From the NCBI GenBank assembly GCA_902559415.1, contig CACEHW010000003.1, positions 1 to 61,239 on the forward strand: a stretch of DNA of 61,239 nt, given 5' to 3'. The DNA comes from an uncultured Fidelibacterota bacterium (GTDB taxonomy: Bacteria; Fidelibacterota; Marinisomatia; Marinisomatales; UBA1611). Each line of letters starts with the position of its first letter. The stretch's first letter is position 1. The notes below the pieces were generated by a model that saw only the letters and a program-made list of their open reading frames with translations, searched no databases and had not been told where the DNA came from. Of the stretch, positions 1 to 61,239 are shown one piece after another. Position numbers and translations under genes: made by a program.

Positions 1-1529
1 TTAGTAATAACTATAATAAAATTCCAATTTTAGATGAAATCACTATTACTGATATTCGTTCTGGGTACGAAAATAAAAAATTCTCCGTAAAAGATATTGT
101 ATCAGGATACCTTGAGAATATAAAAACTATCGATGAATCTGGTCCTGCGCTCAACTCAATAATTACTATTAATCCAGACGCATTAAATATTGCTGATTCT
201 TTAGATAATATTTTACAACTAGGAAAGTCAATAGGGCCATTATTTGGAATCCCAGTTTTATTAAAAGATAATATTAATACAAATGATAAAATGCCAACCA
301 CTGGAGGTAGCAGAATACTTAGAAATTCTTATCCTATTCATGATAGCTGGGTCGCAGAAAAATTAAGACAGGCAGGAGCAGTAATTCTTGGTAAAACCAA
401 TCTTAGTGAATGGGCGAATTATAGAGCATCGTTCTCTAGTAGTGGATGGAGCGGAATAGGTGGGCAAACAAAAAATCCTTATGTTTTAGATCGAAACCCT
501 TGTGGATCTAGCTCAGGTTCTGCAGTTGCAGTTTCTGCAAATTTATGTGCCGTAGCAATCGGAACTGAGACATGGGGCTCTATTATGTGCCCATCAAATG
601 CAAATGGTATTGTCGGAATAAAGCCTACTGTAGGTTTATGGAGTCGGTCTGGGATTATCCCAATAAGCTATACTCAAGATACAGCAGGGCCTATGACAAG
701 AACAGTTAAAGATGCAGCTATACTGCTAGGAGCACTCATTGGAATCGATCCTAGTGATGATAAAACAAAAAGTAGTAAAAATAATTCCTACAAAGACTAC
801 ACTAAATTTTTAAACAAAAAGGGGCTGCAAGATAAAAGAATCGGATATGTAAAAACCATGAAAGGGAAAAATCATAGACTTGACATATTAATGGAGAAGA
901 CTATAAATGACCTTAAAAAAGGCGGGGCAGAGATAATTGAAATAGATAATATTTTCCAAAAAATTGAAAATAAAAAGTCAGCTGAAGAATACGCTATTGA
1001 AATAATGGCCCATGAATTTAAAGATGGATTAAAAAAATATTTTCAAGCATTAGGCCCTAATGCAACTGTTCTAGATCTTGAAGATGCTATAAATCAAACT
1101 CTGTTAGATAGTATCGAAATGATGTACTTTAATATTGATAGAATGAAAAATGCTCAATCAAAAGAAAGCTTATTAAAATCAGATTCCTATCAAGAAGCAA
1201 TAAAAGAGATGAAAATACTATCCGGAGAGCTAGGCATTGATAAAGTTATGAAAAAGCATAATTTGGATGCGTTTGTATCGCCAACTGGAAGCCCCGCATG
1301 GAAAACTGACCTTATAAATGGTGATAAGTACTATATCTCAACTACTGTTTTTGCTGCACTCTCTGGATATCCCAATATTAACGTTCCTATGGGCTTTATT
1401 GATAACGTCCCAGTTGGAGTATCATTCTTTGGAGCAAAATGGAGTGAGCCGATATTAATTGAGATCGCCTACTCGTATGAACAACAAACAAATCATAGAA
1501 GACCACCAAAATACATACCTACTGATTAA
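1..1529 (+). CDS. Amidase signature family protein (5' end cut off)
   Basis: The reading frame is open from base 3 to the stop at 1529 without a credible start, so the gene begins before the window; the ATG at 291 is internal. The amidase signature family hydrolyses amide bonds with a Ser-cisSer-Lys triad. All three parts are visible. The lysine lies in IPVLLKDN (codon at 264), the cis-Ser stretch is CGSSSGSA (about 501-524) and the nucleophile serine is in GTETWGSI (about 561-584). The visible part is about 508 residues, close to full length for the family. Substrate cannot be told from sequence. It resembles the stand-alone amidases more than GatA, because no gatB or gatC lies nearby. It converges with the next gene, 21 bases away. 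Confidence 0.88.
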   Translation, partial: SNNYNKIPILDEITITDIRSGYENKKFSVKDIVSGYLENIKTIDESGPALNSIITINPDALNIADSLDNILQLGKSIGPLFGIPVLLKDNINTNDKMPTTGGSRILRNSYPIHDSWVAEKLRQAGAVILGKTNLSEWANYRASFSSSGWSGIGGQTKNPYVLDRNPCGSSSGSAVAVSANLCAVAIGTETWGSIMCPSNANGIVGIKPTVGLWSRSGIIPISYTQDTAGPMTRTVKDAAILLGALIGIDPSDDKTKSSKNNSYKDYTKFLNKKGLQDKRIGYVKTMKGKNHRLDILMEKTINDLKKGGAEIIEIDNIFQKIENKKSAEEYAIEIMAHEFKDGLKKYFQALGPNATVLDLEDAINQTLLDSIEMMYFNIDRMKNAQSKESLLKSDSYQEAIKEMKILSGELGIDKVMKKHNLDAFVSPTGSPAWKTDLINGDKYYISTTVFAALSGYPNINVPMGFIDNVPVGVSFFGAKWSEPILIEIAYSYEQQTNHRRPPKYIPTD

Positions 1530-1550
1530 TATATTTTTAAGTTACGGACT

Positions 1551-2243
1551 CTATGTTGTTGATTTCATAAAATAGTTCTGAATTGAAATAAATAGCAACA
1601 CTAAAACCACTGAAAAAACCTGTACCATTACAATGTAAGTTGGCCATTCACCCATTAAAAAAGGGCTAATAGAGTTTGGAATTACGCGTAAAAACATATA
1701 ATTACTATCTAATATAAAATTTATTAAAGTTATCATCCCAACTATAATATTTGTATACAAAACTACTTGAAAAATCGATTTATATTCCATCCGCATATCG
1801 TATTTAACCATCATCCATAAAACAGCAAATATCAACGCAGCGTGATACCCTTGACTATAAAAGAAAAATATCCTCAATTCAAACAAATCACCATCAGGTG
1901 TCAAAATAGCATTTGTAGCCCCCACAAAACCCCAATAAAAAATCAAATTAAAAATTGTTTGATTTCGATATACCAAATTATATGCAGCTAAATAAACACC
2001 TATGCTACAAAGTTGTAAAGGTAAATCTTTTGTGATGGAATAATAACCGGTGAAAACTCTAACAATATCCTCGGAAATATCCAAAAATATCATCAAAATA
2101 GATAAAACAATTAAAAAAGTTTTGCTATCATCTTTTATCCCAATTTTTTCATTATACTTTAAGAGTGTAATGAATAAAAAAATAATTACAATTAAAGAAA
2201 TAATATGATCTAAACTAAAAACTTCAAATATATAAGGTTGCAT
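1551..2243 (-). CDS. YwaF/TIGR02206-like integral membrane protein
   Basis: A 230-residue protein with about six or seven hydrophobic segments spread over its whole length. The pattern of a short N-terminal FSLDHIISL stretch, LPLQLCSIGVYLA near residue 75 and a YSQGYHAAL segment near residue 130 matches my memory of the YwaF/TIGR02206 membrane family, whose function is unknown. The start is an ATG at 2243. It lies downstream of carB in the same direction, 160 bases away, so it may be a separate unit. The family assignment is moderately sure; nothing in the sequence tells its job. Confidence 0.6.
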   Translation of the reverse strand: MQPYIFEVFSLDHIISLIVIIFLFITLLKYNEKIGIKDDSKTFLIVLSILMIFLDISEDIVRVFTGYYSITKDLPLQLCSIGVYLAAYNLVYRNQTIFNLIFYWGFVGATNAILTPDGDLFELRIFFFYSQGYHAALIFAVLWMMVKYDMRMEYKSIFQVVLYTNIIVGMITLINFILDSNYMFLRVIPNSISPFLMGEWPTYIVMVQVFSVVLVLLFISIQNYFMKSTT

Positions 2244-2403
2244 TATAAATAATAATTATTCAACATTTTGAAAATCTAAGGCTTAAATTTAAAATGAAAT
2301 ACTATCAGAAGGTTTGTCTTTATGAGTCATAATAGTCTTCTTTTCACTATCAATAAAAAAATGTAAAACATTTAACTGATCTTCAAAAGAAGAGAATAAT
2401 AAC
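2244..2403. other. Intergenic region downstream of carB
   Basis: This 160-base AT-rich gap separates carB from the YwaF-like gene. I see no RNA gene and no good terminator hairpin. A frame without a start codon stays open on the minus strand from the end of carB to about 2294, but it is probably chance. Confidence 0.4.
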
Positions 2404-5400
2404 CTAATTAGAATGATACTCTTGAATTGATTTTACTTTAATTTTATTTCTTGTCCTTATAGCATGTAATACTGCTTCAGCAGCTGAAATAGTTGTAATT
2501 GCCATAATCCCTTTTTGAATGCAAGCCTTACCTATTGCTTCTTCATCATACCTAGATTGTTCACCTAAAGGAGTATTTACAACAAGATTTATTTTATTAT
2601 TTTTTATATGATCAACAATATTTGGTCTGCCTTCCCCCACTTTATAAACTGTATTAGTTGGAATACCATTTTTCTTTAATTCTTTAGATGTTCCCTCTGT
2701 TGCAATTATCTTAAAACCAAGCTCTTTAAAAGCTCTAGCAATAGAAATTATTTTAAATTTATCTTCATCTATAACAGAAATAAAAATTTCACCTTCTCCA
2801 GGCAATTCTATCCCAGCACTTAATGTTGCTTTATAAAAAGACAGGCCAAAAGTATCAGAAATACCCATAACTTCGCCAGTAGATTTCATCTCTGGACTTA
2901 AAAAAATAGATTCTGCTGGAAACTTATTAAATGGAAGCACTGCTTCTTTTATCGCGATATGATTAATAGTGTCCCATCGAGGTAAATCATATTCTTTCAA
3001 TTTTTTCCCAACAGATAATTGAGATGCAATCTTTGCCAATGAAACATTTGTAGATTTACTTACAAATGGTACTGTCCTACTTGCTCTAGGATTTACCTCT
3101 AAAACAAATAAATTATCATCTTTATATGCAAATTGTATATTAATTAACCCAACCACATTTAATTCTATAGCTAGTAAAACTGTAATCTTTTCAATCTCTA
3201 TTATTGTTTTCGATTTAATCTGATATGGAGGTAAAACACATGCAGAATCACCTGAATGAATCCCCGCTTCTTCAATATGTTGCATTATTGCGCCAATATG
3301 AACCTCTTCTCCATCACAAAGCGCATCAACATCAAACTCAAAAGCATTTTCAAGAAATTGGTCTATTAATATAGGGTGCCCGCTAGTAACATCTGCAGAC
3401 CTAGATATATAATCAATTAGTTGATCCTGTGAATAAACAATTTCCATTGCCCTCCCTCCTAATACATAGCTAGGCCTAGCTAAAACTGGATACCCAATCC
3501 TATCAGCAACAGATACTACCTCTTCCAAACTTTTACCAGTCCCATAAGTTGGACAAGAAATATTTAGTTTGTTTAAAATCATACCAAACTTCTCTCTGTC
3601 TTCTGCTACGTCAATATTTATCGGTGAAGTCCCTATAATTGGTGCACCAGCATTTGATAATTGATTAGATATTTTTAATGGAGTTTGCCCACCAAACTGG
3701 ACCAAAACTCCATCAGGCTTTTCAAAATCAATTATGCTCATAACATCTTCAAATGTAACTGGCTCAAAGTATAAACGATCTACTAAATCAAAATCTGTAC
3801 TTACTGTTTCAGGATTGCAATTAACCATTATTGTCTTATAACCTAATTCTCTTAGGCCGAAAACAGCCTGCACACAACAATAATCAAATTCTATCCCCTG
3901 TCCAATTCTATTCGGCCCTCCTCCTAAAATAATGACCTTCTTACCCTCAATGGGCTTTATTTCATTTTCATGATCGTAAGTTGAATAACAATATGGTGTT
4001 TTTGCTTTGAATTCTGCTGAGCATGTATCTACTAATTTATAGGATGGTAAAATTTTCTTTTTAATTCTCATACTTCGAACTTTATCAACAGAAATTTGAG
4101 TGCTCCTTGCTATTTGGAAATCAGAAAACCCATTCTCTTTCAATTCTAAAAGTGGAACATCATATTTTTGGCTGCAAAGCATTTTAATTTGATTCAAGAA
4201 CCACATATCAATTTTGGTTATCTGATAAACTTCTTCGATTGTTTTACCTGACAAAAATGCCTCTCTAATTTTTAATAATCTAAAAGATGTAGCGAAACGA
4301 AGGCTCGTTAAATCAAAAGCCCTTGCTCTTATTAAATCTGGATCATCTTCAAAAGCCCACTTTGGCTCTAACCCATCCAAGCCCACCTCCAAAGAACGAA
4401 AGGCTTTCTGAATTGATTCTCTGAATGTTCTCCCAATTGCCATAACTTCCCCAACACTTTGCATTTGTACTCCAAGGTGTCCGGAAGCTGAAGGAAATTT
4501 TTCAAAATCAAATCTTGGCACTTTAGTAACAATATAATCTATAGTCGGCTCAAAAGCAGCCAATGTTTCTCCTGTAATATCATTTGGGAGCTCATCTAAA
4601 GTATATCCAATCGCAAGCTTAGCAGCAATTTTTGCAATTGGAAAGCCAGTGGCTTTTGAAGCTAGTGCAGAAGATCTGCTCACCCTTGGGTTCATCTCAA
4701 TTATTATCATCCTACCACTATCTGGGTCTACTGCAAACTGTACATTTGAGCCTCCAGTCTCTACCCCAATTGTTTGTAAACACTTTATAGCCCAATTACG
4801 CATCTTCTGATATTCTTTATCTGACAAAGTCATCGCTGGAGCTACTGTAATTGAATCACCAGTATGGACCCCCATTGGATCAATATTTTCAATAGAACAT
4901 ATAATTATTACATTATCAGATTTATCTCTGACAACTTCTAATTCATATTCTTTCCAGCCAATTAAAGATTCCTCAATTAAGATCTCACTAATAGGGCTAG
5001 AAGATATACCATTTTCTACAAGGCCTTGAAACTCTTCAAAATTATAAGCAACTGAACCACCTGTCCCCCCTAGAGTGAAGGATGGTCTTATAATAACCGG
5101 GAAATTAATTTCATCTAACAAATTCTTAGCTTCTTCCCAGGAATAAACAAAATTACCTTTTGCCGTATCAATGGATACCTGATCCATTGCTTTTTTAAAT
5201 TTCTCTCTATCTTCAGCTTTTTCTATTGAATTAATCTGCGCACCTAAAAGCTCAACATTATATTTCTCTAGAACACCTTCTTTATAAAGTTCAATCGCTT
5301 GATTTAATGCTGTTTGCCCACCAACTGTTGGTAAAATCGCATCAGGTTTTTCTTTTTTTATTATTTCAGTAACATATTCAAGAGTAATAGGCTCGATGTA

Positions 5401-5592
5401 AGTTCTATCAGCAATATCTGGGTCAGTCATGATTGTTGCGGGATTAGAGTTAACTAAAATGATTCTGTAACCCTCCTCCTTAAGAGCTTTAGCTGCTTGA
5501 GTACCTGAATAATCAAACTCACATGCCTGCCCAATAATTATTGGCCCTGCACCAATAATTAATATTGAATTAATATCAGTTCTTTTAGGCAT
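2404..5592 (-). CDS. carB: Carbamoyl-phosphate synthase large subunit
   Basis: This subunit makes carbamoyl phosphate from bicarbonate, two ATP and the ammonia delivered by CarA, feeding arginine and pyrimidine synthesis. At 1062 residues it has the usual length. The two homologous synthetase halves are clear: each starts with a nucleotide-binding glycine motif ([11 protein letters not shown] near residue 12, [12 protein letters not shown] near 560) and each has an ATP-grasp core with the [10 protein letters not shown] and [10 protein letters not shown] loops. A methylglyoxal-synthase-like allosteric domain follows from about residue 935. The ATG start at 5592 overlaps the end of carA by 8 bases, so the two are translationally coupled. 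Product and symbol are certain from the sequence. Confidence 0.98.
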
Positions 5593-6667
5593 TCATCATC
5601 TCAATAAATTTTTGGAACAAATACCTACTATCATGTGGCCCTGGACTAGATTCTGGGTGGTATTGAACAGAAAAAGCAAAATTATCAATACTTTCAATAC
5701 CAGCATTTGTATTATCATTTAGATTGACATGTGTTTCTCTAATATTGTTTGGTAGGCTTTTATTATCCACAGCAAATCCATGATTCTGACTCGTAATCTC
5801 AACCGCATTTGTAATTAAGTTTTTCACAGGATGATTTATCCCGCGATGACCAAATTTCAACTTAAAGGTTTTTGCACCAAGAGAAAGAGCTAAAATTTGA
5901 TGGCCAAGACAAATACCAAACATTGGCTTCTTTCCTAGGATTTCTTTTACAGTTGTAATTGCATAACTAACGGCAGCAGGATCACCTGGCCCATTAGATA
6001 AAAAAATACCATCAGGACTAATCCCTAGAATTTCTTTTGAACTAGTATTCGCAGGAAAAACAGAAACTTTACAGTTAAGCTTTTTTAAAATTTTTAAGAT
6101 GTTCCTCTTAACTCCAAAATCAAGAACTGCTACTTTATATTTACCTTGCTCAGAAAATTTATACATCTCTCTAGTAGAAACAACTTTTGCTAAATCTTGC
6201 CCAGCCATAGATGGATGATTAATCAACTCTCTTCTAAGTAATCCATCGTCAATACTATCTGAAGAGATAATACCATTCATCGCTCCGTGATTTCTAAGGT
6301 GAATTGTTAAAGATCGAGTATCAATATTTTTTATACCAACAATATTTTCATTTATCAGATAATCACCTATCGAAAATTGAGATCTCCAATTAGATGGGAC
6401 AATTGACTCCTCTTTAATTACAAAACCTGAGGCCTGAATTTTACTTGATTCAATATCCTCAGAATTAACACCATAATTCCCAATGTGAGGGGCTGTCATA
6501 GTGACTATTTGTTTTGCATAAGAAGGATCTGTTAGTATTTCTTGATAACCGGTAATGCCTGTATTAAAGCAAACTTCCCCTAAAGTTTTCCCAATAGCGC
6601 CAAATGATTTACCACTAAACGTAGTGCCATCTTCAAGCATTAAAATTGCAGGCCTATTTTCTGACAT
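5585..6667 (-). CDS. carA: Carbamoyl-phosphate synthase small (glutaminase) subunit
   Basis: Hydrolyses glutamine and passes ammonia to CarB. The N-terminal CPSase small-chain domain ([13 protein letters not shown]) is followed by a class I glutamine amidotransferase domain. The nucleophile Cys is in GICLGHQ and the His/Glu pair in [12 protein letters not shown] place the start at the ATG at 6667; a longer reading would use a TTG at 6673. A terminator hairpin for the upstream gene ends only about 26 bases before this start, which leaves almost no room for a separate promoter (see findings). It overlaps carB by 8 bases. Confidence 0.97.
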
Positions 6668-6693
6668 ATACAATAAATATTTTTAAAATGGAT

Positions 6694-6727
6694 AAAAAAA
6701 ACGGCCACTCAAAAATGAATGACCGTT
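6694..6727 (-). terminator. Rho-independent terminator between the LPP20-like gene and carA
   Basis: On the minus strand an 11-bp stem (arms 6717-6727 and 6700-6710, with two G-U pairs) closes a 6-base loop and runs straight into eight T residues (6694-6701). It follows the stop of the LPP20-like gene by about 50 bases. It also lies in the immediate leader region of carA, so it could act as an attenuator for carAB. Confidence 0.8.
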
Positions 6728-6777
6728 CAAATATGAACCTAAAAGATTATCAACTTGTAAAAATAAAATTCCTCCAT

Positions 6778-7650
6778 TTATTGTAATAAAAGCATAACTC
6801 TACAATTTGATAATACACCAAAACTTTTCTCTGCATCCCTAACCTTCGCAGCATCCATACTAGTAATATAAACATCATCGTCAAGTGACCCAACTGCTTC
6901 GACAAATAAAGGATTAGTCCCTACACGCTGACTGACATTCCTGTCATTCATAGAATAAGCATAACCAACTGGACCACGGTTTACTGCTTTTGAACGTGAG
7001 TAACTTGTTGTACCATAAACTAAGTTCCCTTGCATATCGATTACTTCAGGACTCATAGAGGGGTCAACAGCATGCTCCCGAGCATCAATAACAATTCCAG
7101 AGATTCGCTGACTTTTTGGGATAGCAGCGCTGGTCATTAAATATGCTGGATTCATACTATCTGATTTATAACCATCAATATCAGTAAGTATTTCTGATAG
7201 ACCAGACATTTTAACAGCTAGAGCAATTGCAACTTTTTCACCTTCTAAGTATTCTATCTCTCCTTGCTGATATGCACTACCAATTAAACCCTCTAACCTA
7301 CTCCCAATTAGGGGTTCATTCTCCATTAATTCACCTACCAACCGACCATCAAAATTAACCTTTTTCATTAATTCAATTAAATTAGATCGAGCAATTGTTC
7401 TCGCTTCCGCTTTTGCAATCTTAAGATTTTTTTCTACAATTTTTAATGAATTATCAATGGGGGTTTTTTCTTCAATTTCAGCAGTCCCCCTACAAACAAT
7501 TATTCTATTTGAATAATCAATAAAACCCTCATCTGTATTAACAATAAATGAATGCTGATTAAATTTTTGAGAATAAGAGAAGGAAATGAAAAACAGGGAG
7601 ACAATAAAAAAGTATCGAAATAAGTTCTTTGCCATATCAAAAAATAACAT
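6778..7650 (-). CDS. Secreted LPP20-domain-like protein of unknown function
   Basis: The protein opens with a signal peptide (hydrophobic run FRYFFIVSLFFISF, likely cut after SYSQ). Residues about 50-130 carry the pattern typical of the LPP20/FlgP-like fold: a GTAEI strand, a helix rich in A, E and R (AKAEARTIARSNL) and later paired beta strands. The C-terminal half (about 170-290) includes a VIDAREHAVDPSMSP stretch and a conserved-looking end; I do not recognise its function. The longest frame starts at a TTG (7653). I prefer the ATG at 7650, with a further ATG at 7635 that would give a more compact signal peptide. It is transcribed away from the + strand cluster that follows and ends at a good terminator. 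Confidence 0.6.
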   Translation of the reverse strand: MLFFDMAKNLFRYFFIVSLFFISFSYSQKFNQHSFIVNTDEGFIDYSNRIIVCRGTAEIEEKTPIDNSLKIVEKNLKIAKAEARTIARSNLIELMKKVNFDGRLVGELMENEPLIGSRLEGLIGSAYQQGEIEYLEGEKVAIALAVKMSGLSEILTDIDGYKSDSMNPAYLMTSAAIPKSQRISGIVIDAREHAVDPSMSPEVIDMQGNLVYGTTSYSRSKAVNRGPVGYAYSMNDRNVSQRVGTNPLFVEAVGSLDDDVYITSMDAAKVRDAEKSFGVLSNCRVMLLLQ

Positions 7651-7711
7651 CAATTATATCATAGGCGCAACTCCCCATAACAATAATTACATTGTAAATT
7701 AAGTATGTAAA

Positions 7712-8659
7712 TTGAAAATAAAATTTTCCATATTAGCATTACTTCTTTTAATAAACATCTCATGCGTTGAGAATGTAATTACTATCCAAATATTCCCTGA
7801 TGGGCAAACTCATCTAAAAATTGTAAGTATTGGAGATTCAACTGATATTGTGGATCAAGATTTTGAACATCCATTTTATGATGATAATAATAGCTCTTAT
7901 GAAATATATAAAACTGACAGTATCTGGAAGGCTGTTACAAACATAGTTATAAAAGATTCTTCATTTAATTTTAAGCCTAGAAATGGCCTAGCCTTTAATT
8001 TCAACCTTAATCATTCTAATAAGGCTATTTCAAATATTTATTCATTTCAGATGAATATTAAAGGCAGAAATATAAAAAGTGAATACCCCCTTTTATATAA
8101 TGCAATGACCAGTCATAAAATTGATAGTCTTATCTGGCTACCCGAAGCTTTAACTATAATTATTGATAAAGCACTTAGTGATCTTGAGAAGAATATGATT
8201 TCTGATAATATTAAAATTGAACGACCTAGGCTGGTTAACCATTTTAAAAATTCATTCTCAAGAGTCTCAACATTTGAGATGTTAGAAGAAATTCAAAAAA
8301 ATAGAGATATTTATATTCGAAATACATTAAAACCTTTTAAAGTAAGTCAAAAATTTTCAGATAATTTATCAAGAGCAATGAAGGCACATGAAGATCGACT
8401 AAAAGCATCTCTAGGATTACAAGATGATAACTTTGTAATCAAATTATTACTTCCAGGTGAACCAATTTCTGGTAATGCTATGTCAATGGATAAAGATACA
8501 TTAATATGGAAATTTGGAATAGATTCTCTACTAAATGAGAATTATGATTTGCATGCTGCTTCTGTAATAACCTCAAAAGAAAAAATTCAAAAAAATTCAA
8601 TACTTGTAATTTTTGCGTTATTAATGATTAGTATAATATTACTAAATAGAAGAAGATGA
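7712..8659 (+). CDS. Putative lipoprotein with C-terminal membrane anchor, unknown function
   Basis: It starts at a TTG (7712), because the upstream in-frame codon is a stop and no ATG precedes the signal sequence. The N-terminus is a lipoprotein signal with a hydrophobic run followed by a Cys lipobox (LLINISC, Cys at residue 18). The middle is a beta-rich region of unknown family. The end is a membrane helix (about 296-312) followed by NRRR. Having both a lipid anchor and a C-terminal helix is uncommon. It is the first gene of the + strand cluster and overlaps the next gene by four bases. Confidence 0.6.
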   Translation: MKIKFSILALLLLINISCVENVITIQIFPDGQTHLKIVSIGDSTDIVDQDFEHPFYDDNNSSYEIYKTDSIWKAVTNIVIKDSSFNFKPRNGLAFNFNLNHSNKAISNIYSFQMNIKGRNIKSEYPLLYNAMTSHKIDSLIWLPEALTIIIDKALSDLEKNMISDNIKIERPRLVNHFKNSFSRVSTFEMLEEIQKNRDIYIRNTLKPFKVSQKFSDNLSRAMKAHEDRLKASLGLQDDNFVIKLLLPGEPISGNAMSMDKDTLIWKFGIDSLLNENYDLHAASVITSKEKIQKNSILVIFALLMISIILLNRRR

Positions 8660-9120
8660 GAATGATATTTATCTATATACTAATGATATTACTTTTTGTG
8701 GATATAGGAAATTCAAAACCTATTTACGATGCAACCCAATTACGTTCAATCCTAAATAGTTATTGTAGAATGATACCAGAATTTCCTGAAATCCTTGGTA
8801 TACACATATATGATAATAAAGAAGGTAAAGTATTACAACTCGAACTTGAATCAATGGATAAAAAACCTGAATTCATTATATTAGCAATGAATTCAATGGC
8901 AAAAATTGGTCAATATTCGAAGACTCCCATTAATAGCTTCATTATTATTAATCATACCTCCGATGCACCAGATAGTTATGAAAGTAATGCGGATTGTGCT
9001 ATTAGATATTTTATAAAAAAAGAAATAACCAAAAGAAATTGGATGAAAGACTGTTTAAGTAATAGTATTACGCAGAAAAAAATAGAGAATTGGTCGGAAC
9101 TTAATCTAAAGAAAAAATAA
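8656..9120 (+). CDS. Small secreted protein, unknown function
   Basis: A 154-residue protein with an N-terminal hydrophobic signal (FIYILMILLFVDIGNS) and a mixed alpha/beta body that I do not recognise. It contains two cysteines in the mature part (near residues 37 and 113) that could pair outside the cytoplasm. The start ATGA overlaps the stop of the preceding lipoprotein gene, and its stop overlaps the next start by one base, so it belongs to one translationally coupled operon with the lipoprotein and cysteine dioxygenase. Confidence 0.55.
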   Translation: MRMIFIYILMILLFVDIGNSKPIYDATQLRSILNSYCRMIPEFPEILGIHIYDNKEGKVLQLELESMDKKPEFIILAMNSMAKIGQYSKTPINSFIIINHTSDAPDSYESNADCAIRYFIKKEITKRNWMKDCLSNSITQKKIENWSELNLKKK

Positions 9121-9631
9121 TGAAACCATTTATTAATTCGCTAGCAGCATTCACTAATGAAGATTTTCCTGTGGATGAAATTTCTTCGTTAATTCAAAAC
9201 TCTCAATTTTCAGAAGAAAATATTAAACAGTATTCTTATTTCAGTAAAGATTGTTATACCAGAAATAAGATATATAGAGATAAAAATTTTGAGGTCCTTT
9301 TACTTTGCTGGCTCCCAGGACAAATGGCTCCTATACATGGGCATGAAGGAGAAAAATGCTGGTTCAAAATAATTAAAGGTAATTTGCAAATAAATAACTA
9401 TTCAATTATTTCAGAAAGTCCGCTAAAACTTAAATTTGAAAAAACAATTAATGCTTCAGTTGGTTATGTAGATGGGCCTGCAGATGTACACTCTATAAAA
9501 AACTGTAGTAATAGAAAAGTTGAGACACTGCACATATATACAAGGCCATATGATATTTGCGATATATATAATATCGAAGAAAAACGAATAGAAAGACTAA
9601 AAATGAGATACCACAGTATTGATGGTAAATT

Positions 9632-9638
<7 letters not shown>
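9120..9638 (+). CDS. Cysteine dioxygenase family protein
   Basis: Cysteine dioxygenase oxidises cysteine to cysteine sulfinic acid with a non-heme iron in a cupin fold. The three-His iron site is visible: His73 and His75 in PIHGHEG and His124 in DVHSI. The substrate-binding Arg (YTRN, residue 48) is present. Cys80, five residues after the second His, and Tyr140 in LHIYTRP sit where the Cys93-Tyr157 cross-link of mammalian enzymes lies, so this bacterial protein may form that cofactor, which many bacterial versions cannot. Length (172) is usual for the bacterial type. It lies in a chain of overlapping genes for secreted proteins of unknown role. Confidence 0.85.
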
Positions 9639-12093
<2,455 letters not shown>

Positions 12094-12143
12094 TGATAAA
12101 AATAGTATGTTTAATACTACATTTAGATAAAAGGTAATTAAAT

Positions 12144-12461
12144 ATGAACATGATGAAAATTGAAGAAGTAGTTGGGGATGTAATTCTAATCGTATTAGAA
12201 AATCATGAGCCACTTCAAAAAATTGGTATTGAAAGTGATAAAATTTTTGCTAGAGTAAAAGGTTATGATGAACATGGAATATGGATATACCAGCCTCAAT
12301 TCAACATTCCAAAAATAAATTCAACAAAAAAAAATGTGACTCAAAAGATTGAGGCTTCGATTTTAATACCATGGGGTTTTATTGTTTCAATAGCTCACTT
12401 CCCCGGAGCTGAAGGCTTTGATTTCCCAAGTCCTTTTGATTCTAAAATAGGGTTTAAATAG
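12144..12461 (+). CDS. Small hypothetical protein
   Basis: A 105-residue soluble protein of unknown function with no signal peptide or membrane segment. A purine-rich AAAGG lies about nine bases before the ATG, which supports this start. It has a beta-rich N-terminus, a Trp-containing GIWIYQP turn and a C-terminal FPGAEGFDFPSPF stretch, which looks like a small ligand- or RNA-binding barrel, but that is a guess. It sits between ligA and the ABC ATPase, 50 bases and 6 bases away. Confidence 0.5.
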   Translation: MNMMKIEEVVGDVILIVLENHEPLQKIGIESDKIFARVKGYDEHGIWIYQPQFNIPKINSTKKNVTQKIEASILIPWGFIVSIAHFPGAEGFDFPSPFDSKIGFK

Positions 12462-12467
12462 ATACCT

Positions 12468-13394
12468 ATGCAAGATATTGCAATCCAAATAAAGGATTTA
12501 AAAAAATCCTACAAAGAACTGCACGCCTTAAAAGGAGTAAATATAAATATTCCTAAAGGTGAGTTCTTTGGATTGCTTGGTCCAAATGGTGCAGGAAAGA
12601 CCACAACAATTAATATACTTACTGGACTAGTTTTCAAAAATAGTGGTAACTGTTTCGTTTTTGGTAAAGACACGGTAGATGATTACCGCTACACAAGATC
12701 TAAAATAGGAATTGCAGCTCAGGAATTATCTGTTGATTGGTTTTTTAGCATTGAAAAATTATTATTTTTCCAAGCTGGCTATTATGGAATAAATCGCACA
12801 GATGCTAAAAATAGAATTGAACAATTATTAAAAAAACTAGGTTTAGATAAAAAAAAGAATTCTAGACTACGTCAATTATCAGGAGGGATGAAAAGGCGTT
12901 TTCAAATCGCAAAAGCTCTAGTCCATGACCCTGAGATACTTATTCTTGACGAACCTACTGCGGGTGTAGATGTTGAACTAAGACATGAACTATGGGATTA
13001 TTTAAAAGAACTCCACAGTAATGGGAAAACAATTTTGTTAACTACTCATTATATAGAAGAAGCTGAATTACTTTGTGATAATGTGTCAATTATAGATGAA
13101 GGAAAAATTTTAAAAGAAGGGTCACCTAAAAAGCTAACTGAAGATTTAGGTAAGTCAGGCGTTACAGTTCAGCTAGCTCAAGGAATAGATGAATTAAAAA
13201 TACCAACTCTAGAAAAAAATTATTCTATTGAAAACTCTAGGATGCACTTTAGTGTAAAAAATCCAGAACTAGCTATACCACAAATAATACAAGAACTAAC
13301 TTCTGAAAATATAACAATTCATAGTATAAAAACAGAAACGTCTTCTTTAGAAGATGTGTTTTTAGAATTAACAGGAAAAAGTTTAAATGAATAA
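12468..13394 (+). CDS. ABC-2 type transporter ATP-binding protein
   Basis: ATPase of an export-type ABC transporter. Walker A is GPNGAGKTT (near residue 38), the signature LSGGMKRR (near 140), Walker B LILDEPTAGVD (near 160) and the switch His in LLTTHYIEEAE. The C-terminal extension (about 225-308) is the usual accessory domain of CcmA/DrrA-type exporters. It pairs with the permease 16 bases downstream. The substrate is unknown. Confidence 0.93.
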   Translation: MQDIAIQIKDLKKSYKELHALKGVNINIPKGEFFGLLGPNGAGKTTTINILTGLVFKNSGNCFVFGKDTVDDYRYTRSKIGIAAQELSVDWFFSIEKLLFFQAGYYGINRTDAKNRIEQLLKKLGLDKKKNSRLRQLSGGMKRRFQIAKALVHDPEILILDEPTAGVDVELRHELWDYLKELHSNGKTILLTTHYIEEAELLCDNVSIIDEGKILKEGSPKKLTEDLGKSGVTVQLAQGIDELKIPTLEKNYSIENSRMHFSVKNPELAIPQIIQELTSENITIHSIKTETSSLEDVFLELTGKSLNE

Positions 13395-13409
13395 AAAAAT
13401 AAAGCTATT

Positions 13410-14174
13410 ATGATTAATTGGGTCGGGTTATATACTTTAACAAGCAGAGAAGTTGGAAGGTTTTTTTCTGTTTACCGCCAAACTGTAATCCCAGGTTTAA
13501 TATCTTCTGTGTTATACATTCTCATTTTCGGATTTACTCTTGAACAACGCATTTCAGAAATTCAAGGTGTTTCATATACAATGTTCATTTTGCCAGGACT
13601 AATCATGATGAATACGTTAACAAATGCTTCTTCAAATACTTCATCTTCAATGCTCCAAATGAAACTTTTGCAACAATTACCAGACTTATTAACTGCTCCT
13701 TTATCAGGTCTAGAAATTTCTCTAGCATATATTATTGGAGGCACAATAAGAGGGATGGTTAATGGAATATTAGTTTTATTAGTTGGTATAGTTTTAATAG
13801 ACCTCCCAGTTAATAACCCCGCTGGGACTTTATTATTCATATTCCTAGTTTCATGGGCATTTTCAAGTATGGGTCTGGTAATGGGGCAAATAGCTGAAAG
13901 CTGGGATCAACTTGCTATGATTCAAAATTTTTTCCTGACACCTCTGAGCTTTTTAGGAGGTGTTTTTTATTCAATTAAAATGTTACCTGACTGGGCACAG
14001 AACCTTAGTTATTTTAACCCAATATACTACATGATCAATGGAATTCGATTTATGATATTAGAAAAAAGTGACTCGCCTGTTAGCATCAGCCTATGGATGG
14101 CAATATTATTAACATTACTATTTACTAGCCTAGCAATCATCATGATGCAATCTGGAAAAAGAATAAAACAGTGA
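13410..14174 (+). CDS. ABC-2 type transporter permease
   Basis: A 254-residue membrane protein with six predicted helices and the ABC-2 family pattern: a cytoplasmic N-terminus, LIFGFTLEQRI after helix 1, a FILPGLIMM second helix and LTPLSFLGGVFYSI near residue 178 followed by the NPIYYMINGIRF motif typical of this family. It works with the ATPase encoded just upstream. The stop overlaps the start of the next gene (GTGA), so the third protein may be functionally linked. Confidence 0.92.
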   Translation: MINWVGLYTLTSREVGRFFSVYRQTVIPGLISSVLYILIFGFTLEQRISEIQGVSYTMFILPGLIMMNTLTNASSNTSSSMLQMKLLQQLPDLLTAPLSGLEISLAYIIGGTIRGMVNGILVLLVGIVLIDLPVNNPAGTLLFIFLVSWAFSSMGLVMGQIAESWDQLAMIQNFFLTPLSFLGGVFYSIKMLPDWAQNLSYFNPIYYMINGIRFMILEKSDSPVSISLWMAILLTLLFTSLAIIMMQSGKRIKQ

Positions 14175-14878
14175 TTAAAAAAAGGGTCACTTTAGTTGCA
14201 ATATCATTCCTTTTTGCGCATGACCCAGATAATGAAAAAATTGTTATAGATGATTTCATTCGAATTGGGTTTGTTAGTAATGCAGAAATAGAACAAAATG
14301 GTTTAGGCTCATTTTATAGATTAAAGCGAGTTACTAATAATACTTTTAGAGATTTAAAAATGTATGCACATTTTTTCGACTCAAGATCAGAACTAAAAAT
14401 GAGAGTTAAATCAAGTAATAAATATGATTTTAATTCAAACCTCTATCATTTCACGACATATAGCTATCATAAATCAGGAAATAATCTAAGGTATCATTTT
14501 AATCAGGGGATAGGATTTCTTTTGAGAAACACTAAAAAAGGGAATTTTACATCTGAAGTCGGATGGGCGTATGATAAATCCGATTTTATTGATAGTGATG
14601 AAAAAACAACATATATAAAAAGCGCTATCTCCCTTGATCAAAACTTTGAAAAATTAAAGATAAAATTAGAGCTTGAATACTATGACCAAATATCAGAGAC
14701 CCTTGTATTTGATTTATCTAGATTTGAAACAAACTTAGAGATTCAATATAAACTAAATAAATATTGGGATGCCGTTTTTAGTCTAGATAGAGAAGTGTAT
14801 ACTGAAAACGAAAACCAATTTAGATCAGATCCAACTACAATTTTTATTTCTCTTAATCGAAATGGATTATTTAATTAA
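14171..14878 (+). CDS. Putative outer-membrane beta-barrel protein (DUF481-like)
   Basis: It starts with GTG at 14171, overlapping the permease stop by four bases. A short, weak signal (KKRVTLVAISFLFA) is followed by about ten amphipathic strands with alternating hydrophobic residues and charged turns, as in DUF481-type salt-inducible outer-membrane barrels. The family name is tentative. Translational coupling to the ABC-2 permease suggests a role in the same export process. The gene converges with the next one and the two share the palindromic TTAA of their stop codons. Confidence 0.5.
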   Translation: MIKKRVTLVAISFLFAHDPDNEKIVIDDFIRIGFVSNAEIEQNGLGSFYRLKRVTNNTFRDLKMYAHFFDSRSELKMRVKSSNKYDFNSNLYHFTTYSYHKSGNNLRYHFNQGIGFLLRNTKKGNFTSEVGWAYDKSDFIDSDEKTTYIKSAISLDQNFEKLKIKLELEYYDQISETLVFDLSRFETNLEIQYKLNKYWDAVFSLDREVYTENENQFRSDPTTIFISLNRNGLFN

Positions 14879-17787
14879 AAAGGGTTAACTAAAGCTAATC
14901 TAATATATGGGTCGACGCCCTTAGCATTTGGATTATCAGACCATCCATCAATTGTTTGAGCAATCCCTAAACTATAAACTAAAAGCGGTAAGTTTCCAAT
15001 TAATAGAGAAGCTCTGGCCTCAATACCTGCTGTGATTACCCATTCATCATTATTAGAGCCCCAAACTTTCCCATAGTCAGATATTATAGAAAACGACAAT
15101 TTACCTGCTTTAATAATTCGTAAGACTTCTATAATATTTAAATTAATTAACGGGCTTCTAAATTCTGTTGTCCCCATAAAAGCGCTATTGCCTAGTATAG
15201 CACCAGAATAACCTCTAGGGCTCATGTGCTCTTTCCCTAAAATAAGTTGCCCAGCATAATAATTAGTTGGAATATCAACGAGCCCAGCTGTTTCTTGATT
15301 AGGGGGGCTACCTGAAATCTGCTCGTATCTAGCTCGAGAGTATAAAGTGAATGGGCCAATTTTTTTATTTATATATGAATCTAATTCATAGTGGTTATAA
15401 GTAAAGTCTCCCCAAATATTTTTATCTGTGAAATTCGTTGCTATTTTTAAACCGTATCCATTTCTAGGCATTAACATACTGTTTAATTCTGGCCTTTTAT
15501 TTGAAAATATATAAGTAAATGATAGAGACCCTTCTCCTCCACTTTGTGGTGGGGACTCACTAAAAATGTCTAAGCTATCTGGCTCATATGCCACTTCACG
15601 GTTAAAAAACTTCAATGAATATCTTAAGTTATGATTTGAAGAAATTGTTCTACCAAAATTATAATTTTGGTAACCAAATAACTCAACCCCATTATAAAAC
15701 TCAATTAAATAATCTTCATTTCTATTAAATGTTCTCTGTTCAAAAAATAAATCCTTATAGTAATTCACCCCCCAAAAACCACCTATTGGCCATCCTGTTG
15801 CATTTAAATAACCAAAACCACCAAAAACATCTTTATAATCACTAAAAACAAATGACTGAAAAATTTCTCTACCCGTTGCATCTGCATATGCACCATTGTA
15901 GAGTAATCCCGTAACATCAGGAATTATGACAGTCCCAAAATGTTTTACATTTGCAAAAGAGGAATATTGTACTGATTCTAAGCTATCAATAATATCAGGA
16001 ATAGAATCAAGATTTGGTATGGAAATATCAGGCGTCTTATTTTTCCAGCTTGAGAATTTAGGATTCATCTTAATTTCATCAATATTCGCTAATCTATTAG
16101 GGAAAATATCCACCACTCTTGAAGAATCAACATCACCTAAAGTCATACCTGTAATTGCTGAGTTATCAAATTTCCAACCAACACTAGAGACAGAACCACC
16201 TACATTAGTATTTTGAATTATTTGTGACGTTTTTATATCAACAGTATAAAAATTAGGAGTCATATTAGAATGGGATGTATATGTGATTTTGTTCCCACTA
16301 GGATGCCAAACAGGTAAGTAGTCAACTTTCTTGTCTTTCGTTATCCTAATCGGTTCTTTTCTTTCTAAATCAAAAACAACAATATCCATATTGCCATCAT
16401 CTTTAGATATTGCAAAAGCAATACTAGCACCATCTGGACTCCAAGCTGGAGTTACTATCTGCACATCTCCAGAATAATTAGTAATCCTTTTAACATCATT
16501 TAAATTTTCAATAGATGTCTTGTATAAATTGGAAGAACTGTTTTTATGTGAAACAAATGCAATACTTCTACTATCTGGAGACCAACATGCGTTGTTAGCT
16601 CTTTTTGAATCTGTTACCCTTTTATTCTTTTTTAGACCAATATCATGATAATAAACATCCCAAGTAAGTGATTGATTATTACCATAGCCATATTTTGAAT
16701 AAAGGATTTTTGAACCATCTGGAGAAGATTTTACATAATTAGAAATTCTACCATAATCAATTTCTTTCATTGACCATATAGGCTTAGTATTTCTTTTTGT
16801 TAGCTTTTCTCCTTTTTCATAAAGTTTTTTTCTTCGAGTATTTTCTTTACTTGTATCTCTAGTGGCTATAACCAAAGATAGATCTCCTTGGTTTTTATTT
16901 AATCTACCAACCATTACAATTTTTGTAGAATCTCCTTCAAACCAATCAAACCCATATACATATTTCATTGGTAATGCATACGTTTTACCAATGTCTTCAT
17001 AGGTTTCTTTTTGTGATCTCAAGCTATAATAGTACGTGCTCATTTGTCTACGCCAATCCTCTTCAAATTGCTTAACAGTTATTCCCAAATGCGTTTCAAA
17101 TGCTTGAGCAAAATTAAATAATTTTAAACTGTCTCTGTGATTTAGAATTTGAACAAGTTTTTGGTCACCATATTTATCTGCAAAATACAAAACTTTTGAA
17201 AAACCATCATTATGAGGATCTTTTATTTTATGTAACGAATTTTTAAGCGTATGGTATTTATGAGATAAGTCAAACCTTAATGGCCTCCATTTTTCTGTAA
17301 AATATTCAGCTAAACCTTCCACAAACCAACTAGGGGTTTGGCCGTATAGCTGACCCATAGGTGAAGGAAGCCAAGAATTTACTACATTGAAATAAACAAG
17401 GTGTTGTAGCTCATGAGCAACAACTGTTCTAAGCCACTTTTCATCTTCAGTCCAGACAGCAACATCATTTTGGTCTACCCAAATGACAGTATAATTTGCA
17501 GGTACTGCAAATCCATTCATAACCTCATCCTCAGCTGTAAAAACAATATCTAATTTTTTTAACTCTTCTAAACCAACTTGTTCCATTAGTATTGGTCTTA
17601 CTTTTTCTGCAATGTTAGCCCCTTTTATTGCTATTTCATAAATATCGTTATGATAATGAATATTAAAATTTTCAGTTTTTATAGTTTCCCATTTTAGTTC
17701 AGGATGAGTTCGGTTACTGAACATCCAAGCTCCTTGAGAAAAACAAAAGTTCATAAAGATCAATACTAATGTTATAAAAATTTTCAT
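14875..17787 (-). CDS. Secreted metallopeptidase / TolB-like propeller / outer-membrane barrel protein
   Basis: A 970-residue protein with three visible parts. After a signal peptide (to SQGA, about residue 20) comes a gluzincin-type peptidase domain with HELQH at 125-129 and the third ligand glutamate in WFVEGLAEY (157). Residues about 270-570 contain repeated WSPDG/SPDGSKI motifs (SSPDG, WSPDS, WSPDGA, WHPSG), typical of a WD40-like TolB propeller. From about 610 to the end the sequence is a beta barrel with aromatic-terminated strands, ending in LVNPF as outer-membrane proteins do. I infer a surface-anchored peptidase. Its substrate is unknown. Confidence 0.75.
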   Translation of the reverse strand: MKIFITLVLIFMNFCFSQGAWMFSNRTHPELKWETIKTENFNIHYHNDIYEIAIKGANIAEKVRPILMEQVGLEELKKLDIVFTAEDEVMNGFAVPANYTVIWVDQNDVAVWTEDEKWLRTVVAHELQHLVYFNVVNSWLPSPMGQLYGQTPSWFVEGLAEYFTEKWRPLRFDLSHKYHTLKNSLHKIKDPHNDGFSKVLYFADKYGDQKLVQILNHRDSLKLFNFAQAFETHLGITVKQFEEDWRRQMSTYYYSLRSQKETYEDIGKTYALPMKYVYGFDWFEGDSTKIVMVGRLNKNQGDLSLVIATRDTSKENTRRKKLYEKGEKLTKRNTKPIWSMKEIDYGRISNYVKSSPDGSKILYSKYGYGNNQSLTWDVYYHDIGLKKNKRVTDSKRANNACWSPDSRSIAFVSHKNSSSNLYKTSIENLNDVKRITNYSGDVQIVTPAWSPDGASIAFAISKDDGNMDIVVFDLERKEPIRITKDKKVDYLPVWHPSGNKITYTSHSNMTPNFYTVDIKTSQIIQNTNVGGSVSSVGWKFDNSAITGMTLGDVDSSRVVDIFPNRLANIDEIKMNPKFSSWKNKTPDISIPNLDSIPDIIDSLESVQYSSFANVKHFGTVIIPDVTGLLYNGAYADATGREIFQSFVFSDYKDVFGGFGYLNATGWPIGGFWGVNYYKDLFFEQRTFNRNEDYLIEFYNGVELFGYQNYNFGRTISSNHNLRYSLKFFNREVAYEPDSLDIFSESPPQSGGEGSLSFTYIFSNKRPELNSMLMPRNGYGLKIATNFTDKNIWGDFTYNHYELDSYINKKIGPFTLYSRARYEQISGSPPNQETAGLVDIPTNYYAGQLILGKEHMSPRGYSGAILGNSAFMGTTEFRSPLINLNIIEVLRIIKAGKLSFSIISDYGKVWGSNNDEWVITAGIEARASLLIGNLPLLVYSLGIAQTIDGWSDNPNAKGVDPYIRLALVNPF

Positions 17788-18410
17788 TTAATTATTCCTA
17801 ATTGCTTTAAACTTTTATAGAGTGTCTCCATATCTGTATAATGTATTCCATTTATACCAACTTTTTTGGCACCATCGATATTTTCAATTAAATCATCGAT
17901 AAAAACACTTTCTACTGGATCGACTTTTGCCAATTCACAAGCTTTTATATAAATTGATTTATGAGGCTTCCTTAGCCCTACTTCATATGAGTAAATAGCC
18001 CCATCTACTAAATGAGGAAAAACAAATTTGTTATCTAATTCATCTTGAATATGTTTTGGATTCGTATTTGATAGAAGCCAAACTTTATAATATTTTTTTA
18101 ATTCAAGTAAAATATCAATTACTTTTGATTCTTCACCAAGTATCATTGCCCAGGCACCCCAAAACTCATTTTCTTTTAAATCAATATTGCCAGGCAATGC
18201 TGATTTAAAAGTATAAAACCATTCTTGATTAGTCATTTGACCTTTTTCATAAATATCATGACCTTTTTCAGGGAAAGACAACCTTACTCTATCATAAGAT
18301 AAACCTGTGATATCAGAGATACGGTTAATCATTTTATCAGGATAAATATGAAGTAATACACCTCCAATATCAAAAAAAATTACTTTAATATTTTTATTTT
18401 TTTTCACCAT
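17784..18410 (-). CDS. HAD superfamily hydrolase
   Basis: A 208-residue phosphatase-like protein. HAD motif I reads FFDIGGVLL, motif II SNTNP, motif III is the Lys in RKPHKS and motif IV VFIDDL. The FDxGGVL version of motif I is the one found in the YihX/epoxide-hydrolase-N group of HAD enzymes, many of which act on small sugar or nucleotide phosphates. The substrate cannot be read from the sequence. It overlaps the peptidase gene by four bases and the glycosylase by seven. Confidence 0.88.
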   Translation of the reverse strand: MVKKNKNIKVIFFDIGGVLLHIYPDKMINRISDITGLSYDRVRLSFPEKGHDIYEKGQMTNQEWFYTFKSALPGNIDLKENEFWGAWAMILGEESKVIDILLELKKYYKVWLLSNTNPKHIQDELDNKFVFPHLVDGAIYSYEVGLRKPHKSIYIKACELAKVDPVESVFIDDLIENIDGAKKVGINGIHYTDMETLYKSLKQLGIIK

Positions 18411-19042
18411 TCAAATGGCCCCTCAACAGCATACCAAAGGTACAAAGACATTATTGTTCTAAAGGGTTTCCATGATTCAGATTTTTCATTCATCAATTCA
18501 ATTGTTGGTAAATCATCTAAAGAATAGAAAATTTGGAACCCTTTTTGAATACCAAGATCAGTCACTGGGAACACATCAGACCTTCTTAGAGTAAAAATTA
18601 AAAACATCTCCGCTGTCCACCTACCAACTCCTTTTATTGTCGTCAATTGGCTAATAATTTCTTGATCATTTAATTTAGAAATATTTTTTTCATCAATTAT
18701 TTTCGTATTAAATGCATGAGCAATATTTTTTATATAACTCGCTTTTTGCCTTGATATTCCAACCTTAAATATTTTTTTAATATCGATATCAATAACTTCA
18801 CTAGGTAACATTCTTTCCCCATTTGCATATAACAATAAATACCTATCAGAAATTTTTTTTGCTGCTTTGCCACTAATTTGCTGATAAATCACGGATCTAC
18901 AAAGGGCCCAAAAATAATTTTTTTCTACAGGAAGAGTTGGAACATTATAAGACTTTAGGAATTTGGATAGATTCACATTTAAAGAAGATAAATAATTGAT
19001 GCCATCAACCATTACCTCTTTGTCAAGAACAGTAATAGACAT
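18404..19042 (-). CDS. DNA-3-methyladenine glycosylase II (AlkA-like)
   Basis: Removes alkylated bases from DNA in base excision repair. The helix-hairpin-helix motif is TIKGVGRWTAEM and the catalytic Asp lies downstream in FPVTDLGIQKG. The upstream VIYQQISGKAA stretch is the conserved helix of the HhH-GPD superfamily. At 212 residues it is the short version without the N-terminal AlkA domain. It lacks the four-Cys iron-sulfur cluster of the Nth/MutY branch. Confidence 0.9.
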   Translation of the reverse strand: MSITVLDKEVMVDGINYLSSLNVNLSKFLKSYNVPTLPVEKNYFWALCRSVIYQQISGKAAKKISDRYLLLYANGERMLPSEVIDIDIKKIFKVGISRQKASYIKNIAHAFNTKIIDEKNISKLNDQEIISQLTTIKGVGRWTAEMFLIFTLRRSDVFPVTDLGIQKGFQIFYSLDDLPTIELMNEKSESWKPFRTIMSLYLWYAVEGPFEW

Positions 19043-19068
19043 TTAAATTTTATTATAGTGACTATTTA

Positions 19069-20151
19069 CTAATCTAAAACAACTAACTCTTTAGTCGTTT
19101 TATTTAATATTTCACAACCATCTTTATTAATAATGACATCATCTTCAATCCTAACTCCACCCCACCCAGCTAAATAAATACCTGGTTCAATTGTCATCAC
19201 ATTATTTTCTTTTAATATGTCTTTACTAGTTGGTGCAAACCGAGGTGAAGTATGAATCTCTAGCCCTAGTCCATGCCCTGTTCCATGAGTATAGTACTCG
19301 CCATAACCCATTTCATGAATATAGTCTCTAGTAGCAGCATCAACTTCTTGACATGGAACCCCTGCTTTTGCAATATCACAGCCCCTTTGCTGGGCCTCTT
19401 TTACAATATTATAGATTTCATGATGCTTATCTGTCGCTTCTCCAACAACAGGTGTTCGAGTCATATCTGCATGATAACCTGCATATTTAGCTGCTGCATC
19501 AATTACAATAAAATCACCCTTTTTAAATTCCCTGTCAGTTGGAATTGCATGCGGCAAGGCCCCATTTGGTCCCGTGGCAACAATGGGAGAATAAGCTTCA
19601 CCATCTCCGTATTCTCGATATTTAGAAACTAATGTATTGGCAACTTGTTTTTCAGTATATCCAGGCCTGAGCATTGGGAGAATCTCCTCATAGACCTTAT
19701 CCGTTATTTCAACAGCTACTCGGAAAGCATCTAATTCAACCTCATCCTTAACTGCAGCAAGGTCTTCCACCATCATTTGTGTACTTGTCCAGTCAATATC
19801 AGTAAAGCCATTCTTTATAGAATCATAAAGCGTGAAATTTACATGGTCTCCTTCAAATCCTATTTTTGAACTTGAACTCAATAAATTATTTTTTTTAATT
19901 ATTGATAAATGCGATGCCATGTCAATGAACCTCTTAAACCCTTTTACCTGATCTTTAGACTGTTCAATGTATCTACCATCAGTAATAAAATACTGACCTT
20001 CTTGTGTAACTAAGCATGCCCCAGCTGAACCAGTAAAGCCACAAATATATCTGATATTTGTGAGGTTAGTGATTAATAAACCATCTAGTTTATTTTCAGA
20101 TAAAACATTTTTTAATTTTTCTTGTCTTTTAAAATATATATTTTCATTCAT
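19069..20151 (-). CDS. M24 family Xaa-Pro aminopeptidase
   Basis: A 360-residue two-domain protein. The N-terminal creatinase-like domain (to about 125) is followed by the pita-bread catalytic domain with metal ligands in FIVIDAAAKYAG / HADMTRTP (two Asp), HGTGHGLGLEIH (His), TIEPGIY (Glu) and VRIEDDV (Glu). This fits aminopeptidase P/PepQ-type proline peptidases. The exact substrate class (dipeptide or longer) is not settled by sequence. The ATG at 20151 overlaps the upstream TPR gene's stop by one base. Confidence 0.92.
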   Translation of the reverse strand: MNENIYFKRQEKLKNVLSENKLDGLLITNLTNIRYICGFTGSAGACLVTQEGQYFITDGRYIEQSKDQVKGFKRFIDMASHLSIIKKNNLLSSSSKIGFEGDHVNFTLYDSIKNGFTDIDWTSTQMMVEDLAAVKDEVELDAFRVAVEITDKVYEEILPMLRPGYTEKQVANTLVSKYREYGDGEAYSPIVATGPNGALPHAIPTDREFKKGDFIVIDAAAKYAGYHADMTRTPVVGEATDKHHEIYNIVKEAQQRGCDIAKAGVPCQEVDAATRDYIHEMGYGEYYTHGTGHGLGLEIHTSPRFAPTSKDILKENNVMTIEPGIYLAGWGGVRIEDDVIINKDGCEILNKTTKELVVLD

Positions 20152-20840
20152 TATTTATCATTCTCTTTTTCAGATGTTTTTATTAACGCTTTTACTGAAT
20201 CTCTTTCTAACCTAATCATATCAGGATCTTCGCCTTTTTGTTCTAAAAGGTCAAGGACTTCAAGTGCTTGGTAAAACAATGCTTGATTTTTTAAAACATT
20301 TACTAAAGTAAAAGTTGCAAGCCGCACGCTAACATTTAAAGATTCAGTTGACTCGTCAACTTTTTTCACTGTCTTTTTTGGCTTTGCTTTTTTAGTTACT
20401 TTTTTTGATCCAGTTTTGGTTTTCTTGTTCTCTTTATTTGATGATTCTACCTTTTCAATAAATTCTTTAGCTAAATTATTAGAAGGATCTAAAGCTAGTA
20501 CTTTTTTCCATGCTGTAAGAAGCCTTGAAGGAGATCTCCCTAGTACTGTTTGAATTTCACAATACATAATAGCAGCATCAATATTATCAGGGCTGTACTT
20601 TAGAGTATGTTTTAATTCTTTTTCAGCATCTTTTAAATTTCCTTCTGCTTTTTCAACTTTAGCTAGTACAAACCTACCTACTGCATCATTCTCATGATAC
20701 CCAAGACCAATATTACACACTTTCCTAGCTCTTCTGTAGTCTTCCTGATTGAAATATATATCAGCTAACACTGGGAATAATATTGTATCAAAATGATCAG
20801 CAAAGTATAGCTCTAATTCAATTTGATTTTTTAAATCCAT
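20151..20840 (-). CDS. TPR protein with lysine-rich linker
   Basis: A 229-residue cytoplasmic protein. Residues about 15-125 contain three or four tetratricopeptide repeats (FNQEDYRRARKV, AEGNLKDAEKEL, DPSNNLAKEF). A lysine-rich, low-complexity stretch at about 135-165 follows, then a helical C-terminal domain. TPRs bind other proteins. The partner here is not known. It starts at ATG 20838-20840 and sits one base from the B12-binding gene upstream. Confidence 0.7.
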   Translation of the reverse strand: MDLKNQIELELYFADHFDTILFPVLADIYFNQEDYRRARKVCNIGLGYHENDAVGRFVLAKVEKAEGNLKDAEKELKHTLKYSPDNIDAAIMYCEIQTVLGRSPSRLLTAWKKVLALDPSNNLAKEFIEKVESSNKENKKTKTGSKKVTKKAKPKKTVKKVDESTESLNVSVRLATFTLVNVLKNQALFYQALEVLDLLEQKGEDPDMIRLERDSVKALIKTSEKENDK

Positions 20841-20841
20841 T

Positions 20842-21246
20842 TTAACGCCTATTCTTTTTAACCCAATTTGTAATATAATCTATCGTTTCATTAACTGGTG
20901 TACCTGGCCCATATAATTTACCAACACCAGAAGACTCTAAAGATTCAATATCTTTTTTAGGAATTATTCCACCACCTATTAATAAAACATTTTCTAATTC
21001 TTTGGTTTTCATAATTTCAATTAGTCGAGGGAAAATAGTATTATGGGCATTATTAAGACTAGATAATGCTATTACATCAGCATCTTCTTGCAGAGCAGCT
21101 GAAACTATCATTTCAGGAGTCTGTCTTAAACCTAAGTAGATAACTTCCATCCCCGCATCTCGATACGCAGCCGCGAGGACCTTAATACCTCTATCGTGGC
21201 CATCTAAACCAGGCTTAGCCATCACAATTCTTATTTTTCTTTCCAT
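20842..21246 (-). CDS. Cobalamin-binding domain protein (methylmalonyl-CoA mutase C-terminal type)
   Basis: A 134-residue stand-alone B12-binding domain. The DxHxxG motif is GLDGHDRG, with the cobalt-coordinating His at about residue 17, followed by SSLNNAH and LIGGGIIP motifs, all typical of the separate small domain of methylmalonyl-CoA mutase and related acyl-CoA mutases. The substrate-binding subunit is not in this window, so this protein must act with a gene elsewhere. It needs adenosylcobalamin. It is preceded by the dtd gene in the same direction. Confidence 0.9.
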   Translation of the reverse strand: MERKIRIVMAKPGLDGHDRGIKVLAAAYRDAGMEVIYLGLRQTPEMIVSAALQEDADVIALSSLNNAHNTIFPRLIEIMKTKELENVLLIGGGIIPKKDIESLESSGVGKLYGPGTPVNETIDYITNWVKKNRR

Positions 21247-21279
21247 AATTCTAATAAATTAATTATGCCTGAGGTTAGT

Positions 21280-21726
21280 TCATAATTCTTTAGAATTAAT
21301 AATAAAAGTAGATGGCCCCTCGTTCACCAACTCTACGTCCATCATTTCACCAAAAACACCACCCAATGTTTTAATTCCTAAATCACGAAAATCCGCTATT
21401 AAATTTTCATATAGTTTTAAACTTATTTTAGGAGATTCTGCATTCACAAAGCTCGGCCTTCTTCCTTTTTTTATATCCCCACAAAGAGTGAATTGACTTA
21501 CCACTAATAAAGATCCTTTGGTATCTAAAATTGATAAGTTCATTTTACCTTTTTCATCACCAAAAATTCTAAGATTAGATATTTTGTCTACCGTTTTTTT
21601 AATATCAATAGGTTCATCGCCAACTTGAACACCAACTAATAACAATAGTCCAGATTTTATTTCTGAAACAATTGTTTTATTAACAGATACTTTTGCACTT
21701 GAACATCTCTGTGCAATTGTAATCAT
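21280..21726 (-). CDS. dtd: D-aminoacyl-tRNA deacylase
   Basis: Hydrolyses D-aminoacyl-tRNAs and glycine mischarged on tRNA-Ala, protecting translation fidelity. The 148-residue length is normal. The family's SQFTLCGD motif is at about residue 77 and the Gly-cisPro motif appears as NEGPSTFI near the end. The start ATG at 21726 overlaps the dnaE stop by four bases. Confidence 0.95.
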   Translation of the reverse strand: MITIAQRCSSAKVSVNKTIVSEIKSGLLLLVGVQVGDEPIDIKKTVDKISNLRIFGDEKGKMNLSILDTKGSLLVVSQFTLCGDIKKGRRPSFVNAESPKISLKLYENLIADFRDLGIKTLGGVFGEMMDVELVNEGPSTFIINSKEL

Positions 21727-24700
21727 TCTACTCGAATATTTTCTTTGCCATACTTATCACGCAACTGCTTAATAAAATTTTTATCTGTTGAAATTTTAAT
21801 ATTGTGAGCTAAAACTGTTACTGGCTTACTTAATGCAGGATTAGGATTAGATAAATAAAATAATAGATTGCAATCACCCGGAAACCTTCTTGAAAACTCA
21901 TAAAGGTCTTCAATATCCTCAGGAGAGACGTTTTGGGAACTAAGATTAATTATTAATTTTCTAGAAAAATATTCCCTAGCATTTTCAACAGATACAATTT
22001 TATCAGCCATTACTTTTAGATCAGAAAAATTTGTATCATCTGCCATTTTCCCATTAATGAAAATCACTGCATCTTCTTCGATTAAATTTTCATACTTTTC
22101 AAAACAATCAGAAAAAGCAATTACCTCTACCGTCCCACCAAAACAATCCATTTCAAAAAATGCCATAGCACGATTTCGCCTATCATATTTTTTTGTAATC
22201 TTTGTTACCATCCCTCCAACCGTAACAACTTCGTTCTTTTTTAGCGATAGACTATCAGAAAAATCAACTGATGTAAATTCTTCTATCTCGTCTGCATGCT
22301 CTAATAAAGGATGCCCGGAAACATACATGCCTAAAACTTCTTTTTCAAATAAAAGTGATTTCTTTTCATCCCAGTCTTCTATCTCTTTTAGCTCAGGTAT
22401 TTTAATCAATGAGCTTTGCTCATCTCCAATTGAAAAAAGGTCAACCTGATTTTTATTCCCTGAGTTTTGAAGCTGTTGCCCATATTTTATTGCAGTATCG
22501 ATTGCATCAAAATTTTGAGCCCTAGAACCAGATAGAGAATCCATAGCACCAGATTTTATTAAACTTTCTAGAACACGTTTATTAACTTTTTGTTGATCAA
22601 TTCTAGAGCAAAAATCAAAAATTGACTCAAAAGGGCCTTCATCTTCACGGTTTTCTATAATACTCTCTAAAGCTTTCTCTCCAACATTTTTTATTGCATT
22701 AAGACCATATGAAATATTGTTTTCATCAATAGGAGAGAATTGAGTGTATGAGATATTCACATCAGGAGACTTCACTTCAATTTTTAATTTTTTACATTCG
22801 TTAATTAATGTAACAATCCTGTCAATACTAGACATTTCACTAGTTAAATTTGCAGCCATAAACTCCGCAGCATGAAATGTTTTAAGCCATGCAGTTTGAT
22901 AAGCAATGTATGCATAGGCAGTAGAGTGACTTTTATTAAAGCCATACTGAGCAAATTTTTCTATTAATGCATAAATCTCTTCGGCCTTCTTTTTAGAGAT
23001 ATCATTTTTTTGAGCACCAGAAACAAATTTTAACGAAAGTTCATCCATTAATCTTTTATCTTTTTTCCCCATTGCTCTTCTCATAATATCCGCTTCAGAT
23101 AGTGAAAAACCAGCAATATCATGGGCAATCTGCATGACCTGCTCTTGATATACTATAATTCCATAAGTTTCTTCGAGTATTGGGACTAATGACGGGTGCG
23201 GGTATACTATCTTTTTGCTGCCCTGTTTCCTAGAAATAAAATTATCAATGTTATTCATTGGCCCAGGCCTATAAAGAGCATTCATCGCAATTAAATCACC
23301 AATTGCAGTAGGCTTAAGCTTTTTTAAGAATTCCCTCATGCCTGATGACTCAAACTGAAAAACTCCAATAGTCAACCCATTTGCAAATAGCTTATATACC
23401 TCAGGCTCTTCCATTGAAACTTTATCAATCTCCACTTGCTCGCCCTTTAATTCAATTAAATTAAGTGCTTTATTAATTACTGTTAAGTTTCTAAGGCCTA
23501 AGAAATCCATCTTTAATAGACCAAGATCCTCCAGTCCTTTCATATCATATTGAGTTGTTACATCTCCGGATGATGACTTATAGAGAGGTACATAATTTGT
23601 TAAATCACCAGGTGCAATTACTACTCCAGCAGCATGAATTGAAGCGTGCCTATTCATCCCCTCTAAAACTAATGAGTGTTCTACTAATTCTTTGTATTCA
23701 TTTTCAGACATTTCTCTGAATTCAGGGCTTTTCTTAATCGCATTTTCTAAAGTTATATTTAATTCATCGGGTATTGCTTTTGCTAAACGATCAACTTCAC
23801 TAAAAGTATAACCCATAACTCTACCAACATCTCTTATTACTTGTTTGGCCTTCATTGAGCCAAAGGTAATTATTTGAGACACAGATGACTCACCATATTG
23901 AGTTTTTATATAATCAATTACCTCACCTCGTCTTTCGATACAAAAATCTATATCAATATCGGGCATACTTATCCTATCAGGATTAAGGAAACGCTCAAAT
24001 AATAAATTATGCTTAATAGGGTCTATATCTGTTATCCCTAAAGCATATGAAACTAAACTCCCTGCTGCAGATCCACGTCCTGGCCCAACAGGGATTTTAT
24101 TTTTTTTAGCGTATTGAACAAAATCAGCAGTAATCAAGAAATAACCTGCAAAACCCATATTTTTAATGACACTTAATTCATGATCAATTAAATCATTTAC
24201 TTTAGGAGTCATTTCTGAATAAAGTCCCCTCGCCCCGTTGATTACAAGTTTTTTCAAGTATGCATCAGGGTCTGTATCTGGCTCCTCCTCAGGAATAGGA
24301 AAATTTGGAAGGTGGTAATCGCCAGTAATAATTTCAAAATCTATGGATTCTGCAATTTCCCGAGTATTTTCAATAGCACCAGGAACATTTTTAAAAAGCT
24401 TATGCATTTCATCCTGTGTCTTAAAATAAAATTCAGGGGTAGCATACCTCAATCTATTAGGGTCGTCTCTATCTTTTCCCGTCCCAAGACAAATATGAAT
24501 ATCATGCGCCTCTGAATGTTCTTTCCTTGAGTAATGAGCGTCATTTGTACATACAAGTGGTAATGAAAGATCTAAAGCTAATTTTTTCATATTCTCTATA
24601 TTTGCCTCTTCTTCGGGAATCCCATGATTTTGGACCTCAAGATAAAAACGATCTGAAAATATTTCTGCATACTTTAAAGCAGCTTCCCTAGCTCCATTAT

Positions 24701-25163
24701 AATCACCATTTAACATTTTTTCTGGAATCTCGCCTTTCAAACATCCAGATAAACATATTAAACCATCACTGTGTTTTTCTAAAATATCCATATCTATTCT
24801 TGGTCGATAATAAAACCCTTCAAGATATCCAGCCGTAACTAACTTCATAAGGTTTTTATATCCAATTTGATTTTGGACTAAAAGGATTAAATGATTATTA
24901 CCCCACCCGCCACCTGGTTGAGGTTTTTTATGATGCCTGCTTTCTACAGCTACATAAGTTTCACAGCCAATTATTGGATTAATACCAGCTTTTTGTGCTT
25001 TTTGGTAAAATGGAACCGTGCTAAACATATTCCCATGTTCAGTAAGAGCTACACCATCCATATTTAAGTCATCTATGGTGTTTACTAATTGCTCAACCCT
25101 TTGGGCACCATCTAGAAGGCTGTAATCAGAGTGATTATGTAAATGTATAAATTCTGAAGTCAT
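21723..25163 (-). CDS. dnaE: DNA polymerase III alpha subunit
   Basis: Replicative polymerase. I choose the ATG at 25163, which gives a protein beginning TSEFIHLHNHSDYS, the standard start of the PHP domain; a longer reading to 25208 would run into the UbiA gene. Order of domains: PHP (with HLHNHSDYSL), palm with the catalytic PDIDIDF and the GPGRGSAAGSLVSY nucleotide-binding region, fingers, thumb, helix-hairpin-helix and OB fold. About 1146 residues, the normal DnaE1 size. The start shares one base with the UbiA stop (TAATG). Confidence 0.97.
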   Translation of the reverse strand: MTSEFIHLHNHSDYSLLDGAQRVEQLVNTIDDLNMDGVALTEHGNMFSTVPFYQKAQKAGINPIIGCETYVAVESRHHKKPQPGGGWGNNHLILLVQNQIGYKNLMKLVTAGYLEGFYYRPRIDMDILEKHSDGLICLSGCLKGEIPEKMLNGDYNGAREAALKYAEIFSDRFYLEVQNHGIPEEEANIENMKKLALDLSLPLVCTNDAHYSRKEHSEAHDIHICLGTGKDRDDPNRLRYATPEFYFKTQDEMHKLFKNVPGAIENTREIAESIDFEIITGDYHLPNFPIPEEEPDTDPDAYLKKLVINGARGLYSEMTPKVNDLIDHELSVIKNMGFAGYFLITADFVQYAKKNKIPVGPGRGSAAGSLVSYALGITDIDPIKHNLLFERFLNPDRISMPDIDIDFCIERRGEVIDYIKTQYGESSVSQIITFGSMKAKQVIRDVGRVMGYTFSEVDRLAKAIPDELNITLENAIKKSPEFREMSENEYKELVEHSLVLEGMNRHASIHAAGVVIAPGDLTNYVPLYKSSSGDVTTQYDMKGLEDLGLLKMDFLGLRNLTVINKALNLIELKGEQVEIDKVSMEEPEVYKLFANGLTIGVFQFESSGMREFLKKLKPTAIGDLIAMNALYRPGPMNNIDNFISRKQGSKKIVYPHPSLVPILEETYGIIVYQEQVMQIAHDIAGFSLSEADIMRRAMGKKDKRLMDELSLKFVSGAQKNDISKKKAEEIYALIEKFAQYGFNKSHSTAYAYIAYQTAWLKTFHAAEFMAANLTSEMSSIDRIVTLINECKKLKIEVKSPDVNISYTQFSPIDENNISYGLNAIKNVGEKALESIIENREDEGPFESIFDFCSRIDQQKVNKRVLESLIKSGAMDSLSGSRAQNFDAIDTAIKYGQQLQNSGNKNQVDLFSIGDEQSSLIKIPELKEIEDWDEKKSLLFEKEVLGMYVSGHPLLEHADEIEEFTSVDFSDSLSLKKNEVVTVGGMVTKITKKYDRRNRAMAFFEMDCFGGTVEVIAFSDCFEKYENLIEEDAVIFINGKMADDTNFSDLKVMADKIVSVENAREYFSRKLIINLSSQNVSPEDIEDLYEFSRRFPGDCNLLFYLSNPNPALSKPVTVLAHNIKISTDKNFIKQLRDKYGKENIRVE

Positions 25164-26002
25164 TAAATTGTTCCTATGTATATAGAGATTAAACCTCCAA
25201 GAGTACAAAACTTCAATAGTTTAGCCGCTTTTTTAGCCGTTTCAATACCAGGTTTATTCAGCAACGAAATTACAACTACCCCTAATGGAATCTCAACAGT
25301 GATAATTAACAAAACACCATAATAAAAATTATAATATCCATTTAAAAATAAAGTAAATGCAGCAATACTCAATAAAATAGATAAAATGGTACAAAAATAG
25401 ATTGCTTTTTGTTTGCCAATGACAATGGGGAGAGTTCTAGCGCCTATTGTTTCATCCCCTTTCAAGTCAGCAATATCTTTTACAATTTCTCTGATGAGAG
25501 TTAACCCAAATGCAAGCAATGATGGAACAATTAAGGGTTTTACATTTTTAAATACAACGCCAGCATAAATAAAAGATAATCCAATAATTAATGAAACAAT
25601 AATATTGCCGATTAGCGGATAGTTTTTGATTTTCGCATTATATAGAAAAAGTAATGGTAAGGAAATCCCTAATGATATGATTTGAGAATCAGAACTAAGC
25701 CTAAGGGCAAAATATACTCCAATAATAAATGAGATTAATGAGAAGCAAAGAGCCTGTTTTCTTGTTATATCCCCAATAACAATTGACCTATCTGGCCTAT
25801 TAATTTTATCTGTATCATAGTCAAAATAATCATTAAGAACATTTGCCCCTATCGTAAAAAAAACAACCACTAATATTGGTATTAATATTTGTTCTAAAGG
25901 ACCTCGATAGTCTGATATAAAAGATGAAAATATAATTGCAACCCCGCTAGATAAAACGTTCAAGGGTCTTATAATTTTGATAAAAGAAAAAAACTTACTC
26001 AA
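25163..26002 (-). CDS. UbiA-family prenyltransferase (DGGGP synthase-like)
   Basis: A 279-residue membrane protein with seven to nine helices. The two Asp-rich motifs of UbiA enzymes read NDYFDYDTDKINRPDR (near residue 56) and KDIADLKGDE (near 173). This pairing, with the GARTLPIVIGK end, looks more like digeranylgeranylglyceryl-phosphate synthase, which attaches an isoprenoid chain to a glycerol backbone, than like ubiquinone or heme enzymes. FCB-group bacteria are known to carry such archaeal-type lipid genes. A menaquinone role is the alternative. The TTG start overlaps the prmC stop in a TTGA. Confidence 0.8.
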   Translation of the reverse strand: MSKFFSFIKIIRPLNVLSSGVAIIFSSFISDYRGPLEQILIPILVVVFFTIGANVLNDYFDYDTDKINRPDRSIVIGDITRKQALCFSLISFIIGVYFALRLSSDSQIISLGISLPLLFLYNAKIKNYPLIGNIIVSLIIGLSFIYAGVVFKNVKPLIVPSLLAFGLTLIREIVKDIADLKGDETIGARTLPIVIGKQKAIYFCTILSILLSIAAFTLFLNGYYNFYYGVLLIITVEIPLGVVVISLLNKPGIETAKKAAKLLKFCTLGGLISIYIGTI

Positions 26003-26877
26003 CCTTTAAGAACCTTTAAAACTCTTGTATCTTTATTATAATCTTTAATCATTTCAATTTTATCATGTCCAGATTCCATAAAAAGCTTTTTTACCTTTAA
26101 AGGATGGCTCCCATTCCCGACTTCAACAATTAACGCTCCTTCATCATTTATAATATCATTTAACTTAACTGAAAAGAGTCTATAAAACTCTAAACCATCC
26201 ATTTTATCAGTAAGTGCAACATGTGGCTCATATTCTTTTACATCAATCATAAGAGAAGACATCTCTTTATTAGGAATATAAGGAGGATTAGAAACTATTA
26301 AATCAGCTAAATAATTAAAATTATCTTTTAAAAAATCAAGTTTGACAAACTCAATATTTTTAACCCCTATTCTCCTTGCATTTTCTCTAGCAACATTTAT
26401 AATAGATTCTGAATAATCAATCGCAGTAACTTGAGCCGATGGGAACTTTTTTGCCAGAGTTATTCCAATACAACCAGATCCTGTACCAATATCAATGATG
26501 CTAGGATTTTTTTTTGTTGACAAGAAATCAATGGAAACATTTATAATTATTTCAGTCTCTGGTCTAGGTATGAGCACATTTTTATCTACATTAAAATCTC
26601 TTCCATAAAAACTTGTTTTCCCAATAATATATTGAATAGGCTCTTTTTTTAGCCTCCTCTTAATAAGTTTTTTTAATTTTTTAAGATCAGAGGGGAGAAA
26701 TTCTTTTTCAAAGTCAATATATAAATCTATTTTTTCACAATTAAGTATGTGTTGTAAAAAAATTTCAATTTCTAATCTTGGATTATCAAAAGATTTTTTA
26801 CCAAAATAATCTACTCCCCAATTTATAACATCAATAATTCGCCAAATTTTCAGAGTTTCTTTTTTAGAATTATCCAA
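25999..26877 (-). CDS. prmC: Peptide chain release factor N5-glutamine methyltransferase
   Basis: Methylates the glutamine of the GGQ motif in release factors RF1 and RF2. The N-terminal helical domain (about 1-95) includes KKEPIQYIIGKTSFYG, followed by an SAM-binding fold (IDIGTGSGCIGI) and the NPPY motif (VSNPPYIPN). The start is a TTG at 26877, as an in-frame stop lies just upstream and no early ATG is present. It lies 24 bases downstream of prfA, whose product is its substrate. Confidence 0.95.
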   Translation of the reverse strand: MDNSKKETLKIWRIIDVINWGVDYFGKKSFDNPRLEIEIFLQHILNCEKIDLYIDFEKEFLPSDLKKLKKLIKRRLKKEPIQYIIGKTSFYGRDFNVDKNVLIPRPETEIIINVSIDFLSTKKNPSIIDIGTGSGCIGITLAKKFPSAQVTAIDYSESIINVARENARRIGVKNIEFVKLDFLKDNFNYLADLIVSNPPYIPNKEMSSLMIDVKEYEPHVALTDKMDGLEFYRLFSVKLNDIINDEGALIVEVGNGSHPLKVKKLFMESGHDKIEMIKDYNKDTRVLKVLKG

Positions 26878-26901
26878 TATAAATTACTAAATTGAAAAAA
26901 A

Positions 26902-27969
26902 TTAACCTATATCAGCAGATAGGATATCTTGCTGTTCAGCGATTTTTAATTCATCTATAATTTCTTCAATATCGCCATTCATTATTTCAGTTAACCTGTA
27001 AGATGTAAAATTAATTCGATGATCTGTAACTCGACCCTGAGGAAAGTTATATGTTCTTATTTTTGCAGAACGGTCTCCAGTTGAAACAAGGCTTTTCCTC
27101 TCAGCAGCTCTTTCTGCAGCTGCTTTTTCTTTTTGATCTGCTAATAGCCTTGATCTTAGAACCTTTAAAGCAGAAGCTCTATTTTTATGCTGAGATGATT
27201 CATCCTGGCAAGTAACAACTAATCCAGATGGGATATGAGTGATTCTGATTGCTGATTCAGTTTTATTTACATGCTGACCACCCGCTCCACTAGCTCTATA
27301 AGTATCTATTTTTAAATCAATGTCATTAATTTCAACATCTACTTCTTCAGCTTCTGGGAGAACTGCAACAGTTGCTGCAGAGGTATGAACTCGTCCACCT
27401 GTTTCTGTTTCAGGAACGCGCTGAACTCGATGCACTCCGCTCTCATATTTTAACATCCCATAAGCACCTCTGCCTTTCAAAGAGATGATGACCTCCTTAA
27501 AACCACCGATACCTATTTCGTTTGAGGCAATTAGCTCCTTTTCCCAATTATATTTTTCAGAAAAATGAGAATACAATCGAAACAAATCAGCAGCAAATAA
27601 TGCAGCTTCATCACCACCTGTCCCGGCTCTAATTTCTAAAATAATATTTTTATTATCCAAGGGATCCTCAGGAATTAATTTTACTTTTAAATCATTTTCT
27701 AGAGCTATTTTTTTCTCCTTATTTTGAGAAAGCTCTTCAGCCGCTAACTCTTTTAACTCTATATCATCAGAATCCATCATAGACTCACAATCAGCAATTT
27801 GATCTAATATTTTAATATAATCAATACCAGTATTAACTAAAGGCTCTAGCTGTTTGTACTCTTTTGCCAGTTCTTTGAGCTTATCAGGTTTTGATAAAAC
27901 TTCTTGGTCTGCCATTTGCTCTTGGATAGAGCCATACCTTTCAATAATAGATTCTAATTTATCTCTCAA
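26902..27969 (-). CDS. prfA: Peptide chain release factor 1
   Basis: Recognises UAA and UAG stop codons and releases the finished protein. The GGQ motif lies at residues 230-232 (SGAGGQHVN) and the RF1-type PxT codon-recognition tripeptide is PET (186-188); RF2 would carry SPF. Length 355 is usual. The start is a TTG that overlaps the stop of the DUF1385 gene (TTGA). It forms one unit with prmC. Confidence 0.96.
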   Translation of the reverse strand: MRDKLESIIERYGSIQEQMADQEVLSKPDKLKELAKEYKQLEPLVNTGIDYIKILDQIADCESMMDSDDIELKELAAEELSQNKEKKIALENDLKVKLIPEDPLDNKNIILEIRAGTGGDEAALFAADLFRLYSHFSEKYNWEKELIASNEIGIGGFKEVIISLKGRGAYGMLKYESGVHRVQRVPETETGGRVHTSAATVAVLPEAEEVDVEINDIDLKIDTYRASGAGGQHVNKTESAIRITHIPSGLVVTCQDESSQHKNRASALKVLRSRLLADQKEKAAAERAAERKSLVSTGDRSAKIRTYNFPQGRVTDHRINFTSYRLTEIMNGDIEEIIDELKIAEQQDILSADIG

Positions 27970-28931
27970 CCTATTGCCTCAGCTGTAAACTCTTGCCCAA
28001 GAAATTCTTCATATTTATCTCCAAAAGCATCTTTGATAGCTGCAATAGAAACTTCAACCATATTATCATCAGGCTGTTTCGTTGTGATATTTTGCAGGAA
28101 AATACCTGGTTTTTTCAAAAAGTAAAAAAACACACTATTACTTTTAGATGTAATTTTTATCATTTCATATCCAAATCCGGAGACTAATGGTATTAAAGGC
28201 AAATGAGTTAGAAGCCTCGTGGCGATGGATATATCCCCAACAAAATGCATTGTGATTGTATCAACAATTGCAAACACAAAAATTGCACTTAAAAGCACAA
28301 TGAACATAAAGCTTGTCCCACATCTAGGATGCTGAGTCGGAAATAATTGGGCATTTTTTATTGATATGTTTTCTCCAGACTCAAAATTATAAACAACTTT
28401 ATGCTCAGCTCCATGATATTGAAATAGTCTTGATATATCTGCTATTTTTGAAATTAAAAATAAATAAAAAATAAAAAATACAATTCTAAATGACCCAGCC
28501 AAAATATTAAAAAGAACTGCCCCTTGATCAATTAAAAATAATTTTGTGGTTAACCATATTGGTAAAACCATAAATAATGAAATTGCTAATAAAATTGAAA
28601 ATAAAGTTGTAAAACTATCTAGCATCCTAGAAGTAAGGCTATCACTATTTTCTTCTGGATATGTTATATCTGCAGACCATTGCAATGTAGCCATCCCCAT
28701 TTTCATTGCTTCATATAATGATGCTATTCCTCTTAATATAGGCATTGACCATACTGTAGAATCTTCAGTAATAGATCTAAACTTTTGACGTTTTAATTGT
28801 ATCTTTCCTTTTGGATCTCGAACAGCTGTTGAATAAGCTCCTGGGACTCTCATCATTACGCCTTCAATAACGGCTTGCCCTCCAACAAGAATATTAGGTT
28901 TCATTGTTAAAAGCAGAAGTAATCTATTCAT
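27966..28931 (-). CDS. DUF1385 family membrane protein
   Basis: The conserved opening VGGQAVIEGVMMRVPG identifies the DUF1385 family, commonly found beside prfA. About four or five membrane helices follow. The HGAEHKVVYNFE and HPRCGTSFMF stretches are the family hallmarks. Function is unknown. The longest frame starts at ATG 28931; an ATG at 28904 gives the start used by most relatives. Confidence 0.88.
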   Translation of the reverse strand: MNRLLLLLTMKPNILVGGQAVIEGVMMRVPGAYSTAVRDPKGKIQLKRQKFRSITEDSTVWSMPILRGIASLYEAMKMGMATLQWSADITYPEENSDSLTSRMLDSFTTLFSILLAISLFMVLPIWLTTKLFLIDQGAVLFNILAGSFRIVFFIFYLFLISKIADISRLFQYHGAEHKVVYNFESGENISIKNAQLFPTQHPRCGTSFMFIVLLSAIFVFAIVDTITMHFVGDISIATRLLTHLPLIPLVSGFGYEMIKITSKSNSVFFYFLKKPGIFLQNITTKQPDDNMVEVSIAAIKDAFGDKYEEFLGQEFTAEAIG

Positions 28932-28934
28932 AAT

Positions 28935-28977
28935 AAAAAAATAGCCGCACGAAACTCAACGTCTAGTACGGCTATTT
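28935..28977 (-). terminator. Rho-independent terminator after rpmE2
   Basis: The arms 28939-28947 and 28969-28977 form a 9-bp stem with two further pairs after one mismatch. On the minus strand the hairpin ends in a run of T. It sits just after rpmE2 and just before the DUF1385 start. Confidence 0.75.
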
Positions 28978-28992
28978 AAATTAATAAACCTT

Positions 28993-29241
28993 TTATTTCT
29001 TGCTATATTTTTTCTGGAATTTTTCTATTCTTCCAGCAGTATCAACCAAGTTTTGTTGTCCAGTAAAGAATGGATGTGATTTATTAGATATCTCAATGCT
29101 GTACAATGGATACTCTTTCCCATCATCCCAAACTACAGTGTCTTTTGTTTCAACTGTAGACTTTGTTAAAAAAGAGTAGTCACAAGACAAATCTTTAAAA
29201 ACTACTAACCTATAATTTTCTGGATGAATATTTTTTTTCAT
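28993..29241 (-). CDS. rpmE2: 50S ribosomal protein L31, type B
   Basis: An 82-residue ribosomal protein of the large subunit. The sequence opens with KKNIHPENYRLVVFKDLS and contains EISNKSHPFFTGQQ. It lacks the CxxC zinc motif, as expected for the type B (zinc-independent) form. A strong GAGGAG lies six to seven bases before the ATG, unlike most neighbours. It is the last gene before the terminator and is three bases from the aminotransferase stop. Confidence 0.95.
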   Translation of the reverse strand: MKKNIHPENYRLVVFKDLSCDYSFLTKSTVETKDTVVWDDGKEYPLYSIEISNKSHPFFTGQQNLVDTAGRIEKFQKKYSKK

Positions 29242-29244
29242 TTT

Positions 29245-30444
29245 TTACTCCTCAATCATTTCAAGGGCTTTTTTTACTCTGTCCATACCCTTTTGAATTA
29301 TTTTTCTGTTTGTTGCATATGAAAATCTTATGTGTTCAGAAGAGCCAAATCCATCTCCTGGAACAGTTACAACCTGTACAGCGTCGAGAATATACTCTGA
29401 AATATCAAAAGTATCTTTCAATAATTTACCGTTCGCTTTTCGATTTAAATATGAACTAAAATCAGGAAAAACATAAAAAGCACCATTTGGTATAGCGCAC
29501 TTTACTCCAGGAAGGTTATTTAAAAGTCTCACAATTAAATCTCTTCTTTGTAAAAAAGACCTTTTCATATCCTCAACACAATTTTGATCTCCAAGTAATG
29601 CTTCAATACTTGCTTTTTGCCCAATAGAATTTGCGCATGAAGTAGCCTGCCCCTGAATCTTAGACATTGCTTTGATTATATTTTTGGGACCTGCAGCATA
29701 GCCTATTCTCCAACCTGTCATAGCATAGGTTTTTGATAAGCTCATACATGTTAAAACAGTGGCACCAATATTATGAACCTGATTTAATTTTTCTGCACTA
29801 GTAAAATCACCATCATAAACTAACCTCTCATAACACTCATCGGAAATAACAACCCATTGATTTTCTTTGGCTATTTTCAATAATCTTACAATAGCCTCAT
29901 TTCTCCACACACCTCCAGTAGGGTTTGATGGTGAATTAATTATAACACCCTTTATAGTAGAGTTGATTTTTGATTCTAAATCATCAAAATTTGGCTCAAA
30001 ATTACTTTCAGAAAGAGTATCTACTAGAACAGGATTAGCTTCTGCCATTTTCACAAACTCTGGGAAGGAGACCCAGTAAGGAGAGAAGACTACTACACTG
30101 TCGTCTGGATCAAATATAGCCTGACAAGCATTATATAAACTTTGTTTTTCTCCATTTGAAACAAGAATACTAGAAGGATCATAAGAAATCTTATTTTCCC
30201 TTTCTAATTTTTCACAAATTGCTTCCCTAAGCTCAATCATTCCTGGACCAGCAGTATATTTTGTATAACCTTGATCCAAAGCCTCTTTTGCTGCATCTCG
30301 AATATGTTTTGGAGTATTAAAATCAGGCTCGCCTACAGAAAAGTTTATAACATCAACCCCTCTTGACCTCATATCAGCTGCTTTTGTTGCCATCTGTAAA
30401 GTAAAAGATGGGTTGATGTTATTTACTCTTTGCGCTATACTCAA
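29245..30444 (-). CDS. Class I pyridoxal-phosphate aminotransferase (aspartate aminotransferase type)
   Basis: A 399-residue PLP enzyme of the bacterial class I aspartate aminotransferase type. It shows NSPSNPTGGV (about 170), the PLP-binding lysine in SLSKTYAMTGWRIGY (about 237-251) and the C-terminal Arg in RFSYA. Likely converts aspartate plus 2-oxoglutarate to oxaloacetate plus glutamate; prephenate is an alternative substrate in this subgroup. It starts at TTG, which overlaps the stop of the Cas6-like gene in a TTGA, and is followed directly by rpmE2. Confidence 0.92.
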   Translation of the reverse strand: MSIAQRVNNINPSFTLQMATKAADMRSRGVDVINFSVGEPDFNTPKHIRDAAKEALDQGYTKYTAGPGMIELREAICEKLERENKISYDPSSILVSNGEKQSLYNACQAIFDPDDSVVVFSPYWVSFPEFVKMAEANPVLVDTLSESNFEPNFDDLESKINSTIKGVIINSPSNPTGGVWRNEAIVRLLKIAKENQWVVISDECYERLVYDGDFTSAEKLNQVHNIGATVLTCMSLSKTYAMTGWRIGYAAGPKNIIKAMSKIQGQATSCANSIGQKASIEALLGDQNCVEDMKRSFLQRRDLIVRLLNNLPGVKCAIPNGAFYVFPDFSSYLNRKANGKLLKDTFDISEYILDAVQVVTVPGDGFGSSEHIRFSYATNRKIIQKGMDRVKKALEMIEE

Positions 30445-31400
30445 AACTTATGTTGCTTTTTATGATACTCTTCCGAGTTAAACCGAGAATCATCATCAAT
30501 ATCAGCTTCTTTTTTATTAAAATTATTACCTTTCCCCTTAGAAATTCCTCGTGGAGAAGGATTACCATTATTTGAGAATCTTTTTTTCTTGCCTTTATAT
30601 TTTTTTTTCTTCCTTCTTTTATTAATTACAGGAGAATCATTAATAGTGACAAATGAAAGGAATTTATCAGAAGTATTAATTTCTTCTTGGACATAATCTT
30701 CATCAGAATCCTGAAACTCTAAATTACTTATATGATTTAAACTAAAAATAGAGCCATATCCCCTTGTGATACCATTCCCAAACCCAATATAGCTGGGCAA
30801 CATAAAATTAGTTTTAAATTCAGCATTAAATGATCTCCATCCATTTTCATCATGTTTATTAGGCTTAATGTCCTGAACTTCAACTTTTGTATATATTTTA
30901 GAATCAATATTCAAACCCAACTCTTTCGACAAAAATAATAAGTTTTGGCCAAGTAGTTTGTTCAAAAATAAGATTTTCTCTTCATCTACTAGATTTTTGT
31001 ACTTCCTGTTGGTTCCAGCATTTAAAGCAACCCAAGGTGTTATGAATTTATATCTTAGCAGTTTATCAGCCATCATAACCGCATCATTGTTTTGCTCTGT
31101 TTCAACCTCTTCAATTTTTAAAGTAATATCACCAAAATTAAAAGAATCTAAATTTTTTATTAATGCTTGTACTGGCTCTACTCCCTCATTTATACCAACA
31201 ATATATATTTGTTCATTTAATATTTTAACCTGAACTCGAGGATAAAGATATTTACTTCTTAACCTGCCATCAAGAAAAGGGATTATTTTTTCATCAGGGA
31301 ACAGCTTCATAAAAACACCTTTCACTTGATAGGGGGTTTTTATTACAGGCTTGTCAGAAATCAAGCGAGCAGTGATAGACTCAGATATAATTGCTTCCAT
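30441..31400 (-). CDS. Orphan Cas6b-like RNA-binding protein with basic tail
   Basis: I read this as a Cas6 family fold outside any CRISPR locus. Residues 51-73 (YPRVQVK...IVGINEG) match the N-terminal Cas6b pattern, 116-128 (RYKFITPWVALNA) and 145-162 match its C-terminal domain, and residues 201-219 (LPSYIGFGNGITRGYGSI) give the glycine-rich loop that ends Cas6 enzymes. The usual N-terminal catalytic His is not visible: the first His is at 183. After about residue 260 comes a disordered, Lys/Arg/Gly-rich tail. An RNA-binding rather than cutting role seems likely, but this is inference. It lies 31 bases after rho and is coupled to the aminotransferase. Confidence 0.65.
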   Translation of the reverse strand: MEAIISESITARLISDKPVIKTPYQVKGVFMKLFPDEKIIPFLDGRLRSKYLYPRVQVKILNEQIYIVGINEGVEPVQALIKNLDSFNFGDITLKIEEVETEQNNDAVMMADKLLRYKFITPWVALNAGTNRKYKNLVDEEKILFLNKLLGQNLLFLSKELGLNIDSKIYTKVEVQDIKPNKHDENGWRSFNAEFKTNFMLPSYIGFGNGITRGYGSIFSLNHISNLEFQDSDEDYVQEEINTSDKFLSFVTINDSPVINKRRKKKKYKGKKKRFSNNGNPSPRGISKGKGNNFNKKEADIDDDSRFNSEEYHKKQHKF

Positions 31401-31431
31401 TAGTTATATTAATAATAAATACTAAAAATCT

Positions 31432-32682
31432 TTACTGACTCATAGTATCCAAAAATTCATTATTAGATTTAGTTCTCTTTATTCTATCAATTAAAAATTG
31501 AATAGCTTCATCAACTTTCATATCATTTACTAGTTTTCTGAGAATCCACATCCGGCCTAATTCTTTTCGACTAAGTAGTAATTCTTCTTTTCTAGTACCT
31601 GATTTTATAATGTCAAAAGCAGGATAAATCCTTCTGTCGCTTAAATGCCTATCCAAGGCAAGCTCCATATTTCCCGTACCTTTAAATTCTTCAAAAATAA
31701 CTTCGTCTGCTCTACTACCTGTATCCACTAATGCAGTTGCAATAATCGTTAAACTACCACCTTCTTCAGTATTTCTAGCAGCACCTAAAAATTGTTTTGG
31801 TTTTTTTAATGCATTAAAGTCGACTCCTCCAGACAAAATTTTACCGCTGTGTGGGATAACAGCATTATGTGCTCTCCCTAACCTAGTTATACTATCTAAA
31901 AGAATCACAACGTCATCACCAAATTCAACCATCCTCTTTGCTTTTTGAAGAACCATATCTGAAACAGATACATGTCTCTCTGGCGGCTCGTCAAATGTAG
32001 AACTTACAACCTCAGCATCAACATTTCGTTTCATGTCAGTGACTTCTTCAGGCCTTTCATCAATTAACAAAACTATTCTTTTTGTATCAGGATGATTTTT
32101 ACTTATCGCATTTGCAATTTTTTGCATTAAAACAGTCTTACCTGTTTTTGGCTGGGCAACAATAAGTGCTCTTTGACCCATACCTATTGGTGAGACTAAA
32201 TCCATAATTCTCATAGATATGTTTTTTTCATCTGTTTCTAAAACAAATCTTTTTTCAGGGTATAATGGAGTAAAATTTTCAAAAAGAATACAATCCTTTA
32301 ACTTTTCAACAGGCTGATCATTAACTAATTCGACTCTCAATAAAGCATAAAACCTCTCTTTTGCTTTAGGCGGCCTAATTTGTCCAGAAACCTTATGCCC
32401 GGTCTTCAACCTAAATCTTTTAATCTGAGAAGGACTAACATAAATATCATCTGGACCAGGCATGTAGTTAAAATCAGGTGACCTTAAAAAGCCATATCCA
32501 TCATGCATAACCTCTAAAATACCCTTTGCAAAAACTGATCCATCTTTTTCTGCCTGAGCTTCTAATATTTTTACTGTGAGCTCTTGCTTATTTAAACCAG
32601 AAATATCATCTGATATTTTTAGTGATTTTGCTAACTCTGCCAGCTCCTGAATACGTAAAGCCTGTAACTCGCTTAAATCCAT
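31432..32682 (-). CDS. rho: Transcription termination factor Rho
   Basis: Hexameric RNA helicase that terminates transcription. A Rho_N helical domain (1-47) is followed by a cold-shock-like RNA-binding domain with GYGFLRS near residue 70. The ATPase core has Walker [12 protein letters not shown] and Walker [15 protein letters not shown], then the Q/R loops. Length 416 is normal, with no insertion. A 77-base gap before the gene contains only a weak stem (CTACC/GGTAG) that might matter for autoregulation. Confidence 0.97.
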
Positions 32683-32759
32683 AAATAATTCCCTAATAAT
32701 TCATTAAAATTAGTATGTTAAAACTCTACCGGGGATTGTGGTAGATAATATAAATTACA

Positions 32760-34031
32760 TTAATTGTTTGTTGTGTCAAAGTATTTTCCAACCGAAGAAT
32801 AAACTTCCTCTGCTATGTAATGACTACCAAAAATAATTGTTATATAATTATTATCATAATTTTTTAACAATTCTACACCACTATTGACTGAAGAAACAGA
32901 TATAGCTTTACTATTATTTTTATTAAAAACTTTATGTAAATCTGAACTGCTCATTAAATAACCATTTTTATCACTACAAATAATAATTTTTTCAAAATTT
33001 TCTTTTATTAACTTGCAAATTTCATCAATATTTTTATCACTTTTTATTGAAAACAAACCAATAAGTTTTTTATCAGGGTGCAAAGCTGATATAGTTTCTA
33101 TCATTGAGGCAATCCCTTCATAATTATGCCCCACATCATAAAACAAATTTTTAGATTTATTAAGATTTTCTAAACGCCCTTTCCATTCAGTTTTAAAGAC
33201 AGCACTATTTATTTTTGAAATATCTAAGGATTCTCCGAGTACAGTTTGTGATAGTGCTATTGCCAAACTACAGTTTTTCACTTGATGCCTTCCAATTAGA
33301 GGTAAATTAATTTTAAAATTTAAATATGAAAAAAGAGTCCCATGTTTATCTGATCTAATAATATTGATATCTTCATCTCTAACAATATTAAGAGGGCTCT
33401 TTTTTTCTTTAGATACCTGACTTAAAATTCTCAAGACTTTATCTTGTTGCTCAAAAGTTAAAATAGGAATATTATTTTTAATAATTCCAGCCTTTTCCAT
33501 GGCTATTTTTTCAATTGTATCTCCTAGAATATCTGTATGATCCATAGAAATAGACGAAATACCACAGACTATTGGAGTAATAACATTTGTAGAATCAAGC
33601 CTACCACCTAGCCCTGTTTCAATTATAGCATAATCAACAGATTCTTTGTGGAAATAATCAAACGCCATAGCCGTAGTTGTCTCAAAAAAAGTTGATTCAA
33701 TAGATTTTATAAGTTTCCTATTATCTTTAAAAAAACTAGCTATACGATCATCTGAAATTTGATGCCCATTTATTTGAATTCTTTCATTGAATTTCTTTAA
33801 ATGAGGAGAGGTATATAAACCCACCTTAAAACCATGTTCAATTAAAATACTACTTAATATTGAACAAGTACTCCCTTTCCCATTCGTGCCTGCTATATGA
33901 ATTAATTTTAAATTTTCATGAGGATTCCCAATTGCTTTAAGTAATTCAATTGTATGATCTAAGCCAACTTTTATACCGAGTCGTTGTAAGTTATATAATT
34001 CTTCTAAAATTGAATCAATATTAAAAATCAT
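32760..34031 (-). CDS. folC: Folylpolyglutamate synthase / dihydrofolate synthase
   Basis: Adds glutamate to dihydropteroate or folates, retaining them in the cell. The Mur-ligase ATP loop is GTNGKGST (about residue 48) and the SMDHTDILG and EKAGIIK motifs of FolC follow. I take the ATG at 34031; a TTG precedes it at 34034. It overlaps the end of murI by 11 bases. Confidence 0.94.
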   Translation of the reverse strand: MIFNIDSILEELYNLQRLGIKVGLDHTIELLKAIGNPHENLKLIHIAGTNGKGSTCSILSSILIEHGFKVGLYTSPHLKKFNERIQINGHQISDDRIASFFKDNRKLIKSIESTFFETTTAMAFDYFHKESVDYAIIETGLGGRLDSTNVITPIVCGISSISMDHTDILGDTIEKIAMEKAGIIKNNIPILTFEQQDKVLRILSQVSKEKKSPLNIVRDEDINIIRSDKHGTLFSYLNFKINLPLIGRHQVKNCSLAIALSQTVLGESLDISKINSAVFKTEWKGRLENLNKSKNLFYDVGHNYEGIASMIETISALHPDKKLIGLFSIKSDKNIDEICKLIKENFEKIIICSDKNGYLMSSSDLHKVFNKNNSKAISVSSVNSGVELLKNYDNNYITIIFGSHYIAEEVYSSVGKYFDTTNN

Positions 34032-34818
34032 CAATAAGCTGTGGCTGTTTTATTGTTTCCCCTAAAAATATTTCCCCAAGCTTTTCAAATTTCCTTGGCA
34101 AGTCTGTCACAAAACATTCCAATTCATTAGAATTTACTACTTCACTCATCAGACTTTTTTTTATGAGAATACTTTTCGCATGAGTAGCTATAGCTGATGC
34201 AGAATCAACCAAATTAATATCCTTTACAAAATCTTTAATTACAGGCTTTAAAAGAGGGTAATGAGTGCAGCCTAAAATCATAGTATCGATATTATTCTTA
34301 AAACTTGACAAGTAATGTTCTACAATAAGATTTATTGCCTCCCCTTCTACCATCCCCTCCTCAACGAATGGGACAAAAAGTGGGCACTCTTTAGAAAAAA
34401 CCTGAATCTCTTTATCAACCAAATTCAAAGCAATATCATATGCTTTTGAATTAATTGTAGCAACTGTACCGATGACACCAATTTTTTTACTTTTAGAATC
34501 TAATGATGCTTGAATTGAGCCAGGTTCAATTACACCAATTATGGGGATGTCTTTAAAATTATTCTTTAATACCTCTAAGGCCATTGCCGTTGCGGTGTTG
34601 CAAGCAACAATAATCATTTTCGCATCATTTTTAATTAAAAAATTTGCAATTTGCATCGAATATTGGATAATTAAATCTCTGCTTTTTACACCATATGGCA
34701 ATCGAGCTGTATCCCCAAAATATAAAATTGATTCATTTGGCAATATTTCTTTTAATGCCTTAACTACAGTTAATCCACCAAGGCCAGAATCAAAAACACC
34801 TATAGGCTTGTTCTTCAT
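34021..34818 (-). CDS. murI: Glutamate racemase
   Basis: Provides D-glutamate for peptidoglycan. The two catalytic cysteines lie in VACNTATA (about residue 73) and GCTHYPLL (about 184). FDSGLGGLTV at the N-terminus is the family signature. Length 265 is usual. It is sandwiched between a cell-wall amidase and folC. Confidence 0.97.
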   Translation of the reverse strand: MKNKPIGVFDSGLGGLTVVKALKEILPNESILYFGDTARLPYGVKSRDLIIQYSMQIANFLIKNDAKMIIVACNTATAMALEVLKNNFKDIPIIGVIEPGSIQASLDSKSKKIGVIGTVATINSKAYDIALNLVDKEIQVFSKECPLFVPFVEEGMVEGEAINLIVEHYLSSFKNNIDTMILGCTHYPLLKPVIKDFVKDINLVDSASAIATHAKSILIKKSLMSEVVNSNELECFVTDLPRKFEKLGEIFLGETIKQPQLIDDF

Positions 34819-34819
34819 T

Positions 34820-36298
34820 TTACTCCTGAGCTAAGATCTTCTCTCTCGATGATTTAAATTTTATAATAGCTTTATAAATACCTTGAGCAATTTTTTTTCT
34901 ATAACTTGGAGATTTTAAGTTTTTTTCTTCAGAAGGATTAGAAATAAATCCACCTTCAAATAAGACGCAAGGCATACTAGCTCCAGATAGAACATAAAAG
35001 CCTGCCTGCTTTACACCTCTATTTGGAACAGTTAGTAATTTATCGAGTTCTTCTTGAATACCTGCAGCTAAAACTTCGCTTTCTTTTAAAAACATACTAC
35101 TAGCCATTGTCGCTGTAATTTTTCTTTCCATTGATAGTTTCTCATAATTAACTTTTTTCTCTTCAAATTTAATTACCGCGTTCTCTCGAGCCGCAACATC
35201 TATAGCGGTCCCTGTTTTATCCCATGAGTGCAGGAATGTTTCAAAACCTTTAATTTTTCTATTTGTGCTAGCATTAACATGAATACTCATAAATAACTTC
35301 CCCCCTGAATCATTAGCTATCTGTGTTCTTTTCCATAGTGGAATAAAAATATCTTCTGTCCTAGTATAAATCACCTTTATCCCAGTTTTTTTTTCAAGCA
35401 TCCTACCAACACGTTTTGTTATATCTAGAACAACATCTTTTTCCATTGTTCCATACTTTCCAATCGCTCCAGGGTCCTTACCTCCGTGACCAGCATCTAA
35501 TACTATCGTATCAAGTCTCCATCTTTCCTTTGCATCTTTAATGCGCTTAGAGTTATCTGTCAGAGCTGTTCTCAATGTGATTACAATTTCATTGGGATCA
35601 TGGCTTTGATACCACTCATGACTTATGACACCTTTCCTTAATTTTAAAGCTATTTGCGCAGTTTCATTAATTTGATCTGATTCAATTTTTCTAATAACTC
35701 CTCTAGTTAGAGATTTATTTAAAGTAGAAGTATCAACAATTCCACCAACAATAGTTAGATAAAACCATCCATGTTTATTTATAAATGAACTAATATCTCG
35801 ATCTGAAAATGATTCTTGGGTGTTTATTCGAATGATTGTACCATTAGATTTTTCTTCTATACTCAAAGCTCTTACATTATATCTAATTATATCAAATTCT
35901 AAAACCTCTTTCCGTTTATCATATCTCAATCCTGGAATTGCAACTTTACGAAGTATATCAAAAAAGCTCTCAGCTGGTACATACAAATCTCCATTATACT
36001 CTTGAACCGCATCAACCATCTGATAAGGAGTATCATCAATTATTAAAAAACTGGTTCCTGCAGATACTTTTATTCTTTTCCCTGATATATACAAAACTAA
36101 TTTTTTGCGCTCTGTATTTTCATATAAGCGGGAAGAAAGAGAAGAGACAAAATCTCTTGTTGAAACAAAACTCTTTTTTTCACCTTTGAGGGTTTTTATA
36201 TAAGAATTTTTTTCAATTGAGCTATTAATTACTTTTATATCAGCAATTAAAGTAGCCGTTAAAAACGTTATTATTGAAAATGCTTTTACAATTATCAT
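34820..36298 (-). CDS. N-acetylmuramoyl-L-alanine amidase (Amidase_3)
   Basis: Cuts the bond between the sugar chain and peptide of peptidoglycan. After a signal peptide (to about residue 19) is an N-terminal beta region (copper-amine-oxidase-N-like, VPAESFFDIL) followed by an AMIN-like middle part and a C-terminal Amidase_3 domain from about residue 262. Zinc ligands are in DAGHGGKDPG, TMEKDVV, SIHVNAS and the catalytic Glu in LFEGGFISN. Likely works at division or in cell-wall turnover. It sits one base from murI. Confidence 0.93.
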   Translation of the reverse strand: MIIVKAFSIITFLTATLIADIKVINSSIEKNSYIKTLKGEKKSFVSTRDFVSSLSSRLYENTERKKLVLYISGKRIKVSAGTSFLIIDDTPYQMVDAVQEYNGDLYVPAESFFDILRKVAIPGLRYDKRKEVLEFDIIRYNVRALSIEEKSNGTIIRINTQESFSDRDISSFINKHGWFYLTIVGGIVDTSTLNKSLTRGVIRKIESDQINETAQIALKLRKGVISHEWYQSHDPNEIVITLRTALTDNSKRIKDAKERWRLDTIVLDAGHGGKDPGAIGKYGTMEKDVVLDITKRVGRMLEKKTGIKVIYTRTEDIFIPLWKRTQIANDSGGKLFMSIHVNASTNRKIKGFETFLHSWDKTGTAIDVAARENAVIKFEEKKVNYEKLSMERKITATMASSMFLKESEVLAAGIQEELDKLLTVPNRGVKQAGFYVLSGASMPCVLFEGGFISNPSEEKNLKSPSYRKKIAQGIYKAIIKFKSSREKILAQE

Positions 36299-36518
36299 TT
36301 CATTATTTTTTATAAATCAATTTTGTAAAAAATACTTTTCCTGATAAGTAATTATAATGAAAACATTTAGGTATTTAAAGAAAGATATATTTAAAATATT
36401 TAATTTTTTAATAAAGGTATGTACATGCTTTTTAGCAATATATAAAGAAAAGAAGCTATATTAAAAGTAAATGCACCCCGAAAAAATCGAGGTGCATTAT
36501 TATGGCTTTACAGCCAAT
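36299..36518. other. Intergenic region with a terminator
   Basis: A 220-base AT-rich gap. Apart from the hairpin at 36460-36498 and the likely promoter region for the cell-wall amidase gene, I see nothing in it. Confidence 0.5.
36460..36498 (-). terminator. Terminator after the tandem small membrane proteins
   Basis: Arms 36470-36480 and 36488-36498 form an 11-bp GC-containing stem with one G-U pair and an A/T-rich loop, about 20 bases after the stop of the second small gene on the minus strand. The T-run is only moderate, but stem and position are convincing. Confidence 0.7.
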
Positions 36519-36737
36519 TTACTTTTTTTCGTACCACATAACGAGTATCATTAATGCTAATAGTCCTGCCAGCCCTGCATCGCCAAACTGTGCCATCACT
36601 CGTCCTAGGCCTTCAATCACACCGAAAAAGTCATCAAACAGGATACCGACAACGATTCCAATAACGACTAGAGACTTGAGTAAATCAGTTGCGATTCCAA
36701 GCCACTCGTTAAGGGTTTCAAATCCACCTTTGAGCAT
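36519..36737 (-). CDS. Small two-helix membrane protein, paralog B
   Basis: A 72-residue protein with a putative membrane helix at about 19-41 and a second at about 56-70, ending in WYEKK. It aligns without gaps to the neighbour at 36801-37010 through K.L.V.....V...I....... and D.G.AGLLAL. A very strong AGGAGG lies five bases before the ATG, and the codon choice is GC-richer than the flanking genes. I do not recognise the family. Possible roles include a pore- or peptide-like membrane protein, a pilin-like subunit or a membrane-complex subunit; none can be shown. Confidence 0.8.
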   Translation of the reverse strand: MLKGGFETLNEWLGIATDLLKSLVVIGIVVGILFDDFFGVIEGLGRVMAQFGDAGLAGLLALMILVMWYEKK

Positions 36738-36800
36738 ATTTTCCTCCTGTTAAAGGCGTGTAGAAGCTTATAACTTTAAACTTCTGGCCCTAATTGATTA

Positions 36801-37010
36801 TTATCCTAGAAACGAGAGAAAGACTAGCAAAGCAAGTAGACCAGCGAAACCGCCATCTAGAAATGTATTTACTAAGTCAACTATCCCACCTATTGGATCA
36901 AATCCAGTAGAATAAATAATGTTAACGAAAACGAAAAGCACGATAAGAGCTTTTATCACGCCAACTATTCCAGCTGCAGCATTTTGTACGGTTGCATTTA
37001 CATCAGCCAT
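36801..37010 (-). CDS. Small two-helix membrane protein, paralog A
   Basis: A 69-residue protein opening ADVNATVQNAAAGIVG with helices at about 13-36 and 53-68, ending GGFAGLLALLVFLSFLG. It is paralogous to the downstream gene at 36519-36737 (ungapped alignment over about 47 residues). AAGGAGGT lies six bases before the ATG at 37010. Upstream is a perfect palindrome and a possible promoter. No signal peptidase site is evident. Function is unknown; the expression signals point to an abundant protein. Confidence 0.82.
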   Translation of the reverse strand: MADVNATVQNAAAGIVGVIKALIVLFVFVNIIYSTGFDPIGGIVDLVNTFLDGGFAGLLALLVFLSFLG

Positions 37011-37044
37011 GCCAATACCTCCTTGGTTTGGTTTTTAAGATTAA

Positions 37045-37062
37045 AATAGAACAAGTTCTATT
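37045..37062. repeat. Perfect palindrome upstream of the small membrane protein genes
   Basis: AATAGAAC, a two-base centre, then GTTCTATT. It lies 35 bases before the paralog A start. It may be a dimeric regulator site or form a hairpin at the 5' end of the transcript that protects the message. The likely -10 box overlaps it. Confidence 0.65.
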
Positions 37063-37082
37063 TATTTTTAATTGATTGTCCA
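37055..37082 (-). promoter_or_regulatory. Candidate promoter for the small membrane protein genes
   Basis: On the minus strand TGGACA (37077-37082) is followed after 16 bases by TAGAAC (37055-37060), a fair match to a housekeeping promoter. The start of transcription would be near 37048, with a leader of about 38 bases. The call is tentative. Confidence 0.35.
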
Positions 37083-37183
37083 TTGGTATGTAGTTTTTAC
37101 CAGGGTCAATCCCTTTACTAGAACAGAATTTACTAACATTAACGGCATTTCCAATATTTATATTTAAAAAACCTATTACCGAC

Positions 37184-38089
37184 TTATTTGAGTTTGTTAG
37201 ATTTTCTAGCTCCTCTAATTACGGACGATGCTACTAAATATCTAATAAAAAGTTCAGAGGGATATATTTTAAAAATTAATTTAATTACCTTCCTTACAAT
37301 AAAATTAAATATTGCATAACCTTTAAAACTAAAAATCCAATCCGCTGCAAATTTCATCTTGTGATGTGGATACCTTTTTACTAGTAATGGTAAATTATGC
37401 TTGCCATATATCTCCATCGAATAACAAAAATCTTTTAAATCTCTTCTATGATAATGAATAGCATCTGATTTTTTTGAAAACACAAAACTATATGGATATA
37501 TATCCCAAATCCTTGCTGCTAAATCTGTATCCTCACCACCATACTTTTTTATTTTTTCATCAAACATACCACATTCTACCAAAGCTTCTCGTTTGATCAT
37601 TGCATTGCCAAATAGCATATACTGCAAAGGAATTTTATCCTTATCATTGTACTGCCGAGCACCTCTTAAATTCCCAAAATAATACTTCTCAACTGGTGTT
37701 AGTGATATATTTTTTGGAGGGACATTATCACCCATTACAGCTATAGTGTTTTTATCAAAATAAGACTGAAATGAAATTAACCAATCTTTTTGGGGGACCA
37801 TGTCACCATCTAAAAATGCTATAAAATCAGAAGAGCCAGCTTCTATCCCAGAATTCCTAGCTGAAGAAAGACCAGAGTTTTTTTCATGGTGGATAATTGT
37901 TACGTTGTTTTCGTTTTTATATTTTTCTAAAATTTCCCCCGTTTTATCTGTAGAAGCATCATTTATAAAAAAACAATGATAATTTTCATTAGAAAAAGAC
38001 TGATTAATTAAAATTTCAATACAGTTTTTTACAGTTTTTTCAACATTATAACAGGGAATGACGATATCAACTTCTGTTATTTTATCCAT
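37184..38089 (-). CDS. Glycosyltransferase family 2
   Basis: A 301-residue GT-A enzyme. It shows DIVIPCYNVEKTV at the N-terminus, the nucleotide-sugar Asp in INDASTD, the DxD motif in FLDGDMVP (about residue 94) and GGEDTDLAARI near 185, where the catalytic base lies. The last 60 residues are basic and hydrophobic, fitting a membrane-associated enzyme. The sugar is unknown. It is the last gene of the polysaccharide cluster and overlaps its upstream neighbour by 13 bases. Confidence 0.9.
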   Translation of the reverse strand: MDKITEVDIVIPCYNVEKTVKNCIEILINQSFSNENYHCFFINDASTDKTGEILEKYKNENNVTIIHHEKNSGLSSARNSGIEAGSSDFIAFLDGDMVPQKDWLISFQSYFDKNTIAVMGDNVPPKNISLTPVEKYYFGNLRGARQYNDKDKIPLQYMLFGNAMIKREALVECGMFDEKIKKYGGEDTDLAARIWDIYPYSFVFSKKSDAIHYHRRDLKDFCYSMEIYGKHNLPLLVKRYPHHKMKFAADWIFSFKGYAIFNFIVRKVIKLIFKIYPSELFIRYLVASSVIRGARKSNKLK

Positions 38090-39165
38090 GACTTTTTTTC
38101 ATAAAACTTATATAAAGAATCCGAAACACTACCTATATCATGATATTTTTTTACCCATTTTTTACTCTCATCTTTTTTTTGAATGACAATATCTTTATTC
38201 TTGGATAAATGGATTATCTTTTCTCTTAAATTATTTTTATTAATATCAATAAAAGGATGATCTGGTATAAAGTTTTGATATTTTGGTACTAATTCTGTCA
38301 TGCAAACTAATCCCATTGAAAGAGCCTCTACAGAACTCATGCCATACCCCCATCCACCACGATTATGGATTTGATCTATATATATATCACAACCTTTCTT
38401 TATTTTGATTACTTCGTTTTGGGATTTTCCTTCAATTAATAAAAATTTAATTATTCCTTCCTGATCTAATTCATTGCAAACTTTAATTATATCCTCGCTT
38501 CCTTTGTAATACCTATTTGTTGGGCTGTGACATATTTTTATTATGTTAGAAACACCTTTTTTTATGCTGTAATTTTCTGTTTCATATGGTAAAAATAGGT
38601 ATTCGATTTCTGGATGCTTATAAAGAAGGTCGAGCTCACTCGTTAAATTTAAACTGCTAATTTGATTTAACTCCTTTATAACCCCTCTTGTCCTCATATC
38701 TTGACCATGATAAGTGCATATAATAGGTTTATTTTTCTTTGAAATTTCTTTAGCAAATCGGCAATCGCGATATAAGTCTAATCCCCACTCAAAATGATAA
38801 ATATCATAATCCAATAAATGGTACTTGTTTATCGCTTTTTCAATATAAAAACTCCATACCCAATCCCTGATTTTAAAGTATAATTTCTCAATAAACGAAG
38901 ATGGCTCCCAAATAGGCGGGAACCCTTCTCTTTCTTGATAGTCACCTAAACTCCCTCTAAAGATTTTATAATATTTATGTCTAGCACTTAAATAACTTGA
39001 CTTGGTTGAAATAAAGGGCAGGTTCAAACAAATACCTGGCTCAGATTGATTTGAGCTTTTATACAAAGTAAGAACTTCGCATTTATTCCCTTTTAATTCA
39101 TGGGCTTTTTTCCAGAGACTCATTGTGCCTACTGTGTTCTCCGGAGAGATATATAATATTTTCAT
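38077..39165 (-). CDS. Glycosyltransferase, GT4/GT-B like
   Basis: A 362-residue protein whose N-terminus (ILYISPENTVGTMSLWKKAHEL) and C-terminal donor domain (GWGYGMSSVEALSMGLV near residue 275) fit a GT-B fold glycosyltransferase. The E in VEALSMG is at the place of the usual nucleotide-sugar-binding glutamate. Similarity is weaker than for its neighbours. It overlaps the upstream gene by four bases (ATGA). Confidence 0.75.
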   Translation of the reverse strand: MKILYISPENTVGTMSLWKKAHELKGNKCEVLTLYKSSNQSEPGICLNLPFISTKSSYLSARHKYYKIFRGSLGDYQEREGFPPIWEPSSFIEKLYFKIRDWVWSFYIEKAINKYHLLDYDIYHFEWGLDLYRDCRFAKEISKKNKPIICTYHGQDMRTRGVIKELNQISSLNLTSELDLLYKHPEIEYLFLPYETENYSIKKGVSNIIKICHSPTNRYYKGSEDIIKVCNELDQEGIIKFLLIEGKSQNEVIKIKKGCDIYIDQIHNRGGWGYGMSSVEALSMGLVCMTELVPKYQNFIPDHPFIDINKNNLREKIIHLSKNKDIVIQKKDESKKWVKKYHDIGSVSDSLYKFYEKKSWIK

Positions 39166-40268
39166 TTATAAATTTTAGAATACGTTTCTTTAATTTTATT
39201 TTTGTTTTTCTCCCAATTATATGTGCTTTTAATTTTTTCTTGATTATATAGAATATCATCTTCAACAATATTATTAAAAGTACTTACAATTGATGATGCT
39301 AAACTGCTAACATCACCAGGAGAAAAAAATTTTATTCTAGCATCATATCTTGTAACAGGTGGTAAACTAGATGAGATTATATGGCATCCAGCTGCCATAT
39401 ACTCAAATAATTTCGTAGGCGTATTTACTCTTGTAAGAGGATTATCATTAAAAGGAATGATACCGATCAAATTTTCTCTTAAATGTGCCCATATATCTTC
39501 GTGTTCAATATGCCGCTTGAAAGCGATATGATTATCTAAATTTAAAGAGCTAACTAATTTGAATAGCTCTTTTCTATACGAACGAGTTCTGAATCCTCCG
39601 TAAATAGAAAGAAAAATATCTGGTACTTCTTTAGTAACAATTGATAACGACTTAATTAGTTCAGATATCCCTCTTTCTGGCGCAATATTCCCATGATATA
39701 TGAGGGAGTTTTTCTTTTTAGAATTAATATTAATTTTTTTTATGTATTTTTTTAAAGGATAGTTTTCTAATAATATTGGGTTAAATCCCTGTTCAACAAA
39801 GCCAGAATTAGCAACCCCAGGACTAGCTATGAATATTTCATCAACATATTTTAAAAAGTGTCTTTCTTTTAATTTCCAGTATCTTATTTTAATATTTCTT
39901 AGAGAATTGCTTAACCTAGAAAAAGTATCAATCATCGATGGGTAATCTTCATGAACATCATAAATTATTTTAGTATTAAAACGCTTTTTTAACTTTATAG
40001 CTAAAGGGGATAATTCAGGTTCGTGTATATGAATTACTTTTGGCGGATCATTCATTAAATCATCTTCCACTAAATTTAAATAATCCCTTAATGAATATTC
40101 TGATTTACTATAATTAATATGAATTATATTTTTATCATTTATATCAATTATTGATTTTGTAAATGTAAAATACTTTACAAAGTAACCTTCTTCAATAATA
40201 GTTTTTATTTCTTTGTGATAAATTCTTTCATCATCTGAAAAATGTGAGCAAGAGATAACTACAACCAA
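39162..40268 (-). CDS. Glycosyltransferase family 4
   Basis: A 368-residue GT-B enzyme. VVVISCSHFSDDERIYHKE at the N-terminus resembles group 1 transferases, VIHIHEPELSPLA is the acceptor domain and LIYHGNIAPERGISELI (about 188) plus TKLFEYMAAGCHIIS (about 286) mark the donor-binding domain. The start is a TTG at 40268, directly after the stop of the flippase gene. Confidence 0.88.
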   Translation of the reverse strand: MVVVISCSHFSDDERIYHKEIKTIIEEGYFVKYFTFTKSIIDINDKNIIHINYSKSEYSLRDYLNLVEDDLMNDPPKVIHIHEPELSPLAIKLKKRFNTKIIYDVHEDYPSMIDTFSRLSNSLRNIKIRYWKLKERHFLKYVDEIFIASPGVANSGFVEQGFNPILLENYPLKKYIKKININSKKKNSLIYHGNIAPERGISELIKSLSIVTKEVPDIFLSIYGGFRTRSYRKELFKLVSSLNLDNHIAFKRHIEHEDIWAHLRENLIGIIPFNDNPLTRVNTPTKLFEYMAAGCHIISSSLPPVTRYDARIKFFSPGDVSSLASSIVSTFNNIVEDDILYNQEKIKSTYNWEKNKNKIKETYSKIYK

Positions 40269-41684
40269 TTATAAAATCCCTTTCATCGATTTTTTTTCAT
40301 CTTCATTTATAATAAAAACGTACCATATAAAAATGTAACCCAATGGCATTATAATGCGTGGAAAAGTATTTTGTATTTCTAATGTGGAAACTAACATTGC
40401 GATTACGGGATAACAAAGCCCAAGCCAATTATAATTAACATAAAAAGAATTATAAAGCTTCAAGTAAACGGCTAACGCCATAATAAAAAAAGATATTGCT
40501 GTTGCCCAAGCAGAACCCAATATACCGTATTTAGGAATTAATAAAATATTTAGCAAAATATTTACAACTGCACCTATGCATCTAAAAACTGGAACCCAAT
40601 TTGTTATATTTTTTGCATAGATACCTGGAAGTTGAATTACATAAGCCCCAAAGAAAAAATAACCAAACAATACAACTGGTACAATTATTTCAGAAGACCA
40701 AAACTCCTGACCAATAAAGTGATTTCCACCTATACTAAAACGAATTATATCTGATATCCAAATAGAGACAGAAAATACTACAAAACCAACTAAACCAAGA
40801 AATATAGTAGCAATAATTGCAAAATCTTTTTTTGCTTCACCTTCTTTTATCCTTCTTAAAAAATACGGTGTCCAACCCATATTAAAACCCATGACTAACA
40901 CCAAAGCAAAAATACCTAATTTATATCCAGCAGAAAAAAGTCCAACATGCTGGATGCCTTTCATAAAACTTAAAATATATCTATTTGACAATTCCATTAT
41001 CATTGTAAAAAGGCCTGCAGGTAAAAACGGTAATCCAAACTTTATAACTTTTTTTAATATGATTGGGTTAACCTTATATATAGACGTTCTTTTTAAAATT
41101 ATTGGTAATGAAAAAATAAAAACTGAAGAAGAAGCTATCAGATTCGCTATTAATACACCAGGAACACCATAGTCCCATTTTATAATAAAAAAAATATTGA
41201 ACATCATAGTTAACACTACATTAAGAAGATTAAAAAATATAAATGCAGAAGATTTATTCTCAGACCTTAAAAGCAAAATATGGTGATTCCATAAATTATC
41301 TAGAAAGATAACAACAGCTATAATTGATATTAAATTGGCATCATTAACACCTAAAATTAGAATACATATATTTTCTCTAAAGATGAATAAAATAATTGAG
41401 AAAATCAATGAAGTTGCAAGCTGTAATAAATATATAGAGGATATGTATGATTTTTTTTCAGTATTTGCTGCCTGAATTGAAAACTTCATTAATGCAGTAT
41501 CCATACCATAACGATAAATCACTAAAGTAAAACCTATAAACGCATAGGCTAAAGAAATAACTCCATATTCTTCAGCAGAAAAAGTATGAGTATAGATCGG
41601 TAATAATAAAAATGTTATCAATCTTGAAACAACATGACCAAATCCATAAATGAGAGAATCTTTACCTAGCGTTTTTAGTGACAT
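40269..41684 (-). CDS. Polysaccharide flippase (Wzx/MOP family)
   Basis: A 471-residue protein with about 12-14 membrane helices and the MOP-type start (GKDSLIYGFGHVVSRLITFLLLPIYT). It likely flips lipid-linked oligosaccharides across the inner membrane. Neighbouring glycosyltransferases support this. I see no Wzy-like polymerase in the cluster. The start codon shares a base with the stop of the FemAB-like gene. Confidence 0.9.
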   Translation of the reverse strand: MSLKTLGKDSLIYGFGHVVSRLITFLLLPIYTHTFSAEEYGVISLAYAFIGFTLVIYRYGMDTALMKFSIQAANTEKKSYISSIYLLQLATSLIFSIILFIFRENICILILGVNDANLISIIAVVIFLDNLWNHHILLLRSENKSSAFIFFNLLNVVLTMMFNIFFIIKWDYGVPGVLIANLIASSSVFIFSLPIILKRTSIYKVNPIILKKVIKFGLPFLPAGLFTMIMELSNRYILSFMKGIQHVGLFSAGYKLGIFALVLVMGFNMGWTPYFLRRIKEGEAKKDFAIIATIFLGLVGFVVFSVSIWISDIIRFSIGGNHFIGQEFWSSEIIVPVVLFGYFFFGAYVIQLPGIYAKNITNWVPVFRCIGAVVNILLNILLIPKYGILGSAWATAISFFIMALAVYLKLYNSFYVNYNWLGLCYPVIAMLVSTLEIQNTFPRIIMPLGYIFIWYVFIINEDEKKSMKGIL

Positions 41685-42652
41685 TATTTAAATAAAATTT
41701 TTAAACTATCTCTAAAAACACCGCTCGCGCCAAAGTTTTCTTTAAATCTACCCAGGCCCATATTAGCGACACCATCTACTGTGAAAGTACCAAAGTCGTA
41801 CATTTTAATATTTTTTGTTATAGCCCATTTAAAAATATTAAAAAACAAAAGATTTAATGGTCTTAGTTCTTGAAACTCATTTTTATGGCTGATATAAAAA
41901 GCCAAGGCTACACCTTCTTTAACTATAATATTTAATACTCCTGCTATCATTTGATGATTATAGAAGGCGCCAAATACATTTATTTCTTCAGGGAAAAGGG
42001 TAATTAATGTTTTTAATTCATTAATAGTATGAGTCGGTTTAACATCATGTCTAATTTTTAAATTTGTTTCTAAAATAGAAAAAAACTCATCCACTTTATT
42101 TGTTATTTTAACTTCAACACCCAAATTCTGAGATCTTTTAACCGCTCTTTGATGACTTGATTTAAATTTATTTAATATATCATCTTCATTCTCTCCAATA
42201 GTGAGTGTACTTGTTACTTCTCTTCTAAAATAATCAAACCCACTTGATAAAAGTGCATATTCAACATAATTAGAAGCTCTATTAGAATAAAATGATGGCG
42301 GAATCGTCATTTGAATTCCATCGAAACCCTCTCTAATAGCATAACCATTTAGCTCTTCAACTATCTCAATTGAATCTTTTATGGAAAGATCCTCTTTTGT
42401 AATTAATGAACCATATGAAGCCCCCGGATGAGACACTAATATTCTTTTACCTTCTTTCATTATATCTGCAGCAGGAAAAACAGATAAAAGATTATTACCT
42501 TTATAAAACTCAATACTATTATCTTTAAATCTCTCTTCGGGATGATAGTTTAAAAATTTCCGCAGATTGAAAATAGTCCCGTTATTTGCTTTACGCACAA
42601 ACAAGTCCCAAGCAAGATAGTTATCTTTTGAAAATTTTTTAACTTTAATCAT
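41684..42652 (-). CDS. FemAB/BioF2-like GNAT acyl- or aminoacyltransferase
   Basis: A 322-residue protein with the double-GNAT layout of the FemAB-related family. The second half (about 165-300) has the pattern FKSSHQRAVKRSQNLGVEV, then FGAFYNHQMIAGVLNIIV and the YDFGTFTVDG end, as in Acetyltransf_6 proteins. Members attach amino acids or acyl groups to peptidoglycan or surface glycans. It is the first gene of the polysaccharide operon, so glycan modification is likely. Confidence 0.8.
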   Translation of the reverse strand: MIKVKKFSKDNYLAWDLFVRKANNGTIFNLRKFLNYHPEERFKDNSIEFYKGNNLLSVFPAADIMKEGKRILVSHPGASYGSLITKEDLSIKDSIEIVEELNGYAIREGFDGIQMTIPPSFYSNRASNYVEYALLSSGFDYFRREVTSTLTIGENEDDILNKFKSSHQRAVKRSQNLGVEVKITNKVDEFFSILETNLKIRHDVKPTHTINELKTLITLFPEEINVFGAFYNHQMIAGVLNIIVKEGVALAFYISHKNEFQELRPLNLLFFNIFKWAITKNIKMYDFGTFTVDGVANMGLGRFKENFGASGVFRDSLKILFK

Positions 42653-44387
<1,735 letters not shown>

Positions 44388-44391
<4 letters not shown>

Positions 44392-46724
44392 AAACCCTGT
44401 TTAAAAAATACAGAATCAGCACCAATTGCCATCGTAGATTTACATATAATATTTACCTCTTTAGGTGGATTATCAAAATTATAAACTAGATCTACACTAA
44501 CAGTCTCTTCATTCTCTATCCCATATTTTACAGTATTCTTCCCTCTATAGGGGTCTATTTGCCCTTTTAGCTTTGTTTCATTTTCAACTCTTACAAGAGT
44601 AATTGCAGCAAAATCTAATGGCCAGTTTTTTTGGTTAGTTATCTCTAAATCTATAAAAACTTTATTATCTTTATTGCTCGCTCTTATCAATTCATACTTT
44701 ACATCACTAGCAACACCTACATTTCTTTTACAAGTCACTAAAACTGTGTCTTTATTTTCGCAATAAGATTCATTATCATTGACACTCAAAATAAATGTAT
44801 ATGTTTTATCTTGATTTAAATTTCTTGGATATAAAAAATACGGTGATTGTTTTTTGGACTCAATTGTGTCTAATGAGATATCATTATTAAGAACACTCCA
44901 ATTATACGCAATCTTACTATCTGAATCACTAGAGCCAGAACCATCAAGAAATACCATTTTATCAATTGGTGCAATAAAATCAGTACCTGCATCTACAATT
45001 GGTGGCTTGTCATTAATAATATTTACTACTACAGTATCATTATCATTTAAACCTGTTATATCAGTTACTGTTAGAACAAAAATCAATTCTCTATCTATAG
45101 TAGAGTCAGAAAAAGTATAATTTACTATAGATGTATCAAATACTATTGGTTTACTTTGATTCAATAGCTCCCATTTAAATTTTAATTCATCATTATCTGC
45201 ATCCCAAGATTTAGTCCCATCAAGCGTAAAGTTAGTATTGCAGCCATCACTAATTTTCAAATCATCACCAGCAATAGCAACCGGCTGGTCTTCCACTGGA
45301 GACACATTGATCCCAAAATCAAAATTTGTAGAGTCTATATTATCTGAAACAGTCAAAGATACTTTTAGATGTCCAAAGTAATTCTTTACTGGTTTAATAA
45401 TAAGTTTATCATCAATTATTTCAATTTTGGTGTTTTTATTAGCTCTTGATTTGAATATGTAACGATCACCTTCTATATCTTTAGCTGTGAGTTTCAATAT
45501 AAGCTCTGAATCTTCTTTCATAGATTGAGGTGCTATAGCTAAAATCCCTGGTAAGGGATTAATAAGCGTAATATTCGTATCAATTGAACTAGAACCATCA
45601 AATGTTTTTAATGTTAATGGGGCCGTTCCTTCATAATCTTTATTTGGTTTAACTATTAATAAATTATTTTTCATCGTTACTTTAGCGCTTGCATCAGTGT
45701 TTACACTATAAATTAAACTATCTCCATCAATATCATTAGCCAACAACTGAATATTTATTTTTTCTTGTTTTTCATCGGGGATAATTGAAGTAAGAACAGG
45801 AGCATCATTTACTGGTGTTACTCTTAAAAGAAAATTTATTTTTTCCTTTGATGTCCCATCATCAACATATACTAGCACATCTATTTCACCATTAAAATTA
45901 TTTTTTGGTGTCACAAGTAATTGCCTGCCATTTATTCTTACATCTGCATTTTCACCAGCGTCTGCGCTATATATAAGAGAATCTCCATCAACATCAGTTG
46001 CTGAAAGTAATAACTGCAATGAACTATCTTCTGCTATAGATTTAGAATCTATTGAGTCAAGTACTGGCGCATCATTTATTGGCATAACTTGTATCTTAAA
46101 TTCGGATTCCTCAGTATCTTTACCATCTGAAACAGCAATTGTAACATAAATAAGGCCATTGTAATTCTGATTTGGAATAACAGTCAACATGTCTCCTTCA
46201 GTCTCAACAATACCGTTCCCATCTATTGAAGCTCCATAAGTTAAATCATCTCCATCCATGTCTATTGCAAACAAATTCAAATATAATTCTGAATCTTCTT
46301 CAATAGACTGTTGTTCTATTTCTGCAAGCATCGGCTTGTCATTTACTGGAAGCACTTTTAATAAAAAACTCATGTCAAGTTTTAAATCAACAAAGATATA
46401 GCCATGAAAATCCTCTTTTGGAGTAATAATAAGTTGATTATTTTCCCTTTTAAGTGTTGCATTGCTATCGACTATGGCTTCGTAGGTCACAGATGACTCT
46501 GATAATGGTATACTAAGAATAAATTTTGTGTCTTCTAGAGTACTATGGGATCCCCGCATAAGAGTAGTAACCCATTTAGGAGCAGGAGCTTCACCAAAAA
46601 TCCAATCTTGAGTACGATCATCAATTTCATTAAGGTTGCTTTGCGCTAAAATATTATATGGATAAAATAAATAGCTAATAAAAAATATATATAAAAAAAT
46701 TCTAAATATTCTCAAGGATTTCAT
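44388..46724 (-). CDS. Surface protein with cadherin-like and PKD repeats
   Basis: I take the ATG at 46724, whose product begins with a signal peptide (RIFRIFLYIFFISYLFYPYN, cut near ILAQ). About five tandem cadherin-like repeats follow, each with a DMDGD/DVDGDSL calcium-type motif, a PNQNYNG turn and a closing PVNDAPVL, then two PKD-type domains (DGTKSWDADNDELKFKW, DGSGSSDSDS). The last about 110 residues are a separate beta domain. Such proteins bind calcium and act in adhesion or surface contact. It overlaps the MotB-like gene by 23 bases. Confidence 0.78.
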
Positions 46725-47427
46725 TTTTTGATTTAATGAACGCATCAAAATATATTTCAACTCTTCTATTTTGAGCTCTAGCTTCTTCAATTAGAGCTCT
46801 ATCTTTTATATTATTTATATTAATCTTTGGACGAAATTCACCATACCCGAGTGCTGAAAAATAATGTTGATCCATCTCGGCAAGTTCACTAAGTCGTTGA
46901 ACTAAGTTTAAAGCTCGAGCCGAGCTTAATTCCCAATTGTTCCTAAAATTAGAATTCATTGGAATTGGCTTATCATCAGTATGCCCCTCTGCTCTTATTT
47001 CAATGTTTAATGTATCTTCGCCTCGACTAATTCTTTCTAATAATGGTTTCCAACGTTCCTGAGAATAAATATTCATTAATGTGGAGGTACGTATTATCCC
47101 ACCAATCTGAACTAATATTGGATCTGCTTCTGGATTTAAATCTGCAGATAAAGATTTAAATAATTTTGAACCAGTGAGAGTGATTTTTATTCCTTTAGTC
47201 ACTCTCTCTATTTCTACTAAATTATTTTGCTGAAGAGGCCTTAATTCTCTTTCTGTTTCATTTAAAATAATATTGACTAATCTGTCAACATGGGATTCAG
47301 CATCATTGAGAATTACGAGCAGTAAAACAAAAAAAGTTAAGAGCAAAGTTGTTAGATCTGCGAATGTTAAAGCCCAAGCTGTAGTTTTAGCTCTAGCTTC
47401 TTCTTGAGATATTGATTTTCTCTGCAA
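46702..47427 (-). CDS. MotB/OmpA-like stator protein
   Basis: A 241-residue protein with one N-terminal membrane helix containing the proton-binding Asp (Asp24 in LTFADLTTLL) and a C-terminal OmpA domain (AEGHTDDKP, ALGYGEFRP, QNRRVEIYF) that binds peptidoglycan. This is the MotB layout. The start is a TTG at 47427, two bases after the MotA-like stop. No flagellar genes are in the window. Confidence 0.88.
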   Translation of the reverse strand: MQRKSISQEEARAKTTAWALTFADLTTLLLTFFVLLLVILNDAESHVDRLVNIILNETERELRPLQQNNLVEIERVTKGIKITLTGSKLFKSLSADLNPEADPILVQIGGIIRTSTLMNIYSQERWKPLLERISRGEDTLNIEIRAEGHTDDKPIPMNSNFRNNWELSSARALNLVQRLSELAEMDQHYFSALGYGEFRPKININNIKDRALIEEARAQNRRVEIYFDAFIKSKNEILENI

Positions 47428-47429
47428 AG

Positions 47430-48308
47430 CTATTTCTCTTTTTCTTCAAGAGCATTTCTTTCAGACATCGCAACGAAAGTCATTAATTTTTCTTTAATCA
47501 AGATAGGATGCTCCCTGCCATGTATACTTATAATCCCTTCCAAAACTATATTTTTTAACATAATCTCATTCTCAGATCTTCTTTTTAATTTTCCAGCTAT
47601 AGGAAGGAATACCATATTAGCTAAAAACACTCCGTAAAAAGTTGTAATTAATGCTGTCCCCATTCCGGTTAAAAGTGAAGAAAATTGATCTGCTACATTA
47701 AAATCGATTGAAGATGTTTCACCAGACATTTGAAATTTATTCATCATAATAATTAGCCCTAAGACTGTGCCCAACATGCCAAATGCTGGAGCATAGGCTG
47801 CCATATATAGAATAATCTCTTGAGCGCCAATATGACGAGTAGAAATATTATTAAGATCCATTGTAAGAAAAGTTCTTAGTCTACTACTATCTCTTTCGTT
47901 TATGGCTAACTCAACACCATTCCTCAAAAAGACACTATCTATTTCATTTAAATCTGCTTCTAAAGATAATAACCCGTCTTTACGTGATTTTTCAGCAAGG
48001 ATTACAATTTTATCAATAGTACCAGTAAAATCAAAATTTTCAGATAGTATTACATTTTTGAAAACACTACCTATATTTAAAACAGCTTTAATAGGGTAAT
48101 TAACTAGAGTTGCAGATAAAACTCCTCCAAGGACAATAAAAACAGACTGTGGTTGGAAAAACCAAATTAACTGCTCGAACCGCCACGAATCACCAGTAGA
48201 CAAAATAATATCACCTCGGTCAACCTCAGGCCATATCATTGAAACAAAAATACAAAAAAGGCCTGCAGCTAGACCAATAATTGTACCAAAATCAAATTGT
48301 GATTTCAT
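47430..48308 (-). CDS. MotA-like stator protein
   Basis: A 292-residue membrane protein of the MotA/TolQ/ExbB family with four helices: two near the N-terminus, a cytoplasmic loop and a C-terminal pair. PAFGMLGTVLGLIIMMN (about 173) and ALITTFYGVFLANMVFLPIAGKLKRR match the MotA core with its conserved prolines. Together with the next gene it would form an ion-driven motor. It could power gliding or a non-flagellar machine. Confidence 0.88.
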   Translation of the reverse strand: MKSQFDFGTIIGLAAGLFCIFVSMIWPEVDRGDIILSTGDSWRFEQLIWFFQPQSVFIVLGGVLSATLVNYPIKAVLNIGSVFKNVILSENFDFTGTIDKIVILAEKSRKDGLLSLEADLNEIDSVFLRNGVELAINERDSSRLRTFLTMDLNNISTRHIGAQEIILYMAAYAPAFGMLGTVLGLIIMMNKFQMSGETSSIDFNVADQFSSLLTGMGTALITTFYGVFLANMVFLPIAGKLKRRSENEIMLKNIVLEGIISIHGREHPILIKEKLMTFVAMSERNALEEKEK

Positions 48309-48337
48309 TTTAACACCAATTTTTTATGCATAAAATA

Positions 48338-49183
48338 TCAATCTCTATCTCTATTTTTTGACATTTTCTTACTTGCTTCATATAATTTACTTTGCTCTTC
48401 ATTGGATAATCCACTAAAACCAACAGCTTTTATTTTTTCTAAAATTTTATCAACATCTTTGTTGATAATATTATTCTTTAAGTCCCTATCTTCCTTCCTT
48501 TGAACTTGAAATTCAATAGTTTTTTTCCTTAATGCAAATAGAACATCCGATAAGCGCAACTTCTTTTTTAGCAAAATATAGCCAACTAGCATCCCAGATA
48601 TATGAGTCACATGACTAATACCATCAGCTTTACCAAGTAATCCAAAAAAAGCAATAGAACCCATAATTATTACTAACCACATTGAACGTACAGGAATCAA
48701 TCCCCATATGTATAATACCCTATTGGGATACGACAGCCCATAAGCTAATAATATACCATAAACAGCTCCACTAGCCCCAATTACTGGATTGTCAGAATTC
48801 ATTTGAAAAAGATAAGTTATGAGCCCAGAACCGATACCCGTTATAAAATAATATTTTAAAAATTTATTCTTACCCCATGCCTGTTCTAGTTCTCTGCCAA
48901 AGACCCAGAGTCCTAACATATTTAATAAAATATGTGATATCCCTACATTAGAATAAAATGGGGCATGAAAGAACATATAAGTAAACGGTTGCCATAACAT
49001 TAAATCCGAAATAAATACATTTGGCACTAGTCCAAATAACCTAAAAAAAATATCTTCTTTCCCAGCTAGTGATTGCAAAACATATATAATACAATTAATT
49101 GATATTAAAAATTTTATCGCATCAGTAAATAATTGAGGCTTATATGTAGCCTCTCCAGGGTTAAACTGTAATCTATATTTCAT
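48338..49183 (-). CDS. Rhomboid family intramembrane serine protease
   Basis: A 281-residue protein with six membrane helices. The catalytic serine is in IGASGAVYG (about 145), the catalytic histidine in the SHVTHISGMLVGY helix, and the HILLNMLGLWVFG stretch is the family's helix 2 motif. The C-terminal tail (from about 215) is charged and includes an ALRKKTIEFQVQRKEDRD region of a small cytoplasmic domain. The substrate is unknown. Confidence 0.92.
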   Translation of the reverse strand: MKYRLQFNPGEATYKPQLFTDAIKFLISINCIIYVLQSLAGKEDIFFRLFGLVPNVFISDLMLWQPFTYMFFHAPFYSNVGISHILLNMLGLWVFGRELEQAWGKNKFLKYYFITGIGSGLITYLFQMNSDNPVIGASGAVYGILLAYGLSYPNRVLYIWGLIPVRSMWLVIIMGSIAFFGLLGKADGISHVTHISGMLVGYILLKKKLRLSDVLFALRKKTIEFQVQRKEDRDLKNNIINKDVDKILEKIKAVGFSGLSNEEQSKLYEASKKMSKNRDRD

Positions 49184-49237
49184 AAATTGTTTTAAATATA
49201 ATATAATATTAGAAAAAATATCTTAATTATATATCTC

Positions 49238-49930
49238 CTAACCATTGTAAAAAATATCTTTAATTACTTGAAAAGATTTCATTCTTTCAAAACCTTCAAA
49301 GTGATAACATAATTTATGATACAAAAATTGAGAGACATCTTTATTTTCTTTTTTTGAAAGATTGCCGATGTCTTTTATTGAAAGATTTCCTTTAATCAAA
49401 TTTTGTAGTACTAAAAAACTAGAATCTGTTTTTTTTAATCTAGAAGGCCCCTGAATAAATTCTTGATTATCTTCAATATCAATTAAAAACCCCATCTCAG
49501 ATAGAACTTTACATTCATAATGCCAAAAAACAATATTTTCATCAAAATCATCATTTTCAAAATATAAAAATGTTTTAATTAATATTTTAAATAGATTAGG
49601 GTAGGGGTCATTTTTCTCTAGTGTGAAATCTGATATTTCAAGCACAGATTGAGAGAGAGTCATTTTTTTTAATGATAGGGGAATTTTCGTCCATATTTTA
49701 ACAAAAGATACTTTTGAAACAATCTGTAATTCTCTCTTTTCATTTTCATTAAAAATAATATTAATATAACTAAGAGGTTGAAAATAAGGTGCTATTAAAT
49801 TCTTTTTTGCTTTTGCTCCCTTTATAATAAATGAAATTTTTCCTCTATCTTCAGTGAAACATCTTGAGATCAAACTTGTTTCACCATAAGAAAATGTTTT
49901 CAATACAATTGCATTAGTATTGATAATCAT
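49238..49930 (-). CDS. recO: DNA repair protein RecO
   Basis: Works with RecF and RecR to load RecA at gaps. The N-terminal OB fold opens with NTNAIVLKTFSYGETSLISR, and IIKGAKAKK is the characteristic segment. Length 230 is usual; the four-Cys zinc site found in many RecO proteins is not visible, as in many Bacteroidetes relatives. Confidence 0.88.
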   Translation of the reverse strand: MIINTNAIVLKTFSYGETSLISRCFTEDRGKISFIIKGAKAKKNLIAPYFQPLSYINIIFNENEKRELQIVSKVSFVKIWTKIPLSLKKMTLSQSVLEISDFTLEKNDPYPNLFKILIKTFLYFENDDFDENIVFWHYECKVLSEMGFLIDIEDNQEFIQGPSRLKKTDSSFLVLQNLIKGNLSIKDIGNLSKKENKDVSQFLYHKLCYHFEGFERMKSFQVIKDIFYNG

Positions 49931-49946
49931 AGTGTAATGATCTTAA

Positions 49947-51410
49947 TTAATAGGCTTTCGCATAAATAACTTCGTGCTTAGCTAACTCGCCAGAATAAAC
50001 ACAAGTTAAGCCTTCAGGCTTCTCGTCAAAAGGAATGCACCTTATTGTCGCTTTTGTTTCTTCTTTAATTTTTAGTTCGGTTTTTTGACTACCATCCCAA
50101 CCACATTTTACAAAACCACCTTGTTTTATAATCTCTTTAAAATCGTTATAATTTTCTACATTATGTGTGTTTTCATTTCTGAAAACTTTTGCTTGATTAA
50201 ATAAATTATTTTGGATTTCATCAAGTATAGTTTTAAGCGAATCTCTTATTTCATCTCTTGAAATAGATAGTTTTTCTGAATTATCTCTTCGAGCTATAAC
50301 TAATTTATTTGACTCAACATCTCTAGGACCTATCTCCATTCTAACAGGGACTCCTTTTAATTCCCACTCATTGAATTTAAAGCCAGGAGAAGAGTCACTC
50401 CAGTCAATAAAATATCGTATCCCCAATTGTTTTAACTCAATCTCGATCGAAGTAATATATTTCTCAACTAATTCTCGCTGTTCTGTATTCCTAAAAATCG
50501 GTATTAATACAGTTTGTATAGGCGCAATTTTTGGCGGAATCCTTAAGCCATTTTTATCACCGTGAGCAAGTATTACAGCACCAATAAGACGAGTACTTAT
50601 ACCCCAACTAGTAGCCCAGACATATTCTTCATTATTATCTTCAGTTTGAAATTTTACATCAAAAGCCTTAGCAAAATTTTGTCCTAAATTGTGCGAAGTT
50701 CCTGCCTGCAACGCTCTTTTATCAAGCATCATAGCTTCAATGCAATATGTTTTATCTGCACCAGCAAATTTCTCAGCATCAGTTTTTAATCCTGTATAGA
50801 CAGGAATAGCTAGGTACTCCTCAGCTAAACGCTTGTAAAGATCTAAAATATCTAATGTCTCTTTTTGTGCTTCTTCTTTTGTTTTATGAGCAGTATGCCC
50901 CTCTTGCCATAAAAATTCTGTAGTCCTAAGAAAAAGTCGAGTTCTCATTTCCCATCTTACTACATTCGCCCATTGATTTATAAGAATAGGTAAATCTCGA
51001 TAGGATTGTATCCACTTTTTATACATTGACCAGATTACAGTTTCAGAAGTTGGTCTTATAATTACCTCTTCTTCTAGTCGAGAATCAGGATCTACCACTA
51101 TTTCATCATTCTCTGATTTTAATCTAGTATGAGTAACAACAGCGCATTCTTTCGCAAATCCATCTACATGTTCTGCCTCTTTTGCAAGGAATGACTTTGG
51201 GATCAATAATGGGAAATATGCATTTACATGGCCTGTTTTTTTTATCATTCCATCAAAAACATCTTTTACATTTTCCCAAAGTTGGAAGCCATATGGTTTT
51301 ATCACCATTGTACCTTTTACAGGACCATAATCAGCTAATCCTGCTTTTGTTACTACATCTGTATACCAATTTGATATTTCAGAGTCAATATTTGGAAGTT
51401 TTTTACTCAT
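49947..51410 (-). CDS. proS: Prolyl-tRNA synthetase, archaeal/eukaryote type
   Basis: Charges tRNA-Pro. A 487-residue class II synthetase lacking the bacterial YbaK-like editing insertion. Motif 2 (VRWEMRTRLFLRTTEFLWQEGHTAH), an editing-free core and a C-terminal domain ending in a Tyr (IYAKAY) show the type 3 form. Such ProRS occurs in archaea, eukaryotes and some bacteria including Bacteroidetes. It starts at ATG 51410. Confidence 0.95.
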   Translation of the reverse strand: MSKKLPNIDSEISNWYTDVVTKAGLADYGPVKGTMVIKPYGFQLWENVKDVFDGMIKKTGHVNAYFPLLIPKSFLAKEAEHVDGFAKECAVVTHTRLKSENDEIVVDPDSRLEEEVIIRPTSETVIWSMYKKWIQSYRDLPILINQWANVVRWEMRTRLFLRTTEFLWQEGHTAHKTKEEAQKETLDILDLYKRLAEEYLAIPVYTGLKTDAEKFAGADKTYCIEAMMLDKRALQAGTSHNLGQNFAKAFDVKFQTEDNNEEYVWATSWGISTRLIGAVILAHGDKNGLRIPPKIAPIQTVLIPIFRNTEQRELVEKYITSIEIELKQLGIRYFIDWSDSSPGFKFNEWELKGVPVRMEIGPRDVESNKLVIARRDNSEKLSISRDEIRDSLKTILDEIQNNLFNQAKVFRNENTHNVENYNDFKEIIKQGGFVKCGWDGSQKTELKIKEETKATIRCIPFDEKPEGLTCVYSGELAKHEVIYAKAY

Positions 51411-51485
51411 TAGATAATTATATTTCTATTTGTTAAAACAAAATTACCGGGTTAAGATGATTTGGCCAAGTTCTTTGCCAGTTTT

Positions 51486-51513
51486 TTTCAATTACTTTTG
51501 AAAGTTATATAAT
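51486..51513 (+). promoter_or_regulatory. Candidate promoter for the TrmH/SpoU methyltransferase
   Basis: TTTCAA (51486-51491), 16 bases, then a perfect TATAAT (51508-51513), 13 bases before the ATG. If right, the leader is only a few bases. TTTCAA and TTGAAA also form an inverted repeat between the boxes. Confidence 0.5.
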
Positions 51514-51526
51514 AGAAATTCAAACA

Positions 51527-52276
51527 ATGCTAAGTGTAAAAAGATTAAAACAAATCCAGTTTTTAAAAACTAAAAAAGGACGCTTAAAAGAAAAATTGTT
51601 TTTGATTGAAGGTAAAAGGTCAGTAGAAAATTATATTCTTAAAAGCAATCTAGTTGAAGAAATAGTTATATCAGATTCAGAAATTGGATATAATAAACCA
51701 ATAATTGATCTATGCATTCAAAAAAAGATAAAACTTATAACTGTATCGAATAAAATAATTTCAAAACTTTCAGATACAAAGACTCCTTCAGGTCTTATTG
51801 GTATTTGTAAAATACTAACACCAGGAAAAATAGACTTAAATGCTAAAAGATGGTTGTACCTTCATAAAATAAAAGACCCTGGTAATATGGGGACTCTATT
51901 AAGAACTGCAGCTTGGTTTAATATTAAAAACATTGCTCTGTCAGTTGACTCTGCTGATCCTTTTAATAATAAAGTAGTTAGATCTGCTATGGGGGCACAT
52001 ACTTATATAAATATCTATCAGAAAATGGATATTAATACCTTTATTAAAAAAGATTATTTATTAATTGGCGCAGATCAAAATGGTAAAAGCCAGTTGGAAA
52101 ACTCTGAATACTCTAAAAAAATAATGCTATGCCTTGGGAGTGAAGCAGAAGGTTTTGATAGGTCTTTTAAAAACAATCTAGATAGACTTATATCAATAAA
52201 AAAAACTGGACAAGGCGAATCGTTAAATGTCGCAATAGCAGGATCAATATTAATGAATGAGATCTCTATAAAATAA
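51527..52276 (+). CDS. TrmH/SpoU family RNA methyltransferase
   Basis: Methylates a ribose in rRNA or tRNA using SAM with a trefoil-knot fold. Motif 1 is DPGNMGTLLRTAAWF, motif 2 LGSEAEGFD and motif 3 ESLNVAIAGSILMNE. An N-terminal substrate-binding domain of about 95 residues precedes them. This arrangement fits RlmB-like enzymes. The exact target is unknown. Confidence 0.92.
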   Translation: MLSVKRLKQIQFLKTKKGRLKEKLFLIEGKRSVENYILKSNLVEEIVISDSEIGYNKPIIDLCIQKKIKLITVSNKIISKLSDTKTPSGLIGICKILTPGKIDLNAKRWLYLHKIKDPGNMGTLLRTAAWFNIKNIALSVDSADPFNNKVVRSAMGAHTYINIYQKMDINTFIKKDYLLIGADQNGKSQLENSEYSKKIMLCLGSEAEGFDRSFKNNLDRLISIKKTGQGESLNVAIAGSILMNEISIK

Positions 52277-52304
52277 AACGGGTATCATAAAAGACGCCCC
52301 GTTT
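52275..52304 (+). terminator. Weak hairpin after the methyltransferase
   Basis: AAACGGG (52276-52282) pairs with CCCGTTT (52298-52304) around a 15-base loop. There is no T-run, so it is a weak candidate. The remainder of the 180-base gap holds nothing I can identify. Confidence 0.3.
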
Positions 52305-52456
52305 ATAGTGCTGGTTAATTAGAGTACTTTATCATAATCTTTCTGATATCGTAAAACAACGGATTATTTAATATTTTCGGTTACAATTCATGTTTTTTTA
52401 ATGAAAAATGAATACCGTAAGTTTCAATTAATTGAAACAATAAGAACCTGATTTTA

Positions 52457-53248
52457 ATGAGAAGCACAGTTAGACTTGGAGGCGTAGTTGGCGTCGTAAT
52501 TTTATCGGTAATATCTGCATTTGTTATTGGCGGTATTATCATGGGGATTTTTGCATCTGACCCTGAAGAAATGAATAAATTTTACTTATACCTCTCATTC
52601 TTCTTAGGACAAGGAGTAATCATACTTCCCCCAATTTATTACTTAAATATTAAAAAAAAGCCAATATTGAACTCGTTTAGATTAAATCCAATACCAACTA
52701 AAACACTTCAAAGTTCTGCTGTCTTTAGTTTAGGCGTGATAATTATTTTTGATACCTTTGATCGAATTCTACATCAATTAGTCCCTACTCCAGATTACAT
52801 TATTGACCTAGGAAATATTATGCAGCCTGATTCTACATTGGGTTTTATATTTTTATTTCTTGCTGTTGTGATAATGGCGCCTATTGGGGAGGAAATAGTT
52901 TTTCGAGGATTTTTACAAAAATTTTTGGAAGAACACTGGAAGGATATCACGCGAGCTGTCTTAGTTACAAGTTTGTTTTTTGCAATGATACACTTCAACC
53001 CATTTTGGACCGTTCAAATTTATTTATTAGGAGTAATCCTTGGGTTTCTATCATGGAAAACGAACTCTATAATCCCAAGTATCGTATTACATAGTATGAA
53101 TAATGGTATTGCTTTTATTTTAACAGTTTTTGATGAATCTGATCTTGGTATATACCTCTGGAATGAGAATGTATCTCCGATATTCATAGCCATTGCTATT
53201 TATTTAATTTATAGTGGTTTTAAAAACATAACCCCGATTGAGAAATAA
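52457..53248 (+). CDS. CPBP family intramembrane metalloprotease
   Basis: A 263-residue membrane protein with about seven helices. The three family motifs are GEEIVFRGFLQ (EExxxR, near 143), FFAMIHF (FxxxH) and LHSMNNGIA (HxxxN). Members include CAAX prenyl proteases and bacteriocin-immunity proteins. The substrate is unknown. It starts a + strand run that continues with mgtE, one base away. Confidence 0.92.
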   Translation: MRSTVRLGGVVGVVILSVISAFVIGGIIMGIFASDPEEMNKFYLYLSFFLGQGVIILPPIYYLNIKKKPILNSFRLNPIPTKTLQSSAVFSLGVIIIFDTFDRILHQLVPTPDYIIDLGNIMQPDSTLGFIFLFLAVVIMAPIGEEIVFRGFLQKFLEEHWKDITRAVLVTSLFFAMIHFNPFWTVQIYLLGVILGFLSWKTNSIIPSIVLHSMNNGIAFILTVFDESDLGIYLWNENVSPIFIAIAIYLIYSGFKNITPIEK

Positions 53249-53249
53249 T

Positions 53250-54620
53250 ATGCGAAAGGAGATGTTTGACCATGAAATAAATATATTAAGGGATACCTAC
53301 CGAAGACTCTTAAGAAGAAATGCAAAAATAAATTTAATTAAACTCACAAGTAAAACTCACCCTGCTGACCTTGCAGTAGTATTTAGACATTTTCAGGATG
53401 AAGAACAATTGGAGATATTTTCATTAATGAAAGAGAGTGAGCATACTGCAGAATTTTTAAGCGAATTGGATGATGCTCTAGTAAATGAATTATTAGAAAA
53501 TGAAAGCTATGAACGAATAGCTGCAATAATTGAAAAAGCGTCAACTAATGATCAAAGTGGAATCCTAAATATTCTAGATGATGAAAAAGCTAAATCGATA
53601 ATAGAATTATTAAATGTTGAAGAACAAGAAGAAATAGCTGAGATCATGGGATATCCAGATGATAGTGCTGGAGCATTGATGAATACCGAAGTTTTTACCT
53701 TACATGAAAGCATTACAGCTGGTGAAGCAATTAAAACACTCCAAGACCAAGAAGGCGCTGAAATGGTGTTCTATTTATATATCACTGATGATGATGATAG
53801 ATTAGTTGGGATAATTTCATTAAGAGCACTTACTACTACCTCCTCTAGCACGACACTAAAAGATATAATGATAAAAAATGTACACTCAATTAGGCCGGAG
53901 ACAGACCAAGAAGAAGTTGCAAAAATAGTAGCTCAATATAATTTTTTAGCAGTACCAGTCCTAGATCCCGATTCAAAATTGCTTGGAATAGTTACAGTCG
54001 ATGATGTTGTAGATGTAATAAGAGAAGAGGCAACTGAAGATTTCTTACGAATGGCTGGTGCAGGTAAAGATAGAGAGATATTATTAAAATCTAGTTGGGA
54101 AAACGCTAAAACCAGACTGCCTTGGTTATTTGCTAGTTGGATAGGGGGAATAATAGCTGCTTCCTTAATTGGCATTTTTGAAAATATGTTAGAAAATATA
54201 ATTGCTTTAGCTGCCTTTATACCTGTCATTCTAGGAATGGGTGGGAATATAGCAACTCAGTCTTCAACAATAATAGTTAGAGGAATGGCGACTGGAAGAG
54301 TTAATTTAGGTGGAGAAATAAAATTAATTTTAAAAGAAGCTCAAGTCGGATTGATTCTTGGGACATTATATGGAGTGTTACTAGGACTTTTTGCTAGGTT
54401 TATTTTTTCTGATGCTCCAGAAAACTTAGGATTTGTTGTTGGACTTAGTATTTGTGCTTCAATGATTGTAGCAGCAACAGTGGGCACTATAATACCATTA
54501 ATTCTAAGAAAACTAGATATAGATCCTGCCGTTGCAACTGGTCCATTTGTTACTACTAGTATAGATATTTTAGGAGTTCTTTTTTACTTTTTGATTGCTG
54601 GATTATTTTTACAGATATAA
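53250..54620 (+). CDS. mgtE: Magnesium transporter MgtE
   Basis: A magnesium channel gated by internal magnesium. The N-terminal superhelical domain (about 1-125), the two CBS domains (about 130-250) and five membrane helices (from about 285) are complete. The MGYPDDSAGALM and LGMGGNIATQSSTI motifs are typical. I use the ATG at 53250, one base after the previous stop, and not the upstream TTG. About 456 residues. Confidence 0.96.
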   Translation: MRKEMFDHEINILRDTYRRLLRRNAKINLIKLTSKTHPADLAVVFRHFQDEEQLEIFSLMKESEHTAEFLSELDDALVNELLENESYERIAAIIEKASTNDQSGILNILDDEKAKSIIELLNVEEQEEIAEIMGYPDDSAGALMNTEVFTLHESITAGEAIKTLQDQEGAEMVFYLYITDDDDRLVGIISLRALTTTSSSTTLKDIMIKNVHSIRPETDQEEVAKIVAQYNFLAVPVLDPDSKLLGIVTVDDVVDVIREEATEDFLRMAGAGKDREILLKSSWENAKTRLPWLFASWIGGIIAASLIGIFENMLENIIALAAFIPVILGMGGNIATQSSTIIVRGMATGRVNLGGEIKLILKEAQVGLILGTLYGVLLGLFARFIFSDAPENLGFVVGLSICASMIVAATVGTIIPLILRKLDIDPAVATGPFVTTSIDILGVLFYFLIAGLFLQI

Positions 54621-54621
54621 C

Positions 54622-55710
54622 ATGGATCTAGTATTATTACTTGGGGCAACTCCATATTTCTGTTTTGTTGTCATTATTATATCTGGATTACTTTTTAGGC
54701 AAAAACACTCGAATGAACATGGTCAAAGTTTACCTTTCGTTTCAGTAGTTATCGCCGCAAGAAATGAAGAAAAAAATATATCTAACCTATTAGATGATCT
54801 AATTAAGCAAACAATTGATAAAAATAATTTTGAAGTCATTGTTTCAAATGACAGATCAAAAGATAAAACAGGTCAAATTATTAATGATTATTCTAAAAAA
54901 TTTGAATTTGTAAAGTGTATTCATATTACAAAGAAAAAAGATATGGCATCAAAAAAATATGCATTAGAGCAGGCTATAAAAAATTCTAAAGGTGAAATTA
55001 TATTAGCAACTGATGCAGATTGTCGGGTTTCTAAACATTGGGCGACATCAATGGCAAACCTTGTAAATAAAACAAATAAAGTTGTTATCGGATACTCCAA
55101 AATTAAAAGTAGAACAACATTAATTAATGAAATTCAAAAAATTGACTTTTTAGGAATAATGGCATCTAACGGGGGATTATTAACAAACGGTATTATCTGT
55201 TCCGGTTCTGGACAAAACCTTGCTTACAAAAAAGAAGATTTTTTTAGAATCGGAGGGTTTGAACCTGTTAAAGACAAAGAGTCTGGAGATGATATGTATA
55301 TTGTGCAGGCCATCTCAAAATTAAGGGGAGCAGTTTTTAATTATGATGAAAATAGTTTTGTCTCTACCTTACCCAAAAAGACAATATTAGGATATATAAA
55401 TCAAAGAATAAGGTGGTCCTCAAACTCAAAACTTACTTTATTTACTAGTCCATTATTCTTTTGTTTTCTAGTATCAGCTTTTGCAGCAAACATAACCATA
55501 TTAGTTTCTTTAATCATATCTTTATACATTACCTCAATATTATTTTTTATAAAATTATTACTCGAAGCAATTGTCCTTTACATAGGCTCTAAATTATTTT
55601 TAACAAAAATCTCAATCTTATCTTATATATCTTGGAGCCTAACCCAGCCATTATACATTCTTTTAGTAGGGATAGGTGGATTAATCGGTAAATTTTCATG
55701 GAAAAAATAA
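54622..55710 (+). CDS. Membrane glycosyltransferase family 2
   Basis: A processive-type GT2: one N-terminal helix, a cytoplasmic GT domain (FVSVVIAARNEEKNI, NDRSKD, DxD in ATDADC) and a C-terminal Q(x)xRW-like motif INQRIRWSS, followed by three helices. I prefer the ATG at 54622, two bases after the mgtE stop. It could add sugars to a carotenoid or lipid, or extend a glycan; the substrate is unknown. Confidence 0.88.
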   Translation: MDLVLLLGATPYFCFVVIIISGLLFRQKHSNEHGQSLPFVSVVIAARNEEKNISNLLDDLIKQTIDKNNFEVIVSNDRSKDKTGQIINDYSKKFEFVKCIHITKKKDMASKKYALEQAIKNSKGEIILATDADCRVSKHWATSMANLVNKTNKVVIGYSKIKSRTTLINEIQKIDFLGIMASNGGLLTNGIICSGSGQNLAYKKEDFFRIGGFEPVKDKESGDDMYIVQAISKLRGAVFNYDENSFVSTLPKKTILGYINQRIRWSSNSKLTLFTSPLFFCFLVSAFAANITILVSLIISLYITSILFFIKLLLEAIVLYIGSKLFLTKISILSYISWSLTQPLYILLVGIGGLIGKFSWKK

Positions 55711-55722
55711 AAGCCTCTTCTT

Positions 55723-56121
55723 ATGAATAAAGTCACATTGGTATCAAAACTTAAATGGAAAATCTTAGTTTGGATAATATTGGTAATAGTATTGAGTTTA
55801 GCATTTTTTTATGGGCATCAATATGGAATCAACCAAAGAATAATTATTCTTATAACATTGGCATTAGGTACATTTACTCAAATTTTTTCAGGCATTACAT
55901 CTCTCATTGCATTAATCCCATTTTTTGGGCCTTTTATATTAAAAGTAATATCCATACCCATTTTTTATATTTTAAATGCTATGGGATGGGTAGTTTCAGT
56001 GGTTGCAATTAAAAAAGGATATGTCAATGAGCTATCAAAAAGTAGAACTATTACATTAGCTTTATTGGTTGGTATTATCATCGGATATATATTAGGAAAT
56101 ATAATCCCCCTGAATAAATGA
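55723..56121 (+). CDS. Small membrane protein, unknown function
   Basis: A 132-residue protein with four predicted helices (about 14-34, 38-60, 66-95 and 107-128). I do not recognise the family. It lies 12 bases after the glycosyltransferase and its stop overlaps the next gene by four bases (ATGA). Confidence 0.5.
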   Translation: MNKVTLVSKLKWKILVWIILVIVLSLAFFYGHQYGINQRIIILITLALGTFTQIFSGITSLIALIPFFGPFILKVISIPIFYILNAMGWVVSVVAIKKGYVNELSKSRTITLALLVGIIIGYILGNIIPLNK

Positions 56122-56543
56122 CAATTTTAATTTTACATGGACCTAATCTTAATCTCGTAGGCTTAAAATCTGCTACAGTTGGAGAAAAACTAACTCTTGA
56201 TAAAATCAACCGAGCAATTCGTCTTCATGTCAGAAAAAAAGATATCAATCTTAAAATAATTCAAACTCATAAAGAATATATTGCAATCAATTTTATTCAA
56301 AGAAATCGAAATTCTGCTTCAGGGCTGGTAATTACTCCTACTTCATGGGCTAATTACAATCAAACAATTTTTGAAACTATAAAAATAACAGACCTACAAA
56401 CAGCAGCGGTTTACTTTGACAAACCTTATAATTTAGGCACTGGAGAGAAAGACACTATTTTTATTGCCGATAAGATAAAATCTTTTTCTGGAGAACCTAT
56501 TGATACAATTAAATCTGCAATAGATCATATTGCTAATAATTAA
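56118..56543 (+). CDS. Dehydroquinase (AroQ)-like protein lacking catalytic residues
   Basis: The first residues (TILILHGPNLNLVG) and length (141) fit the type II 3-dehydroquinate dehydratase fold. The catalytic residues do not. The Tyr of the loop (IYG in AroQ) is Val (ATVGEK), the NPGG/NAGG stretch is ITPTSW, the LTH histidine is WANYN, and the EVHISN histidine is AVYFDK. I conclude that it cannot catalyse the shikimate reaction, and a new role is probable. It is coupled to the membrane protein before it (ATGA) and to the M23 peptidase after it (TAATG). Confidence 0.65.
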   Translation: MTILILHGPNLNLVGLKSATVGEKLTLDKINRAIRLHVRKKDINLKIIQTHKEYIAINFIQRNRNSASGLVITPTSWANYNQTIFETIKITDLQTAAVYFDKPYNLGTGEKDTIFIADKIKSFSGEPIDTIKSAIDHIANN

Positions 56544-57283
56544 TGTATAAAAAAAATATTATAGTATTTTTATTCACTACTATAATTAGTGCTCAAAGTT
56601 TAGAAAATCCAAATACATCACCTCTTCATATTTTAGGAAAAATATCAAAAGAGAATCAAAAAATAGAAAACACTGATTTTTTCAACCCTGAGTGGGTAAA
56701 AGATTTAAAACTTTTACTCCCTTGCAAAGATATTAAACTCCCAAAAAGGTCTAGTAGACTGCCTAATGCCCCTAGAACCTATAGAAATGGAACCCATAGA
56801 GGTATAGACTTTTTTTCAAACTGGGGGACAGATGTCAGGGCTGTAGCACCAGGATTAGTTATAAGAGCAGATCATAATTATAAAGAATATCCCGCAAAGT
56901 TCAGGGAAAAAATGTTGCGCTCTTCAGGTAGTGTTGGACATACGCCCTCAGATATATTTAATAATGTTCTTCTTGGAAAAGCTATTTTTCTAGATCATGG
57001 TTTTGAACTGATCCCTGGCTTTAGAACTATTTCGATATACGCACACTTATCAAGCATAGACAAAGATATAATTGGTGGGGCTAAAGTAGAAGCGGGACAA
57101 TACATTGGCAAGACAGGAAACTCTGGGACAAAAGCTAGCACTCTTGGGACAAGAAGGGAAGCACACCTTCATTGGGAGTTGATTCTCCAAAAAGATAATA
57201 GAGAAATATACCTAGGGAAAGACATCCCTTATGATAAGCTATATGAAATGCTTGATAATATTTTTGTTAAAAAATTAGATTAA
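56543..57283 (+). CDS. M23 family metallopeptidase
   Basis: A 246-residue secreted protein with a signal peptide (to about residue 17). The zinc ligands of the LytM/lysostaphin fold are in HRGIDFFS (His and Asp) and AHLHWEL (second His of HxH). A 30-residue insertion lies between the first strand and the LDHG strand. Such enzymes cut cross-linked peptidoglycan peptides. The gene overlaps the convergent ASST-like gene by 17 bases. Confidence 0.9.
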   Translation: MYKKNIIVFLFTTIISAQSLENPNTSPLHILGKISKENQKIENTDFFNPEWVKDLKLLLPCKDIKLPKRSSRLPNAPRTYRNGTHRGIDFFSNWGTDVRAVAPGLVIRADHNYKEYPAKFREKMLRSSGSVGHTPSDIFNNVLLGKAIFLDHGFELIPGFRTISIYAHLSSIDKDIIGGAKVEAGQYIGKTGNSGTKASTLGTRREAHLHWELILQKDNREIYLGKDIPYDKLYEMLDNIFVKKLD

Positions 57284-58703
57284 TTAAATAGAAAATATCT
57301 TCATTATTAATTTCACCGTCACCATTAACATCACCCTTATCTAAAAATTGATTCCCCATTATAAGCTCAGAGACTTTTATCAAATCATAAATATTAATAG
57401 CGTAGTCAATATATATATCTCCCTCTAAATCACTGATGTATGAAAGACTATATTTTTTAGCCCTAGCTGTATACCCAATTAATTCACTGACCTGTTCAGT
57501 AGAACATTCCCATACAATCTCACCATCTTCATCTGCCTCAAATAAACGTTTTTCTTCAGAGACTGTAATAAATGTATTCCCATTGGGTAATCTATAAGCT
57601 CCTGATTGGAAACTAGAAAAAAAGGAATCATTACCACCAAAAACCAAATCATAATTATCAGGACCATAGACGCTATCACTATTTAAAAAATAATTACCTT
57701 GAGAGTCCATTGGTGGTTCAAATTCAATCACAGATGAATTTCCAAATTCATTACTGTTGGGGATAGTATCTATGGGATTATTATTAAAAATAAGTAACTT
57801 ACCTGAACCAGGAAAATCATCTGGAACCCAATGTACACCATGCTGAGCGCTTAACTTTTGATCATTACTAGTTCCCCTACCATAGTTGATAGGATTCCCC
57901 CATCTGTATAAAATATCACCACCCTTATTACCATTTCCACCATCATGTCCACTAGCTTCTAATGTGGTAGTGCTATGGTCAATAATAAAAATTTCATTTA
58001 AGTGTTTTGAAGAAAACACTATTTGATCAATGTTCTCATTATATGCTATTGCATTAGTGTGTAACCAATCCCCTTCATTTGGATTTGTAAATTCACCAAT
58101 ATTTATGTCAAGTAATTCTGGTTTATCTTCAATAGTCCCATAATTGATTAGTGAGCTATCTATATCTTGAATAAGATGATCCCATATATGCCACTCCCAA
58201 ACTATTTCTGCGGTGTTACTGCCAATGGGCGATATCTCATAAATAACCAAAGGCCAAATTTCATTTTCGATGTTCACCCTACCGGCATTAATTGCATCAG
58301 AGTAGGCTATTTTCTCCCAACCTAGTACTAAAATATTACCATTAGGTAATACTTCAAAATCATGATGAGGATGAAATGAATTATTATAAAAATCGTATTC
58401 CCATAGTGTGTTACCATCCCAGTCAATCTTTTTAAAATTACCACCAATAGGTCCGCGTGTATTCCCAAATGAATGATCTGTAGATTTAAATTGTATAATA
58501 ATTGATCCATCAGGATTTAAATGCGGAATCCCAATAGCAGATAATTCATGTTCCCAGACGTTAACCTTATTATATAGATTATTAATTAGATATGTTTTTG
58601 AGCTAGCTGATCCTTGACTTTGTGAAAACAAAATTAAACCATTATAAACTTCACAATTCGAAAATGAGTAAAAATAGAATATTAATAAAATAAAAAATCG
58701 CAT
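57267..58703 (-). CDS. Arylsulfotransferase-like secreted protein with dockerin
   Basis: A 478-residue secreted protein. After a signal peptide (to about residue 17) the body resembles the ASST beta-propeller: repeated aromatic-rich strands, NPDGSIIIQF, HHDFEVLPNGNILVLGWE and NGNTFITVSEE. The last about 45 residues are a dockerin-like pair of calcium loops (DLEGDIYIDY, then GDVNGDGEINNEDIFYL). In cellulosomes dockerins bind cohesins; in FCB bacteria they occur widely on secreted proteins. The start codon is only two bases after the upstream terminator's T-run. Confidence 0.72.
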   Translation of the reverse strand: MRFFILLIFYFYSFSNCEVYNGLILFSQSQGSASSKTYLINNLYNKVNVWEHELSAIGIPHLNPDGSIIIQFKSTDHSFGNTRGPIGGNFKKIDWDGNTLWEYDFYNNSFHPHHDFEVLPNGNILVLGWEKIAYSDAINAGRVNIENEIWPLVIYEISPIGSNTAEIVWEWHIWDHLIQDIDSSLINYGTIEDKPELLDINIGEFTNPNEGDWLHTNAIAYNENIDQIVFSSKHLNEIFIIDHSTTTLEASGHDGGNGNKGGDILYRWGNPINYGRGTSNDQKLSAQHGVHWVPDDFPGSGKLLIFNNNPIDTIPNSNEFGNSSVIEFEPPMDSQGNYFLNSDSVYGPDNYDLVFGGNDSFFSSFQSGAYRLPNGNTFITVSEEKRLFEADEDGEIVWECSTEQVSELIGYTARAKKYSLSYISDLEGDIYIDYAINIYDLIKVSELIMGNQFLDKGDVNGDGEINNEDIFYLINLIF

Positions 58704-58734
58704 ACAAAAAAAGGGCAGAAAAATCTGCCCTTTT
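58704..58734 (-). terminator. Rho-independent terminator after the PorV-like gene
   Basis: A perfect 11-bp stem (58709-58719 with 58724-58734) with a four-base loop, followed on the minus strand by seven T residues. It sits 27 bases after the PorV-like stop and immediately before the next start codon. Confidence 0.9.
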
Positions 58735-58760
58735 AAATTAATAATAATATTTAGATATTA

Positions 58761-59810
58761 TTAGAAAGCAATCCTAAGTGCTAAAACTGAATTAGTACCA
58801 AAATCACCCATTGGAAGCATAGAGTAATCAACACTCATATTCATTCCAACAAATCTAGATACATCAAGAGAAGCACCAAAAGAAACACCATCTGATGGGT
58901 TTGTATACCAATCTTCATCACCATGGTCATGATCATCATCATGATGCTCTATTTCTTGAGCAGCACCAGATGTTTGAAAACCTACACCTACAGATCCTAA
59001 TCCATCTAAAACGTAACCAACACTAAGTTTTAGCTCATCAGTAGCGTAATAATTACTTGTATAAGTCACACCTAGATCAGCGCCAGCTACATTGTATGAC
59101 AGCCCCATATCAAATGCAAAAGGGAGGTCAAACGGCTGTGCATCTACCTTATAGTATTCCTCAGGACGATCTGAGCCAGTAGCTGTAGCAATAACTCCAA
59201 GACCTTCTCCATCATATTTCATTGGTGAACCAAAGTTCTTAAGTACGAATCCAACATCAAGACCTTCTCTTCCAAGTAGGCCTTTATATTGAACACCTAA
59301 ATCATAAGCAACACCAGTAGCAGCAACTCTGCCAAAGCTCTCTCTGATAACATTAGTATTCAAACCAACAGTTGTATTATCAGAAAGTCTTCTAGCAAAT
59401 GTGGCACCTATAACAGAAAAGTTAGGTGTGAAAACCTGACCTGTACCATCTGGGTACCAAACTGTAGTTTCATCAATATCACCCATATTAAAAGTTCTAA
59501 CATTAAGACCCATCTTATACTCACCAATGGCTGTTGCAACACCAAAAAAGCTATTAGTGATGTCGGCTATATACTGCCTGTTTGAAAAGATAGCATCTAT
59601 GTTATTCTCACTATTTGCTAACCCCGCAGGATTCCAAAAAGCTGCATCCATACCAGTAGCTGTAGCTGCCGCGCCACCACCAGAAAGGTGCTTAGCACTT
59701 GGGACTACAAGCAACTGAGTAGAAGAAGCAGAACCCATTCTTGAGTTTTGCCCAATCAACAGGGAGCTAATAACAATAATTACGAAAGTTGTAATAATCT
59801 GTTTTTTCAT
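58761..59810 (-). CDS. PorV/PorQ-like outer-membrane protein (UPF0164 type)
   Basis: A 349-residue outer-membrane barrel of the type used with the type IX secretion system or as an FCB surface barrel. The N-terminus has a signal peptide (to LLIGQ) followed by SSTQLLVVPSAKHLSGGGAA and GMDAAFWNPAGLA, the family signature. Strands end in aromatics and the last residue is Phe. A loop near residue 285 is very rich in His and Asp (EHHDDDHDHGDE). I choose ATG 59810, preceded by GGAG. It is transcribed with the type IX cargo gene, 23 bases away. Confidence 0.85.
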   Translation of the reverse strand: MKKQIITTFVIIVISSLLIGQNSRMGSASSTQLLVVPSAKHLSGGGAAATATGMDAAFWNPAGLANSENNIDAIFSNRQYIADITNSFFGVATAIGEYKMGLNVRTFNMGDIDETTVWYPDGTGQVFTPNFSVIGATFARRLSDNTTVGLNTNVIRESFGRVAATGVAYDLGVQYKGLLGREGLDVGFVLKNFGSPMKYDGEGLGVIATATGSDRPEEYYKVDAQPFDLPFAFDMGLSYNVAGADLGVTYTSNYYATDELKLSVGYVLDGLGSVGVGFQTSGAAQEIEHHDDDHDHGDEDWYTNPSDGVSFGASLDVSRFVGMNMSVDYSMLPMGDFGTNSVLALRIAF

Positions 59811-59833
59811 TTTATTCTCCATTTCAATTCTTA

Positions 59834-61239
59834 TTAATAGTACTTAAGCACTTGTGTTTCTTGGACAAGAGCTATCTTTAAGACTTTTTCTTCACCACCA
59901 GAAGTGATGCGTGCGATGTACATCCCACTTGCTACAGGGTAACCATATTGGTTTTTAAGATCCCACTCTGCAAATTGAGTATCATCGTGCTTATGAATGC
60001 TTCTTACATAGACACCACCAAGCGAGTAGATATCAATCGTAGCCTCAGATGGTAAGTGGTTGAAAGAAACATATTTATCAGCACGACTACCCTCCAATTG
60101 ATGTGTCCCGTAGTAAGGATTTGGATAAACACTTACCTCAGAAACATCATTCGAAGCAGCTGTCATACTAGCTTTGGTTGTAAAGTCAAATTGATCTACA
60201 CCAGCCTGTATTGGATTCGCATAATTAAAAGTTACGACATCGCCCTGGTTGAACTGCGCATCCCACCAAACTACGTTCCAAGTTAACCAGTCAGTAGGTG
60301 TTCCAGAAGGCCCATCCTCATACAGACCATCTGACTGATAAGCATGATGCATGAAGTGTGTATACATACGATCAAATGGATTAAATACATAAACAGTATC
60401 TCCAGAGTTGTAGCTCTGCATCCTATCATAAATATCCATATCAATCTGTACTGGCTCTCCACTAGGGTCTTCCATGTCCCATACTTCAAATGGAACAGCT
60501 ATTCTAAAACTAGAACCATCACCTGGATTTGCCGGACTAGGGTGTTCAGTTAAAGGACTAAGTCTTGAACCACTAATCCAAACATATGAATGAGGAAGAT
60601 CAGTATTAGCACCATAATAAACAACACCGGCATCGGTAGTAATAGGCTCATCAACAAACTCACCTACCCATCTAACCTCAATGTCTCTTTGTAGATAATC
60701 AACTGAAGTCAAACCAGCTCCATAAGTATCAACTGCTTTAGCTGTTAATGCCCATCCTTGTTGCATGTAAGAAGTCATATCCCAAATAGACGCACCATAT
60801 AAAGCTGCATTCGCCTCATCTCTTGTGATTGTATAACCAGAAAAATCATTTGGAGCATCATAACCACCTGTAACATTTATATGAAAACCGTCCACAGTAA
60901 CCGCGGCAGCTGAATTATAGTGAAGAAGTGAACTGTTGTCCACACTCGCACCACCATAAAGATCAACACCACTTATAAAAGTTTGGTCTTCTAGTATAAC
61001 ATTCCCACCAGCGGTTGATAAATTCCAATGGTACTCAGTTTTTAGTTCATAACCAAGCTCAGCAGCTACTGCTTCACCAACAGCATGCACAGTAGTTCCA
61101 TCATAACTATCATCATAAACTGTAAAACCTACTGTTACTGGAGCAAAACCTGCCGCAGGAGTATAGTTAACAGTAAAAACATTGCTTGATTCAAAAGCTC
61201 CAAAACCACCACCAGTGCCAACTGTTCCAAAAATCAACG
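59834..61239 (-). CDS. Type IX secretion cargo-like protein (5' end cut off)
   Basis: The frame is open to the window edge, so the gene starts beyond it. The visible 468 residues are secreted beta-rich sequence. The last about 85 residues form a type A sorting domain: VYPNPYYG, IDIYSLGGVYVRSI and WDLKNQYGYPVASGMYIARI. This directs proteins through the type IX system in FCB bacteria. The body is not recognised. Base composition is higher in GC than most of the window, as in the PorV-like gene, hinting at high expression. Confidence 0.8.
   Translation of the reverse strand, partial: LIFGTVGTGGGFGAFESSNVFTVNYTPAAGFAPVTVGFTVYDDSYDGTTVHAVGEAVAAELGYELKTEYHWNLSTAGGNVILEDQTFISGVDLYGGASVDNSSLLHYNSAAAVTVDGFHINVTGGYDAPNDFSGYTITRDEANAALYGASIWDMTSYMQQGWALTAKAVDTYGAGLTSVDYLQRDIEVRWVGEFVDEPITTDAGVVYYGANTDLPHSYVWISGSRLSPLTEHPSPANPGDGSSFRIAVPFEVWDMEDPSGEPVQIDMDIYDRMQSYNSGDTVYVFNPFDRMYTHFMHHAYQSDGLYEDGPSGTPTDWLTWNVVWWDAQFNQGDVVTFNYANPIQAGVDQFDFTTKASMTAASNDVSEVSVYPNPYYGTHQLEGSRADKYVSFNHLPSEATIDIYSLGGVYVRSIHKHDDTQFAEWDLKNQYGYPVASGMYIARITSGGEEKVLKIALVQETQVLKYY

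Follow-up and report, generated by a model that had tools for sequence, protein, structure and literature searches.

A Cas6b homologue without the catalytic histidines linked to rho in Marinimicrobia

Gene order at the rho locus

The window, by which we mean the whole stretch of DNA analysed (61,239 nucleotides), contains a gene for a Cas6-like protein between rho and an aminotransferase gene. The features of this locus, with positions counted along the window, are the following:

28993..29241, minus strand: ribosomal protein L31 (rpmE), after the aminotransferase
29245..30444, minus strand: class I/II aminotransferase; its start overlaps the cas6b stop by 4 nt (TTGA)
30441..31400, minus strand: rho-linked Cas6b homologue, catalytically degenerate, 319 aa; Pfam, PADLOC, PDB and Foldseek matches and conservation
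31092..31352, minus strand: Cas6b_N domain, residues 17-103; Pfam PF17955, 43.4 bits
30747..31070, minus strand: Cas6b_C domain, residues 111-218; Pfam PF17262, 93.9 bits
31266..31286, minus strand: degenerate active site, residues 39-45, IIPFLDG; alignment to 4z7k, 71 rho-linked and 8 CRISPR-linked Cas6b
30747..30791, minus strand: glycine-rich loop YIGFGNGITRGYGSI, residues 204-218; Asn209 where CRISPR-linked Cas6b has Lys
30636..30680, minus strand: short segment of the C-terminal extension, residues 241-255; high-confidence AlphaFold2 prediction, V-P motif conserved in tails
30510..30620, minus strand: Lys/Arg-rich disordered linker, residues 261-297; low pLDDT, fast-evolving
30444..30482, minus strand: C-terminal motif FNSEEYHKKQHKF, residues 307-319; N308, H313 and H317 invariant, ending exactly at the C-terminus
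31432..32682, minus strand: rho, immediately upstream with a 31-nt gap; Pfam Rho domains, adjacency in 71/71 fetched loci
32752..32780, minus strand: promoter-like element TTTGACA-N-TAATTT before rho, at the folC/rho boundary; found in 30/40 home-order loci

The open reading frames of the window and their Pfam matches agree with the order given in the original prediction, which placed the gene between rho, 31 nt away, and a translationally coupled aminotransferase, followed by L31. Throughout, copies of the gene are labelled rho-linked or CRISPR-type by their neighbourhood, i.e., by whether or not rho lies beside the gene. In all 71 fetched loci of the rho-linked type, rho is directly upstream on the same strand, at a distance of 0-182 nt (median, 33). 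The aminotransferase gene comes next in 57 of these loci, overlapping or abutting in 26, and genes further downstream often encode L31, DUF1385, prfA and prmC. The rho-cas6b pair is kept where it is followed by a convergent PEPCK gene (L028), by UbiA and dnaE (L069) or by a response regulator and tgt (L075), and in several lineages the translation genes have gone from the neighbourhood while rho stays. In relatives that lack the gene, the aminotransferase gene directly follows rho (L094-L099, L106-L108); thus, cas6b was inserted or lost as a discrete unit at a single site. The same loci illustrate that gene adjacency can persist without contact, as rho and the aminotransferase gene adjoin there too.

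The promoter-like element (TTTGACA-N-TAnnTT, about 100 nt before rho) was detected in 30 of 40 loci of the home order, i.e., the order of the window's own genome, versus 2.5% of shuffles; it was absent from the 170 nt before cas6b (0/43) and before the aminotransferase gene (0/37). Because the element lies before rho and none was found before the other two genes, cas6b is likely, judging from the sequence, to be expressed from the rho promoter, although this has not been shown. The element occurs also in some genomes without the Cas6b gene, and coding constraint on folC, the end of which it partly overlaps, contributes to its conservation.

The rho leader also contains a hairpin, TCTACC-ACAATCCCC-GGTAGA (window about 32728-32748, minus strand), which is present in the genus. 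Related hairpins with C-rich loops occur in part of the family, but conservation does not extend to the order as a whole, and a single consensus fold gave nothing. We therefore make no claim that the hairpin is a binding site for the Cas6b homologue; it is possibly a C-rich site of Rho loading or autoregulation.

Identification as a Cas6b homologue

Both domains of the window protein are above the curated Pfam cut-offs (39.4 bits for Cas6b_C and 25 bits for Cas6b_N), with E-values of 9e-27 and 4e-11, respectively, and the protein thus qualifies as Cas6b by its domains. PADLOC called it Cas6/Cas6b at 1e-43 and 5e-41, and its sole sequence match in the PDB, found with phmmer over residues 25-219, is Cas6b (4z7k, 2e-26). 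No family was assigned in a search of NCBIfam. The AlphaFold2 model, built on an alignment of 50 homologues, has a mean pLDDT of 84 and a pTM of 0.77; the top five Foldseek matches to it are Cas6b chains (4z7k/4z7l; best E-value 4e-16, target-normalised TM 0.80), followed by other Cas6 families. The protein therefore has the Cas6b fold, in a predicted rather than a solved structure. The Cas6b-like fold proposed originally is correct, because the Pfam, PADLOC, PDB and AlphaFold2/Foldseek matches are all Cas6b. On the evidence of these matches and of the model, the gene product is a genuine Cas6b homologue, with a similarity far above chance.

Active site and core residues

The catalytic histidines of Methanococcus maripaludis Cas6b (MmCas6b), which we take to be H38 and H40, a numbering that rests also on alignment, are both missing from the window protein: Pro41 stands at the His38 position, and the His40 position is deleted. 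The same is true of the rho-linked rows of the alignment, where position 38 is never His and position 40 is deleted (71/71), while CRISPR-type rows from the same phylum retain H38 in 7/8 and H40 in 8/8. Judged by its catalytic histidines, then, neither the window protein nor any of the 71 rho-linked rows passes as Cas6b, and the absence of the catalytic His from the window protein, already remarked in the original prediction, holds against both 4z7k and these 71 rows. In M. maripaludis Cas6b, two histidines have been implicated in catalysis (PMC3652601). On the other hand, Sulfolobus solfataricus Cas6 cuts without the canonical His (PMC3652601), so the loss of His is no proof of inactivity.

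Changes extend beyond the histidines. The Lys of the glycine-rich loop in CRISPR-type copies is replaced by Asn in 65/71 rho-linked proteins, and position 184, Lys in CRISPR-type copies, is mostly acidic. Altogether, basic residues fixed in CRISPR-type copies are lost from the rho-linked core at positions 25, 99, 184 and 209, others are conserved there (K/R27 in 71/71, R48 in 66/71, K59 in 65/71 and R/K213 in 70/71), and three, R12, R55 and K172, are gained. The mean net charge of the core is about +3 in rho-linked proteins versus about +11 in CRISPR-type Cas6b. With the lower charge and the lost basic residues, RNA binding by the rho-linked protein cannot be assumed; its RNA-contacting Cas6 surface has probably been rebuilt, a suggestion made from residue patterns in the absence of RNA-binding data.

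The Cas6 fold and the glycine-rich loop are nevertheless kept and the catalytic histidines lost, so the protein most likely binds rather than cuts, RNA binding itself being inferred. It is unlikely, but far from absurd, that the protein remains an endoribonuclease that relies on other residues (e.g., K27, R48, K59 and R213) and processes cellular RNA, perhaps the rho operon transcript. These residues are strongly conserved in rho-linked proteins, and the activity of S. solfataricus Cas6, which does without the catalytic His (PMC3652601), means that the possibility cannot be dismissed; it is weakened by the uniform loss of both histidine positions, by the substitutions in the loop and at position 184, and by the fact that no repeated substrate was seen in the window.

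C-terminal extension and selection

The window protein continues for about 100 residues beyond the Cas6b core. The Lys/Arg-rich tail of about 55 residues in the original prediction must be corrected accordingly: the disordered Lys/Arg-rich stretch is only the part at about residues 261-297. In the AlphaFold2 model, pLDDT is about 96 in block 241-250 and below 50 across residues 277-310. Extensions of about 100-140 residues are found in most proteins of the home order, and four proteins from two other families (L080-L083) have a tail of about 70 residues that ends in a shortened version of the C-terminal motif; outside the home order, there is little or no C-terminal extension.

The end of the tail follows the pattern [FY]N-x-x-x-[YHF]-H-[KQR]-x-[QR]-H-x-x-COOH, with the N and two H invariant in 40/40 long-tailed homologues. 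The overlap with the aminotransferase start could be suspected as the cause of this conservation. We rejected this explanation because the motif is equally kept where the aminotransferase gene is 11-13 nt away and because synonymous codons vary within it. The core has dN/dS of about 0.01-0.17 between close pairs, and the gene is therefore maintained by purifying selection. In the tail dN/dS is mostly 0.14-0.35, and the tail apart from the motif evolves several times faster than the core. As a sequence pattern, an invariant terminal motif on a fast-evolving linker is the signature of a docking peptide, whose partner is not identified. When the same genomes were searched for the motif in other proteins, with a degenerate DNA pattern, the cas6b copies were recovered along with scattered further matches, which were judged unrelated by eye, without a reading-frame check.

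The basic tail also bears on whether the protein is a ribosome- or translation-linked RNA-binding protein, or a general RNA chaperone, in an operon with L31, prfA and prmC. It resembles ribosome-binding tails, with a long basic linker in most proteins of the home order, and L31, DUF1385, prfA and prmC genes are often downstream. Furthermore, a search of 151 Marinimicrobia genomes, every one of them except that of the window chosen for a completeness of 85% or more, found no Hfq above the curated Pfam cut-off, so that there would be a place for a different RNA chaperone. However, the tail is missing outside the home order, several lineages have lost the nearby translation genes while rho stays, and Hfq is missing also from genomes without the gene. 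Since Hfq is absent across the phylum, non-carriers included, no correlation could be used, and the idea that the protein replaces Hfq was dropped. Overall, we regard a role in translation or as a general chaperone as quite improbable.

We are more sceptical still of the idea that the Cas6 fold is now purely a protein-interaction subunit, e.g., one that binds Rho or RNA polymerase, with no RNA binding at all. The lower core charge, the loss of basic residues specific to CRISPR-type copies and the invariant, docking-like C-terminal motif would suit such a subunit, but the glycine-rich loop, R/K213, K27, R48 and K59 are retained, which speaks against it.

Distribution

The gene is present in 56 of the 61 nearest genomes, those of its order, where it is thus almost universal, nearly always as a single copy. 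In an even sample of the phylum, 102 of 199 genomes match PF17262; removal of four genomes with only a CRISPR-type copy leaves 98 that carry the rho-linked type. Systematic absences are those in the 0.7-1.0 Mb genomes of family f15/g25 and in f16/g37 genomes. The gene is dispensable: f15 and f16/g37 genomes keep rho without it. 

Two further observations concern individual genomes. In f15/g25 genomes (e.g., G046, G056 and G149), rho reading frames are 428-452 aa long versus about 415 aa, which may be an artefact because the start codon was chosen mechanically. Genome G025 has two rho-type Cas6b matches (G025:C13 and G025:C5), 60% and 47% identical to the window protein, which are either a paralogue or MAG contamination (5%).

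Matches were also obtained in 11 genomes of other phyla, from a sample of a few hundred genomes at most. Their scores reach 174 bits, versus at least 235 bits for rho-linked copies. In none of ten fetched loci is rho beside the gene; most of these loci have a type I-B gene layout, and the neighbour in L086 is Cas8b. On these grounds, we rejected the occurrence of the rho-linked type in the other phyla sampled.

Separation from CRISPR

The original prediction saw no repeat array in the window, and none was found: the window has only three two-copy repeat families, none of them array-like. It has no match in Rfam, and cas1 was not found in the window's own genome, which is 65% complete. Taking linkage to cas genes or an array, or residence in a CRISPR-bearing genome, as the mark of a CRISPR component, the window protein does not bear it. 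In the phylum sample, cas1 was present in 12 of the 98 carriers (5/72 in the home order) and was not found in the remaining 86. Several cas1-bearing carriers hold a second, His-intact Cas6b, and three genomes (G065, G070 and G190) have a rho-linked copy and a separate CRISPR-type copy. Among CRISPR-type copies, L054 and L065 are type I-B loci by their Cas8b/Cas7/Cas3 or Cas8b/Cas1 neighbours, and Cas8b is among the neighbours in L062, whose genome has a CRISPR-type copy but no rho-linked one. The neighbours tested in L073, also CRISPR-type, gave no cas match, so not every CRISPR-type copy has been placed in a CRISPR locus.

In a maximum-likelihood tree, 67 rho-linked rows versus 18 CRISPR-type rows are split by one branch (98/95; 99% of bootstrap trees); some CRISPR-type rows are long-branched, and their own order is unsure. 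Active site, profile score and tree all agree with the labels set by neighbourhood. The alternative that the protein works as a CRISPR Cas6b for arrays at other sites in the genome and lies beside rho by chance could draw on its recognition by Cas6 profiles and on the 12 carriers with cas1, but it is already contradicted, and retains next to no credibility, given the 86 carriers without detected cas1, the active site lost in all, the separate His-intact Cas6b in several CRISPR-bearing genomes, the rho linkage in 71/71 and the separate clade.

One CRISPR-type region is unusual in its own right. At L078:7680-13154 (G170:C18), a His-intact Cas6b is accompanied by an ORF6N-domain protein (PADLOC PDC-S05), two unknown proteins and Cas12a (1406 bits), which makes the region type V-A. 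Cas12a processes its own crRNA, and a Cas6b beside it was unexpected. Cas6b also adjoins PDC-S05 in L077 (G047:C148).

Exaptation of Cas6b away from immunity, which the original prediction had inferred, is well supported by the loss of His, the scarcity of cas1, the separate clade and the rho linkage. The check suggested there, a Cas6 match together with conserved rho-Cas6 order in CRISPR-less genomes, was passed. Neither outcome that would have refuted it occurred: profiles did find Cas6 similarity (Cas6b_C, 93.9 bits), and the relatives are not consistently His-intact proteins in CRISPR loci (71/71 lie beside rho with His lost). The observation is confirmed as real and is stronger than was first claimed.

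A possible role with Rho

We have shown here that the protein descends from Cas6b, has lost the catalytic residues and stands apart from CRISPR, that its gene is strictly linked to rho and under purifying selection, and that the C-terminal motif exists. To explain these findings, we propose, at roughly even odds, that a non-catalytic Cas6b was exapted as a Rho-linked RNA-binding cofactor; its RNA binding, its contact with Rho and any effect on termination are inferred. Cas6b would have left CRISPR before the carrier families diverged and acquired a fixed place in the rho transcription unit, as a housekeeping gene, keeping the double ferredoxin/RRM-like Cas6 fold and the glycine-rich loop while losing the catalytic histidines. 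Made with Rho from one mRNA, the homologue might hold RNA and/or Rho through its core and tune the loading of Rho or termination, with a function similar to that of Rof or Psu. The basic linker and the C-terminal docking motif present in most of the home order may tether the protein to a constant partner (Rho, RNA polymerase or the ribosome). Action on Rho is inferred from linkage, without data on Rho contact or termination, and RNA binding, although favoured by the operon linkage, likewise has no direct evidence.

Rof and Psu are proteins that bind and inhibit Rho, Rof (Sm-like) being a homologue of the RNA chaperone Hfq (PMC11018626, PMC11718236). These small Rho-binding regulators offer a working analogy only: their folds are unrelated to that of the window protein, and Rho contact has been shown for them and not for it. 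The stable genetic linkage to rho (71/71) is merely supporting in this respect, as it is no defining feature of Rof or Psu.

The closest relative of known function is M. maripaludis Cas6b (4z7k, 4z7l), the type I-B crRNA-processing endoribonuclease, which has in common with the window protein the two-domain fold, the glycine-rich loop and core aromatic/Asn residues. The window protein differs from it in lacking both catalytic histidines, in having Asn in place of the loop Arg/Lys, in its added C-terminal extension and in lying beside rho, not cas genes. CRISPR-linked Cas6b of the same phylum (e.g., L054 and L065) has a homologous core and coexists with the rho-linked copy in some genomes; unlike rho-linked copies, it is His-intact and more positive, has I-B neighbours and falls in a separate clade. 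S. solfataricus Cas6 (Sso1437) likewise lacks the canonical active-site His (PMC3652601), but this enzyme, from an archaeon that has CRISPR, remains active as a crRNA endonuclease.

Neither the fold nor the concept of derived Cas proteins is new in itself. Solo Cas4 and the derived CRISPR variants borne on transposons and plasmids are also Cas components without adaptive immunity (PMC5704561, PMC6452270). In the portions of these sources that we consulted, no such component is presented as a gene that is inherited vertically and fixed in a rho operon, and the derived variants ride mobile elements, unlike rho-linked Cas6b. Derived CRISPR components without a role in immunity are mostly found on mobile elements; their non-defence functions, according to a review, were experimentally unexplored as of 2019 (PMC6452270). 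In the open-access literature, we found no paper that links Cas6 to rho or describes a solo Cas6 in Marinimicrobia. Taken as a whole, the reading of a CRISPR RNA-processing enzyme domesticated in Marinimicrobia, i.e., a vertically inherited, non-catalytic Rho partner, the first Cas6 in core termination, with a lineage-specific docking motif, is a tentative one, to which we give somewhat less than an even chance.

One practical consequence is that a Cas6 profile match alone should not be taken as CRISPR in these genomes. More broadly, a Cas protein is now a core gene of a widespread ocean lineage and has a fixed genomic partner, which offers an immediately testable hypothesis. Should the protein act on Rho, it would represent a novel class of termination factor; should it bind a particular RNA, it would reveal the function of a Cas6 scaffold released from repeat cutting. 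Our results suggest that a component of bacterial immunity has been converted to a housekeeping role, as an RNA factor or a termination factor.
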